This document shows, piece by piece, positions 1-50,341 of a DNA stretch of 50,341 nucleotides. A program made the position numbers and the translations under genes. This stretch comes from Acidobacteriota bacterium (GTDB lineage: Bacteria > Acidobacteriota > Vicinamibacteria > Vicinamibacterales > CAVVIG01): positions 1 through 50,341 of the forward strand of contig QHWJ01000245.1 in NCBI GenBank assembly GCA_003222535.1, read 5' to 3'. Positions within the stretch are counted from its first letter, which is position 1. Each line of letters begins with the position of its first letter. The notes beneath the pieces are model-generated. The model saw nothing but the letters and a program-made list of their open reading frames with translations, had not been told where the DNA came from and did no database searches.

Positions 1-1175
1 TCTATGACCCGGCGGCCAACAGCTGGACCACCCTCGCCCCGATGCCCACCGATCGTCGCGGGGCGGTGGGAGCGGTCATCGATGGACTGTTCTACGTCGT
101 TGGAGGAGCGCATGGCAACGGCGCAGCCGTGGGCACCGTTGAAGTGTACGACCCTGCGGCCAACAGCTGGTCCTCGAGAGCGAACATGCCGACCTTTCGA
201 AGGGAGGCCGCCGGCGGAGCGATAAGCGGGCACCTGTATGTGGTCGGCGGATATACGTCGATGACCGTGACCACTAACGAAAGTTACGACGCCGGAAACG
301 ACGCCTGGACCGAGCTCGCGGCGGCGTTGACGCCCAGGTACGGGGCAGTGGCGGCGGTCATCAACTCGAAATTGTATGTGGTCGACGGCTATTTGCAGAA
401 TGCCAGCGCGACCGGCGCGAACGAAGTGTACACGGCGGGTATCGCCGGTCCTCCAGGACCCCGAGGAACAATCGGCGCGCAGGGCGCGACGGGCGCTCAG
501 GGTCTGACGGGCGCAACCGGCGCGACAGGTGCTCAAGGAGCGGAGGGTCTGATCGGTCCGCCGGGCGCGCAGGGTCCAATGGGCGCGACCGGATCTCAGG
601 GCGTCGCGGGTCCGATGGGTGCGATCGGTGCGGCTGGTGCGACCGGTGCTCAAGGACCGCAGGGTCTGATCGGTCCGGCCGGCGCGACGGGTGCTCAGGG
701 TGAAGCCGGTCCCACAGGTGCCCAAGGACCTCCAGGCCCGATCGGTCCGACAGGTGAGCAGGGCTCGACGGGCGCGACCGGCGCTCAGGGCGTCGCCGGT
801 CCGATGGGTGCGATCGGTGCGACTGGTGCGACCGGTGCTCAAGGACCGCAGGGTCTGATCGGTTCGGCCGGTGCGCAGGGTTTGACCGGCGCTCCGGGCG
901 CCGCAGGTCTGACGGGTGCGATCGGTGCGACTGGTGCGAGCGGTGCTCAAGGACCGCAGGGTCCGATCGGTTCAACGGGCGTTCCCGGCGCGACGGGCGC
1001 GACCGGACCGCAAGGCACGCCGGGACCCGATTGGCCGGTCGGATCGATTCTGCTCCTGACTCCTGAGGCCGTGCCGCCACCTGGCTTCATGTTGATCGGA
1101 ACCGTCAATCAAACCATCAACGCACCGGGGCCCGGCAACACGAACCTGAGGCTGCGCGTGTATGTGAAGCAGTAG
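1..1175 (+). CDS. Kelch-repeat and collagen-like protein, 5' partial
   Basis: The reading frame is open from the left edge (codons in phase with base 3) to the TAG at 1175, so the true start lies outside the window. The first part holds kelch-type beta-propeller blades: YDPAANSW appears twice, each followed by a Met-Pro segment and a 'LYVVGGY'-like strand, with a third, more worn copy. From base 447 to 1031 follow 65 uninterrupted Gly-X-Y triplets rich in GAT, GAQ, GPM and GLI, as in bacterial collagen-like proteins. About 48 residues after the triplets resemble the end domain of phage-tail-collagen-like proteins ('[18 protein letters not shown]'). Proteins of this kind are usually surface or extracellular fibres; no signal peptide is visible because the N-terminus is missing. 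Exact function unknown. Confidence 0.85.
447..1031 (+). repeat. Collagen-like Gly-X-Y coding repeat (65 triplets)
   Basis: Nine-base-scale repetition encodes 65 perfect Gly-X-Y triplets. Larger units are also duplicated: the block [11 protein letters not shown] followed by (T/A)[13 protein letters not shown] occurs twice, at about 600-680 and 790-860. This points to growth by internal duplication. Proline in X or Y is moderate and threonine frequent, as in bacterial collagens that lack hydroxyproline. Confidence 0.85.
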
Positions 1176-1265
1176 ACGGAGGATCGCAGATTTCAGATGC
1201 CGTGACGGCACCGGCCAAGCCTGGCAGCGGAGGAAGCAAGACTGCAGAAGCCTGGCTGGTGGTCG

Positions 1266-2411
1266 TCACTTTCGCCTTTCATCAATCACGCGCAGTATGG
1301 CCGCTGCAGCGCGTTTGCTCGCACCGGGGCCGCCGAGCCGCGCCCGCACGTTGGCCAGGCCGATGCGAATGCGCGCGGCTCGCTCGCGATCGGTCAGCAT
1401 CGACACCGCCTCGCGCGCCACGGCTTCCGGCGTGAACGCGCCCTGAACCAGCTCGGGCACAATCCGTTCGCCGGCGATCAGATTCACCATGCCAATCGTC
1501 TCGATCGTCACGAGACGCCGCAGCAGATGATACGACAGCGGCGACATCCGATAGACGATGACCATCGGCGTGTCGTGCAGCGCGGTTTGAACGGTCGCCG
1601 TTCCGGAGGCCGTCAAGGCGACGTCCGCCGACGCGAGCACCGTGTCCGTATCGCCTTCGACGATCGCGAGCGCGCCCAGCTTCCGTGTCTGCACGACGTC
1701 GAAGAGCCGGCCGTCGAGGTGCGGCGCGCGCGCGACGACGAACTGGGCGGCCGGCACGGCGGCACGGATCCGCTCTGCCGCCGCGGCGAGGTCCGGCAGG
1801 ATGCGCGAGACCTCGTTGGGACGGCTGCCGGGCAGAATAGCGACGGTCGGCGCCGACGCAAGGAGTCCGCGCGCGGAGAGGAACGCATCGCGCCCAGCGG
1901 ATGGCTTCGCGAGGTCGACGAGCGGATGGCCGACGAACTCGACCGGCACGCCGCCCTCGCGGTAGATCGACTGTTCGAATGGAAAGATGATGAGCACGCG
2001 GTCCGCAATCGCGCGGATCGTCTTGAGCCGTCCGGCGCGCCACGCCCAGATCTGCGGGCTGATGTAGTAGATCACCGGCACGCCGAGGCGCTTGATGCGC
2101 GGCGCCAGACGGAAATTGAAATCGGGAAAGTCGACGAGCACGAGCGCGTCGGGGCGTTCCTTCTGCGCGGCCGAGACGAGGCGGCGGCGCGCCGCGAACG
2201 ATCGCGGCAGCTTCGCGATCGCCTCCGTCAGGCCCGTCACCGCGATGTCGCGGTAGTCGTCCACGAGCGTGCCGCCGGCCGCCGCGAACTGCGGGCCGGC
2301 GAGGCCGGAGATGCTGATCGTCGGATCGAGGGCCCGCAGCTCACGCGTCAACGCGCCAGCGTAGAGGTCGCCGGACGCCTCGCCGCAAGACAACAGGAGA
2401 CGAACGCTCAA
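1266..2411 (-). CDS. lpxB: Lipid-A-disaccharide synthase
   Basis: LpxB joins UDP-2,3-diacylglucosamine and 2,3-diacylglucosamine-1-phosphate to form the lipid A disaccharide at the inner membrane. The 381-residue product has the expected family length and shows the N-terminal CGEASGD motif, then DFPDFNFRLA, YYISPQIWAWR, GHPLVD, the LPGSR loop and ASGTATVQTAL, as in GT19 glycosyltransferases. I place the start at TTG 2411, overlapping the TGA of the upstream M16 gene (TTGA), because the family N-terminus begins only a few residues before CGEASGD. Upstream in-frame sequence belongs to the preceding gene in another frame. There is no clear Shine-Dalgarno, so translational coupling is likely. It is the last gene of the lpxD-M16-M16-lpxB operon. 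Confidence 0.95.
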   Translation of the reverse strand: MSVRLLLSCGEASGDLYAGALTRELRALDPTISISGLAGPQFAAAGGTLVDDYRDIAVTGLTEAIAKLPRSFAARRRLVSAAQKERPDALVLVDFPDFNFRLAPRIKRLGVPVIYYISPQIWAWRAGRLKTIRAIADRVLIIFPFEQSIYREGGVPVEFVGHPLVDLAKPSAGRDAFLSARGLLASAPTVAILPGSRPNEVSRILPDLAAAAERIRAAVPAAQFVVARAPHLDGRLFDVVQTRKLGALAIVEGDTDTVLASADVALTASGTATVQTALHDTPMVIVYRMSPLSYHLLRRLVTIETIGMVNLIAGERIVPELVQGAFTPEAVAREAVSMLTDRERAARIRIGLANVRARLGGPGASKRAAAAILRVIDERRK

Positions 2412-4807
2412 GAAGCGGGGCGTTTGAACAGCGCGGTGTCGATGGGCGCGTTGATTTTCAAGTCGGTCAGCCGGCGTTCGACGGAAAGGGGCCCGACCTT
2501 CCGCACCGCCTGAAACGCGATCTGAATGCCGTCCACGAGGCGATAGTCGGAGAACTGCTCTTCGACGAGCGGCCGACCCGGCGCGTCGGCCGCGAAAGCC
2601 TGCCTGGTGATCAGTCCGCTCTCGGAATCGATGTACAGCACCACAGGGTTGAGATCGCGCGCCCACAGCTCGAGCGCGTGCGTGAGGCGACCGTTGGCGT
2701 CCTTGACGTCCGGCAGGACGCGCGGCGTGAGGGCGCCGGCCCTGGCCGCGATCAGCAGCGCCACGATGTCGCGGCGCAGGCTCACGCGCGCGTCGCGCGC
2801 GACCGACTCGGGCGCGTCGTGCACGCCGCGCTGATCCTTCGACCAGGCCTGCGTGCCGTCGTACCCCTGCGTAACCGCAGGCGTCTCGATCCGGAAGTGA
2901 TCGGGGTATTCGATGTAGTTGGTCGTGTCGCTCTGCGCGTTGCCGTCCGCGCGGCTGATCAACGTCTGCTTCGCGACGATCGTTTTGATGCCTCGGAGCT
3001 TTTCGAGGCCGCCCTTTGCCGCAATCACGCGATCGAGCAACGCCGCCGCCTTCGCGCTCTCCTCCGGCGGCGGATCCTGCGCCGGCCGGCTCGCGAGCGG
3101 GGCTTGCCGATAGGCCAGAGCAGGCGTGTGAAAAAAAACGAGTCCGGCCTGCGCGACAACCGCAGCCCCACCACCCGCCCGACCTTCCTCACCCGACCTA
3201 TCCGACCCACCTGACCTCCCCAACCCACCTGACCTACCCGACCCACCTGACCTACCCAACCCACCCGACCTACCTAACCCACCTGACCTACCCGACCCAC
3301 CTGACCCATCCGCCGCGCCTGCCTTTATCTGCGCCCGCTTGAAGTTCGCCGACGTGAGATCCAGATCCGCGAGGTCCACCGTCTCGAATGTCTCGAAGCC
3401 GAGGCCGCGGAGCTGCGACACGAACGCCGAGGCGTTGCCGACGAGCACCACCGAGAGGCGGTCCGGCCGCAGCAGCTTCCGCGCGACCCGCTGGATGTCG
3501 TCGACCGTGACGGCGTTCACGCGCTCGCGGAACGTCTGAAGCTGCCCGAGAGGCAGCCCGTAGAACAGCACGTTGACGACCTGCATCGCAATCGACTCGG
3601 GCGTCTCGATCGTCAGCGGGAAGCTGCCCGCCATATACGCCTTCGCACCGTCGAGCTCGCGCTCGCCCACCCGCTCACGCTGCAACCGCCAGAACTCGTC
3701 GACGATGAGCTTCAGGACTTCGCCGGTGGCCTCCGATCGCGTATTGGTTGTCGCTTCGAAGTCGCCGGCTTCCTTCAGCGTGTCCATGTTCGCCTGTGCG
3801 CCGTAAGTGAGCCCCCGCTCGGTCCGGTAGTCGGGGTGCGTGCGCGGAATGCCCAGGTGGCCCACCCGGACTTCGGTCTGCACCGCGTCCGGCTTGTTGA
3901 CCACGATCACGCGCCGCGTCGGATCGGGCGGCTCCACGTAGGTCGGAGTCGGCAGGTCGCGCTCGGCCCAGTCCGCGAACACTTTCTTTGCCGCCGCAAA
4001 CGCTTCCTCGGCGGTGATGTCGCCGACAATCGCGAGGATGGCGTTGTTCGGGACGAAGTAGCGCGCGTGGAACGCGAGCAGATCGTCGCGGGAGATGCCG
4101 GCGAGGCTCTGGGGCGAGCCGGTTTCGGGCATGCCGTACGGATGGAAGCCGTAGACCAGGCGATCGAATACCGAGTTGGCGACGTACTCCGGATCTTCGA
4201 GGCTGACGCGCAGACCCGACAGCATCTGCTGGCGCTGCCGTTCGATCTCGGGCGGCGCAAAGGCCGGATGCCGCGCCATCTCCGACAGCATGCGCAGCCC
4301 GGCGTCGAAGCTGTCCTTCATCACGACCATGTTCACGAAGGTCAGGTCGGTGCCCGCGCCCGCGCCCATCGCCCCGCCGATGAAGTCGACGGCGTCGTTC
4401 ATGTCCTGAGCGGACCGGGTCGTCGTGCCCTGATCGAGCAGCGACGCCGCCAGGTGTGCCAGCCCGAGCTTGTCCTTTGGATCCGCCGCGGTGCCCGTGC
4501 GGATCAGGAGGCGCATCGTGACGGCCGGCTGCTCGTGATGCAGCACCGCCACCACCTGCAGGCCATTGGGCAGCGCCTGGAGATCGTAGGGCGGGAACTT
4601 GATGTCGCGCGCCGGCAGCGGCTGTGGCGGCCGCTCGGTCGGCCAGGAGGTCGTCTGGGCCCCGGCGAGGCCACCGACGAAGAGCGAGGACACAGAGAAG
4701 AAAACACCACAGAGACACTGAGCCACAGAGATCTTTTGGATCCTCTGTGTCCTTGTGGCTGCGCGGCTGATCACCCTCTGTGTCCTTGTGAAGCCAGGTG
4801 TCCTCAT
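2408..4807 (-). CDS. M16 family peptidase-like protein (non-catalytic) fused to a LolA-like C-terminal domain
   Basis: The 799-residue product starts with a signal-like segment (roughly residues 26-50), followed by two M16 domains to about residue 495. The HxxEH zinc motif is replaced by HLAAS in 'GLAHLAASLLDQGT', so this is probably the non-catalytic partner. It keeps the RGLTYG arginine/tyrosine region that such subunits use in substrate binding. A Gly/Arg/Ser linker encoded by 9-nt repeats (about 499-542) leads to a C-terminal region (about 570-799, from 'AKAAALLDRVIAAKGG') that resembles LolA/LolB-like outer-membrane lipoprotein-sorting domains. The start ATG overlaps the stop of the catalytic M16 gene (ATGA), and the stop overlaps the lpxB start. 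The signal-peptide region is itself encoded by a CTCTGTGTCC-type repeat. Domain calls are confident for M16 and moderate for the C-terminal part. Confidence 0.88.
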   Translation of the reverse strand: MRTPGFTRTQRVISRAATRTQRIQKISVAQCLCGVFFSVSSLFVGGLAGAQTTSWPTERPPQPLPARDIKFPPYDLQALPNGLQVVAVLHHEQPAVTMRLLIRTGTAADPKDKLGLAHLAASLLDQGTTTRSAQDMNDAVDFIGGAMGAGAGTDLTFVNMVVMKDSFDAGLRMLSEMARHPAFAPPEIERQRQQMLSGLRVSLEDPEYVANSVFDRLVYGFHPYGMPETGSPQSLAGISRDDLLAFHARYFVPNNAILAIVGDITAEEAFAAAKKVFADWAERDLPTPTYVEPPDPTRRVIVVNKPDAVQTEVRVGHLGIPRTHPDYRTERGLTYGAQANMDTLKEAGDFEATTNTRSEATGEVLKLIVDEFWRLQRERVGERELDGAKAYMAGSFPLTIETPESIAMQVVNVLFYGLPLGQLQTFRERVNAVTVDDIQRVARKLLRPDRLSVVLVGNASAFVSQLRGLGFETFETVDLADLDLTSANFKRAQIKAGAADGSGGSGRSGGLGRSGGLGRSGGSGRSGGLGRSGGSDRSGEEGRAGGGAAVVAQAGLVFFHTPALAYRQAPLASRPAQDPPPEESAKAAALLDRVIAAKGGLEKLRGIKTIVAKQTLISRADGNAQSDTTNYIEYPDHFRIETPAVTQGYDGTQAWSKDQRGVHDAPESVARDARVSLRRDIVALLIAARAGALTPRVLPDVKDANGRLTHALELWARDLNPVVLYIDSESGLITRQAFAADAPGRPLVEEQFSDYRLVDGIQIAFQAVRKVGPLSVERRLTDLKINAPIDTALFKRPAS
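3181..3310. repeat. 9-nt tandem array inside the M16 gene
   Basis: About 14 units alternate between ACCTACCCG and ACCCACCTG. Because the unit is nine bases, the array keeps the reading frame and is translated on the minus strand as a flexible linker (GGSGRS, GGLGRS and similar). The same family recurs at 10884-10950, 11844-11970, 12136-12420 and 28479-28510. Confidence 0.9.
4690..4800. repeat. CTCTGTGTCC-type repeat forming a signal-peptide coding region
   Basis: Imperfect copies of CTCTGTGTCCTTGTG, plus inverted CACAGAG units, fill the segment between the two M16 coding cores. The same sequence style is intergenic elsewhere (24318-24415 and 39483-39790). Here it lies wholly inside the 5' end of the non-catalytic M16 gene. 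Confidence 0.75.
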
Positions 4808-6174
4808 TGCGCCGGCCCCTTCCCCGACGGCAGCAGCGTGAGCACGAGCCGGTTTTCCGGCCGGAAGTATGTCCTCGCCACGCGCTGCACGTCGGCGACG
4901 GTCATGTTCTGGAAGATGTCGAACTCACCGTCCGCGGTTCTGATGTCGTTGTGGATGACGACCGCATGCGAAAGCTGCCCCGCCTTCTGCTGGTTCGATT
5001 CGCGGCTCAGGATATAGTCGCGCGCGAACTGATTCTTGGTGCGCTGCAGCTCGTGCTCGGTGATCGGCTCGGTCTTGAGCCGATCGAGCTCGACGAGGAG
5101 CGCGTTGGTCACCTCCTCGGGCGTGTGCCCCGGCTGCACGATGGCAACCGCATAGAACAGGCTGGGGTGCTCGATGAGGTTCGCGTTGCCGAACGCCGCC
5201 ACCGCCATCTGCTTCTCGTACACCAGCTTCTTGTAGATGCGCGACGTCTGGCCGTCCGAGAGCACTTTCGCCGCGATGTGCAGCGGATACGAGTCGGGGT
5301 TCCCGTCGTTGGTGATGTGATAGGCGACGACCACCGCCGGCAGCGGCCACGGCTCCTGCAGGGTGACGCGCTTCTCTTTCGTCTGCGGCGGCTCCTGCGG
5401 GATGTCGCGCGGCACTTCGCGGAGGGCCTTCGGTACGCGGCCCACGTAGTTGTTCACCATTTGCAGCGCCTGGGCCGAATCGAAATCGCCCACGAGCACC
5501 AGCGTCGCGTTCGACGGCACGTAGAACGTCCGGTAGAAGTCGCGCACATCGTCGACCGACGCGGCCTCGAGATCCTGCAGGATGCCGATCGTCGCGTGCT
5601 TGTACGGATGCACGGTGAACGCCTGGTCGTAGATGATCTCGTTCAGCCGTCCGTACGGCTGGTTGTCCACGCGCATGCGCCGTTCCTCTTTCACGACCTC
5701 GCGCTCGTTGGTGAACGTGTCCTTGTCGATGGTCAGCGTCGCCATCCGATCCGCTTCGAGCCACAGGACGAGGGGCAGGTACTGCGCCGGCACCGTTTCC
5801 CAGAACACCGTCTCGTCGTCGGTCGTGTAGGCGTTGCTCTGGCCGCCGACCGACGCCAGCATCGATGTGTGCGCTTCGGGCTGGACGTTCTTGGAGCCCT
5901 TGAACATCAGGTGCTCGAAGAGATGCGCGAACCCGGTGCGGCCCGGCTTCTCGTTCTTCGACCGGACGTGATACACGACCTGCAGGTGCACGATCGGCGT
6001 CGAGTGGTCCTCCGACAGCACTACCGTGAGCCCGTTCGGCAGCGTCGTGATTTGGTACTGCAGTTTCGGCGGACGCGAGGCCGCGGACGAAGGCAGGGTC
6101 GCGGAGTACGTCACGCCGCCAGCCGCCAGAGCTGCGGCGAGTAGTCGAGGAAGCCTGGTGATCCGTCCAGCCAT
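4804..6174 (-). CDS. Zinc-dependent M16 family peptidase (catalytic)
   Basis: The 456-residue product has an N-terminal hydrophobic signal-like segment (about residues 9-28), then an M16A/B peptidase domain with the inverted zinc motif HLFEH at 84-88. The distal glutamate falls in VVKEERR (about 163-164), the usual 74-76 residues downstream. The C-terminal half has the family's 'GQTSRIYKKLVYEKQ' segment. It should act as an endopeptidase in the periplasm, probably as a heterodimer with the adjacent non-catalytic M16 protein, since the genes overlap by ATGA and catalytic/non-catalytic M16 pairs are well known. It lies 11 bases after the putative outer-membrane protein gene. Substrate unknown. 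Confidence 0.93.
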   Translation of the reverse strand: MAGRITRLPRLLAAALAAGGVTYSATLPSSAASRPPKLQYQITTLPNGLTVVLSEDHSTPIVHLQVVYHVRSKNEKPGRTGFAHLFEHLMFKGSKNVQPEAHTSMLASVGGQSNAYTTDDETVFWETVPAQYLPLVLWLEADRMATLTIDKDTFTNEREVVKEERRMRVDNQPYGRLNEIIYDQAFTVHPYKHATIGILQDLEAASVDDVRDFYRTFYVPSNATLVLVGDFDSAQALQMVNNYVGRVPKALREVPRDIPQEPPQTKEKRVTLQEPWPLPAVVVAYHITNDGNPDSYPLHIAAKVLSDGQTSRIYKKLVYEKQMAVAAFGNANLIEHPSLFYAVAIVQPGHTPEEVTNALLVELDRLKTEPITEHELQRTKNQFARDYILSRESNQQKAGQLSHAVVIHNDIRTADGEFDIFQNMTVADVQRVARTYFRPENRLVLTLLPSGKGPAQ

Positions 6175-6185
6175 ATATAGTCCGA

Positions 6186-7019
6186 TTATCTACTGAGTAA
6201 GCGAAACCCCGCGAGCCCCCAGTGCTGCGGCAGGCGATCGAGCGGATCGGCGTCGACACGCTTTTCGTAACCGGCAAACAATTCGATCGCCCCGGCCCGG
6301 CCGTTCAGCCGAACCCCTGCCTCGATCAGCCCTCCGGCCTGGGAGCCCCGATGGGCGACGGCCTCGTCGACGGCGAACAGCTGGCCGCTGCCGTGACCGA
6401 ACACGCCGACGTGGTCGCCGAGCGGTCGGCGAACGAGCAGGTTGAGCTCGCCGAGCCAGGTGTAGTCGACGAACGAATGCTGCACCGCGCGCCCGCCTTC
6501 GAGATCGACGTCGACGGACGTCGCGCCGAGCGTCGCTCGATGCAGCAGGCGCCCGCCGAGCTCGTTCCACGCGATGGCCATCCGCTTCGGCCGATCGCTG
6601 AGATGCCGCGAGACGTGATGGAACATCCCCACAATCTCGGTGGAGCCGCTGCGCGCCGACGCGAAGGTCTCGAGCGTGTAGTTGCCCTGATTCGGATCGA
6701 ACGGGCGGTACTCGCTGCCGAGCACCGCCTGGAAATCGACGAGGACTCCCGCCCGTCCGCCCACGTAGTCGACGAGGTCGAAGGATCCGCCGAAGTGCGT
6801 GTCCCAGGAGAATCGCTCGTCCGTGATTCCCTGCGGGCCGATCGGCGAGGTCAGCAGCGCGGCCGCCGTCAGATGAAAATCGTAACGGGAGAGGAACTCG
6901 GGCGCCGGCGGCACGGGACCGACGATCGGCTGCTGCGCCGCGGCGCGAGCGGCGACGATGAACGCCAGGCAGGCGGCGAGGACCGCCCGCCCGATCAGCG
7001 ATCCGTCGATGTCTGGCAT
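6186..7019 (-). CDS. Secreted hypothetical protein, possible outer-membrane beta-barrel
   Basis: I do not recognise a named family. The 277-residue product has a clear signal peptide (hydrophobic residues 12-25, likely cleavage near ARAAAQQ). Its mature part has alternating hydrophobic strands and many aromatic residues, and ends in '[12 protein letters not shown]', all in keeping with a beta-barrel. The ATG at 7019 overlaps the 3' end of lpxD by 25 bases, and the gene is followed after 11 bases by the M16 peptidase, so it is translated from the same operon. An envelope role fits the context. The barrel call is inference from composition. Confidence 0.8.
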
Positions 7020-8053
7020 GCAGCGAGCCTCTCCTCGAGCTCGGCGATTCGGTGCTCGAGCTCTGCCACCCGTTTTTTCAGCGACGGCAGGTGGCGGAAC
7101 ACCACCGACGCCTTTCGCCAGTCGGCGTGCTCGATGGCCGGGTGACCGGTGACGAACGACCCGGCGTCGACCGATTGCAGGACGGCGCTCTTCGCCCCGA
7201 TGATCGCGCCCTTTCCGACGCGGACGTGGCCGGTGACGCCGGTCTGACCCGCCATCATGACGTCGTCCTCGATGACGGTGCTGCCGGCGATGCCGACCTG
7301 CGCGGCGAGCAGCGCGCGGCGGCCGATCGTCACGCCGTGCGCGATGTGCACGAGGTTGTCGATCTTCGCTCCCGCGCTGATGCGCGTCTCGCCGATCGCC
7401 GGACGATCGACGGTCGAGTTCGCGCCAATCTCCACGTCGTCCTCGATGACGACGCCGGCATGCTGCGGAATCTTCAGGTGCGAGCCGTCCTTCTGCCGCG
7501 CGAAACCGAAGCCGTCGCTGCCGACGACGACGCCGTCGTGCAGCGTGACGCGATCGCCGATGACGACGCGCTCGCGAATGGACGCCTGGGAGTGAATGAC
7601 GCAGCCCTCGCCGATCCGCGCGCCCGGACCGACCACGACGTTGGGGTAGATGATCGTGCGTGCGCCGACCGCGGCGCCGGAGCCGATCGTGACGAATGGC
7701 CCGATCGACACGTCGGCGCCTATCGCCGCGTCGCTCGCCACGGCGCTCAGGCGATCGACGCCCTTCGGAGGCGGCGTGTCATCGGCGAACAGCGAGACGG
7801 CCCGCGCGAACGCCGAATACGGATCGTCGGTGTGCAGCACCGCGCAGCGTGGAGGCGCGTCGCCGGGCCTGGTGCGACCGAGGATCACGGCCGACGCGAG
7901 CGTCGTCGCGAGCTGCGTGAGGTATCGCGGATTCGCGATGAACGTGAGATCGCCCTCTTGCGCCTGCTGGATGCCCGCCACGCGGACGATCTCCACGTCG
8001 CCGTCACCCTCGAGACGGCAGGCCAACCGTTCCGCAATGTCCCTTAGTTTCAA
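6995..8053 (-). CDS. lpxD: UDP-3-O-acylglucosamine N-acyltransferase
   Basis: LpxD adds the second acyl chain to UDP-3-O-acyl-glucosamine in lipid A synthesis. The 352-residue product has the N-terminal uridine-binding domain (about 1-100), a long left-handed beta-helix of hexapeptide repeats (about 105-310) with the catalytic histidine region [10 protein letters not shown], and a C-terminal coiled helix ([18 protein letters not shown]). The start is TTG at 8053, chosen because it gives the standard N-terminus [10 protein letters not shown] and no in-frame ATG lies nearby. It heads the operon ending in lpxB; lpxA, lpxC and fabZ are not in this window, so the lipid A genes are split. Confidence 0.95.
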
Positions 8054-8092
8054 CGTTTCAATGCTGTGTTTCGCCGGCGGCGGGATGCGGCG

Positions 8093-8101
8093 AGTATAGC
8101 A
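8093..8101 (-). promoter_or_regulatory. Probable extended -10 promoter of the lpxD operon
   Basis: On the minus strand the sequence reads TGCTATACT, an extended -10 (TGnTATAnT) element, about 40 bases upstream of the lpxD start. No good -35 box is visible 17 bases upstream. Confidence 0.45.
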
Positions 8102-8108
8102 CGCAGCC

Positions 8109-8795
8109 TCAGAGGACAGGGACGGCCGTGCGGTCGAAAAACGCGGCGAGGCGCGGCAGGTTCAGCGCGGCGGCGATGGCATCCACGCGCGAGGCGCGTG
8201 CATCGCGCGGCAGACCGGCGAGACGACCGAGGTCCGCCAGCGCCGGTTCGGGGCTGAGGCGCCACGCCGTCCGCACGAGCGCCTGACGCGCGCCGCGCCA
8301 CGACAAGTAGTGGGCGACCACGCGGAAGGCGACGTAGTAGGCGAGCACGTTCGGTCCCGGAACGATCACGAACACTCCCGATACGGCGAGCAGGACGGCG
8401 TCGATAATCAGCCACCGTCCATGATGCCGCGCGGCGCGCCCGAGCAGCCGATCCCGCGCCGCGGCCGCCGTCTCCTCCGAGAGATCGGACGGGTGCACGA
8501 GCGCGGCGCCCGTGCACGCACGCAGGGACCAGAGCGTTCGCTGTTCAGCAATCGTTTCGACGATGCCGCGCACCGCCCGGTCGCGAACATGGGCCAGCCG
8601 TCCCCCCGCCGGCTCGGCGCGACGCGCCGTACGAACGGTCTCGTGCCATCGCTCGTGAAAGCGGTGGCGGCACTGCTGCCAGAACCCCTTCGCCGGCGGC
8701 AGGGGACCGTCGGGTCCGCCGTCGTCGCGTTGCTCGGTGTACAGCTCGAAGCGCGATGCCCCCACGGGCACGAGGTAAACGACCACTTCATCCAA
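8109..8795 (-). CDS. Mitochondrial K+/H+ exchange-related family protein
   Basis: The 228-residue product begins with '[17 protein letters not shown]' and has an internal Arg/Trp-rich stretch. One or two hydrophobic segments (about 125-155) lead into '[28 protein letters not shown]'-type sequence. Pro-Asn followed by an aromatic-rich helix, then a His/Arg-rich segment and a 'GARQAL' motif, resembles the Pfam family named for yeast mitochondrial K+-H+ exchange proteins, which also has bacterial members. No transport activity can be read from sequence. Its ATG overlaps the end of the upstream nuclease-like gene by 8 bases, so the two are probably co-transcribed. Family assignment is moderate. 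Confidence 0.7.
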
Positions 8796-9684
8796 TTGGT
8801 TTCTTGACCTTCTGTACGGGCCGCGCGCCTTCGAGCCTGAGCACCGGCCTGCCGGCCCGTTGCCACGCGCCGATGATCACGCCGGCGGTCGCCGCGATCG
8901 AATCGGCCAGACGCCGCTCGAGCACCGGACGCACCCGCACGAAGAACTTCTCGTAGTAATCGCCGTCGTAGACGTCCTTGCCGGCGATCGCTTCGCCGTC
9001 GGCCTTCAGAATCGCATCGACGAGATGGTAGCTCGCGAGCAAGGCGTCGAACGCGGCGTCCCGAGCGTTGCGGATCGGCGCCGGCGGCGCGGGGTTCACG
9101 GTCAGCGTGGACTGGAACCTCTCGAAGAGATCCCGTTCGAAGCGCGCATGGACGCCCACGTTGCCCGTGAGCTGACCGTCGTAGTTGTTCGAGGCGTGGA
9201 AGGGCTGGTGCGCATCCTGAATGTAGTGTGATGCGACCGCGGCAAACAGGACGACGTCGGTCGGTGCGTACTGTCCCTCGCGCGTGAAGCCTTCGAAGGC
9301 GCGGCGGAGATTCCCGAACTCCTCGGCCTCGCGCCACGGAAGCCTTCCGATGCGCGCCAGCATCCCCTGTCCGAACTTTTCGAGCGCGGCGCCGTGCTCG
9401 CGCGGCAGGCCGGCGAACGGATACGGTCCCAGCTCCTTCATCCCGAAGTTGACGAAGTGATTCGGATCGTCTTCCCAGCCGGCGTTGCGCCACAGATCAG
9501 GGTCGACCGCGCGGGCCACGATCTCGTCGCGGTAGCGATCGAAAAACGGCTTCAGCTCCGACGGCAGCAGATCGATTGCGCGGCCCATGATGTACCGGTG
9601 CGCGGCGAATCCCCACGCGGACGCCGACGAGGGCACGAGCGACGCCACCAGCAGCGCGATGGCTGCGATGGAGCCTTTTCGCAT
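8788..9684 (-). CDS. Secreted zinc-dependent phospholipase C / S1-P1 nuclease-like protein
   Basis: The 298-residue product has a signal peptide (residues 1-23). Cleavage would leave Trp24 as the mature N-terminus, the hallmark of this superfamily, where the N-terminal Trp ligates zinc. Further likely ligands are His29 in WGFAAHRY, the Asp of VDPDLWRN, the His of NHFVNFG, the cluster HYIQDAHQPFH and the later 'GVHARFE'. These support an all-helical trinuclear zinc phosphodiesterase acting in the periplasm or outside the cell, on phospholipids or nucleic acids. Which of the two cannot be settled from sequence. It overlaps the downstream K+/H+-exchange-like gene by 8 bases. Confidence 0.87.
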   Translation of the reverse strand: MRKGSIAAIALLVASLVPSSASAWGFAAHRYIMGRAIDLLPSELKPFFDRYRDEIVARAVDPDLWRNAGWEDDPNHFVNFGMKELGPYPFAGLPREHGAALEKFGQGMLARIGRLPWREAEEFGNLRRAFEGFTREGQYAPTDVVLFAAVASHYIQDAHQPFHASNNYDGQLTGNVGVHARFERDLFERFQSTLTVNPAPPAPIRNARDAAFDALLASYHLVDAILKADGEAIAGKDVYDGDYYEKFFVRVRPVLERRLADSIAATAGVIIGAWQRAGRPVLRLEGARPVQKVKKPIG

Positions 9685-9730
9685 GCTGGTATATTAGCGC
9701 GCGCCCAGGTAGGGGCCGCGCGCTTGAAGC

Positions 9731-10885
9731 ATGGATAATGTTACTCACACGTTGTTCGCGGCGACGCTTGCGCGTACGCCGCTGTCACGGGCGGGCCGCG
9801 GCACCACCGCCGCCCTTATCCTCGCCTCGAACGCGCCCGACATCGACATCGTCGCCACTGCCGGCGGCGCCGTGAACTACCTGAGCTGGCATCGCGGCCT
9901 GAGTCACGGTCCCCTCGGCGTCGTCGGTCTCGGCGTCGTGACGGCCGGGCTGGTGTGGACCGGGCGACTCATCTACGACCAGCGTCGCGCGAGACAGGCT
10001 GCCATTCCCACCGGTCGGATGGGGACGACCGCTCCGACGCTTGAACCAGCCGCGTCATTCGGGATGCTCGTCGCGGTGTCGATCCTCGGCGTGCTGCTGC
10101 ACGTGCTGATGGATTTGCCGACGTCGTACGGCACCCGGGTCCTGAGCCCATTTGATTGGCACTGGTTCGCCGTGGACTGGATGCCGATCGTCGACGTCTA
10201 CCTGTTGACTGTGCTGGTGATCGGCGTGCTGGGCCGGCCATCGCCCGCACAGCGACGTGTAAAGGCGGCGGTCGTGATGGCGCTGATGGCGGCGAACTAC
10301 GGTGTGCGCGCGGCCTCGCATCAACAGGCGCTGGACCTCGCGCCGCGGTTGTTCGGCCCGACACTGCCGCAGCCGTGCGACACGCCGGCGCCAGACCAAC
10401 GCCTGATCGAATCGTGGCCGCGACAAACGGCCCCATCCAACCCCGGCGCAGGGAAGCGGTGTCTCGTCGAGATTGCCGCCATGCCGTCGTTCACATCGCC
10501 GTTCAGTTGGCGGATCATCGCTCAAATGTCGAATGCATACGAGATCCACGATATCGATCTCCTTGATCGGCGATTCCGTCATCCCGAAGGCGAATCCGAC
10601 GTCCCGTGGCGGCTGACGCTGCGGTACCCGAACGTCTGGACGTCAGCGGTCGAGAAGGCGGCCGGAACGCGCGTGGGGCAGGTGTTCCTGGGGTTCTCGC
10701 GCTTCCCGGCCGCGCGATCCGTCGTCGACGGGAAGGGGATCACAACCGTGCGATGGAGTGACATGCGCTTCGCCGGGGGCCCGCTTGGCCTTGACCAACA
10801 ACCGGCGCGACGCGTCGCTCCCTTCACTGCGATCGTGCGAATCGGGGCAGACGCCAGGATTCTGGAAGAATCGCTGGGCCGGTAG
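9731..10885 (+). CDS. YdjM-like membrane-bound metal-dependent hydrolase (DUF457)
   Basis: The 384-residue product opens with 'MDNVTHTLFAATLARTPL' and has 'SNAPDIDIV' and 'SWHRGLSHGPLG', the His/Asp motifs typical of the YdjM/DUF457 family of predicted membrane-bound metal-dependent hydrolases. At least four membrane segments lie between residues 60 and 190. The C-terminal 170 residues are soluble and contain no motif I recognise. The gene runs opposite to the nuclease-like gene, with 46 bases between starts. Its TAG stop is the first TAG of a GGTAGGGG repeat tract. Enzymatic activity in this family is predicted, not proven. Confidence 0.85.
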   Translation: MDNVTHTLFAATLARTPLSRAGRGTTAALILASNAPDIDIVATAGGAVNYLSWHRGLSHGPLGVVGLGVVTAGLVWTGRLIYDQRRARQAAIPTGRMGTTAPTLEPAASFGMLVAVSILGVLLHVLMDLPTSYGTRVLSPFDWHWFAVDWMPIVDVYLLTVLVIGVLGRPSPAQRRVKAAVVMALMAANYGVRAASHQQALDLAPRLFGPTLPQPCDTPAPDQRLIESWPRQTAPSNPGAGKRCLVEIAAMPSFTSPFSWRIIAQMSNAYEIHDIDLLDRRFRHPEGESDVPWRLTLRYPNVWTSAVEKAAGTRVGQVFLGFSRFPAARSVVDGKGITTVRWSDMRFAGGPLGLDQQPARRVAPFTAIVRIGADARILEESLGR

Positions 10886-10950
10886 GGGCAGGTCGAGCAG
10901 GTGGGGAGGTAGGGCTGGTAGGGCTGGTAGGTGGGCCGGGAGCAGGTAGA
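10884..10950. repeat. 9-nt family repeat tract between the ydjM-like gene and nfo
   Basis: Imperfect GGTAGGGCT / GGTAGGTGG units fill the gap up to about 10 bases before the endonuclease IV start. It is the opposite orientation of the GACCTACCC family, and its first unit supplies the stop codon of the preceding gene. Confidence 0.7.
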
Positions 10951-10959
10951 AGACAGGGG

Positions 10960-11943
10960 ATGCGTCCGCTACTCGGAGCTCACATGTCGGTTGCCGGTGG
11001 ACTGCCGCGCGCTGTCGAGCGTGCTGTGGTTCATCGTTGCGACGCCTTTCAAATCTTCGCGAAGAACGCGAGCCAATGGCGCCGGCCGCTGCTGCCGCCA
11101 AGCGAAATCCGCGAGTTTCGCGCCGCGATCAGAAGAACAGGCATCGGACCGGTCGTCTCACACGCCAGTTATCTGATCAACCTCGCGACGACGATTCCGG
11201 GATTGCGCGGGCGATCGATGGAGGCAATGGGCGACGAGCTCGATCGCGCGGAGGCACTCGGGTTGCTCGGCGTGGTGCTGCATCCGGGCTGCTACACGGT
11301 CGGCAGCGAAGCGGAAGGACTCGAGTTGATCGCGAAAGGGCTGCTCGAGCTGCTGCAGGCTCGCGGCCGCGGCAAGACGATGATCCTGCTGGAGCACACG
11401 GCCGGTCAGGGCACCGCGCTCGGCGCGACGTTCGAGCAGCTCGCGGTGATCATCGCCAAGATGAACAACCATCGCCGCGTCGGCGTCTGCCTGGACACTT
11501 GTCACCTGATCGCGTCCGGCTATGACATCTGTTCGCCCGAAGGTTACACGTCGACGTTCAAACAGTTCGGCCGTTTGGTGGGATTCGATCGCCTGAAGGT
11601 GTTTCACCTGAACGACTCGAAGAAACCGCTCGGCAGCCGCGTCGATCGCCACGAGCATATCGGGCAGGGCTGCCTCGGTCTCGACCCTTTCCGCCGAATC
11701 GTCAATGACCACCGTTTTGGTGGGCTGCCGATGTTGCTGGAAACACCCAAAGAAGAGCGCCGCTCGCCACGGTTGATCGAAGTCGATCCCCTCGATGAGA
11801 GGAATTTGGAGACGCTTCGCGGACTGATCGATGGAGCGGATGGGTCAAGCAGGTCGGGTAGGCGTGGGTCAGGTTGGTGGCGTGGGTCAGGTGGGTCAGG
11901 TAGGTCGGGTAGGTCGGATAGGTCAGGTGGGTCGGGCAGGTAA
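10960..11943 (+). CDS. nfo: Deoxyribonuclease IV (AP endonuclease)
   Basis: Endonuclease IV cleaves DNA 5' of abasic sites in base-excision repair. The TIM-barrel product shows the trinuclear zinc motifs in order: LGAHMSVAGG, VSHASYLINLA, VVLHPGCY, LLEHTAGQGTALG, CLDTCHLIASGYD, KVFHLNDSKKPLGSRVDRHE, and LETPKEE. The first ~290 residues match the family; the remaining ~35 (from about GADGSSRSG) are a Gly/Ser/Arg tail encoded by the 9-nt repeat. An ATG at 10960, preceded by a purine-rich GACAGGGG, gives the expected N-terminus. The tail is unlikely to be part of the catalytic fold. Confidence 0.95.
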   Translation: MRPLLGAHMSVAGGLPRAVERAVVHRCDAFQIFAKNASQWRRPLLPPSEIREFRAAIRRTGIGPVVSHASYLINLATTIPGLRGRSMEAMGDELDRAEALGLLGVVLHPGCYTVGSEAEGLELIAKGLLELLQARGRGKTMILLEHTAGQGTALGATFEQLAVIIAKMNNHRRVGVCLDTCHLIASGYDICSPEGYTSTFKQFGRLVGFDRLKVFHLNDSKKPLGSRVDRHEHIGQGCLGLDPFRRIVNDHRFGGLPMLLETPKEERRSPRLIEVDPLDERNLETLRGLIDGADGSSRSGRRGSGWWRGSGGSGRSGRSDRSGGSGR

Positions 11944-11970
11944 TGAGGCGGGTAAGGCGGGTCGGTAGAG
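11844..11970. repeat. 9-nt tandem array encoding the nfo C-terminal tail
   Basis: Units such as GGGTCAGGT and GGGTAGGTC begin inside nfo at about 11844, run through the TAA stop at 11943 and continue about 25 bases beyond it. Confidence 0.85.
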
Positions 11971-12135
11971 CCACTGTTTCCCCTTGCCTACGTACGCTGG
12001 TGAGCCAAACGTTCGCGTACCACCCGACGACAACCTGACCCCGGTCTGGGTGAGTAGCAACGAATATCGTCCCCAGGGACCGGCCCAGCGGAGAACGCAT
12101 TAAGCCAATGCGCGCGAAAATGATCCGTCCCAACC

Positions 12136-12420
12136 GACCTACCTGACCGACCCGACCGACCTGACCTACGCGACCTGCCCGCCCTACCTGACCTGCCCGC
12201 CCTACCGGACCCACGCGACCTACCCGACCTACTCGCCCTGCCTGACCTACCCGACTCACCCGCCCTCCCGGACCCACGCGACCTACCCGCCCTACCTGAC
12301 CTACCCGACTCACCCGCCCTACCTCACCCACGCGACCTACCCGCCCTACGTGACCTACCCGCCCTACCTGACCTACCCGACCCACCTGCCCTGCCTGACC
12401 TACCGGCCCTGCCTGCCCTC
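12136..12420. repeat. Large 9-nt tandem array (about 31 units)
   Basis: The array reads as perfect nine-base phasing of a variable unit with consensus GACCTACCC (variants GCCCTACCT, GACCCACGC, GACTCACCC). It fills most of the space between the convergent nfo and AMMECR1 genes and includes the AMMECR1 stop codon. The rest of the gap (about 11971-12135) shows no gene or RNA that I can recognise. Open frames through the array on either strand only reflect the multiple-of-three unit. Confidence 0.93.
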
Positions 12421-12948
12421 TCCAAACACTTCCGCCTCGAATCTCCAAATCAACGCGCCGTGTTTCCACGCGTCGCGTGGCAGGCCGGCTTTGTGGCAGG
12501 TGTGGGCGAGGAACGCCTGGGCATCCCAGCTCCACTCGGTCGCCACCTGCGGCAGAAGGAGGCCGCGCTGCCGGCCGCTTTCGACGACCAGTCCGTGCCG
12601 GCCCACCTCAATGTCCTGCGGCCCCGCAATTGGCTCGAGGGGCCCGAGCAGCGAGATCTCGATGTCGATCTCTCCGAGCTCGGATGGCGCGATTCGGGGA
12701 AACCGGGGATCGCTGCTGCAGGCGGCCACGGCGCAGCGGGCGACGACGCTGCCCAGCGGCTCGGTCGGCTCGATGTGCCCGATGCAGCCGCGCAAGTCGC
12801 CGTGATTGTGCAGCGTCACGAAGGCGCCGACGAGCCGATCGAGCACGGCAGACTTCACGGGAACGTGCGCCGGCACGACACCGACGTGCGCGGAGATGGC
12901 TTCGCGCGCGAGCCGCAACAGGAGCGCGCGATCGGGCTCAGAGGTCAT
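12400..12948 (-). CDS. AMMECR1 domain protein (AmmeMemoRadiSam system protein A)
   Basis: The 182-residue product has the AMMECR1 signature LRGCIGHIEP, preceded by 'VTLHNHGDLRGCIG', and the conserved 'IDIEISLLGPLEPI' and 'GLVVESGRQRGLLLPQV' segments. Conserved cysteines follow at 'HTCHKAG'. The family's chemistry is unknown. In bacteria it typically occurs with a MEMO-like protein and a radical SAM enzyme. Here the MEMO gene lies 66 bases upstream on the same strand, while no radical SAM gene is in the window. The last few residues (GEGRQGR) and the TAG stop are encoded by the edge of the 9-nt array. Confidence 0.92.
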   Translation of the reverse strand: MTSEPDRALLLRLAREAISAHVGVVPAHVPVKSAVLDRLVGAFVTLHNHGDLRGCIGHIEPTEPLGSVVARCAVAACSSDPRFPRIAPSELGEIDIEISLLGPLEPIAGPQDIEVGRHGLVVESGRQRGLLLPQVATEWSWDAQAFLAHTCHKAGLPRDAWKHGALIWRFEAEVFGEGRQGR

Positions 12949-13014
12949 CTGCCGGGACCTAGGAAAGGGTTTTCTTCGCGTCTTCGTGTTTTCGTGGTCG
13001 CATTTGTTCTCGAG

Positions 13015-13869
13015 TCATGGTGAAAACGTCCCGAGCGCCGCCGCGAGGTAGCCGACCACCGCGGACTTGTCTCCGGAGACGTCACCGGAGTCCGCGTACT
13101 CGAGAACCACGGCGTCGCGCGCGCCGCCAAGCCGCGCGGCGCGCATCACGGCGACCATCGGACCGCCCCCGCAGGCGTGATCCGGTCGGACGTCCAGCGC
13201 CGCCTGCAGGCCATCGGGATCGAACCGGGACACGCAGTCGATTACGACGCCATCGAGCCCGGATGCGATCGCGGCATCGTGATAGTGGGATAAATCGGTG
13301 CTGGCGACGAGCAGAGCCTTCCGGCCGCGCAGCGCCACGGCGAGCGTGTCGCCCAGCGCGCTGGCGGTCGCGGCGGTCTGATATCCCATCACCAGCGGCA
13401 CGATCGGCAGGCCGGGCGCGAGATGCGCCAGAAACGGCAACTGCATTTCGAGTGAGTGCTCACGCACGTGCGCCTGTCGATGCTCGCGGACAAGTCCCGG
13501 CATCGGCGTCGCGGCGACGATCGCGCGGGCACAATCGGCATCGATCGGCGCGACGCCAAATGGCGTGTCGAATCCGCCGGACGGGTAGACGGACACGCCC
13601 TCGAAACCGACAAAATGCGACGGACCCACGAGCACGGCGACATCGAACGCGCGATCGCGCAGCAACCGATAGGCATGCGCGGCGACTGGGCCCGAATACA
13701 TCAGCCCGGCGTGCGGCGCGATGAGCGCCACCAGCTCCCCCGGGGCCTTCCGATCGGCGCGATCCGCGCTGGCCAGATGCCGATCGACGGCGGTCGCGAG
13801 CGCATCCGCCGAGCTCGGGTACCAGCTCCCCGCAACGGCTGCCTTTCTGACGTTGCCCGTCATGGCCAT
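13015..13869 (-). CDS. MEMO1-like protein (AmmeMemoRadiSam system protein B)
   Basis: The product shows the MEMO motifs KAAVAGSWYP, IAPHAGLMYSG, VGPSHFVGFEG, EHSLEMQLPFL, STDLSHYHD and ACGGGPM, including the two histidines and cysteine that form the metal-binding site in this fold, which is related to class III dioxygenases. I choose ATG 13869. An upstream ATG at 13896 would leave only five bases to the divergent gatC start, and the family N-terminus starts close to RKAAVAG; ATG 13863 is also possible. It is followed by the AMMECR1 gene. The substrate is unknown for bacterial members. Confidence 0.92.
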   Translation of the reverse strand: MAMTGNVRKAAVAGSWYPSSADALATAVDRHLASADRADRKAPGELVALIAPHAGLMYSGPVAAHAYRLLRDRAFDVAVLVGPSHFVGFEGVSVYPSGGFDTPFGVAPIDADCARAIVAATPMPGLVREHRQAHVREHSLEMQLPFLAHLAPGLPIVPLVMGYQTAATASALGDTLAVALRGRKALLVASTDLSHYHDAAIASGLDGVVIDCVSRFDPDGLQAALDVRPDHACGGGPMVAVMRAARLGGARDAVVLEYADSGDVSGDKSAVVGYLAAALGTFSP

Positions 13870-13901
13870 CAGCCATCCGTTTTCGCATGTTAGCATCTGC
13901 C

Positions 13902-14201
13902 ATGCCCAGCCGATTCACGCGTGATGAGGTCGCGGCCATTGCCGTGCTCGCGAGCCTCGAGCTCGACGCTTCCGAGATCGAGCTCTTCGCGCGCCAGCTC
14001 GGCGACATCCTCGCCTACGCGGATCAGGTCCGGCAGATCGACACGACCGGCGTGCCGCCGACAGCGAGCGTCGTCGCTCGACTCGCCGCCGACCGCCCGG
14101 ACGAGGTCCGTCCCTCGCTCGATCGCGACGATGCGCTGGCGAACGCACCCGACGGCGCGCTCGACGCGGGTTTCTTCAGAGTGCCGCGAGTCATCGGATG
14201 A
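13902..14201 (+). CDS. gatC: Asp-tRNA(Asn)/Glu-tRNA(Gln) amidotransferase subunit C
   Basis: GatC stabilises GatA and GatB in the complex that converts mischarged Glu-tRNA(Gln) or Asp-tRNA(Asn). The 99-residue product begins [18 protein letters not shown], the family's typical start, with '[16 protein letters not shown]' and 'DDALANAPD' downstream. ATG 13902 is preferred over 13887 because the family begins just before 'FTRDEV'. The stop overlaps the gatA start as ATGA. gatB is not present in the window. Confidence 0.95.
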
Positions 14202-15769
14202 CGGCTGAGCCCGACGACTCCATCGCCGTTGTGGCTACCGTCCGTGACGTCCGCGACCTGGTGCGTTCCCGCGCGAGGTCCGCGGTGGAGGTGTGCCGCG
14301 ATGCTTTGTCGCGGATCGCGGCGGTCGATCCGCATCTGCACGCTTTCAATACCGTCGTCGCCGACCGCGCGCTGGCACGCGCGGAGTCCATCGATCGCGA
14401 TCCCGATCGCTGGCGCGATGCGCCGTTGGCCGGCGTCCCGGTGGCTCTGAAGGACAACCTCTGCACGCGGGACGTGCGCACGACCGCTTCGTCGCGCATG
14501 CTCGAATCGTTCGTGCCGCCGTACGACGCCACCGTCGTGTCGCGCCTCGAGGCCGCAGGCGCGGTCATCGTCGGGAAGACCAACTGCGATGAGTTCGCGA
14601 TGGGCTCGTCGAATGAGAATTCCGCGTTCGGTCCCGTACACAATCCGTGGGCGCTGGACCGAACACCGGGAGGGACCAGCGGCGGATCGGCGACCGCGGT
14701 CGCGGCGCGACTGACGCCGGTTGCACTGGGATCGGACACCGGTGGCTCGATCCGGCAGCCGGCAGCCATGTGCGGCGTCGTCGGCCTGAAGCCGACATAC
14801 GGCCGCGTCTCGCGGTACGGCTTGATCGCGCACGCGTCGTCGCTCGATCAGATCGGTCCACTCGGCCGCACCGTCCACGACGTGGCGCTCACGCTCGGCG
14901 TACTTGCGGGCCCGGATCCCGCCGACGCGACGAGCGCGCTCGAGCCGGTGCCGGACTATACGGCCGCGCTGACCGGCGACGTGCGGGGCGCGCGAATCGG
15001 CGTCCCGCGCGCGCTGGTCGAGCAGGGCGTCGACGCCGAAGTTTCGCGCGCGGTCAACCTGGCGCTCGACGCGCTGAAGTGGCGCGGCGCGACGCTGGTG
15101 GACGTCGACCTCCCGCACGCCCGTTATGCGATTCCCGTCTACTATCTGGTCTCGACCGCGGAAGCGAGCTCGAACCTCGCAAGGTACGACGGCGTGCGCT
15201 ACGGGTTCCGCGCCGGGGCCGGACGTGGCACCGCTAACGGGACGCACGGCACCGCTGAAGCGGTGCCCTACGAGGGGGCACCCTACGGAGCAGCGCCCTG
15301 CGACTTGAAGTCGATGTACGCGAAGACCCGAGCGCGCGGGTTCGGCCCGGAGGTCAAGCGGCGGATCATGCTCGGCACATATGTCCTGAGCGCGGGGTAC
15401 TACGACGCGTACTATCTCAAGGCGCAGCAGGTGCGCACCCTGATTCTACGGGATTACGAGCACGCATTCACGGGCACCGATCCCGTCGACGTCATCGCCA
15501 TGCCGACGAGCCCCACGGCCGCATTCAGGATCGGCGAACGGGCCGCCGATCCGCTTCAGATGTATCTGGCTGATGTGTTCACGGTCAGCGCCAGCCTCGC
15601 CGGGCTGCCGGCCATCAGCGTGCCGTGCGGCTTCACCGCCGATCGTCTGCCCGTCGGCCTGCAATTGACGGGACGACGGTTCGACGAAGCGACGCTGCTG
15701 CGCGTCGCCGATGCTTACGAGCGCGACACCGGATGGTCGAAACAGCTGCCGCCGATCCTGAGCCGCTGA
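14198..15769 (+). CDS. gatA: Glutamyl-tRNA(Gln) amidotransferase subunit A
   Basis: GatA is the glutaminase of the GatCAB complex, supplying ammonia for tRNA-dependent amidation. The amidase-signature triad is visible: Lys in VALKDNLC, cis-Ser in PGGTSGGSA and nucleophile Ser in [12 protein letters not shown]. '[13 protein letters not shown]' and '[22 protein letters not shown]' are characteristic of GatA rather than other amidases. Between those two blocks, where family members usually have roughly ten residues, there are about 30 (residues ~341-370), encoded by an in-frame palindromic repeat. Gene order gatC-gatA with ATGA overlap; the 3' end overlaps the next gene by 37 bases. Confidence 0.96.
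15223..15310. repeat. In-frame palindromic element inside gatA
   Basis: The insert is built around GGCACCGCTGAAGCGGTGCC (15248-15267), followed by CTAC. The first part GGCACCGCTAACGG and the later GGGGCACCCTACGG look like partial copies. The 24 bases 15248-15271 are the exact reverse complement of 24901-24924 inside ispA. It adds about 20 residues ([20 protein letters not shown] region) to GatA. Confidence 0.88.
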
Positions 15770-16782
15770 AGCCGTCCGACTGGACGGCGCTCAGCGACGA
15801 GAAGCTGCTGGGGGTCCGCATGTGCGACCTCGGGCTGTCGATCGAAGGCACCGAGGTCGAGCAGCGGATCGCGCAGCTCAACGCCGAGCTCGACACGCGC
15901 GGCCTGACTTTCCGCCCGCACTACTGGCTGTCCGACGAGTGGTTCACCCCGGACGGCGTCCCCGGCATCGCGATTCCCTTCTACCTGGCGCATCCGCGTC
16001 TGGCGAAGCTCGAGCTCGCCCAGATGCTGGAGGTCGAAGGCGGCGATCCAAGGTCGTGCCTGCGGATCCTGCGTCATGAAGCCGGGCACGCCATCGACAA
16101 CGCCTATCACCTGCGACGCCGTCCCACCCGCCGCCGCCTGTTCGGCAACCCGGCGATCGAGTATCCCGAGTACTACACGCCGAAGCCCTACAGCAAGAGC
16201 TTCGTGCAGCATCTCGATCATTGGTACGCGCAAAGCCATCCCGACGAGGATTTCGCCGAGACGTTCGCGGTGTGGCTCGACCCGCAGGCCAACTGGGCGA
16301 CGCGCTACACGGGATGGCCGGCGCAGCGGAAGCTCGAGTACATGGACCGCCTGATGGGCGAGCTGGCGCGCGCGCACCCGCGCGTCAAGTCGAAGCGCCA
16401 GATCGATCCGCTGACGCGGCTGAAGAAGACGCTCGGCGAGCACTATCGCAGGAAGCGCGAGCACTACGGGCTCGATCACCCCGACTTCTACGAGAGCGAC
16501 CTGTGGAACCTGTTTTCCGACGCGCCGCAGTACGCGAAGAACCCGTCGGCCGCGCGATTCGTCCGGCGCATCAGGAAAGAGGTACGCAGCACGGTCGCCA
16601 GCTTCACGGACAGCTATCAGTACACGATCGACCAGCTCCTCGAGGGAATCATCGACCGCTGCCGCGACCTGAACCTGCGGCTCACCGAGTCGGAAGAGTC
16701 CACCAAGATCGACTTCATGGTGTTTCTCACCGTGCAGACAATGAACTACCTGCACAGCGGACGGCACCGGGTGGCGCTATGA
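15733..16782 (+). CDS. Putative zinc metallopeptidase paired with an ATP-grasp ligase
   Basis: The 349-residue product carries HEAGH at 115-119, an HExxH zinc-peptidase motif, followed by '[16 protein letters not shown]', in which Glu176 is a plausible third ligand as in gluzincins. There is no signal peptide, so it should act in the cytoplasm. The C-terminal half (about 210-349) is Lys/Arg-rich and helical with no motif I recognise. I start it at ATG 15733, inside the gatA 3' end, because the upstream frame is only shadow sequence of gatA. The stop overlaps the next start as ATGA, implying tight co-expression with the ATP-grasp protein. Function of the pair is not known to me. Confidence 0.85.
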
Positions 16783-17810
16783 GCGGCAACAAGCTCCGCG
16801 TGCTCGCGCTCGTGCACCGGCATCTCGTTCCGCCGGGCGCGGTCGAAGAGGGCACCGACATCACCAACGAGCCGTGGCGTACGGAGTACGACGTCGTCTC
16901 GACGCTGGGCGCGATGGGCCATGAAGTGCAGGTCCTGCCCGTCCACGACGACCTCGGCGACATCCGCCGCGCCGGGACCGACTGGAAGCCGCACATCGCC
17001 TTCAACCTGCTCGAAGGCTTCGACGACATCGTCATCTTCGATCAGAACGTGGTGTCGCATCTCGAGCTCCTGAAGTTGCCCTATACCGGCTGCAACGCAC
17101 GCGGCCTGCTCCTGGCGCGCGACAAGTCGCTCTCGAAGAAGCTGCTCGCGTATCACCGCATCCGGGTGCCGGAGTTCGAGGTCTTCCGCGCCGGCCGCGC
17201 GATTCGCCGGCCCAAGCGCCTGACGTTCCCGCTCATGGTGAAATCGCTGACGGAGGAAGCCTCGATCGGGATCTCTCAGGCGTCGGTCGTCGACAGCGAC
17301 GAGAAGCTGAAGGAGCGCGTCGCCTTTGTTCACGAGAGCATCGGGACCGCGGCCATCGTCGAGCAATACATCGAGGGGCGCGAGCTGTACGTGGGCCTCC
17401 TCGGCAACCAGATGCTTCAGGCGATGCCGGTCTGGGAGCTGTTCTTCACCAACATGCCGGATGGCGCAAAGCGCATCGCCACCGACCGCGTGAAATGGAG
17501 CGTCAAGTATCAGAAGAAATACGGGATCGACAGCGGCCCGGCCATCGAGATGACCGAGGCAAAGGCTGAGGGGATTCAGCACCTGTGCAAGCGCGCGTAT
17601 CGCGCGCTCGAGTTGAGCGGCTACGCCCGGATCGATCTGCGGCTCGACGAGGCCGGAAACGCCTGGGTGCTCGAGGCGAACCCGAATCCACAAATTGCGC
17701 GCGGCGAGGACTTTGCGGCATCCGCCGAGAAGATCGGGCTGAGCTACGAGACCGTCCTGCAGCGGATCATCAATCTCGGCCTTCGCTGGCAGCCGGAGAG
17801 TGTCGCTTAA
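16779..17810 (+). CDS. ATP-grasp ligase, D-Ala-D-Ala ligase-like
   Basis: The 343-residue product has an N-terminal pre-ATP-grasp region with 'FNLLEGFDDIVIFDQNV' and 'LPYTGCNARGLLLARDKSLSK', a central 'FPLMVKSLTEEASIGIS' nucleotide-binding loop, 'IVEQYIEGRELYVGLLG', and a metal-binding end 'DLRLDEAGNAWVLEANPNP'. These place it near D-Ala-D-Ala ligases. The canonical Ddl ending (NEINTxPG) is replaced by EANPNPQIARGEDF, so the acceptor is probably not D-alanine. Family members ligate a carboxylate to an amine with ATP. Translational coupling (ATGA) to a putative peptidase suggests peptide or amino-acid conjugate chemistry. Confidence 0.88.
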   Translation: MSGNKLRVLALVHRHLVPPGAVEEGTDITNEPWRTEYDVVSTLGAMGHEVQVLPVHDDLGDIRRAGTDWKPHIAFNLLEGFDDIVIFDQNVVSHLELLKLPYTGCNARGLLLARDKSLSKKLLAYHRIRVPEFEVFRAGRAIRRPKRLTFPLMVKSLTEEASIGISQASVVDSDEKLKERVAFVHESIGTAAIVEQYIEGRELYVGLLGNQMLQAMPVWELFFTNMPDGAKRIATDRVKWSVKYQKKYGIDSGPAIEMTEAKAEGIQHLCKRAYRALELSGYARIDLRLDEAGNAWVLEANPNPQIARGEDFAASAEKIGLSYETVLQRIINLGLRWQPESVA

Positions 17811-17823
17811 GGAGGGCTAGGCT

Positions 17824-18117
17824 CTAAAGGCTGAGGGCTGGCGGCGATGAGAGCCTCACGACCGCCCACACGCAAAAGACCAGGAACGCGACTGGCAGCA
17901 ACGGGACCAGAACTGCAAAGAAAATGGCGACGAACGCGAGCGCCAGGCCCAGGAATGCCGCCGTGAGGGCGAACGGCAGCACGACGAGCGCGACGCCCGT
18001 CCTGATCAGCAGACGCAACAGGAAGAACGGCAGGAACAGGAGCGCGAACGGGAGCAGCAGAACGGCAAGGAGAACGCCGAAGACGATCCGGAACGGCAGC
18101 GTCAGCAGGAACAGCAC
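17824..18117 (-). CDS. Small hydrophobic membrane protein
   Basis: The 97-residue product is almost entirely hydrophobic, with two or three membrane segments ('FGVLLAVLLLPFALLFLPF', 'VVLPFALTAAFLGLALAFV', 'FFAVLVPLLPVAFLVF') and only a few arginines between them. I recognise no family. The gene converges on the ATP-grasp gene with 13 bases between stops. It is followed upstream by the other minus-strand small genes and may be co-transcribed with them. A chance open frame is possible, but membrane-like composition on a plausible coding strand supports it. Confidence 0.6.
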   Translation of the reverse strand: MLFLLTLPFRIVFGVLLAVLLLPFALLFLPFFLLRLLIRTGVALVVLPFALTAAFLGLALAFVAIFFAVLVPLLPVAFLVFCVWAVVRLSSPPALSL

Positions 18118-18187
18118 GCGCTCTCCTTGTGGATCGCGCGAACCGGTCAGGCGGGCGAATCGCTCGCTGACCTGTGCGCGTTACAGA

Positions 18188-18457
18188 CTACTTACGAGCC
18201 GCTCGGTCAACGAGTTCCGGCGACTTGAGCTGGTCGGCCGGACCGCGCGGCGCGCTCGGCGGCAGGTAGGCCATCGGCTGGTGGCTGATCCGTTCGTCCA
18301 GGCTCTTGACCACCTTCGCGCGGCCGCCGGCGGTCTTCATCGTCTTCGTGAAGCCGAAGATGACGCAGAAGCCGATGAAGAGTACGAGGACGAACACCGT
18401 GCTCGACGCCAGTCCCTGAAGCGCCCCCCAGGCTATCTGCGCGACGTCGGTGTTCAC
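18188..18457 (-). CDS. Small single-span membrane protein downstream of the RpoZ-like gene
   Basis: The 89-residue product has one strong membrane helix (about residues 20-38, 'TVFVLVLFIGFCVIFGF') followed by a basic and Pro-rich soluble tail ('KVVKSLDERISHQP'). Start is GTG 18457, whose TG overlaps the stop of the RpoZ-like gene (GTGA), suggesting coupled translation. I recognise no family. Confidence 0.65.
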   Translation of the reverse strand: MNTDVAQIAWGALQGLASSTVFVLVLFIGFCVIFGFTKTMKTAGGRAKVVKSLDERISHQPMAYLPPSAPRGPADQLKSPELVDRAARK

Positions 18458-18723
18458 GCCTCGATTCCTTCGGGCGCTGGCGTTGGCTCGAGAACTTCGT
18501 AGGACACGAGCCCCCGCTTCACTTCTTCCATCGCCACCCGCTCGGCCTTGTGCGGCAATGGGGGGACATCCTCGTCCAGGCGCGGGCGCGCGCCACGGCG
18601 CAACTGCTTGGCGCGCAGCGCGGCAACGTCGACGAACAGGAATCGGCTCTGAATCGGCGGCGCCGGCTCGCTCGCGTAGTCCGACGCGTCAGAATCGTTC
18701 AGGGTTTGGATCGTTTCTTTCAT
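18454..18723 (-). CDS. rpoZ: RNA polymerase omega subunit-like protein
   Basis: The 89-residue product has 'SRFLFVDVAALRAKQLRRGARP' at its core and 'KAERVAMEEVKRGLVSYE' after it. This matches the omega-subunit pattern (SRFxLVxxAAxRARQL, then a 'tvAlEEi' segment), which braces the beta' subunit in RNA polymerase. Spacing between these motifs is slightly long and the N-terminus is acidic. ATG 18723 is the only sensible start; the sequence further upstream is the shadow of the Hsp20 gene. It is translationally coupled to the small membrane protein. Omega genes are more usually next to gmk, which is not seen here. Confidence 0.75.
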   Translation of the reverse strand: MKETIQTLNDSDASDYASEPAPPIQSRFLFVDVAALRAKQLRRGARPRLDEDVPPLPHKAERVAMEEVKRGLVSYEVLEPTPAPEGIEA

Positions 18724-18844
18724 GGCGAACCTCGAGCGTAACACGCACACGAGACGGGCGGAAAGGGCGGGAGGGAAGGCTTCCACTCCTCCCTGTCCCG
18801 CCATCCTGCCTATCCCGCCTATACTGCCCAACCGGCCTGGGTGT

Positions 18845-19234
18845 TTACGCGGCGACGTCGATGTTGATCGACCGCGGCTTGGCGTCCTCTCGCAGCGGCA
18901 GCCGCACCGTGAGGACGCCGTTTTTGTACTCGGCCGAGACCCGGCTGGGATCGACGGTCGGCGGCAGCGAAAACGAGCGGCTGAACGCGCCATAACGCCG
19001 CTCGACATGGTGGAAGTGCCCGTCTTTCACGTCGCTCGCCAGCTTCTTCTCGCCCTTGATGGTGAGCACGCTGTTTTCGACTGTGATGTCGATGTCCTCA
19101 CGCGCCATCTCTGGTAGCTCAGCCTTCAGCACGAGCTCCTGGTCGGCAACCTGGTAAACATCCACCGGCGGCTCCCAGCGGCTCGGCGCCGTGAGCCCGA
19201 AATCGCGAAATGCGTCCCAACGAACAATAGTCAT
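18845..19234 (-). CDS. Small heat-shock protein, Hsp20/alpha-crystallin family
   Basis: The 129-residue product carries an alpha-crystallin domain: 'PPVDVYQVADQELVLKAELP' starts it, 'DIDITVENSVLTIKGEKK' and 'RRYGAFSRSFSLP' follow, and it ends with 'AEYKNGVLTVRLPL' (the GVL motif). The C-terminal tail is short and has 'RSINID' as the IxI-like element. Such proteins are ATP-independent holdases. It lies 62 bases downstream of dnaK on the same strand and is probably in the same heat-shock transcription unit. Confidence 0.95.
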   Translation of the reverse strand: MTIVRWDAFRDFGLTAPSRWEPPVDVYQVADQELVLKAELPEMAREDIDITVENSVLTIKGEKKLASDVKDGHFHHVERRYGAFSRSFSLPPTVDPSRVSAEYKNGVLTVRLPLREDAKPRSINIDVAA

Positions 19235-19296
19235 GTTTTCCTCCCTGTTTTCACTTAGTCGGCCGGGGTCGAGCAGGTCGGGCCCGACCTGCCTGG

Positions 19297-21180
<1,884 letters not shown>

Positions 21181-21215
21181 TTGATGGGGTCCTCGCTTTC
21201 CTTGAAGTGGAGCTC

Positions 21216-21244
21216 AGTATAGAGCTGATATGAGTGTATGTCAA
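21216..21244 (-). promoter_or_regulatory. Sigma-70 type promoter of dnaK
   Basis: On the minus strand TTGACA (21244-21239), a 17-base spacer and TATACT (21221-21216) form a near-consensus housekeeping promoter, giving a start near 21209 and a leader of about 29 bases. The surrounding sequence is unusually AT-rich for this genome. No CIRCE (TTAGCACTC-N9-GAGTGCTAA) or clear HspR-type inverted repeat is present. Confidence 0.8.
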
Positions 21245-21355
21245 GCATTAAATATGCGTGTATTAAACTAAACTACGTCTCCCGGCTTATCTGCCACCTC
21301 AGCACGTAGTTAGGGGGATAGTGGCGGCCGACCGGACGCTGTGCCATCATCGGCC

Positions 21356-21820
21356 ATGCGCTCACGCATCCCGACTGTCGCCTTTCCATCAGAAATCGCG
21401 GATTTCGCGGAAGAGGTCCGCCGGATCTTCCTCGAGCTCGGCTGCATCGTCGGCTCGGAGTCGCTCGCCTGGGAATGCTCCCCGACCATCGACGTGTACG
21501 AAACGGACGACACGCAGGAAATCGCCGTAGACCTCCCGGGCATCGATCCGACCGGCGTCCGTGTGCTCGGCAAGGGCGACAGCATCCTGATCGCCGGCGA
21601 GAAGTCGGCGCGACGCGCGCGCGGCGGATCGAGCTTTCATCTCGTCGAGCGCGGTGACGGCCGGTTCGCGCGGGTCGTGCGCCTGTCGCGTGGGTGCGAT
21701 ACCGCGAAGGCGCGTGCAACGCTCGTCGACGGCGAGTTGCGCGTGTCCATCCCGAAAATCGCGGATCGCCGCGGGCGCGCCATCCCGGTCAGTATCAGCA
21801 CCATGGCCCACGATGGCTGA
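21356..21820 (+). CDS. Second Hsp20-family small heat-shock protein
   Basis: This divergent gene encodes about 154 residues with an alpha-crystallin-type core: 'PTIDVYETDDTQEIAVDLPG', 'VLGKGDSILIAGEK', 'FARVVRLSRGCDTAKARATLVDG' and 'ELRVSIPKI'. The last replaces the usual GVLxVxxPK with ELRVSIPK, and the domain is more diverged than the other Hsp20. ATG 21356 is used; GTG 21341 in the same frame is an alternative. Neither has a strong Shine-Dalgarno. The C-terminus ends next to a 7-nt repeat array. Confidence 0.85.
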   Translation: MRSRIPTVAFPSEIADFAEEVRRIFLELGCIVGSESLAWECSPTIDVYETDDTQEIAVDLPGIDPTGVRVLGKGDSILIAGEKSARRARGGSSFHLVERGDGRFARVVRLSRGCDTAKARATLVDGELRVSIPKIADRRGRAIPVSISTMAHDG

Positions 21821-21967
21821 TGGCTCATGGCTGATGGCTCATGGAATATCGTCGATGGTTTATGCCACGATGCACCATCAGCCATCAGCCATCAGCCATC
21901 AGCCATCAGCCATCAGCCATCAGCCATCAGCCATCAGCCATTAGCCATTAGCCATTAGCCATCAGCC
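21808..21967. repeat. 7-nt tandem array (CATCAGC) with an inverted block, abutting ymdB
   Basis: From about 21874 to 21967 there are some 13 copies of CATCAGC (a few CATTAGC). At 21808-21844 lie inverted copies (GATGGCTGATGG, with CTCATGG variants), so a transcript could fold into a long hairpin. The array runs directly into the ATG of ymdB, leaving no Shine-Dalgarno. Confidence 0.93.
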
Positions 21968-22798
21968 ATGATCCGTCTTTTGTTCATCGGCGACATCGTC
22001 GGCCGGCCCGGACGCGATCTGGTTCGGTACGGTCTGCCGGCGATCGTCGAGCGCCACCAGATCGATCTCGTGATCGCCAACGCCGAGAATTCCGCGGCCG
22101 GCTTCGGCATCACGCGGGAAATCGGCGATCACCTGCTCGAGTGGGGCGTCGACGTCATGACGTCCGGCAACCACATCTGGGACAAGAAAGAGGCGCTCGA
22201 TTACATCGGCGCCGAGCCGCGCCTTCTGCGGCCGGCGAACTACCCCGCGGGTGCGCCTGGCAACGGCAGTTATCTGGCGCGCACGCGCGACGGCCGATCG
22301 GTCGGCGTCGTCAACGTGATGGGACGGGTCTTCATGCTGAACATCGACGACCCATTCACGTCCGTCTTGCGCGAGATCGAGACGTTGAAGCAGCGAACCC
22401 GCATTGTCTTCGTGGACTTCCACGCCGAAGCGACGTCCGAGAAGATCGCGATGGGCTGGCATCTCGACGGCCGAGTGACGGCGGTTGTCGGCACGCATAC
22501 GCATGTGCAGACAGCGGACGAACGCATCATGCCGAAGGGGACGGCGTATCTGACCGACGTCGGGATGACCGGCCCCCACGATTCCATCATCGGGGTGGAG
22601 ATTGAGGCGGCGCTGGGGAGGTTCCTGACGGCGCTGCCGGCAAAGTTCGACACGGCCACCGGCAACCCACGCCTCAATGCGGTGATCATCGAAGCCGATG
22701 AAGCCACCGGGCGGGCGACCGGCATCGAGCGCCTGAGCCTGAGCGCGGACGACCTGCACGCACTCGGTGCAACCGCGAATCTGCAATCGGCAATCTGA
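21968..22798 (+). CDS. ymdB: YmdB family metallophosphoesterase
   Basis: The 276-residue product matches the TIGR00282/YmdB family of dimetal phosphodiesterases, shown for Bacillus YmdB to hydrolyse 2',3'-cyclic nucleotides. Visible metal and active-site motifs are 'FIGDIVGRPGR', 'NAENSAAGFG', 'MTSGNHIWDKKE', 'VDFHAEATSEK' and 'VGTHTHVQTADE'. ymdB often sits next to rny; here rny is 21 kb away. Its start codon follows the CATCAGC array with no ribosome-binding motif, so translation may be weak or leader-dependent. It is followed by xseA after 21 bases. Confidence 0.95.
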   Translation: MIRLLFIGDIVGRPGRDLVRYGLPAIVERHQIDLVIANAENSAAGFGITREIGDHLLEWGVDVMTSGNHIWDKKEALDYIGAEPRLLRPANYPAGAPGNGSYLARTRDGRSVGVVNVMGRVFMLNIDDPFTSVLREIETLKQRTRIVFVDFHAEATSEKIAMGWHLDGRVTAVVGTHTHVQTADERIMPKGTAYLTDVGMTGPHDSIIGVEIEAALGRFLTALPAKFDTATGNPRLNAVIIEADEATGRATGIERLSLSADDLHALGATANLQSAI

Positions 22799-22819
22799 AT
22801 TGCTGAGGTCTTCCGTTTG

Positions 22820-24370
22820 ATGTCTGATCTGTTCGATCTTCCGTTTGAGGAAGAAGACGGCGATGGTCGCGAGTCGATACTCGACGGTCGTGTGTCGACC
22901 GTGCGCCCACCGGCCACGGAGCCCCGACTGCGGACGAGCGATCCCCGACGACCTGCCGATCCCCGACACACGACGGCTCCAGCGCCGGTCGCGGCGCGGC
23001 GCGTCTGGAGCGTCACGGAGCTGACCGTCAGAGTCCGGGATCTCCTCGAGGCGGAATTCTTCGAGGTGTGGGTCGAGGGCGAACTCTCCAACTGCCGCGT
23101 CTGGAACACTGGACACCTGTACTTCACGCTCAAGGACGGGTCGTCGTCGATCCGGTCGGTGATTTTCCGATCGGCCCTCCGCTACCTGAAGTTCAAGCCG
23201 GCCGACGGGCTGCGCGTCGTCGCCCGCGGACGGGTGTCGGTCTACGAGCCGAAGGGCGAGTATCAGCTCGTGTGCGAGCATCTGGAGCCGCACGGGCTCG
23301 GAGCGCTCCAGCTGGCATTCGATCAGTTGAAGAAGCGGCTGCAGGAGGAAGGGCTTTTCGACGCGGCGCGCAAACGGCCGCTGCCGGCGCTGCCCCGCAA
23401 GATCGGCATCGTCACGTCGCTGGACGGCGCCGCCATCCGCGACATCATCAAGGTGCTGCGGCGGCGCTACGCGAACGCGCACCTGGTGATCTGTCCTGCC
23501 CGGGTGCAGGGCGAAGACGCGGCGCCGGATATCGCGCGCGCGCTCGGCCAGATCGCGCGCGTGCCGGGCGTGGACGTCGTGATCGTGGGCCGCGGCGGCG
23601 GAGCGATCGAAGACCTCTGGGCCTTCAACGAGGAGGTCGTCGCGCGCGCCATCGCGCGTGTGCCGCTTCCCGTGATTTCGGCGGTCGGCCACGAAACCGA
23701 CGTCACCATCGCCGACTTCGTCGCCGATGTGCGCGCGCCGACGCCGTCGGCGGCGGCGGAGCTCGTGGTTTCGGCGAAAGACGAGTTCTGCGGTCGCATC
23801 GATCGGCTGCTCGGCCGGCTGGGCGCCGCCGCGCGCGCGCGCGTCCAGGGACTGAGCCGTCGCGTCCACATCATCACCGGTCGGCCGTCGTTCGCCGGAT
23901 TTCCAGGTCGCGTGGCGATGCGGGGCCGCCACGCGGCGGAGCTGTCCCATGCGCTCGCGCGCGTCATGCGCGCCCGCCTGGCGGCGCGCGAGCGGCGCCG
24001 CCAGCAGCTCGAGCGGCAACTGACGATGTTCGATCTGGGGCGGCGGCTCGCGGGGATTCGGACGCGACTCGTGACCGCCGGGGGGCGGCTGAAAGGCGCT
24101 GTCATCCTGCGGCAGCATCGCGCGGATGGGCAACTGCGCAGCGCCGCCGGCCGGCTCCACTCGCTCAGTCCGCTCGCCGTGCTGGGCCGCGGGTATGCCG
24201 TGTGCTGGAACGAGGACCGGACGCAGGCGTTGCGCGATGCCTCGCAGGCGGGTGCCGGCGATTGCGTGCACGTGACGCTCGCGAAGGGCGAGCTCGACTG
24301 CGAAGTACGCTCCAACGATCAAACACAAGGGACACAAAGGGTACAGAGGACACCAAGGCAAGACCCGTAA
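22820..24370 (+). CDS. xseA: Exodeoxyribonuclease VII large subunit
   Basis: XseA is the catalytic subunit of ExoVII, which degrades single-stranded DNA. The 516-residue product has the N-terminal OB-fold ('SVTELTVRVRDLLEAEF', 'WVEGELSNCRVWNTGHLYF'), the catalytic domain ('KIGIVTSLDGAAIRDIIKV', 'VIVGRGGGAIEDLWAFN', 'VISAVGHETDVTIADFVAD', 'APTPSAAAEL') and a long coiled-coil, ending in 'VLGRGYAVCWNEDR'. About 70 Arg/Pro-rich residues precede the OB-fold. The last ~17 residues (QTQGTQRVQRTPRQD) come from an ACACAAGG-type repeat. Start ATG 22820. Confidence 0.96.
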   Translation: MSDLFDLPFEEEDGDGRESILDGRVSTVRPPATEPRLRTSDPRRPADPRHTTAPAPVAARRVWSVTELTVRVRDLLEAEFFEVWVEGELSNCRVWNTGHLYFTLKDGSSSIRSVIFRSALRYLKFKPADGLRVVARGRVSVYEPKGEYQLVCEHLEPHGLGALQLAFDQLKKRLQEEGLFDAARKRPLPALPRKIGIVTSLDGAAIRDIIKVLRRRYANAHLVICPARVQGEDAAPDIARALGQIARVPGVDVVIVGRGGGAIEDLWAFNEEVVARAIARVPLPVISAVGHETDVTIADFVADVRAPTPSAAAELVVSAKDEFCGRIDRLLGRLGAAARARVQGLSRRVHIITGRPSFAGFPGRVAMRGRHAAELSHALARVMRARLAARERRRQQLERQLTMFDLGRRLAGIRTRLVTAGGRLKGAVILRQHRADGQLRSAAGRLHSLSPLAVLGRGYAVCWNEDRTQALRDASQAGAGDCVHVTLAKGELDCEVRSNDQTQGTQRVQRTPRQDP

Positions 24371-24420
24371 AGAGTTTCCCTTTGTGTCCTTCGTGTCCTT
24401 TGTGTTAACTCAGAAGACGT
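24318..24420. repeat. ACACAAAGG / CCTTTGTGTCC inverted repeat tract
   Basis: Copies of ACACAAGGGACACAAAGG are followed by the inverted form CCTTTGTGTCCTTCGTGTCC, so the segment can form a hairpin. It covers the last codons of xseA and the whole gap to xseB. Confidence 0.75.
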
Positions 24421-24422
24421 AC

Positions 24423-24671
24423 ATGACTGATACGTCGATCAAAGACTTCGAAGGCGCGATCGCCGAGCTCGAATCGATCGTCAAGAAGCTCGAGGAAGGC
24501 GACCTCGCGCTCGAACAGTCGCTGGCGTTGTACGAGCGCGGCGTGCAGCTCTCGCGGTTCTGTCACGCGCGGCTCGAAGAGGCGGAGCGCCGCATCGAGA
24601 TTCTCAACGAGCGCGGCGAGCTGAAGCCCGCGCCGGCCTCGTTTGCCGCCGAGGATCCCGAACGCGGTTGA
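24423..24671 (+). CDS. xseB: Exodeoxyribonuclease VII small subunit
   Basis: XseB pairs with XseA in ExoVII. The 82-residue product shows 'KDFEGAIAELESIVKKLE' then 'GDLALEQSLALYERGVQLS' and 'CHARLEEAERRIEIL', the standard two-helix family sequence. ATG 24423 is used because the 13 codons upstream are repeat sequence. It ends eight bases before the ispA start. Confidence 0.95.
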   Translation: MTDTSIKDFEGAIAELESIVKKLEEGDLALEQSLALYERGVQLSRFCHARLEEAERRIEILNERGELKPAPASFAAEDPERG

Positions 24672-24678
24672 ATGTGGT

Positions 24679-25698
24679 GTGACCGCCGAGCCGCTCGCTG
24701 ACTTCCTGAATCGCGCACGCGTCCGGGTCGACGAGGCCCTCGCACGCATTCTGCCGACGCCGCCGGCGTGCCCCGCCATCGTCAGCGACGCGATGCGTTA
24801 CAGCGTGTTCGCCGGCGGCAAGCGACTGCGGCCTATCCTTACGCTTGCGGCCGCGGATGCCGTCACGCGCGCAGGACACACGCGCGTAGGAGACACGCGC
24901 GTAGGGCACCGCTTCAGCGGTGCCGGTGCCAGTGCCGATGCCGGCGCCGACGCTGGCGCTGATCCCGATCCGCTCCGCCTTGCCCTGCCCGCGGCCTGCG
25001 CGATCGAGCTGATTCACACCTACTCGCTGATTCACGACGATCTGCCCGCGATGGACGACGACACGCTGCGACGAGGCCGGCCGACGTTGCACGTGGTCTA
25101 CGGCGACGGCATCGCGATTCTCGCCGGCGATGGTCTGCACGCAGAAGCCTTCACGCTGCTCGCGACCGCGCCCGCGCTGGACGATCCGGAAACCCTCAGG
25201 CGAAAACTGCGCGTGCTCTGGCTGATCGGAAGCGCTGCGGGGCCAGCCGGCATGGTCGGCGGACAGGCGATCGACTTGCAGGCCGCGGGTCAGGCGCCGG
25301 GCCACCCGCTGACGCTCGACGCCGACGGCCTGCGCGGCATGCACGCGCGCAAGACCGGCGCGCTGATTCGCGCCTCCGCTGTGAGCGGCGCGATCATGGC
25401 TGGCGCGGCCGACGATCTTGTCGCCGCCATGGATGGCTATGCGACCGAGGTCGGCCTTGCGTTTCAAATCGTCGACGACATCCTCGACGTCGAAAGCGAT
25501 CCGGCCACGCTCGGCAAGAGCACCGGCAAGGACGCTGCGGGGGCGAAGCCGACCTACCCGGCGCTCTTCGGACTCGACCGCTCGCGGGCACTCGCGGCCG
25601 ACTGCCTTGAACGGGCGCATGCCACGCTCACGGCGGCCGGACTGACCGGCGGCTGGCTCGGCCCGATTGCGGAATGGGTAGTCCGCCGGAAAAGCTGA
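24679..25698 (+). CDS. ispA: Polyprenyl synthetase (geranyl/farnesyl diphosphate synthase)
   Basis: The product condenses isopentenyl diphosphate with allylic diphosphates. The ~339-residue sequence contains 'FAGGKRLRPILTLAAADA', the first aspartate-rich motif in 'SLIHDDLPAMDDDTLRRGRPT', 'LAGDGLHAEAF', 'MVGGQAIDL', 'ARKTGALIRAS', and the second motif 'FQIVDDILDVESD' followed by 'STGKDAAGAKPTYPALFG'. Start is GTG 24679. Between 'TLAAADAVTR' and 'LRLALPAAC' about 30 residues have been added (about 64-95), encoded by the same palindrome found in gatA. dxs, usually next in this cluster, is absent. Confidence 0.95.
   Translation: MTAEPLADFLNRARVRVDEALARILPTPPACPAIVSDAMRYSVFAGGKRLRPILTLAAADAVTRAGHTRVGDTRVGHRFSGAGASADAGADAGADPDPLRLALPAACAIELIHTYSLIHDDLPAMDDDTLRRGRPTLHVVYGDGIAILAGDGLHAEAFTLLATAPALDDPETLRRKLRVLWLIGSAAGPAGMVGGQAIDLQAAGQAPGHPLTLDADGLRGMHARKTGALIRASAVSGAIMAGAADDLVAAMDGYATEVGLAFQIVDDILDVESDPATLGKSTGKDAAGAKPTYPALFGLDRSRALAADCLERAHATLTAAGLTGGWLGPIAEWVVRRKS
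24868..24960. repeat. In-frame palindromic and short-repeat insert inside ispA
   Basis: Three near-copies of a 15-base CACGCGCGTAGG-type unit run into the palindrome GGCACCGCTTCAGCGGTGCC (24905-24924), then GGTGCC/GATGCC-type hexamers. Bases 24901-24924 are an exact inverted match to 15248-15271 in gatA. Confidence 0.88.
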
Positions 25699-25833
25699 TC
25701 GGCCGCGTGAGCCTCCACGGGAGGAGCAAAGCAGTCGACCGGGGCCCCAACGCGCTGCGACCGATTGGCGTGGACACAGGATGCAGCGCCGCTCGAATGC
25801 AGATGGACTTGCAGCTTCCGAGAGCCGCCTGAG

Positions 25834-26604
25834 TTGGCGAAAGGCACACGGCTGGACCTCGTCCTGGTCGATCGCGGCCTCGCGCCGTCGCGCGAGCGCG
25901 CCCGCGCGCTGATTCTCGCCGGACAAGTGACCGTCGACGGCCAGGTCGTGTCCAAGGCCGGGGCGCCGGTGGCCGCCCACACGCGTGTCGAGCTGGCCGT
26001 GCCGGACCATCCGTACGTCGGCCGCGGCGGCGTCAAGCTCGCGCACGCGCTCGACACGTTCGCGATCGATCCGCGGGGACGCCGCGCGCTGGACGTCGGC
26101 GCCTCCACGGGCGGCTTCACCGACGTCCTGCTGCGTCGCGGCGCCGCCAGCGTCATCGCGCTCGACGTCGGCCGCGGACAGCTCGACTGGCGGCTGCGCA
26201 CCGATTCGCGCGTCCTCGTTCGCGAAGGCGTCAACGCGCGCGCGCTGACGCCGGACGATGTGCCGCATCAGGTGGGCCTCGTGACGATCGACGTCGCGTT
26301 CATCTCGCTGCGGCACATTCTGCCGGCGGTGACCGCTCGTCTGAAAGGCTCCGGAATCACCCGACCGCTCTTCCTCGAGCCGGGTGCCGACGTTGTCGCG
26401 CTGGTCAAGCCGCAGTTCGAGGCGGGACGCCACGAGGTGGGCAGGCACGGGATCGTCTCCGATCCGGCCGTGCACGCCGCGGTCATCGCCCGCGTCACCG
26501 AAGCGGCCGCCGCATGCGGCCTCACGCGCGTCGCCATGACACCGTCGGCCATCACCGGCGCCACCGGTAACCAGGAATTCTTTCTTCATCTAAGGGCCCG
26601 CTGA
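25834..26604 (+). CDS. tlyA: TlyA family rRNA (cytidine-2'-O)-methyltransferase
   Basis: TlyA methylates ribose 2'-OH of cytidines in rRNA. The 256-residue product has an N-terminal S4 RNA-binding domain ('RLDLVLVDRGLAPSRERARA', 'LILAGQVTVDGQVVSKAG') and an FtsJ-like methyltransferase domain: 'YVGRGGVKLAHAL', SAM motif 'ALDVGASTGGFTDVLLRRG', 'VTIDVAFISLRHILP', 'VALVKPQFEAGR', 'GNQEFFLHL'. The start TTG 25834 fits the family N-terminus; an in-frame ATG at 25765 would add 23 residues of unlike, repeat-derived sequence. The gap 25699-25833 holds GGGGCCCC-centred palindromic sequence and no gene. Confidence 0.93.
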   Translation: MAKGTRLDLVLVDRGLAPSRERARALILAGQVTVDGQVVSKAGAPVAAHTRVELAVPDHPYVGRGGVKLAHALDTFAIDPRGRRALDVGASTGGFTDVLLRRGAASVIALDVGRGQLDWRLRTDSRVLVREGVNARALTPDDVPHQVGLVTIDVAFISLRHILPAVTARLKGSGITRPLFLEPGADVVALVKPQFEAGRHEVGRHGIVSDPAVHAAVIARVTEAAAACGLTRVAMTPSAITGATGNQEFFLHLRAR

Positions 26605-26628
26605 AGAATAAGGTGTGCGTTGCCGTAA

Positions 26629-27540
26629 GTGCTCATTCCTGAACCTATCCTCGTCCTCGGCGCCGGCGCGATCGGCAGCCTGTACGCGGCGAAGCTGGCA
26701 GCCCGCCACCCGGTCACCGTCGTCGCCAGGCCCGGTCACGTCGAGGCGATTCGCCGCCACGGCCTCCGCCTCACGGGGCGCGAGGCACTGACGGCGCGTG
26801 TCGATGCCGTCACGCATGTCGACGCGATCGCGGCTGGCACGATCATCCTGCTCACGACGAAGGTGAACGACAGCGAGGCCGCCATCGGCGCGGTGGCGGA
26901 GCGGCTTCGCGACGACACCATCATCGTGTGCGTGCAGAACGGGTTGCACAGCGAAGCGATCGCGAGGCGGGCCGCCCGCGGACGCTGTCTCGTGCTTCGC
27001 GCAATCACGCAGTTCGGGGCGATTTTCCAGGCGCCCGGCGTCGTCGAGTACATGGTGGCCGGGCACACGCTGATCGAGAAGAGCCCGGCAAGCGCCGCCA
27101 TTGCCGATCGGTTGAGCGCATGCGGTCTCGACGGACGCGTCTCCGACAACATCACGGTCGAGGTCTGGCGGAAGCTGATTTTCAACTGCGTGATCAACCC
27201 GATCACATCGATCACCGGCTCCGACGTGGGCGCGATCGCGGACCCGCGGCTCGACCCCCTGAAGCAGCTCGTCGTCGACGAATGCCTCGAGGTCGCGCGC
27301 ACCGAAGGCGTCGCGTTCGACGTCGACTTCGTTCGCACAATCGCCGACGTGTTTGGATCCTCCCGGAACATCGCGTCGATGCGTCAGGATCTGATGCGCG
27401 GCAAACCGACCGAGATCGACTACATGAACGGCGCGGTCGTCGATCTCGGCCGCCGGTGCGGCATCGAGTGTCCGGTGAACGCCGCGCTGGTGGCGCTCAT
27501 CAAGGCGATGGCTCAGCTTCGTTGTACGATGTCGCCATGA
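26629..27540 (+). CDS. panE: 2-dehydropantoate 2-reductase (ketopantoate reductase)
   Basis: PanE reduces ketopantoate to pantoate with NADPH in coenzyme A synthesis. The 303-residue product has the Rossmann motif 'ILVLGAGAIGSLYAAKLA', the catalytic-lysine region 'EVWRKLIFNCVINPITSI', and 'GKPTEIDYMNGAVV' near the end. Starts at GTG 26629. The 3' end overlaps nadK by ATGA. Related ketopantoate-reductase-like proteins of other specificity cannot be excluded from sequence. Confidence 0.9.
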   Translation: MLIPEPILVLGAGAIGSLYAAKLAARHPVTVVARPGHVEAIRRHGLRLTGREALTARVDAVTHVDAIAAGTIILLTTKVNDSEAAIGAVAERLRDDTIIVCVQNGLHSEAIARRAARGRCLVLRAITQFGAIFQAPGVVEYMVAGHTLIEKSPASAAIADRLSACGLDGRVSDNITVEVWRKLIFNCVINPITSITGSDVGAIADPRLDPLKQLVVDECLEVARTEGVAFDVDFVRTIADVFGSSRNIASMRQDLMRGKPTEIDYMNGAVVDLGRRCGIECPVNAALVALIKAMAQLRCTMSP

Positions 27541-28409
27541 CACGCATCGGGATCGTCGCCAGGTCGCATCTGCGTGAGGCGATGCCGCACCTCGCCGAGA
27601 TCGAGTCGTGGCTGGAGAATCGCGGCCTCGATCCACTGTTCGAGACCGCGACGGCCGCGCTGATGCCCGCCAGGCCGGCGCGCAAGGTGGTGGACAAACC
27701 GGCGCTGGTCGCCCTGGTCGATCTGATGGTCGTGCTCGGAGGCGACGGGACGCTCCTGTCGGTTGCCGATTGCGCGGGCGCCGCGGGCGTGGATGTGCCC
27801 ATCCTCGGGGTCAACTTCGGCAGCCTCGGATTCCTCACCGAGGCGACGCTCCCCGAGCTGTACCCGTCGCTCGATGCGGCGCTCGGTGGTCGCGCGCGGG
27901 TGGAGGAGCGCATGATGCTGCGGGCGACGACGATGCGCGCGGGCGCGGTGTTGCCGGAGCATTTCGCGCTGAACGACGTCGTCATCACGAAAGCGGCGCG
28001 CGCGCGGATGACCGACCTGTCCGTGTCGGTCGGCGACGAGTTCGTCACGCGGGTGAAAGCGGACGGCCTGATCGTGGCGACGCCGACGGGATCCACCGCG
28101 TACAACCTCGCGGCCGGCGGACCGATCGTCCAGCCGGTCGTCGACGCGATCGTGCTGACGCCGATCGCGCCGCACGTGCTCACCAACCGGCCGATCGTCA
28201 TTCCGGCTTCGTCTCTCGTGCGCGTGCAGCCGCAGATGAATGAGCGCGACGAGCTGTACGTCACCTTCGACGGCCAGGCGGGCCATCAACTGGAGGCCGG
28301 CGACGAAGTCCGCATCTGTTGCGCCGAGCGGCGGGTGCGGCTGCTGCGTCCGTCCACGCGCAGCTACTTCGAATTGCTGCGTCAGAAACTGAAGTGGAAC
28401 GAGCGCTGA
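27537..28409 (+). CDS. nadK: NAD kinase
   Basis: NAD kinase makes NADP from NAD with ATP or polyphosphate. The 290-residue product has 'DLMVVLGGDGTLLSVA' (the GGDGT motif), 'ILGVNFGSLGFLTEA', 'ALNDVVI', 'ADGLIVATPTGSTAYNLAAG' and 'PHVLTNRPIVIPAS'. It begins at the ATG overlapping the panE stop. The cluster xseA-xseB-ispA-tlyA-nadK is common in bacteria. recN, which often follows, is replaced here by a composite repeat region. Confidence 0.97.
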   Translation: MTRIGIVARSHLREAMPHLAEIESWLENRGLDPLFETATAALMPARPARKVVDKPALVALVDLMVVLGGDGTLLSVADCAGAAGVDVPILGVNFGSLGFLTEATLPELYPSLDAALGGRARVEERMMLRATTMRAGAVLPEHFALNDVVITKAARARMTDLSVSVGDEFVTRVKADGLIVATPTGSTAYNLAAGGPIVQPVVDAIVLTPIAPHVLTNRPIVIPASSLVRVQPQMNERDELYVTFDGQAGHQLEAGDEVRICCAERRVRLLRPSTRSYFELLRQKLKWNER

Positions 28410-28429
28410 GGTGGCTGCCCGCTTCTGAT

Positions 28430-28510
28430 GTAGTGCGGACCTTGACGTCCGCCAGCCGGGGACCTGGGGACTGGGGACTACCTGACCTACCCGACCCACG
28501 CGACCTACCT
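28430..28510. repeat. Composite of three repeat families between nadK and mltG
   Basis: A REP-like palindrome (GTAGTGCGGACCTTGACGTC, continuing CGC) at 28430-28452 is followed by GGGGACT 7-nt units (28458-28478) and then by GACCTACCC-type 9-nt units (28479-28510). The last supplies the stop codon of mltG (CTA at 28505-28507, TAG on the minus strand). Confidence 0.88.
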
Positions 28511-29539
28511 GCCCTCGCGCAGTCGCTTCTCCCTGAAGTACCGGACTTGATACTTCTGCACGTTGCGGTTGTGTTCGTCCAGCGTACGCGCGAACTCGTG
28601 CGAGCCGTCGTTCCGGCTCACGAAGTACAGAAAATCGGCAGCCGCCGGATGCACCGCCGCCGCGAGTGACGAGCGGCCAGGCGACGCGATCGGTCCTGGC
28701 GGCAGCCCCGGATATCGGTAGGTGTTGTAGGGCGAGTCGAATGCGAGATCATCGTGCTTCAAGTTGCCGGTGTACGAGCCCGCACGCAGCAGCGCGTAGA
28801 TGACGGTCGGATCGCACTGCAGGGGGATGCCGATGCGCAGCCGGTTGCTGTACACGGCCGCGACGATCGGCCGCTCGTCCGGCCGCGCGGTTTCCTTCTC
28901 CACGATCGACGCGAGCGTCACCGCCTGCCGGATCGTGAGGCTGCGCGCGGCGGCCGCCTGGCGCAGCTCCGGGGTGAACACGTGCTCGAACCTCAGCGCC
29001 ATCAGACGCACCAGCTTCGCGGCGTCGGTATGGCGCCCCAGCGCGTAGGTCTCGGGGAACAGATAGCCCTCGAGATCCTTTGCCGCCGGATCGAGCTCGC
29101 GGATCGGGGCCGGATCCCTGGACGCCTGAACGAACGACGACGCGGGCCCGAGGCTGTGCGACTCGAAGATTTTCGCCATCTCGACGATGGTCAGGCCCTC
29201 GGGAAACGTCACGTTGACGACGTACACGTCGCCGCGGGCGATTTTGTCGATCACCTCGAACGGCGTCATCGCGCGGTCGAACCGGTAATCGCCCGCCTGC
29301 AGATGACGACCCTGACCGTTCCACCACAGCGCGACGCGGTACACAGCCCGATCGCGGATGACGCCCGCTGCGACAAGCCGATCGCCGATGGACAGGCTGC
29401 CAGTGCCTTGCGGGAGCTCGACGAACTGCTCGGCGCCCTGATATCCGCGGTATGGCTCGTTGATGCGCCAGTACATGAACGCCGCCGCGCCCGCGGCGAC
29501 GAGCAGTAACAGAAACAGAAAACCCAATACTCTTTTCAT
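28505..29539 (-). CDS. mltG: Endolytic peptidoglycan transglycosylase MltG
   Basis: MltG (YceG) is an inner-membrane enzyme that cuts nascent glycan strands and sets their length. The 344-residue product begins with one membrane helix (residues 4-23, 'VLGFLFLLLLVAAGAAAF'), then the LysM-like region 'VNVTFPEGLTIVEMAKIF', and the catalytic domain with 'DLEGYLFPETY' and 'VTLASIVEKETARPDERPIV', whose Glu is the catalytic residue, ending 'SPYNTYRYPGLPPGPIASPG'. ATG 29539 is chosen; the 21 codons upstream are repeat-like sequence. It lies downstream of ruvX on the same strand. Confidence 0.95.
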   Translation of the reverse strand: MKRVLGFLFLLLLVAAGAAAFMYWRINEPYRGYQGAEQFVELPQGTGSLSIGDRLVAAGVIRDRAVYRVALWWNGQGRHLQAGDYRFDRAMTPFEVIDKIARGDVYVVNVTFPEGLTIVEMAKIFESHSLGPASSFVQASRDPAPIRELDPAAKDLEGYLFPETYALGRHTDAAKLVRLMALRFEHVFTPELRQAAAARSLTIRQAVTLASIVEKETARPDERPIVAAVYSNRLRIGIPLQCDPTVIYALLRAGSYTGNLKHDDLAFDSPYNTYRYPGLPPGPIASPGRSSLAAAVHPAAADFLYFVSRNDGSHEFARTLDEHNRNVQKYQVRYFREKRLREGR

Positions 29540-29660
29540 GTTGTTCAAATCGAACGCCGAACAACGAACGTCGAAAAGGGGCCGTACCCCTTTTTTGGCC
29601 ATGACGCTCGGCTAAGGCCTTCGCGCTACGTGAGATCGCCTCGCACCCCGCACGATCGTT

Positions 29661-30098
29661 CTACGTCCCTCGTGCTCTGTCGAGGTAATCCTGCAAAATG
29701 ATCGCCGCCGCGGCCGCGTCGAGCTTCTGTTTGCGCTTCCGCCAATCGCGCTCGCCGATCGCGAGGCGGCTCTCGGCCTCGCGGCTCGTCAGCCGCTCGT
29801 CTTCCGTGGCAATCGTGATCGAGGTGCGGGCCGTCAGCGACGTGATGAATGCGGCGACGCGCGTCGTCTGGCTCGACGGCGTGCCGTCCAACCGCGACGG
29901 CATCCCGACGACGACCGTGGCGAGGCCATCGTCCTCGTCAGCGAGCTGAGCGATCCGGCGGGCTACTCGGTCCGCCGCATCGCCGCCGCTCGTCACTGCG
30001 ATGACCTCGAGCGGCCGTGCCAGCGTGCCCGAGACATCGCTGATCGCGAGGCCCACGCGGCGCGCGCCGACATCGACGGCCAGCACCCGTCCCTTCAC
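29661..30098 (-). CDS. ruvX: Holliday junction resolvase-like protein YqgF/RuvX
   Basis: The 145-residue product has the RNase H-like fold motifs of YqgF: 'VLAVDVGARRVGLAISD' at the N-terminus, 'VVVGMPSRLDGTPSSQT', 'ATEDERLTSREAESRL' and the final 'KQKLDAAAAAIILQDYL'. The family acts in pre-16S rRNA processing and has been proposed as a Holliday junction resolvase. Start GTG 30098 gives the family N-terminus; TTG 30101 is next to it. The ribosome-binding region lies inside an 8-nt repeat tract (GCCAAGTC). The ruvX-mltG pairing is typical of bacteria. Confidence 0.93.
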   Translation of the reverse strand: MKGRVLAVDVGARRVGLAISDVSGTLARPLEVIAVTSGGDAADRVARRIAQLADEDDGLATVVVGMPSRLDGTPSSQTTRVAAFITSLTARTSITIATEDERLTSREAESRLAIGERDWRKRKQKLDAAAAAIILQDYLDRARGT

Positions 30099-30099
30099 C

Positions 30100-30150
30100 A
30101 ACTCACCAAGTCGCCAAGTCGCCAAGTCCCCAAGTCCCTGATGGTATAGT
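30100..30150 (+). promoter_or_regulatory. GCCAAGTC repeat and extended -10 promoter before the phosphodiesterase gene
   Basis: Four to five GCCAAGTC-type 8-nt units (30105-30138) are followed by TGGTATAGT (30142-30150), an extended -10 element, giving a start near 30157 and a leader of about 14 bases. No good -35 box is seen. The divergent ruvX gene must be transcribed through or from the repeats. Confidence 0.5.
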
Positions 30151-30170
30151 TTCCACTGTCCCAACGCCTT

Positions 30171-32219
30171 GTGAAACGCAGCCTGACCGCGTTGCTCGCC
30201 GTTTGCCTCGGTGCCATCGTCGCGTGCGGCACACGCCGCCCGCCGGCAAAATTCCATCAGAAGCTCGTGATCCTCGGCTTCGACGGCATGGATCCGCGCC
30301 TCGTCCAGAAATGGATGGACGAGGGCAAGCTGCCGAACATGCGGAAGCTGGCAACGAGCGGCAGCGCTGTGCGCCCGCTGGGCACCACGCACTCGCCGGA
30401 GTCGCCGACCGCCTGGGCATCGTTTGCGACCGGTGTGAACGCCGGTAAGCACAACATCTACGACTTCCTGATCCGCGACACGACGTCGTACTTGCCGGAT
30501 CTCGGCATGGTGTCGCGAGAGCCGCCGCGCTTCGTCTTCAACTTCATTCCGATCTCGAAGCCGAATATCCGATCGATCCGGGGCGGCACGTCGTTCTGGG
30601 TCACCGCCGGCGCCGCCGGCGTCCGCTCGAGCATGCTCACGGTGCCGGTGACGTATCCTCCCGAGGAAGTGCCCAACGGCGAGCTGCTGTCCGGCCTTCC
30701 CTTGCCGGACATCCGCGGCACGATGGGAACGTTTTACTATTTCGGGACCGATCTCAGCCGCTACGAGGAAGGCAACACGGAGTTTGGCGGCATCCTGAAG
30801 CGCCTGGTGTTCGACGGCGACGTCGCGCAGACGGAGCTCGTGGGGCCGCCGAATCCGATCGTGCGCCAGCAACTTCGGGTGCTGCGCGCGAAGACACCGC
30901 TCTCCGAGCTGGACAGGATGAAGATCGCCGAGCTCGAGGCGCGCGAGGACGTGCGGCTGCCGGTCACCGTTCACTGGAACCGCGCGGGCAAGTCGGCGAC
31001 CGTCGACATCGGGGACAGTTCGATCCACCTTTCCGAGCATCAGTGGAGCAAGTGGATCAACCTCGACTTCAACATCAACCTGCTTGTTCGCGTTCACGGC
31101 ATGGCGCAGCTGTACCTGATCGGCGCGGGTCAGGAACTGCAGCTCTACGCCTCGCCGGTGAACTGGAGGCCCGACAGCCCGCCGGCCCCGATGTCCTCGC
31201 CGGCCTCGTTCGCCGGCGACCTCTACGAGCGCCTTGGCCCATTCCGCACGCTCGGCTGGGCGGAAGCCACGTGGCCGCTCAACGAGGACCGCATCGACGA
31301 GCGGACGTTCATGGAGGACCTGTTCCGCGCGTTCGACGACCGCGCGCAGGTGATCCTCCATCGGATCGACGCGAAACAGTGGGATCTGCTCGTCGGCGTC
31401 ATCGAATCGACCGACCGCGTCCAGCACATGATGTGGCGCCTCATCGATCCCGCGCATCCGATGTACGACAAGGCGCTCGCCGCGAAGTTCGGCGACTCGA
31501 TCGAGCGCGTCTACAGGAAGTGCGACGACTTCACCGGCGAAGTCATGTCGCGCGTGGATCCCGGCACGCCGATTCTGATCGTCTCGGACCACGGCTTCCA
31601 TTCGTTCCGCCAGTCGGTGAACCTGAACACGTGGCTCGTGCAGGAAGGGTTCATGGCCATCCGGGGTCAGCAGCCCGGCGACAAGAAGCTGCAGGACCTG
31701 TTCGGCGGCGGCACGTTCTGGGAGAATGTGGACTGGACGCGCACCAGGGCGTACGCGATGGGGCTCGGACAGATCTACCTGAACCTGAAGGGCCGCGAAG
31801 GACACGGCGTCGTGCCGCCCGCCGATTCGAACGCCGTTCAGGACGACCTCGCCGCCAGGCTGCTCACGATGACCGACCCGAAGACCGGTGCGCCGATGGT
31901 GACGGCCGTCTACAAGCGCGACGACATCTATAAAGGGCCGTTCCTCCAGAACGCATCCGAGCTTCAAGTCGGTCTGGCCGACGGGTACCGCGTGTCGTGG
32001 CAATCCACACTCGGCGGATCGCCTCCGGGAATCGTGTATCCGAACATGAAGAAATGGTCGGGCGACCACGGCGCCTTCGATTACAAGCAGACGCCGGGAA
32101 CCCTCCTCTCGAACTGGCCGATCGACGGCCCCGCGCGAATCATCGATCTTGCGCCGACGGTATTGAAGTACTTCGGGCTGCCGATACCTTCGGATATAGA
32201 TGGAAAGCCGTTGTTCTAA
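30171..32219 (+). CDS. Lipoprotein of the alkaline phosphatase / phosphodiesterase superfamily
   Basis: The 682-residue product starts at GTG and has a lipoprotein signal with the lipobox Cys19 (AIVACG). The alkaline-phosphatase-superfamily core is clear: 'KLVILGFDGMDPRLVQKW' supplies the first metal-binding Asp, 'SPESPTAWASFATG' the Ser/Thr nucleophile, 'ILIVSDHGFHS' the second metal-binding Asp/His and 'SGDHGAFD' a further His. It ends 'IIDLAPTVLKYFGLPIP', typical of sulfatase and nucleotide pyrophosphatase/phosphodiesterase-like proteins. Inserted beta-rich sequence lies at about 130-390. It is probably a membrane-anchored periplasmic phosphodi- or monoesterase of unknown substrate. Confidence 0.88.
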   Translation: MKRSLTALLAVCLGAIVACGTRRPPAKFHQKLVILGFDGMDPRLVQKWMDEGKLPNMRKLATSGSAVRPLGTTHSPESPTAWASFATGVNAGKHNIYDFLIRDTTSYLPDLGMVSREPPRFVFNFIPISKPNIRSIRGGTSFWVTAGAAGVRSSMLTVPVTYPPEEVPNGELLSGLPLPDIRGTMGTFYYFGTDLSRYEEGNTEFGGILKRLVFDGDVAQTELVGPPNPIVRQQLRVLRAKTPLSELDRMKIAELEAREDVRLPVTVHWNRAGKSATVDIGDSSIHLSEHQWSKWINLDFNINLLVRVHGMAQLYLIGAGQELQLYASPVNWRPDSPPAPMSSPASFAGDLYERLGPFRTLGWAEATWPLNEDRIDERTFMEDLFRAFDDRAQVILHRIDAKQWDLLVGVIESTDRVQHMMWRLIDPAHPMYDKALAAKFGDSIERVYRKCDDFTGEVMSRVDPGTPILIVSDHGFHSFRQSVNLNTWLVQEGFMAIRGQQPGDKKLQDLFGGGTFWENVDWTRTRAYAMGLGQIYLNLKGREGHGVVPPADSNAVQDDLAARLLTMTDPKTGAPMVTAVYKRDDIYKGPFLQNASELQVGLADGYRVSWQSTLGGSPPGIVYPNMKKWSGDHGAFDYKQTPGTLLSNWPIDGPARIIDLAPTVLKYFGLPIPSDIDGKPLF

Positions 32220-33459
32220 CGAGGGCGGTCGTAGTGCGGACCTTAAGGTCCGCTGGCAGGCAGGCCTCAAGGCCTGCACTACGGCTGCAGTTGCGGCGGC
32301 CCTCTCGGCAGGTCTATCCGCCCAGCAGCCCGACCGCGAGCGCACCGAAGCGCTCGCCCACCGCGCGACGGCCCGCCTGCAGGCGCTGCAGCACGAAGCG
32401 GAGCCGGAACGTGCGCGCACGGAGGCGCTCGCGCGGCGCGCGACGGAACGGTTGCAGGCGCTCCAGCGTGAAGCGGATCGTCTCGCGTTGGAGGAGCGTA
32501 CGCTGCTCGGCGATCTCCGGAAGCTCGAAATCGAGCGGCAGCTGCGAGCCGAACAGCTGAAGCAGGTGGACGCTGACGCCGCGCGAGTCCAGGCCGAGCT
32601 CGACGCGACGGCCGCACGCATCGAATCGCTCGCCGCCGCCGAGCGCAGGGAGCAGCCCGAGTTGCGCGCGCGGCTCATTGAGATCTACAAGCTCGGCCAG
32701 GCGCGGTACCTGCGCCTCCTGTTGTCGACACCGGATCTGCGGCGCCTCGGTCAGTCGACACGCACCGTGGCCGCGCTTGCCAAGCTCGATCGCGATCGTG
32801 TCGACTCGCACGCGCACACGATCGGCGAGCTCGAGGCCACGCGCAAGACGCTCGAACAACGCCGCGGCGAGCTCGAGGCGCTGCGCGCGGCGGCCGAAAA
32901 GGCCGACGTGGCGGCCCGGCGCGCGGCGCAGGCCCGCAGCGAGCTGATTCGCGACATCGATCGCCGGCGCGACCTCAACGCCCAGCTTGCCGGCGAGCTG
33001 CAGGTGGCGCAGCAGAAGCTGCAGGCGGCCCTTCGCGAGCTGGTCAACGGCGCGCCCGCGGCGGAGACGGCCGCGCTGCCGCTCCGGCCGTTCCGCGGAG
33101 ACCTCGAGTGGCCGGTGAACGGCGTGGTGAAGCGGCGGTTCGGCCGCGGCGCGGCACCGAACGGCATCGAAATCGCCGCGGTCGAAGGCGCCCAGGCTTT
33201 GGCCGTCCACGACGGCGTCGTCGCTTTTGCCGGCACTTTTGCCGGATTCGGAAATCTGGTGATCCTCGACCACGGATCGCAGACGTTCACCTTGTACGGC
33301 GATTTGCTGGAAATAACGGTCAAGAAGGGCGCCCGCGCGGAGCACGGCCAACCCGTCGGGACCGTGGGGCCGATCCCGTCGGGCTCCGACGGCCTCTATT
33401 TCGAACTGCGCGTCGACGGTCAGCCGGTCGATCCCGTACAATGGTTGCGGAAGCGTTAG
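32200..33459 (+). CDS. EnvC-like murein hydrolase activator with degenerate LytM domain
   Basis: The 419-residue product has an N-terminal signal-like segment (about 27-42, AAVAAALSAGLSAQQ), a long Ala/Glu/Arg coiled coil (about 45-270) and a C-terminal LytM/M23 domain. The zinc ligands of active M23 enzymes are lost: the first motif reads NGIEI, the second region 'FTLYGDLL', and the HxH position 'LYFELR', as in E. coli EnvC, which activates amidases rather than cutting peptidoglycan. No in-frame start exists between ATG 32200 and the signal core, so residues 11-28 must be translated from a REP element. The ATG lies inside the end of the phosphodiesterase gene. Confidence 0.9.
   Translation: MESRCSNEGGRSADLKVRWQAGLKACTTAAVAAALSAGLSAQQPDRERTEALAHRATARLQALQHEAEPERARTEALARRATERLQALQREADRLALEERTLLGDLRKLEIERQLRAEQLKQVDADAARVQAELDATAARIESLAAAERREQPELRARLIEIYKLGQARYLRLLLSTPDLRRLGQSTRTVAALAKLDRDRVDSHAHTIGELEATRKTLEQRRGELEALRAAAEKADVAARRAAQARSELIRDIDRRRDLNAQLAGELQVAQQKLQAALRELVNGAPAAETAALPLRPFRGDLEWPVNGVVKRRFGRGAAPNGIEIAAVEGAQALAVHDGVVAFAGTFAGFGNLVILDHGSQTFTLYGDLLEITVKKGARAEHGQPVGTVGPIPSGSDGLYFELRVDGQPVDPVQWLRKR
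32230..32283. repeat. REP-like double palindrome at the 5' end of the EnvC-like gene
   Basis: GCGGACCTTAAGGTCCGC (an 18-base palindrome) is followed by CAGGCCTCAAGGCCTG, with GTAGTG and CACTAC as outer inverted ends. A related element is at 28430-28452. It is translated as ADLKVRWQAGLKACTT. Confidence 0.92.
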
Positions 33460-33516
33460 AGGCGAAGGTGCGAGTCGCACCTCGTACGGACGTCGTAACT
33501 TCACTCTCGAGGTGAT

Positions 33517-34683
33517 ATGAGCTCTCGCACTCGACTGATCGTGATGTCCATCTCGGCGCCGGTGATCGCGTTCGCAATCGTCGGAGGGTTCCTCGGCAAG
33601 GTGATGGCGCGCGAGGACACGTATCAGCACCTCAAGATCTTCGACGACGTGGTGAGCTTGATTTCGAGCAACTACGTGGAAGAGGCGGACATCGACAAGG
33701 TGATGCGCGGAGCGATGCGAGGCCTCGCAGACGGCCTCGATCCGGATAGCGCGTACCTCACCGTCGCCGAAGTGAAGCAGGTGGAAAGCGGCGTGGCGCT
33801 GCCGCCCGGAGGCGTGGGGCTCGAGCTGACGCGCCAGTACTATCTGCGCGTCATCGCGGCTCGCGACAACTCACCGGCGGCGAAGGCCGGGCTGCGCACC
33901 GGCGACTACATCCGCGCCATCAACGACATTCCGACCCGCGAGATGTCGGTGTGGGAAGGCATTCGTGCCCTGCGCGGCACTCCGGGGACGAAAGTCAGCA
34001 TGGCCATCATCCGCGGCAACGCCGCCGATCCGCACGTCATCGAGCTGACGCGCGAAAACGAGCCGGCCTCCGTGGTCAACGGCCGGATGGCGGGGGCGGG
34101 AATCGGCTACGTCCGCGTGGCGGCGATCGGGTCGGCGACCGCCGGCCAGGTAAAGTCCCAGGTCGCCGAGCTGACCAAAAGCGGTGCCTCGAAGCTGGTG
34201 GTCGACGTCCGCCGCGCCGCGAACGGATCGATCGACGACGGTCTCGCGCTGGCGCGGTTGTTCGTGGCCAAAGGCACGCTGACGATCCGGGAAACGAAAG
34301 GCGGCCTGCGAGAGCCGATCGCCGCCGGAGCCGGCGACGGATCCATCGCGCTTTCGACGGTGTTGCTCGTGGATACGGGCACGTCCGGCGCCGCGGAGGT
34401 TTTCGCGGCGGCGCTCGTCGGCAACCAGCGCGCCGAGTTGATTGGCGAGCACACGATCGGCCGCGCGGCGTCGCAAAAGCTCGTCAGGTTGCCCGACGGC
34501 GCAGGCATCTGGCTGTCGACCACGCGCTACCTCACGCCCGCCGGAGCGCCGCTGCACGAAAAGGGGCTCGAGCCCACCGTCCCGGTGGACGATCCGGACA
34601 TCGAGTTCGGGCAGCCCGCGCCGACGACTGACCCCATCCTCGACAAGGCACTGGAACGACTCGGCGAGAAAAAAGCCGCGTGA
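33517..34683 (+). CDS. S41-family C-terminal processing protease-like protein, catalytic residues missing
   Basis: The 388-residue product has a membrane anchor (residues 8-28), the CtpA N-terminal helix region ('LKIFDDVVSLISSNYVEEAD'), a PDZ domain (about 90-170, 'GLRTGDYIRAINDIP') and an S41 domain. Aligning to E. coli Tsp by the 'AAE' and 'GExTxG' anchors, Ser430 falls on Gly (TSGAAE), Asp441 on Gly, and Lys455 on Arg (GEHTIGRAAS). It is therefore probably a non-proteolytic homologue or has shifted catalysis. It follows the EnvC-like gene by 57 bases, a common pairing in bacteria. Confidence 0.9.
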   Translation: MSSRTRLIVMSISAPVIAFAIVGGFLGKVMAREDTYQHLKIFDDVVSLISSNYVEEADIDKVMRGAMRGLADGLDPDSAYLTVAEVKQVESGVALPPGGVGLELTRQYYLRVIAARDNSPAAKAGLRTGDYIRAINDIPTREMSVWEGIRALRGTPGTKVSMAIIRGNAADPHVIELTRENEPASVVNGRMAGAGIGYVRVAAIGSATAGQVKSQVAELTKSGASKLVVDVRRAANGSIDDGLALARLFVAKGTLTIRETKGGLREPIAAGAGDGSIALSTVLLVDTGTSGAAEVFAAALVGNQRAELIGEHTIGRAASQKLVRLPDGAGIWLSTTRYLTPAGAPLHEKGLEPTVPVDDPDIEFGQPAPTTDPILDKALERLGEKKAA

Positions 34684-34792
34684 ATCGGGTAATTGGATAC
34701 GCGTGAATCGGGTGATTGGATAATCGGGTAATCGTATTGTGCAATTGGCCAATTCAATTACTCGATTACCAAATCATCAGATTACCCGATTC
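34684..34792. repeat. 8-nt ATTACCCG / CGGGTAAT repeat tract, inverted halves
   Basis: The first half reads AATCGGGTAATTGGATA-like units, and the second half ATTACTCGATTACC and ATTACCCGATT. The tract can fold back on itself around CAATTGGCCAATT. It lies just after the protease stop and ends at the promoter before tRNA-Val. A sister tract is at 49820-49922. Confidence 0.85.
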
Positions 34793-34801
34793 TGTTATAC
34801 T
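34793..34801 (+). promoter_or_regulatory. Extended -10 promoter for tRNA-Val and thrS
   Basis: TGTTATACT matches TGnTATAnT and predicts a start near 34808, about 27 bases before the tRNA. A convincing -35 box is not visible because the upstream sequence is repeat. Confidence 0.55.
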
Positions 34802-34834
34802 GATCGTTCTTCTAATGTCAGTTTTTGCCGATGT

Positions 34835-34910
34835 AGGCGCGTAGCTCAGAGGTTAGAGCGCCTGCTTGACACGCAGGAGGTCGGTGGTTCGAGTCCACCC
34901 GTGCCTACCA
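34835..34910 (+). tRNA. tRNA-Val (anticodon GAC)
   Basis: The 76 bases fold as a standard cloverleaf: acceptor AGGCGCG with CGTGCCT, D arm GCTC/GAGC, anticodon stem CCTGC/GCAGG with loop TTGACAC (GAC at 34868-34870), a short variable loop, T arm GGTGG-TTCGAGT-CCACC, discriminator A and encoded CCA. It is 19 bases upstream of the thrS ATG. Confidence 0.97.
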
Positions 34911-34929
34911 CGCTCTCCGCAATCCCCGA

Positions 34930-36891
34930 ATGAGTCAGGTCACAGTCAGGCTGCCGGATGGCTCGAGTCGCAAGCTGCCAGCCGGCACGCTGGTCAGCGA
35001 CGTTGCGGAAGAGATCTCTCCGCGCCTCGCCCAGGCCGCGCTCGCCGGCGTCGTGGACGGCAAGCTTGTGGATCTGTCCTACCCGCTCGAACGCGACGCC
35101 TCGGTCCGTATCGTGACGGACAAGAGTCCGGAAGCGCTGCGCCTTCACCGTCATAGCGCCGCGCACCTGATGGCCGCCGCCGTCACGAGCCTGTTTCCCG
35201 GCACACAGTGCGGCATCGGGCCGGCCACCGACGAGGGCTTCTTCTACGACTTCGTCGTCGAGCGCCCGTTCAAGCCCGAGGACCTGGAGGCGATCGAGCA
35301 GAAGATGAAGGAGCTCGCCTCGCAGGATCTGGTCTACGAGCGACAGATGTGGCCGCGCGACGAGGCGAAGGCGTTCTTCGCCGAGCGCGGCGAGCCGCTC
35401 AAGGTGCAGCTGATCGACGAGAAGACCGAAGGGGAGACGGAAGTCTCCTGCTACACCATCAAGGACAAGGAGACGTTCATCGACTTCTGCGTCGGTCCGC
35501 ACGTGCCGACCACCGGCAAGCTGAAGGCGTTCAAGGTGCTCACCGCGTCGAGCGCATACTGGAAGGGCGACGCGCGCAATCAGCCGATGCAGCGCGTCTA
35601 CGGCACCGCGTTCCTGTCCGACAAGGATCTGAAGGCGCACCTCACCCAGATCGAGGAAGCGAAGAAGCGCGACCACCGTAAGCTGGGGCGCGAGCTCGGC
35701 CTGTTCACGTTTCATCAATGGGCGCCCGGCGCGGCGTTCTGGATGGACAAGGGAACCGCGCTCTACAACACGCTCGCAAACTACATGCGCGAGGTGCTCT
35801 TTCCCGCCGGCTATGTCGAGGTGAAAACGCCCCTCATCTACAACAAGGCGTTGTGGGAACGGTCCGGGCACTGGAGTTTCTACCGGCCGAACATGTTCCT
35901 CGTCGAGTCGGAAGGCGAGATCATGAGCCTGAAGCCGATGAACTGCCCGGGGCACTTCCTGCTGTACGCCAGCGACGTGCGCAGCTATCGCGAGCTGCCG
36001 ATCCGGTTTCACGAGCAGACGCCGCTGCACCGCAACGAAGCGTCCGGCGTGCTCTCCGGCCTGACGCGTGTCCGGCAGTTCTCGCAGGACGATGCACACT
36101 GCTTCGTCACGCAGGATCAGATCGGCGAGGAAGTGGAACGGTTGATTCGCCTCGTGCAGCGCGTCTACGGCGACTTCGGCCTGCCGTACACGGCGAAGCT
36201 CTCGACCCGGCCCGACGAGTTCCTCGGCGAGGTGGCCACGTGGGACCACGCCGAAGCGCAGCTCAAGGCGGCGCTCGACCGCTCCGGGATGGCCTACGAT
36301 CTCAACGAGAAAGACGGTGCGTTCTACGGACCGAAGATCGACTTCGACGTCACCGACGCGATCGGCCGGAAGTGGCAGTGCGCGACGATTCAGCTCGATT
36401 ACATGCAGCCGGAGAATTTCGACCTGAAATACATCGGCGCCGACAACACCGAGCACCGGCCCGTGGTCATCCACCGGGCCATCATCGGCAGCTTCGAGCG
36501 CTTCATCGCGATCCTGATCGAGCATTACGCCGGGGCGTTCCCGCTCTGGCTGGCGCCCGTCCAGGCCGTCGTGCTGCCGATCGCCGATCGGCACCTGCCG
36601 TACGCCGGGGCGGTTCGGGACCAGCTCGAGGGGGCCGGACTGCGGGCGGACCTGGACCGGCGGCAGGAAAAGATCGGATATAAGATCCGCGAAGCCCAGC
36701 TGCACAAAGTGCCCTTCATGCTGGTGGTGGGCGACCGCGAGGCGGAAACGCGCACCGTCTCGGTGCGTGAACGATCCGGCGGCGACAAAGGGGCGAGCTC
36801 GATCGACGCCTTCATCGCGTCGGCCCGCGACGAAATCGCGCGCAAGGGAAAGCGCTCAGACGGCGCCTCGGAGCTCCCGGCGGCCAGCTGA
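34930..36891 (+). CDS. thrS: Threonyl-tRNA synthetase
   Basis: ThrRS charges tRNA-Thr. The 653-residue product has the N-terminal TGS domain (1-62), the editing domain with 'RHSAAHLMAAAV' (HxxxH), class II motif 2 'HRNEASGVLSGLTRVRQFSQ', the zinc-site segment 'MSLKPMNCPGHFLLY', motif 3 'HRAIIGSFERFIAIL' and an anticodon-binding domain ending in a basic tail. The ATG is only 19 bases after tRNA-Val and has no clear Shine-Dalgarno, so the mRNA 5' end may be made by tRNA 3' processing. It precedes infC, as in many bacteria. Confidence 0.97.
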   Translation: MSQVTVRLPDGSSRKLPAGTLVSDVAEEISPRLAQAALAGVVDGKLVDLSYPLERDASVRIVTDKSPEALRLHRHSAAHLMAAAVTSLFPGTQCGIGPATDEGFFYDFVVERPFKPEDLEAIEQKMKELASQDLVYERQMWPRDEAKAFFAERGEPLKVQLIDEKTEGETEVSCYTIKDKETFIDFCVGPHVPTTGKLKAFKVLTASSAYWKGDARNQPMQRVYGTAFLSDKDLKAHLTQIEEAKKRDHRKLGRELGLFTFHQWAPGAAFWMDKGTALYNTLANYMREVLFPAGYVEVKTPLIYNKALWERSGHWSFYRPNMFLVESEGEIMSLKPMNCPGHFLLYASDVRSYRELPIRFHEQTPLHRNEASGVLSGLTRVRQFSQDDAHCFVTQDQIGEEVERLIRLVQRVYGDFGLPYTAKLSTRPDEFLGEVATWDHAEAQLKAALDRSGMAYDLNEKDGAFYGPKIDFDVTDAIGRKWQCATIQLDYMQPENFDLKYIGADNTEHRPVVIHRAIIGSFERFIAILIEHYAGAFPLWLAPVQAVVLPIADRHLPYAGAVRDQLEGAGLRADLDRRQEKIGYKIREAQLHKVPFMLVVGDREAETRTVSVRERSGGDKGASSIDAFIASARDEIARKGKRSDGASELPAAS

Positions 36892-36910
36892 GCGCACAGG
36901 GTAACCACGT

Positions 36911-36924
36911 AAGGAGGCCTTATC
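36911..36924 (+). promoter_or_regulatory. Strong ribosome-binding site and ATC start of infC
   Basis: AAGGAGG at 36911-36917 is a near-perfect anti-16S match, and ATC (36922-36924) follows four bases later. infC in many bacteria starts at ATT, ATC or ATA, which lets IF3 repress its own synthesis. The in-frame GTG at 36964 has no such site. Confidence 0.75.
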
Positions 36925-37503
36925 GCTTTCGACAGAAGTCCACGCCGCGACGACCGCACCAGAGTGAACGAACGCATCCGGGTCCGCGAAATCCGGGTGA
37001 TCGACGACACCGGCTCGCAGCTCGGCATCATGCCGCCGCCACAGGCCCTCGCGATCGCCAAGCAGAAGGGGCTCGACCTGGTCGAGATCTCGCCGACGGC
37101 CGTGCCGCCGGTCTGCCGCATCATGGATTTCGGGAAGTACCAATACCAGGAGCAGAAGCGCGCGCGCGAGGCCCGCAAGCACCAGAAGGTGATCGAGGTC
37201 AAGGAGATCAAATTCCGCCCGAAAGTCGACGAGCACGACTACCAGTTCAAGAAGAAGCACATCGAGCGCTTCCTCGAAGACGGCGACAAGGTCAAGGCGA
37301 CGATCTTCTTCCGCGGCCGCGAGATGGCGCATCCCGAGATCGGGCGGCGCATTCTCGAGCGTCTGATCCAGGAGCTGACCGACGTGGCCATGCCCGAAAC
37401 GACGCCGCGGATGGAGGGCAACCAGATGCACACCATCCTCACGCGCCGGCCGCAGAGCGGCGGCGGCAAAGCCAAGGCCGCCGCGGCAACGGCAACGAGA
37501 TAG
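36922..37503 (+). CDS. infC: Translation initiation factor IF-3
   Basis: IF-3 binds the 30S subunit and enforces start-codon choice. The product (about 193 residues) has '[18 protein letters not shown]', '[20 protein letters not shown]', '[20 protein letters not shown]', then the C-terminal domain '[14 protein letters not shown]' and '[15 protein letters not shown]'. I set the start at ATC 36922 instead of GTG 36964: the upstream 14 codons ([13 protein letters not shown]) look like a native basic IF-3 N-terminus, and AAGGAGG sits at the right place. Starting at GTG would lose the first conserved residues. Confidence 0.93.
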
Positions 37504-37603
37504 AGCGACCGCGGAGGATGCGGAACGGATGAACTCGCTTCATTCGCCGCGACCTTGGCTTTAGAAGATGTCCAGGAGCGCTCATGTTCAACGTGAGAGG
37601 CAG

Positions 37604-37810
37604 ATGGCGAAAAAGATCAAGCTGAAGACACACCGCGGCGCAGCCAAGCGCTTCAAGCGGACCAAGAACGGGAAGTTTCTGCGGGGCAAGGCGTTCAAGC
37701 AGCACATCCTGAACAGCAAGACCCGGAAGCGGAAGCGCCGTCTCCGCGGCACGGCCCTCGTCGCGCATGTGGATACGCCGAAGCTCGCGCGCATGCTACC
37801 TTACAAATAG
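37604..37810 (+). CDS. rpmI: 50S ribosomal protein L35
   Basis: The 68-residue basic product reads '[20 protein letters not shown]' then '[19 protein letters not shown]', the L35 signature. ATG 37604 follows GAGAGG. It is the middle gene of the conserved infC-rpmI-rplT cluster. Confidence 0.97.
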
Positions 37811-37907
37811 GGACTGGGGACTGGGGACTGGAGGCTAGGGGCCTCGCCAGGGGCCGGCCAACGTAGTGCGTGGTGTCCGGCTCCGGCCGGACCGTGGAGA
37901 CAGACAG
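37811..37907. repeat. GGGGACT 7-nt units and REP-like hairpin between rpmI and rplT
   Basis: Three GGGGACT units immediately follow the L35 stop. Further on, GTAGTGCG (as in the REP family) is followed by the hairpin GTCCGGC-TCCG-GCCGGAC at 37875-37892. Such elements inside a ribosomal-protein operon are unusual. Confidence 0.8.
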
Positions 37908-38312
37908 ATGCCGCGTGTAAAAAGAGGAACCGTCCGGCGCGCCAAACGGAAGAAGCTGCTTGGCCTGGCGAAGGGCTATTACGCCAACAAGAGCAAATTG
38001 TACCGCGCCGCGAAAGAGTCGGTCGACACCGCGTTGAAGTATGCGTTCGTCGGCCGGCGCCGCAAGAAACGCGATTTCCGGCGGCTCTGGGTCGTCAGGA
38101 TCAACGCCGCCGCCCGCGAGCACGGCCTCACCTACGGGCAGTTGATCAACGGCCTGAAGAACGCCGGCGTCACGCTCGATCGGAAGAGCCTTTCGGAGCT
38201 GGCCGTGTCGAGCCCGGCCGCGTTTGCGACGCTGGCCAGCCAGGCGAAAGGCGCCGCCAGGATCGCCGTCAAGTCGGCCAAGAACGCCGCAAAGACCGCT
38301 GCTCGAGCATAG
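37908..38312 (+). CDS. rplT: 50S ribosomal protein L20
   Basis: L20 is an early assembly protein of the 50S subunit. '[20 protein letters not shown]' and '[20 protein letters not shown]' identify it, followed by '[16 protein letters not shown]' and 'RKSLSELAV'. At 134 residues it is about 15 longer than usual, with an Ala/Lys-rich C-terminal tail ([19 protein letters not shown]). ATG 37908 lies after GGAGACAGACAG. Confidence 0.97.
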
Positions 38313-38422
38313 GCACGCGGGGACTTGGGACTGGGGACTAGGGGACTAAGGGCTCGCGGCGGGAATCGAGTTCCCGAGTCCCCAGGTCCCCAAGCCCCCA
38401 AGTTCCCAGCACCCTTCCTGCG
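38313..38422. repeat. GGGGACT repeats in inverted arrangement between rplT and pheS
   Basis: GGGGACTTGGGACTGGGGAC and related units on the 5' side face AGTCCCCAGGTCCCCAAGCC on the 3' side, around GGGAATCGAGTTCCC. This could form a long hairpin and reduce or terminate transcription into pheS. It is the same 7-nt family as at 28458 and 37811. Confidence 0.83.
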
Positions 38423-39490
38423 ATGTCCGACCTCCTCCCAAGCTCCGAATCCGTCGCCGCGCTCGTGGCGCAGTTCGAGACCGAGCTCGCGGCGGCGACG
38501 TCTGCCCGCGACGCGCAGTCGGTCCGCGACCGGTACCTCGGCCGGAAGAGCAGCGTGGTCTCGTCATGGATGCAGATGATCAGCGCGGCTCCGCCCGACC
38601 AGAAGAAAAGCATCGGCCGCTTCGCCAACGATCTGAAGCAAGCCATCGAGGCCCGCTGGGCGCAGCACGCGGAACCCGCGCGGTACGCCGCGCCGGCCGG
38701 CGGTATCGACATCACGCTGCCGGGGCGGCGGCCGGCCCTCGGCCACCGGCACCCATTGACGATTGTTCGCGATGACCTGGAAGCGACTTTCACCCGCATG
38801 GGGTTCACTGTCGTCGAAGGACCCGAGGCCGAAGACGACTGGCACTGCTTCGACGCGCTGAATATGCCGCCCGAGCATCCCGCGCGCGACATGCAGGACA
38901 CGCTGTACCTCGCGACGCCGATCAAAGGCGAATCCGGCCGCGTGGACGATCTGCGGACGCTGCTGCGCACGCACACCTCGTCGATCCAGATCCGGCACAT
39001 GCAGGCGCACCAGCCGCCGATCCGTATCGTCGCACCGGGCCGGGTGTATCGCCGTGACGATCTCGATCTGACGCACACCCCGGCCTTCGGCCAGATCGAA
39101 GCGCTGGTCGTCGGCGAAGGCATCTCGCTCGCCGATCTGAAAGGCACGCTGCTGGCGTTCGCGCGGCAGATGTTCTCGCCGACCGTGCGCGTGCGGTTCC
39201 GGCCGAGCTTCTTCCCGTACACGGAGCCGAGCGCGGAGATTGATCTGAGCTGCTGGCGGTGCAGCGGCGCCGGCTGTGGGATGTGCAAGAAGACCGGCTG
39301 GATCGAGATCGGCGGCTGCGGCATGGTGCATCCGGCGGTGTTCGAGGCGGTGGGCTACGACGCCGAGAAATACACCGGCTTCGCGTGGGGCATCGGCATC
39401 GAGCGTGTCGCGATCCTGCGGTACCAGGTCGAGGACATCCGGCTGTTCTACGAGAACGATCTCAGGTTTTTGGAGCAGTTTCCGTACTGA
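38423..39490 (+). CDS. pheS: Phenylalanyl-tRNA synthetase alpha subunit
   Basis: PheS is the catalytic alpha chain of the (alpha-beta)2 enzyme. The 355-residue product has an N-terminal coiled coil (about 1-85), 'HPLTIVRDDLEATFTRMGF', 'EGPEAEDDWHCFDALNMP', 'RTHTSSIQIRHM', class II motif 2 'RIVAPGRVYRRDDLDLTH', 'FRPSFFPYTEPSAEID' and motif 3 'GFAWGIGIERVAIL'. Pro-Ala-like residues of the Phe pocket cannot be resolved. pheT follows after an unusually long repeat-filled gap. Confidence 0.97.
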   Translation: MSDLLPSSESVAALVAQFETELAAATSARDAQSVRDRYLGRKSSVVSSWMQMISAAPPDQKKSIGRFANDLKQAIEARWAQHAEPARYAAPAGGIDITLPGRRPALGHRHPLTIVRDDLEATFTRMGFTVVEGPEAEDDWHCFDALNMPPEHPARDMQDTLYLATPIKGESGRVDDLRTLLRTHTSSIQIRHMQAHQPPIRIVAPGRVYRRDDLDLTHTPAFGQIEALVVGEGISLADLKGTLLAFARQMFSPTVRVRFRPSFFPYTEPSAEIDLSCWRCSGAGCGMCKKTGWIEIGGCGMVHPAVFEAVGYDAEKYTGFAWGIGIERVAILRYQVEDIRLFYENDLRFLEQFPY

Positions 39491-39805
39491 CGAAGACGAA
39501 CCACGAAAACACGAAGGACTCGAAGGACACGAAGAAGAATTCACCGCCGAGACACAACGACGCTCGACGCGCTGCCGCAAAGCGGCGGCCAGGGATCGCC
39601 AATCGTCCAGACGAACGACCGTCGGCGGAAAGAACCGGTCGCTCGTCTGGACGATTGGCGATCCCTGCGCGGCGGCCTGCTCCGCAGGCCGCGCGCGTCG
39701 AGCGCAATGATCGTTCACTGATTTCCTGATTCGTCTCCGTGCCTCTGTGACTCCGTGGTTTGTCTGATCTTCGTGATCTTCGTGGTGATCGGACGTTGAA
39801 GAGCG
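39491..39805. repeat. Gap between pheS and pheT with a near-perfect 30-bp palindrome
   Basis: No gene is seen in these 315 bases. At 39590-39667 an inverted repeat (left arm starting GGGATCGCCAATCGTCC, right arm ending GGACGATTGGCGATCCC) has about 30 paired positions with one mismatch around a short purine-rich loop. It is flanked by GGCGGCC-type sequence and by CGAAGGACAC and CCTCTGTG repeat units on the two sides. It resembles a REPIN or MITE and could also act as a transcription barrier between the two synthetase subunits. Confidence 0.88.
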
Positions 39806-41980
39806 ATGCGACTAGTCCTTTCGTGGTTACGCGAGTTCGTCGACGTCAAGGCGTCAGCCGGGGAAATCGCCGAGAAGATAGGCCTCCGCGGATTCGAGGT
39901 CGCGTCGATCGAACCGCTGGACGGCGGCGATGCGGTGATCGACTTCGAGATCACCGCGAACCGGCCGGACTGCTTGAGCGTCCTCGGCCTGGCGCGCGAG
40001 GTGGCGACGGCCTACGACCTGCCGATCGCGCCGCCCTCGACCGATCCGGGCGCGCGCGTCCGGCTCGCGACACTCCCCGCCGGAGCGTCGGATCGGATCG
40101 CCGTGTCGGTCCACGACGACGATCTGTGCCCGCGATATGCGGCGGCGGTGGCCGACGTCATGGCGGCGTCCTCGCCGGCGTGGATGGCCTCGCGGCTGGT
40201 GGCGGCGGACGTGCGTCCGATCAGCCCGATCGTCGACATCACGAACTACGTGAACCTCGAGATCGGCCAGCCGATGCACGCGTTCGACCACGCCGCGCTG
40301 GCCGGCGCCGAGATTCACGTGCGCCGCGCCAGGAAGGGCGAGACGATCACGACGCTCGACGGCGTGGCGCGCACGCTCGACCCCGAGATGCTCGTCATCG
40401 CCGACCGCGACAGAGCGCAGGCGGTGGCCGGCATCATGGGCGGCGCGGCATCAGAGGTGTCCGCGAGGACGGGGACGGTGGTGTTCGAGAGCGCGTATTT
40501 CAAGCCGGCGTCCGTCCGCCGCACGAGCAGGCGCCTTGGCCTCAAGACCGAGGCATCGACGCGGTTCGAGCGCGGCGCCGACATCGGCGCGCAGGCGATG
40601 GCGATTCAACGCGCAGTCGCCTTGATGGAACAGATCGGCGCCGGCCGGCCGTCCGGTCCGATCGTCGACTGCTATCCGCGGCCGCGCGAGCCGAAGTCCA
40701 TTCACCTGCGGCGCGAGAGATTGGCCCTCGTGCTCGGCGTGCCGGTCCCCAACAGTGACGTGGTGCGGATCCTGTGCCGTCTCGGGCTCGAGGTCGCCCC
40801 GAGCGCCGACGGTTGGGACGCCACCGCGCCGACCTTCCGCGTGGACCTGCTGCGCGAAGCGGACTTGATCGAAGAAGTCGGCCGCCATTACGGCTTCGAC
40901 AAGCTGGAGGCGACGTTCCCGGTCATGACCCAGCCGGCGCCGCCGCCGGATCCGCGGATCCCGCGCGATCAGCTGGTGCGGCGTCTGTTGACCGCGGCGG
41001 GCTTGTCGGAAGCGGTGACGTTCGGCTTCATCGAGGCCAACGCCGCGGAGTTGTTTATCCCCGCCGCGACCGAAAGAACGCAAAGCCCGCAAAGCACGCA
41101 TCCTTCGACAAGCTCAGGACGAGCGCTCATGGTGAGCCCGTCGAACCATGCGGGCTTCGCGTTCGATCGGCTTGTTCGTATCGCGAATCCGCTCTCCGCG
41201 AAGTTCGACACGCTGCGGCCATCGCTCCTGCCGGGGCTCGTCGACGCCGTCGCGCATAACCGGCGGCATGGCCGGCGCGACGTGCGGCTCTTCGAAATCG
41301 GCACGCGCTTCGCGCCGGAGGGTGAGACGCGGAGCGTGGCCCTGGCCTGGACCGGCGGCGCCGCGGGCGACCACTGGTCCGGTGGCGCGCGCGAAGTCGA
41401 CTTCTTCGACGTCAAAGGCGCCGTCGAGCATCTGTGCGACGTGCTCGAGGTGCCGGCCCGCTTCGAAGGGGTGCGGGCACCGTTCCTCGTGACCGGTCAG
41501 GCGGCGTCAGTCGTCGTCGCCGACGGTGCCGAACGTGACGCGACGATCGGCCTCGTCGGCCAGGTGACGCCGGCCGTCGCCGACGCGCGCGGACTGCCGG
41601 GTCAGGATCGCGTGCTGGTCGCCGAGCTGAATCTCGACCTGCTTGCGCGCGCGCGCGTCGCCGTCAGCGACGCCGCGCGCCCGCTCCCCCGCCAGCCGTT
41701 CGTCGTCCGCGATCTCTCGATCGTCGTCCCAGGCGCCTTGCCCGCGGAAATCATTCGTGGCACCATTCTGGCCGCCGGCCGCAGTCTGCCGGCCCCGCTG
41801 GCCGCGTTCAGCTTCTTCGATCGGTATCAGGGCAAGGGCGTGCCGGACGGCGCGGTGAGCCTGTCGATCAGGTTGACGTTCCAGGCGGCCGACCGTACGT
41901 TGACCGACGCCGAAGTGCAGCGGAGCGTCGAGACGATTCTGGCGGCGCTCGTCCGCGAGCACAACGCTGTCCAGCGCTGA
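39806..41980 (+). CDS. pheT: Phenylalanyl-tRNA synthetase beta subunit, lacking the EMAP-like domain
   Basis: The 724-residue product starts 'MRLVLSWLREFVDV' and passes from 'GFEVASIEPLDGG' directly to 'VIDFEITANRPDCLSVLG', skipping the ~110-residue B2 (EMAP-like tRNA-binding) domain of usual bacterial PheT. The B3/B4 editing region ('ISPIVDITNYVNLEIGQPMH'), B5 ('KSIHLRRERLALVLGVPVPN'), the catalytic-like core and the C-terminal anticodon-binding ferredoxin fold ('PRQPFVVRDLSIVVPG') are present. About 35 extra residues (about 422-451, THPSTSSGRALMVSPS region) lie before 'RIANPLSAKFDTLRPSLLPG' and come from a palindromic repeat. Confidence 0.96.
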   Translation: MRLVLSWLREFVDVKASAGEIAEKIGLRGFEVASIEPLDGGDAVIDFEITANRPDCLSVLGLAREVATAYDLPIAPPSTDPGARVRLATLPAGASDRIAVSVHDDDLCPRYAAAVADVMAASSPAWMASRLVAADVRPISPIVDITNYVNLEIGQPMHAFDHAALAGAEIHVRRARKGETITTLDGVARTLDPEMLVIADRDRAQAVAGIMGGAASEVSARTGTVVFESAYFKPASVRRTSRRLGLKTEASTRFERGADIGAQAMAIQRAVALMEQIGAGRPSGPIVDCYPRPREPKSIHLRRERLALVLGVPVPNSDVVRILCRLGLEVAPSADGWDATAPTFRVDLLREADLIEEVGRHYGFDKLEATFPVMTQPAPPPDPRIPRDQLVRRLLTAAGLSEAVTFGFIEANAAELFIPAATERTQSPQSTHPSTSSGRALMVSPSNHAGFAFDRLVRIANPLSAKFDTLRPSLLPGLVDAVAHNRRHGRRDVRLFEIGTRFAPEGETRSVALAWTGGAAGDHWSGGAREVDFFDVKGAVEHLCDVLEVPARFEGVRAPFLVTGQAASVVVADGAERDATIGLVGQVTPAVADARGLPGQDRVLVAELNLDLLARARVAVSDAARPLPRQPFVVRDLSIVVPGALPAEIIRGTILAAGRSLPAPLAAFSFFDRYQGKGVPDGAVSLSIRLTFQAADRTLTDAEVQRSVETILAALVREHNAVQR
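41071..41145. repeat. In-frame palindromic element inside pheT
   Basis: CAAAGCCCGCAAAGCACGC units lead into TTCGACAAGCTCAGG (41104-41118), which pairs with TGAGCCCGTCGAA (41133-41145): TTCGAC and GCTCA match their partners with a two-base mismatch between. I recall this TTCGACAAGCTCA element as dispersed in bacterial genomes; here it is translated. Confidence 0.87.
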
Positions 41981-42017
41981 GATGCGGTGTGTGGGCGATT
42001 TGGTGACGTGGTGAGCT

Positions 42018-42296
42018 ATGGCGAAAACAGCGACCCGCAGCGTGGACCTCGAGCCTCTCGATCGGCTGGAGGAGAAGGTGAAGCTTCTGGTCGGCGTGGT
42101 GGAGCGCCTGAAGTCGGAGCAGGCGCGCGCCGCAGAAGACAATCAACGCCTGTTGCGCGAGATCGAGTCGATGCGGGCGCGCGTCGCGACGCACGACGGG
42201 ATCGCTGCCGAGCTGTCGGCGATGAAGGACGAGCGCGATGTCATCCGCGCGCGCGTCACCGATATGCTCGAGCAACTCGAAGCGCTCAGTCTGTGA
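42018..42296 (+). CDS. ZapB-like coiled-coil cell-division protein
   Basis: The 92-residue product is nearly all coiled coil with heptads from 'LDRLEEKVKLLVGVVERLK' to 'VTDMLEQLEAL'. Position between pheT and zapA and overlap with the latter's possible GTG start fit a ZapB-like factor that, with ZapA, helps organise the FtsZ ring. Sequence similarity to E. coli ZapB is low, so the call rests mostly on context and shape. Confidence 0.75.
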   Translation: MAKTATRSVDLEPLDRLEEKVKLLVGVVERLKSEQARAAEDNQRLLREIESMRARVATHDGIAAELSAMKDERDVIRARVTDMLEQLEALSL

Positions 42297-42337
42297 TCGC
42301 GAAGCGCCCGGGGCCGGGAGCTGAAAGTTTCCAGGGA

Positions 42338-42631
42338 ATGCCTGACGGCGACGCCATCTCGGTGGAGATCCACGGGCAGCGCTACCCGATCCGCAGCGCG
42401 CTGGATCAGGAGTACGTCGCGCGGCTCGCGAGCTACGTCGATGAAAAAATGCGCGCGGCCGCCGAGTCGACGCCCACCGGCGACTCGTTGCGGCTGGCGG
42501 TGTTGGCGGCGCTCAACGTCGCGGACGAGCTGTTCCGGTGCCGCGACGTCACCCGCGCGCGCGACGGCGAACTGGCGGAGCGCGCCGGGGAGCTCGAACG
42601 CCTGCTCGACCGGGTCCTGACGGCCTCGTAG
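42338..42631 (+). CDS. zapA: Cell division protein ZapA
   Basis: ZapA cross-links FtsZ filaments. The product (97 residues from ATG 42338) shows 'ISVEIHGQRYPIRSALDQEY', 'RLASYVDEKMRAAAE' and 'RLAVLAALNVADELFR', followed by a coiled coil. GTG 42293, overlapping the previous stop as GTGA, would add 15 residues and is a real alternative. Its position before the 6S RNA gene and rny is a recurring arrangement. Confidence 0.92.
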   Translation: MPDGDAISVEIHGQRYPIRSALDQEYVARLASYVDEKMRAAAESTPTGDSLRLAVLAALNVADELFRCRDVTRARDGELAERAGELERLLDRVLTAS

Positions 42632-42639
42632 CAGCCCGT

Positions 42640-42990
42640 GGTGAAAGTCCGGCTGCATTCGGGGCCCCCAGCGCGGCTGCCGCGCTGGGGACCCCGTTCG
42701 GCCGGCGATGCATCCCCGCTCCACCCCAACGCGGCTGCCGCGTTGGGGACCCCGGGCTGGCTGCGTTGCTCCTCCCTCAAATATTGCCCGATATTGCCAC
42801 CCCACCGCGCAAACTACGCGCGGTGGGGGCCCCGGTTCTCGATCGTCCGCCTTCGTTCGCGGGACACTCTCGCAGCCGCGAACTTCGGCGAGACCTCGCC
42901 GAAGCCTTGGCGGAGGCGGGTCGCGCCTTGCCATCGGGGCGCCTCGCCGGCCTCGGTGCGACGCCGGGACTTTCACCACGGGCTGCTGGA
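42640..42990. repeat. Cluster of GGGGCCCC-type palindromic elements
   Basis: Three related units occur: CCCCAGCGCGGCTGCCGCGCTGGGG at 42667-42691 (an inverted repeat), CCCCAACGCGGCTGCCGCG with its TTGGGG end at about 42723-42747, and ACCGCGCAAACTACGCGCGGTGGGGG at about 42804. CGTGGTGAAAGTCCGGC near 42640 and its approximate inverse GACTTTCACCACGGGC at 42968 bracket the cluster, so it may be one compound element. No coding sequence is credible here. Confidence 0.75.
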
Positions 42991-43000
42991 GTGACAAATC

Positions 43001-43029
43001 TTGACCGCACCGCGCGCCAAGACTAAGAT
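43001..43029 (+). promoter_or_regulatory. Sigma-70 type promoter of 6S RNA
   Basis: TTGACC (43001-43006), a 17-base spacer and TAAGAT (43024-43029) form a good housekeeping promoter. The predicted start near 43036 fits the 5' end of the folded RNA. Confidence 0.8.
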
Positions 43030-43035
43030 CGCTCT

Positions 43036-43228
43036 CGGAGTTTGAGTTCCCTGCTTTGTGCGTGATGGCGGTAGGCTCGTTGAGCCAATGTTTACCCAAG
43101 TGAGTCGCGACGCCGCGTGGTGTGCATGCCTCTGTAGCGAGGAAGCCTGAAGCGCGGCTTGTTTGAGCGGTTCCACCTGCTTTAGCAGGTTCATCGACCT
43201 CCTCCACACGGCAAAGCGGGGCTTTTCT
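43036..43228 (+). ncRNA. ssrS: 6S RNA
   Basis: About 190 bases fold as a long interrupted hairpin. The closing stem pairs CCCTGCTTTG (43049-43058) with CAAAGCGGGG (43212-43221), followed by TTTT. The middle holds GTGTGCATGCCTC and 'GAGGAAGCCTGAAGCG', matching the conserved central-bubble region (GCATGC, AAGCC) of 6S RNA, which binds the housekeeping RNA polymerase in place of promoter DNA. A promoter at the right distance and the zapA-ssrS-rny context support the call. Exact ends are approximate. Confidence 0.87.
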
Positions 43229-43372
43229 CTCTCGCATCCCTCCATTTTCCTTTGGTTTTTCGTCAGTCAGCGGGGCTTCCCCGCGCGCGGCGCCGGCCCA
43301 GGCAGACCGGGGGCAGCCCCCTTGTCTGACCCACAAAGGGTCTGACCCCGAACGAGGGAAAGGACGTCACGC

Positions 43373-44950
43373 GTGTTATCAGACCTCGTCAACGTCATCG
43401 TCCCGGCGCTGGTCACGGCGGTGGTGGGCACCCTGCTGTTCGCCGTGTGGCTGGCCAACCGGAAGCGGATCGCCGCCGAAACCATCGGCCGCGCCGAGGA
43501 GCAGGCGCTGCGCCTCGCCAGGGACGCAGAGCGCGACGCCGAGACGCGGAAAAAGGAGGCGCTCCTCGACGCCAAGGAGAAGGCCCACGAGATCCTGATG
43601 GAGGCCGAGCGCCAGGCGCGCCAGGATCGGCAGCAGGCGGCGACGCTCGAACAGGCGCTGAGCCGGCGGGAAGCCGCGGTGGCCGCGCGGCAGGCGGCAA
43701 TCGATCGGATCGAGAAGGATCTGGCGGGCCGCGACCGCGCCGTGAGCGATCGCGAGAAGAGCTCGGCAGCCGCCGCCTCGAAGTACGAGCAGCTCGTCGC
43801 GCAGCAGAAGCACGAACTCGAACGCGTCGCGGGGCTGACCGGCGACGAGGCCAAAGAGCTCCTGATCAAGCAGATCGAGGGCGAGGCGCGCCACGATTCG
43901 GCGAATCTCCTGAAGCGTCTCGACGCCGAAGCGCGCGAAACGGCCGTTGAGCGCGCGAAGCACTACATCACCGAGGCCATCCAGCGCTGCGGCGCGGAGC
44001 ACGCCATCGAAACGACCGTCTCGGTCGTCGACCTGCCGAGCGACGATCTCAAAGGGCGCATCATCGGCCGTGAGGGACGCAATATCCGCGCGCTCGAGCT
44101 CGCCACGGGCGTCGATCTGATCGTCGACGACACGCCGGGCGCGATCATCCTCTCCGGCTTCGATCCGTATCGCCGCGAGATTGCGAAGCAGGCCATCGAG
44201 CGGCTGATTGCCGACGGCCGCATTCATCCCGCGCGCATCGAGGAAGTCGTCCAGAAGGTGAAGGAAGAGACGGACGAATCGATGCGCAAGGAAGGCGCCG
44301 CCGTGGCCTTCGAGCTCGGATTGCACGACCTCCATCCGGAAATACACCGCCTGATGGGACGCCTCAAGTACCGCACCAGCTACGGCCAGAACGTGCTCGC
44401 GCATTCGGCCGAGGTGGCGCGGCTGGCGGGCATCATGGCGAAGGAGGTCGGACTGGACGCGCACGTCGCGGTCCGCGCGGCGTTCGTGCACGACATCGGC
44501 AAGGCGATCGATCGCGAAATGGAGGGCACGCACCTCCAGATCGGCATCGACTTCCTGCGCAAGCACGGCGAGAGCGAAGCGGTCGTGATGGCGATGGCCG
44601 CGCACCACATGGATATCGACTGGCCGTCGCTCGAGGCGATGATCGTCCAGGCGGCCGACGCCATCTCCGCCGCGCGGCCCGGCGCGCGCCGCGACATCCT
44701 CGAGTCCTATGTCAAGCGGCTCGAGAAGCTCGAAGGCATCGCCGACTCGTTCAAAGGCGTGTCGAAATCCTTCGCGCTGCAGGCCGGCCGCGAAATCCGG
44801 ATCATGGTCGAGAGCGAGAAGATTTCCGACGAAGAAGCGGTGTGGCTGTCGAAGGACATCGCCCGCCGCATCGAGAACGAGCTCGAATACCCCGGCCAGA
44901 TCAAAGTGACGGTGATTCGCGAAACCCGCGCCGTCGACTACGCGAAGTAG
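43373..44950 (+). CDS. rny: Ribonuclease Y
   Basis: RNase Y is a membrane-bound endoribonuclease that starts mRNA decay. The 525-residue product has an N-terminal membrane helix (about 8-28), a long coiled coil (to about 195), a KH domain with 'DDLKGRIIGREGRNIRALE' and an HD domain with 'VLAHSAEVARLAGIMA' and 'AFVHDIGKAIDREMEG' providing the metal ligands. Start is GTG 43373 after GGGAAAGGA. The 140 bases upstream contain GGGTCTGACCC repeats and no gene. Confidence 0.97.
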   Translation: MLSDLVNVIVPALVTAVVGTLLFAVWLANRKRIAAETIGRAEEQALRLARDAERDAETRKKEALLDAKEKAHEILMEAERQARQDRQQAATLEQALSRREAAVAARQAAIDRIEKDLAGRDRAVSDREKSSAAAASKYEQLVAQQKHELERVAGLTGDEAKELLIKQIEGEARHDSANLLKRLDAEARETAVERAKHYITEAIQRCGAEHAIETTVSVVDLPSDDLKGRIIGREGRNIRALELATGVDLIVDDTPGAIILSGFDPYRREIAKQAIERLIADGRIHPARIEEVVQKVKEETDESMRKEGAAVAFELGLHDLHPEIHRLMGRLKYRTSYGQNVLAHSAEVARLAGIMAKEVGLDAHVAVRAAFVHDIGKAIDREMEGTHLQIGIDFLRKHGESEAVVMAMAAHHMDIDWPSLEAMIVQAADAISAARPGARRDILESYVKRLEKLEGIADSFKGVSKSFALQAGREIRIMVESEKISDEEAVWLSKDIARRIENELEYPGQIKVTVIRETRAVDYAK

Positions 44951-44959
44951 GGGCCGAGC

Positions 44960-46030
44960 GTGCCCGGCCCCGGCACGGTCGGCGACTTCTCCGAGCGCGA
45001 GCTCGTCGCGCGCATCCGGCGGCACCTGCCCCCCGCGCCCGACTGGGTGCTCGTCGGCATCGGCGACGATGCCGCGGTCGTCGAGCCGGAGCGCAATCGC
45101 GTCGAGGTGCTGAGCGTCGACGCGATCGTCGAGGGCGTGCATTTCGATCGGGCCTTCGTACCGCCCGACGCGATCGGTCACCGCGCGCTCGCCGTCAACC
45201 TCAGCGATCTCGCCGCGATGGGCGCCGCCCCGCGGCTGGCGCTGCTCTCGCTGGCCCTGCCGCCCGCGCTCCCGCTCCCCGACTTCGACGCCATCGCCTC
45301 CGGGTTTGCCGCGCTCGCCACGCGTCATCAGCTGCACGTGGCCGGCGGCAACCTCACAAGATCGCCGGGGCCCCTGATGATTGACGTCACCGTCATGGGC
45401 ACGGTCAAGCGACGCCAGGCGCTGACACGCCGCGGCGCGCGTCCCGGCGACGACCTGTACGTCAGCGGAACGATCGGCGCGGCGGCGGCCGGATTGAGAC
45501 TGCTGCAGGAGCGCCGCACTCACGCCGTCACGGAGGACACCCTCACCTCCGCCTCTCCGGTGTCCCGCGTCGCGGCAGGCTCGGAGATGGAGCGCTGCAT
45601 TCAGCGCTATCTCCGCCCCGAGCCGCGCCTGCGGATGGGCATGCTCCTCGCGCGAAACCGCGCGGCAGGAGCCTGCATGGATCTGAGCGACGGGCTGGCC
45701 GACGCCGTGCACCAGATGGCGGAAGCGAGCGGCGTGGGCGTGTCAATCGACGCCGCGGCGCTGCCGATCGACCCCTGCGCGCGCGAGCTCTTCGACGCGC
45801 GCGGCCTGGACGCGGTCACCGAAGCGCTGAGCGCCGGCGACGATTACGAGCTGCTGCTGGCGTCCCGGCCGCGGACGCGGCGCGGCCTGACGGCGGCCGT
45901 CCGCCATGGCGACGTGCCGTTGACGCGCATCGGCCGCTGCACCGAGGATCGACTGGTGACGCTGCATCGCACGGCGAAGGGGTCGATCGACGCGGTCCCC
46001 CTGCCCCAGGGGTACAGCCACTTTCGATGA
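44960..46030 (+). CDS. thiL: Thiamine-monophosphate kinase
   Basis: ThiL phosphorylates thiamine monophosphate to the active diphosphate. The 356-residue product has 'VLVGIGDDAAVVE', 'SVDAIVEGVHFDRAF', 'HRALAVNLSDLAAMGA', 'HVAGGNLTRSPG' and 'MDLSDGLADAVHQMAE', the family's metal and ATP motifs. A ~20-residue loop after 'RLLQERRTHAV' is longer than usual. Start GTG 44960 lies nine bases after rny; the stop overlaps the next gene (ATGA). No TPP riboswitch is visible upstream. Confidence 0.95.
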   Translation: MPGPGTVGDFSERELVARIRRHLPPAPDWVLVGIGDDAAVVEPERNRVEVLSVDAIVEGVHFDRAFVPPDAIGHRALAVNLSDLAAMGAAPRLALLSLALPPALPLPDFDAIASGFAALATRHQLHVAGGNLTRSPGPLMIDVTVMGTVKRRQALTRRGARPGDDLYVSGTIGAAAAGLRLLQERRTHAVTEDTLTSASPVSRVAAGSEMERCIQRYLRPEPRLRMGMLLARNRAAGACMDLSDGLADAVHQMAEASGVGVSIDAAALPIDPCARELFDARGLDAVTEALSAGDDYELLLASRPRTRRGLTAAVRHGDVPLTRIGRCTEDRLVTLHRTAKGSIDAVPLPQGYSHFR

Positions 46031-46533
46031 TGCCCACGCGCGCGCACATCCGCCGCTGGCTGGACACGCTCCTCCACATCGCCGACACGCCGGAACGTAC
46101 GGCGGCGGCGTTCGCGCTCGGCGTGTTCTTCGGGTTCTCGCCGTTCCTCGGCCTCCACACGTTCCTCGGGATCGTTTTCGCGTTCCTGCTGAATCTGAAT
46201 CGTGTCGCCGTGCTCCTCGGCGTGTACGCGAACCTGCCGTGGGTGATCGCGCCCTATTACGCTTTCGTCACGATGGCGATCGGCGCGCCCGTTACCCGCT
46301 ACAAGATCCCGCCGGGGTTCAAGTCGCAGATCATGGCGTTGTTCGAGCTGTCGCTGTATCACGGCGAATTCTGGGGGCGACTGATCACGTTGTTGAAACC
46401 TCTGCTGTGGCCCTACCTCGTGGGGTCCACGATCGGCGCCGTGCTGATCGCCGCGATCGCGTATCCGCTCGCCCTGGCATTCGTGACAAGTCGCCGCCGC
46501 CTTCGTGAGATCATTCACCTTCAAAAGCGATGA
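46027..46533 (+). CDS. DUF2062 membrane protein
   Basis: The 168-residue product matches the DUF2062 pattern: 'ERTAAAFALGVFFGFSPFLG' then 'LHTFLGIVFAFLLNLNRVAV' and 'NLPWVIAPYYAF', with a last membrane segment at about 130-155. It is predicted to have three or four membrane helices. Function is unknown; fusions of this domain to glycosyltransferases suggest envelope work. It overlaps thiL and the next gene by ATGA at both ends, so translation is coupled. Confidence 0.9.
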   Translation: MMPTRAHIRRWLDTLLHIADTPERTAAAFALGVFFGFSPFLGLHTFLGIVFAFLLNLNRVAVLLGVYANLPWVIAPYYAFVTMAIGAPVTRYKIPPGFKSQIMALFELSLYHGEFWGRLITLLKPLLWPYLVGSTIGAVLIAAIAYPLALAFVTSRRRLREIIHLQKR

Positions 46534-47072
46534 TCATCTCGGGCCGCTTCTGGCGGAAGGCCACCGTGACGGCGATTGCGGCGATCGGCTTCGTGTCGCT
46601 CTACGAGGTCACGGCGCTCGACTCGAATTACGTCGCCCGCCTGGCGACGCTGCGGGAGACGTCCGAGCGGCCCGTGCCGGGCGCGCGCCTCGCGTTCAGC
46701 GCGACGGCCTACTGCAAAGGCATCATCACGGCGTCGGGCGTCGCGGCGCAAACCGGTGTCGTGGCGGCGGATCCCGAGATGCTGCCGGTCGGCTCCGTCG
46801 TGGACATCGAGTCGCTTCCCGAGCGCTACAACGGCATCTACACCGTCATGGACACCGGGCCGTCGGTGCACGGTCGTGAGGTCGACGTCTACATGTGGAG
46901 CTGCAACGATGCGCTGCGCTTCGGCCGGCGGCCGATTCACGTGACCGTGCTGCGTCTCGGATGGAACCCGCGCGCGACCACGCCGAGCTTCCTCCAGCGG
47001 TTCTTCAAGCGCGCGGACCGGCTGGAGCCGCTCCCGTCGCGCCCGCTGCCGCTCGCGATCCCGCCTTCCTGA
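46530..47072 (+). CDS. 3D-domain protein (MltA-type double-psi barrel)
   Basis: The 180-residue product has an N-terminal membrane or signal helix (about 10-27) and a 3D domain with 'SATAYCKG', 'GVVAADPEMLPVGSVVDI', 'YTVMDTGPSVHGREVDVYM' and 'RFGRRPIHVTVLRLGW'. The three conserved aspartates are seen at ADP, MDTG and VDVY. The domain occurs in lytic transglycosylases such as MltA and in the Gram-positive YabE/Rpf-like group, so a peptidoglycan-cleaving role in the periplasm is likely. Translationally coupled to the DUF2062 gene. Confidence 0.9.
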   Translation: MIISGRFWRKATVTAIAAIGFVSLYEVTALDSNYVARLATLRETSERPVPGARLAFSATAYCKGIITASGVAAQTGVVAADPEMLPVGSVVDIESLPERYNGIYTVMDTGPSVHGREVDVYMWSCNDALRFGRRPIHVTVLRLGWNPRATTPSFLQRFFKRADRLEPLPSRPLPLAIPPS

Positions 47073-47124
47073 ATCTTGTTCTACCTGGACGCTGGCGTGG
47101 CAAGGGCACAACCGCGAGGTGGTG

Positions 47125-47337
47125 CTACTCCAGCGAGAACGCCGTCCACGTGTCGCGGGCAATCGGCCGGCGATCCAGGGCGTCGGGACCGATCAACTCG
47201 TGGAGGACCCGCCAGTGCAGCGAGAACCACGATGGTACGTCCTCGCGAAGGCGACGCAGCGCCTCCACGTCCTCCTGTGTCACCGGAAGATCGCGATCAA
47301 GGTTCAGCAGGCCTTCAAAGTCCACGCGCGAGCTCAT
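47125..47337 (-). CDS. Small protein partnered with an AbiEii-like nucleotidyltransferase
   Basis: The 70-residue product (MSSRVDFEGLLNLDRD start) is acidic and helical. I recognise no family. Its ATG lies 23 bases inside the end of the nucleotidyltransferase gene, so the two are coupled. Similar small open frames with a 'VTQEDVEALRRLRED' core often accompany AbiEii/AbiGii-like genes, which makes it a candidate antitoxin or accessory subunit, but this is inference. Confidence 0.65.
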   Translation of the reverse strand: MSSRVDFEGLLNLDRDLPVTQEDVEALRRLREDVPSWFSLHWRVLHELIGPDALDRRPIARDTWTAFSLE

Positions 47338-47956
47338 CCCATCGTTCCAGCAGATTCGCTTTCACGAAATACTCCCGGGCCTCACGGCGATCGGTGCCGG
47401 CCAGCTTCAGAAGGTAGCCGATGTCCGCCATTTCCTGCCATGTCCGTTCGGGTGCGTTCTTCATGGCCTGCACTTTCATGGCGATCAGATGTTCGGGTCG
47501 TGGCACGCGCACGGACCGTCCGGATGGACCGGGCAGGATCCGCACCCCGGCAAAGAGCCGCTCGGCGGTGTCGCCCTGCACGTAGATGAAGTCAACCCGG
47601 CCCCATTCACGATCCGGATGGCGGTGGTTCGAGAATCCCGACGAACGGTAGAGCGTGACATACCCTGCCGACGCCAGAGATGATACGAGCGAGTCCTGCG
47701 CGCCGGACTCGGTGACGATGTCCAGGTCCAGGGTCAATCGAGGGTGGCCATAAGCCGTAAGCGCCACGCCTCCGGCGACGGCGGATCGCCAGCCTCCGGC
47801 GCCGAGCACCGCATCCACACGATCCAGGGCGCCTGCGAAGTTCACGCGGAGGATTGTGACAGGCCGCTCGGTTTTCACCGACTGTTTCCTCAGCTCGCGT
47901 TTGAGGGATTCGACGCGTTGATAGTCCGGCTTGGGCGCTCCTGCACGCACGGCCAC
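47315..47956 (-). CDS. AbiEii/AbiGii-like nucleotidyltransferase
   Basis: The 213-residue product has the nucleotidyltransferase signature: 'AVAGGVALTAYGHPRLT' followed by 'LDLDIVTE', giving the GG and DxD motifs, and a helical tail with 'VPRPEHLIAMKVQAMKNAPE' and 'QEMADIGYLLKLAG', characteristic of the AbiEii toxin-like family. AbiEii proteins are toxins of type IV toxin-antitoxin or phage-abortive systems; chromosomal homologues of unknown role are common. GTG 47956 is used; GTG 47878 is a shorter alternative. The typical AbiEi antitoxin is not found here. Confidence 0.85.
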   Translation of the reverse strand: MAVRAGAPKPDYQRVESLKRELRKQSVKTERPVTILRVNFAGALDRVDAVLGAGGWRSAVAGGVALTAYGHPRLTLDLDIVTESGAQDSLVSSLASAGYVTLYRSSGFSNHRHPDREWGRVDFIYVQGDTAERLFAGVRILPGPSGRSVRVPRPEHLIAMKVQAMKNAPERTWQEMADIGYLLKLAGTDRREAREYFVKANLLERWDELARGL

Positions 47957-48004
47957 GCCGAGCGGGTCTTGGAGCGTGTGAAAAATCTCGGCAGTTCCAG
48001 CCTT

Positions 48005-49813
48005 TCACTTCTGACTCTGACTTCTCACTTCTACCCTTTCGTCCCCTTTGTACTGCAGCTCGAACAGCTTGAAGTAGATCCCGCGGTGCGCGAGCAGCTC
48101 CTGATGCGTGCCCGATTCGCGGAGCTGTCCCTTGTGCAGAACGAGGATCTTGTCCATGTCTTGAATGGTCGACAGCCGATGCGCAATGGCGATCGTCGTC
48201 CGTCCCGCCATGAGCACCCGCAGCGCGTCGCGGATGATGAGCTCCGTCTCGGTGTCGACGCTCGAGGTCGCCTCGTCGAGAATCAGCACGCGCGGATCGA
48301 AGGCCAGCGCGCGGGCAAACGACAGCAGCTGCTTCTGCCCCACCGAGAGCGTGGATCCGCGCTCGGCGACGGCGCTCGCGTAACCGTCCGGCAGCCGCTC
48401 GATGAACGGTTCGGCGTGGACCGCGCCGGCGGCGCGCCGCACGCGCTCGTCGTCGATGGCCGGATGGCCGAGGCGGATGTTGTCCGCGATCGTGCCCGAG
48501 AAGAGGTGCACATCCTGCAGCACCAGACTGAACAATCCGCGGACGTCCGCCAGATCGAGGCGGCGGATGTCCACGCCATCGATGGTGATCCGCCCGCGCT
48601 TCACGTCGTAGAACCGCAGCAGCAGGTTGATCAGCGTCGTCTTTCCCGATCCCGTGGCGCCGACGATGCCGACCCGCTCGCCGGGACGGACGTCGAAGCT
48701 GATCCCCTTCAGCACCCAGGTTTCGTCCGACCCCTCGTTGTACGTGAACCACACGCCATCGAAGACGATATGGCCCTGGGCCGGAGCGGGGCGACGGGCG
48801 GGCAGGGCGGGCGACTCAATCGCAACCGGCTCGTCGAGGAGCTTGAAAATGCGCTCGGACGAGGCCATCGCCGCTTGCAGCACGTTGAACTTCTCCGACA
48901 TGTCGCTGATCGGCCGGAAGAACCGCTGCGAGTATTGGAGAAACGCGACGAGGGCGCCGAGCGTGAGCGTACGGCTCATCACGCCGCCGCCGCCGTACCA
49001 GATGATCAGCGCCGAGGCGAGCGTGGCCACCGCTTCGATCGCCGGGTAGAAGACGGCGTAGTAGAAAATCGATTCGATGTTCGCGTCCCGGTGCTTGCGG
49101 TCGATCTCGTCGAACCGCGCGAAGTTCAGCGCCTCCCGCCGGAAGAGCTGCACCGTCGACATCCCGGTGATGTTTTCCTGCAGGAAGGCATTGATGCGCG
49201 CGATCCAGCCGCGCACGACGCGGTACGAATCGCGGACGTTCCTGCGGAACCACTGTGTCACCAGGAAGATGATGGGCAGGACCGAGAACGCGACCAGCGC
49301 CAGCCGCCAGTTCATCCACAGCATCATCGCCATGATGCCGACGAGCGTGAACACGTCCCCGAAGACCGTGACGACGCCGGCCGTGAACAGGTCGTTGAGG
49401 ACGTCGACGTCCGACGTCACGCGCGTCATCAGGCGCCCCACGGGGTGGCGGTCGTAGTAGCGCAGGTCGAGGCGCTGGAGGTGGCGGTAAATCGCCATCC
49501 GCAGGTCGAACATGATCCGCTGCCCGGTGAGCTGCATCGTCCAGGTCTGGACGTATTCGGCCGCGAACGAGACGACGAGGACCGCCAGGTACAACGCGGC
49601 GAGGCTGTCCAGGCCGGCCATGCGCCGTGCGGCGATGAAGCGATCGATGGCGACCTTGATCAGATACGGCTGCATGAGCGACGCGATGCCCCCGACGACG
49701 ATGGTGACGAGCGCGATCGCAACCTGCCGCCAGTAGGGCCGCAGGTACTCCAGCAGCCGGCGCATCAGCCGCGCGTCGTAAGCTTTCCCGAGGATGTCGT
49801 CGTCTGTGGACAC
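48005..49813 (-). CDS. ABC exporter, MsbA/multidrug type (fused permease and ATPase)
   Basis: The 602-residue product has six membrane helices (about 25-310) and an ATPase domain with Walker A 'VGATGSGKTTLINLLLRFYD', Q-loop 'FSLVLQDVHLFSGTI', signature 'LSVGQKQLLSFARALAFDP', Walker B 'VLILDEATSSVD' and H-loop 'IAHRLSTI'. It is a half-transporter that should dimerise to export lipids or hydrophobic compounds. Lipid A flippase is possible given the lpx genes in the window, but the sequence does not decide it. The last residues come from a GAAGTGAGAAGTCAG-type repeat. Confidence 0.95.
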   Translation of the reverse strand: MSTDDDILGKAYDARLMRRLLEYLRPYWRQVAIALVTIVVGGIASLMQPYLIKVAIDRFIAARRMAGLDSLAALYLAVLVVSFAAEYVQTWTMQLTGQRIMFDLRMAIYRHLQRLDLRYYDRHPVGRLMTRVTSDVDVLNDLFTAGVVTVFGDVFTLVGIMAMMLWMNWRLALVAFSVLPIIFLVTQWFRRNVRDSYRVVRGWIARINAFLQENITGMSTVQLFRREALNFARFDEIDRKHRDANIESIFYYAVFYPAIEAVATLASALIIWYGGGGVMSRTLTLGALVAFLQYSQRFFRPISDMSEKFNVLQAAMASSERIFKLLDEPVAIESPALPARRPAPAQGHIVFDGVWFTYNEGSDETWVLKGISFDVRPGERVGIVGATGSGKTTLINLLLRFYDVKRGRITIDGVDIRRLDLADVRGLFSLVLQDVHLFSGTIADNIRLGHPAIDDERVRRAAGAVHAEPFIERLPDGYASAVAERGSTLSVGQKQLLSFARALAFDPRVLILDEATSSVDTETELIIRDALRVLMAGRTTIAIAHRLSTIQDMDKILVLHKGQLRESGTHQELLAHRGIYFKLFELQYKGDERVEVRSQSQK

Positions 49814-49819
49814 GGGAAG

Positions 49820-49922
49820 AGTCTGGTAATCGGGTAATTGGGTAATCCGGTAATTGGATTGGCCAATCGGCTCAACCGGCCAATCAATTACCCGATGACC
49901 AGATTACCCGATTACCCGATGA
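49820..49922. repeat. 8-nt ATTACCCG / CGGGTAAT tract, inverted halves
   Basis: GGTAATCGGGTAATTGGGTA-like units face ATTACCCGATGACC and ATTACCCGATTACCCGATG across a central TTGGCCAATC. It separates the ABC gene from the permease remnant and is the same family as 34684-34792. It joins the 5' end of the pseudogene directly. Confidence 0.87.
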
Positions 49923-50341
49923 TTGCCCGTGATCATCGCGACCCTGGCCATCGGCATCGGCGCCGGCACGGCGGTCTTCAGCATCGCAAGCGCGGTGCTG
50001 CTGCGCCCGCTGCCGCACGCGGATCCGGCGCGCCTCGTGCGCATCTTCGAGACGAACCCGCTGAAGAACTGGACACGGAACATCGCGTCGCCGGCCAACT
50101 ACGCGGACTGGACACGTCAGAACACCGTCTTCACGGACGTCGCCGCCTACGAGCAGTTCAACTTCAACGGCAGCGGCGCGAGCGAGGTGTTCCTGACCGG
50201 GCCGGGAGAACCCCAGGGCTGAAAGCACTCGGCGTCACCGGCAACCTCTTCACAGAAATCAAGGCCGTCGACCGCGACCTCGCGTTGACGTCGGGCGCCA
50301 CGATGCGGGCGGTCGTGGACGAGTCGATGGGCGACCATCGC
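49923..50341 (+). pseudogene. Remnant of a MacB/FtsX-type ADOP permease
   Basis: The first part (IATLAIGIGAGTAVFS, then LLRPLPHADPARLVRIFE) is the N-terminal segment of ADOP-type ABC permeases common in Acidobacteriota. The usual first residues are replaced by repeat. After 'LTGPGEP' the frame meets TGA at 50220; a one-base shift restores 'GLKALGVTGNLFTE', and this jumps straight to 'KAVDRDLALTSGATMRAVVDESMG', which belongs near the C-terminal membrane domain of such proteins. So it is 5'-truncated, frameshifted and has lost several hundred internal codons. It may extend past the window. Confidence 0.85.

Follow-up and report, generated by a model that had tools for sequence, protein, structure and literature searches.

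The window, a stretch of 50,341 nt from the genome of an uncultured Acidobacteriota bacterium, carries a gene for a putatively secreted EnvC-like protein. Its start codon is contained in the terminal codons of the gene upstream (..DIDGKPLF*), and a palindromic REP doublet is located between this start and the hydrophobic core. The features of the locus are as follows.

30171-32219, plus strand: upstream gene, type I phosphodiesterase/nucleotide pyrophosphatase family (ORF list; Pfam PF01663, E 8.4e-38)
32200-32219, plus strand: 20-nt overlap, from ATG 32200, contained in the upstream GAT-GGA (Asp-Gly) codon pair, to the upstream stop at 32219 (from the sequence)
32200-33459, plus strand: EnvC-like coiled-coil and M23 protein (Pfam Peptidase_M23, NCBIfam, PDB chains)
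32231-32282, plus strand: REP doublet, two GTAG-ended half palindromes with tags outward and a 6-nt spacer
32231-32253, plus strand: first half palindrome, GTAGTGCGGACCTTAAGGTCCGC
32260-32282, minus strand: second half palindrome, on the opposite strand, GTAGTGCAGGCCTTGAGGCCTGC
32284-32316, plus strand: hydrophobic core AAVAAALSAGL, residues 29-39, mean Kyte-Doolittle value 1.95
33517-34683, plus strand: downstream gene, S41 PDZ protease (carboxyl-terminal processing type)
28430-28452, plus strand: another half palindrome of this REP family, the third in the window, intergenic

The open reading frame 32200-33459 encodes 419 amino acids with the N-terminus MESRCSNEGGRSADLKVRWQAGLKACTTAAVAAALSAGLSAQQ. 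The REP doublet, the hydrophobic core, a coiled-coil region and the M23 domain (residues 321-412, Pfam Peptidase_M23) follow one another in this frame, which corresponds to the EnvC plan of a coiled coil followed by a C-terminal M23/LytM domain, the coiled coil itself being read from the sequence. PDB EnvC chains match the protein, and the alignment extends to full-length chains of the coiled-coil plus M23/LytM type. The NCBIfam EnvC model is matched with E 1.6e-18 and 66.9 bits against a cut-off of 270, so that the protein is EnvC-like and falls outside the EnvC equivalog. The sequence-only reading, an earlier interpretation of this DNA, had proposed an EnvC-like secreted protein, and by similarity this name is appropriate.

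The features of a Sec signal peptide are present, with an n-region charge of +2, the core described above and LSA-QQ at the predicted cleavage site, which was estimated to lie, as is likely, just after the core. The EnvC-like M23 protein would be cleaved there and exported. The n-region is long (28 residues), and the SD-like GGA ahead of ATG 32200 is weak. Ahead of the core, ATG 32200 is the only in-frame ATG, GTG or TTG, as the earlier reading had stated. Elsewhere in the window, long arrays of a 9-nt unit (ACCTGACCT-like) are found in both orientations (3120-3377, 11864-11948 and 12088-12420), and positions 472-1015 show a 9-nt periodicity and look like a collagen-like Gly-rich coding stretch.

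The REP doublet and its family

The double palindrome had previously been placed at 32230-32283. The doublet comprises 52 nt (GTAGTGC-hairpin, TGGCAG, hairpin-GCACTAC), or 54 nt with the flanking C-G pair, in agreement with that description, and belongs to a dispersed REP family. It is read in frame as (R)SADLKVRWQAGLKACT(T), and four of its six frames are free of stops. The net charge of residues 1-10 is -1, that of the REP-coded residues 11-28 is +3. The RNA of the doublet is predicted to pair as a single long hairpin, with -36.8 kcal/mol and a z of -5.9 relative to 200 shuffles.

A degenerate pattern of the half REP has three matches in the window, versus none in 100 shuffles. With up to two mismatches, 19 matches are found in the genome (8.06 Mb), versus none in the reversed control, and a looser pattern gives 54 matches, versus 10 in the control. 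The family thus has many dispersed copies, in a moderate rather than very high number. Both halves of the doublet open with GTAG; other genomic copies also open with GTCG, GTGG, GAAG or ATAG. A search of the genome for a RAYT dedicated to this REP and flanked by it found none and returned a single Y1_Tnp gene (L139, G000:C216:39994-40323). This gene is located between palindromes of another stem type, GTCCGGCTTCAGCCGGAC, which has 22 exact matches in the genome. A RAYT flanked by the REP is common but not obligatory, because according to Di Nocera et al. (2013, PMC3733652) RAYT-REP pairs are missing in some species.

Several other REP copies in this genome are also in frame with ORFs, as judged from gene calls made with a home-made codon score instead of a standard caller. 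In an M13 peptidase, a doublet is found in frame just past the signal-like stretch (..ALGAAQRPTADLKVPTTPGAARSK..; L054 1441-1523, G000:C409), and two REP halves are found inside an S58 peptidase ORF (L066 1501-1523 and 1243-1265, G000:C448), one of them at the end of its signal-like N-terminus. Another doublet lies within an ORF that is AMP-ligase-like by reading of the sequence (L061).

Conservation of the overlapping start codon

The orthologue set comprises 90 loci from the order, 36 of which have the phosphodiesterase gene directly upstream. The duplicate locus L076 was dropped, and weak, truncated or interrupted matches in 9 of the 99 matching genomes were left out (G073, G039, G051, G069, G062, G076, G041, G114 and G029). 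One TAG and two TGA codons are found within the matched frame of the M23 orthologues G087:C88 and G039:C5.

Among the 36 comparable orthologues, the Asp codon near the end of the upstream gene is GAT in 19 and GAC in 14, and three differ. GAT creates the same ATG as at 32200 (IDGKPLF*), nearly always without the REP of the window, in members of three families (11, 7 and 1). On average, GAT accounts for a fraction of 0.31 of the Asp codons in the same upstream genes, and it is nonetheless the codon at the overlap; conservation of Asp-Gly in the upstream protein explains the overlapping ATG in part.

In 19 of 19 cases, the overlapping ATG shares the frame of the M23 gene, and this frame is open to the mature protein. 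By contrast, the corresponding position is in phase in 2 of the 14 GAC orthologues, one of these two with a stop (Fisher 2.6e-7, with kinship ignored, so that relatedness inflates the contrast). Another usual start is present in 13 of the 14 GAC orthologues (counted by eye), and the proportion without another usual start ahead of the core is 12 of 19 for the overlapping-ATG group versus 1 of 14 for the GAC group. L075 (G046) is a GAC orthologue without a usual in-frame start ahead of the core. All but one of the GAC orthologues (13 of 14) belong to families other than those with the overlapping start.

Stops are absent from the used frame of the spacer in all 19 orthologues and occur in 12 and 3 of them in the other two frames. 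The estimated length from the ATG to the cleavage site takes 14 different values among the 19, all in frame, which implies that many length changes took place without loss of the frame; for these length and charge comparisons, cleavage sites were placed by eye. Taken together, the in-frame contrast and the separate starts of the GAC orthologues argue that the overlap is ancestral and the overlapping start older than the REP, as far as sequence comparison can tell, and that the overlapping ATG is very probably the start in use and the spacer translated.

In the doubts raised by Di Nocera et al. (2013, PMC3733652), REPs at predicted N-termini often lie outside the true gene, which starts downstream. 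Such an arrangement, with the REP as an untranslated hairpin and translation from a non-canonical codon past it, would agree with the strong hairpin formed by the doublet. However, there is no ATG, GTG or TTG from the REP to the core, and the frame from the overlapping ATG is open in 19 orthologues across many spacer lengths. We therefore consider an untranslated REP unlikely. Its translation as the basic n-region, as originally suggested, is very probable.

The sequence-only reading had also claimed that the REP displaced the start into the upstream gene. In that version, an older start behind the upstream stop would have been destroyed by the REP, and translation would have had to fall back on an ATG within the upstream gene. 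Starts are indeed able to shift, since the 14 GAC orthologues have no ATG at the overlap and 13 of them start elsewhere. However, displacement by the REP is contradicted within the window's own family, in which the overlapping ATG is present and in frame in 11 of 11 members with the Asp codon, and 10 of these lack the window's REP. In G018 and G001, two members whose upstream protein ends differently, another overlapping ATG serves as the start. Moreover, several of the 19 overlapping-ATG orthologues (G037, G075 and G082) have the same ATG and no recognizable repeat. This part of the earlier claim is thus abandoned, displacement being highly improbable. No relative nearer than about 76-78% identity was found (the contig scan returned 4 loci), which is why the empty site before the REP is unseen.

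An RNA hairpin at the gene junction, acting as an attenuator or processing site with an incidental translation product, might instead be the conserved element. REPs are known RNA elements, and spacer folding reaches z < -2 in 8 of 19 cases versus 3 of 19 for nearby coding DNA (the comparison covered the 19 overlapping-ATG spacers and, on the GAC side, 10 of 14 orthologues). Yet 11 of the 19 spacers are not unusually structured, some have no repeat, and a hairpin does not need a conserved frame. With 8 of 19 spacers only, a conserved hairpin was rejected as the common theme, and we regard this explanation as very unlikely.

Dispersed repeats in the signal peptide region

A common N-terminus of the orthologues, considered earlier as a possible objection, exists for the first residues (MASRCS/MESRCS); the remainder is different in every lineage. 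Beyond the six overlap residues, the orthologous signal peptides show no mutual resemblance. In six other genomes, the signal-peptide DNA is a dispersed repeat from one of four unrelated families, with the following matches in the respective genomes and 0 in every reversed control.

9-mer repeat: G017, 36 matches
7-mer repeat: G026, 91 matches; G002, 17 matches
8-mer repeat: G016, 60 matches; 0 in the genus mates G026 and G024
Palindrome: G103, 35 sites; G094, 32 sites

The REP of the window, described earlier as an example of a non-coding repeat turned into part of a secretion signal, is therefore not an isolated case. The two genomes G026 and G016 belong to one genus, and their mature parts are identical at 304 of 349 positions (87%), versus 9 of 32 aligned positions in the signal peptide, which is built on the 7-mer in G026 and on the 8-mer in G016. 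The repeat units GGTGGCT (7-mer), GCATTCCT (8-mer) and TCTGCGGTT (9-mer) are free of stops in all frames. Alternative in-frame starts ahead of the core occur in five of the seven genomes with repeats (G017, G026, G016, G103 and G094). The spacer, and hence the signal peptide, appears from these comparisons to be remade from the dispersed repeats of each lineage.

The 9-mer pattern is absent from G005 and G015 and occurs once in G020. The REP-like n-region of G049 was also considered as a dispersed repeat and rejected, its exact palindrome being found once in the genome, in the M23 gene only. Within the fetched samples, the 8-mer arrays are intergenic in 14 of 14 clusters, the 7-mer in 10 of 20 cases and the palindrome in 4 of 7. 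Several genic copies of the 7-mer are located inside plausible genes and are read as polar peptide.

Two further exported-looking proteins seem to share the arrangement of a repeat within the signal peptide, a DUF4440 protein in G026 and a SurA-like protein in G016. The DUF4440 protein (L188 952-1443, G026:C36) has its start within the 3' end of a gene that is aldehyde-dehydrogenase-like by reading of the sequence and receives its TAG stop from the GTAG of a REP. This REP and a 7-mer are read as the n-region, and a GTG past the REP is an alternative start. In the second protein (L208 979-1545, G016:C61), which is weakly SurA-like and below the Pfam cut-off, the signal-peptide core AFLHSCILAF is encoded by the 8-mer of G016.

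Assemblies break at repeats, and the metagenome-derived genome of the window consists of 450 contigs, which might point to an assembly artefact. The ORF is intact across the REP, however, and the parallel arrangement of overlap and REP at L188 occurs in another gene and another genome, which leaves an artefact extremely unlikely.

Proposed explanation and relation to known systems

With good confidence, we propose that the start of the M23 gene is held in the end of its upstream neighbor, and that inserts into the spacer are translated and retained only where they serve as a signal peptide. The anatomy of the locus, its conservation, the frame, the stop-free spacer and the dispersal of the repeats are observed; translation, export and the order of insertions are inferred here. 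Locking of the ATG in the 3' end of the upstream gene would be an old arrangement, and the spacer would be compulsory coding DNA because the start lies in the neighboring gene. Whatever enters between the upstream stop and the mature protein would become translated, and would survive only when it is divisible by three in length, contains no in-frame stop and yields a product that reads as a signal peptide. The insert of the window, a GTAG-type REP doublet, would provide an open frame (ADLKVR..GLKAC) and raise the charge of the n-region to +2, from -1 for residues 1-10 alone, ahead of the core AVAAALSAGL. Tandem repeats with stop-free units could pass these constraints easily. Since one strand of such repeats reads more hydrophobic and the other polar, inverted arrays could encode first a polar and then a hydrophobic stretch, as in a signal peptide.

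The orthologues would then form a natural series in which the mature part and the start codon are kept while the export signal is exchanged for the common repeat of the lineage. This would be a concrete route from non-coding repeat DNA to a working targeting signal. Gene callers that shift the start past a REP would delete real signal peptides. More tentatively, a locked start may be a trap, in which a repeat becomes a signal peptide or the gene dies, and in these acidobacteria dispersed repeats might supply many genes with export signals.

Di Nocera et al. (2013, PMC3733652) describe GTAG-tagged REPs as imperfect palindromes that form doublets with tags outward, are mostly intergenic and sometimes lie in frame within ORFs, where GTAG may provide a TAG stop. 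The doublet of the window shares the common GTAG end, the imperfect palindrome, the outward tags and the in-frame reading, whereas the tag varies in its family (GTAG, GTCG, GTGG). Many N-terminal cases are doubted in that account; here, the phase of the orthologues, the stop-free frame and the lack of other starts favor translation. Rickettsia palindromic elements are short palindromic repeats translated within conserved proteins (Ogata et al. 2000, as described in PMC2229807). They measure 105-146 bp and are found in many kinds of protein, in contrast to the 52-nt REP of the window, which lies in an export signal. The RU-2/YAPL repeat contributes part of the signal peptide predicted for YPO1552 (Delihas 2007, PMC2759123; reviewed in PMC2229807). 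As described there, it is one element in one lineage. Here, by contrast, orthologues of a single gene carry five or more unrelated repeats across seven genomes, and we propose the overlapping start as the cause.

Published precedents exist both for palindromic repeats within proteins and for a repeat as part of a signal peptide. In the openly licensed literature, no relevant reports were found of signal peptides derived from tandem repeats or overlaps, nor of a gene with a conserved overlapping start whose signal peptide is serially replaced by unrelated repeats. Relative to the known systems, what looks new is that a single gene has had its signal peptide replaced repeatedly, for which a start codon locked in the neighboring gene offers an explanation.
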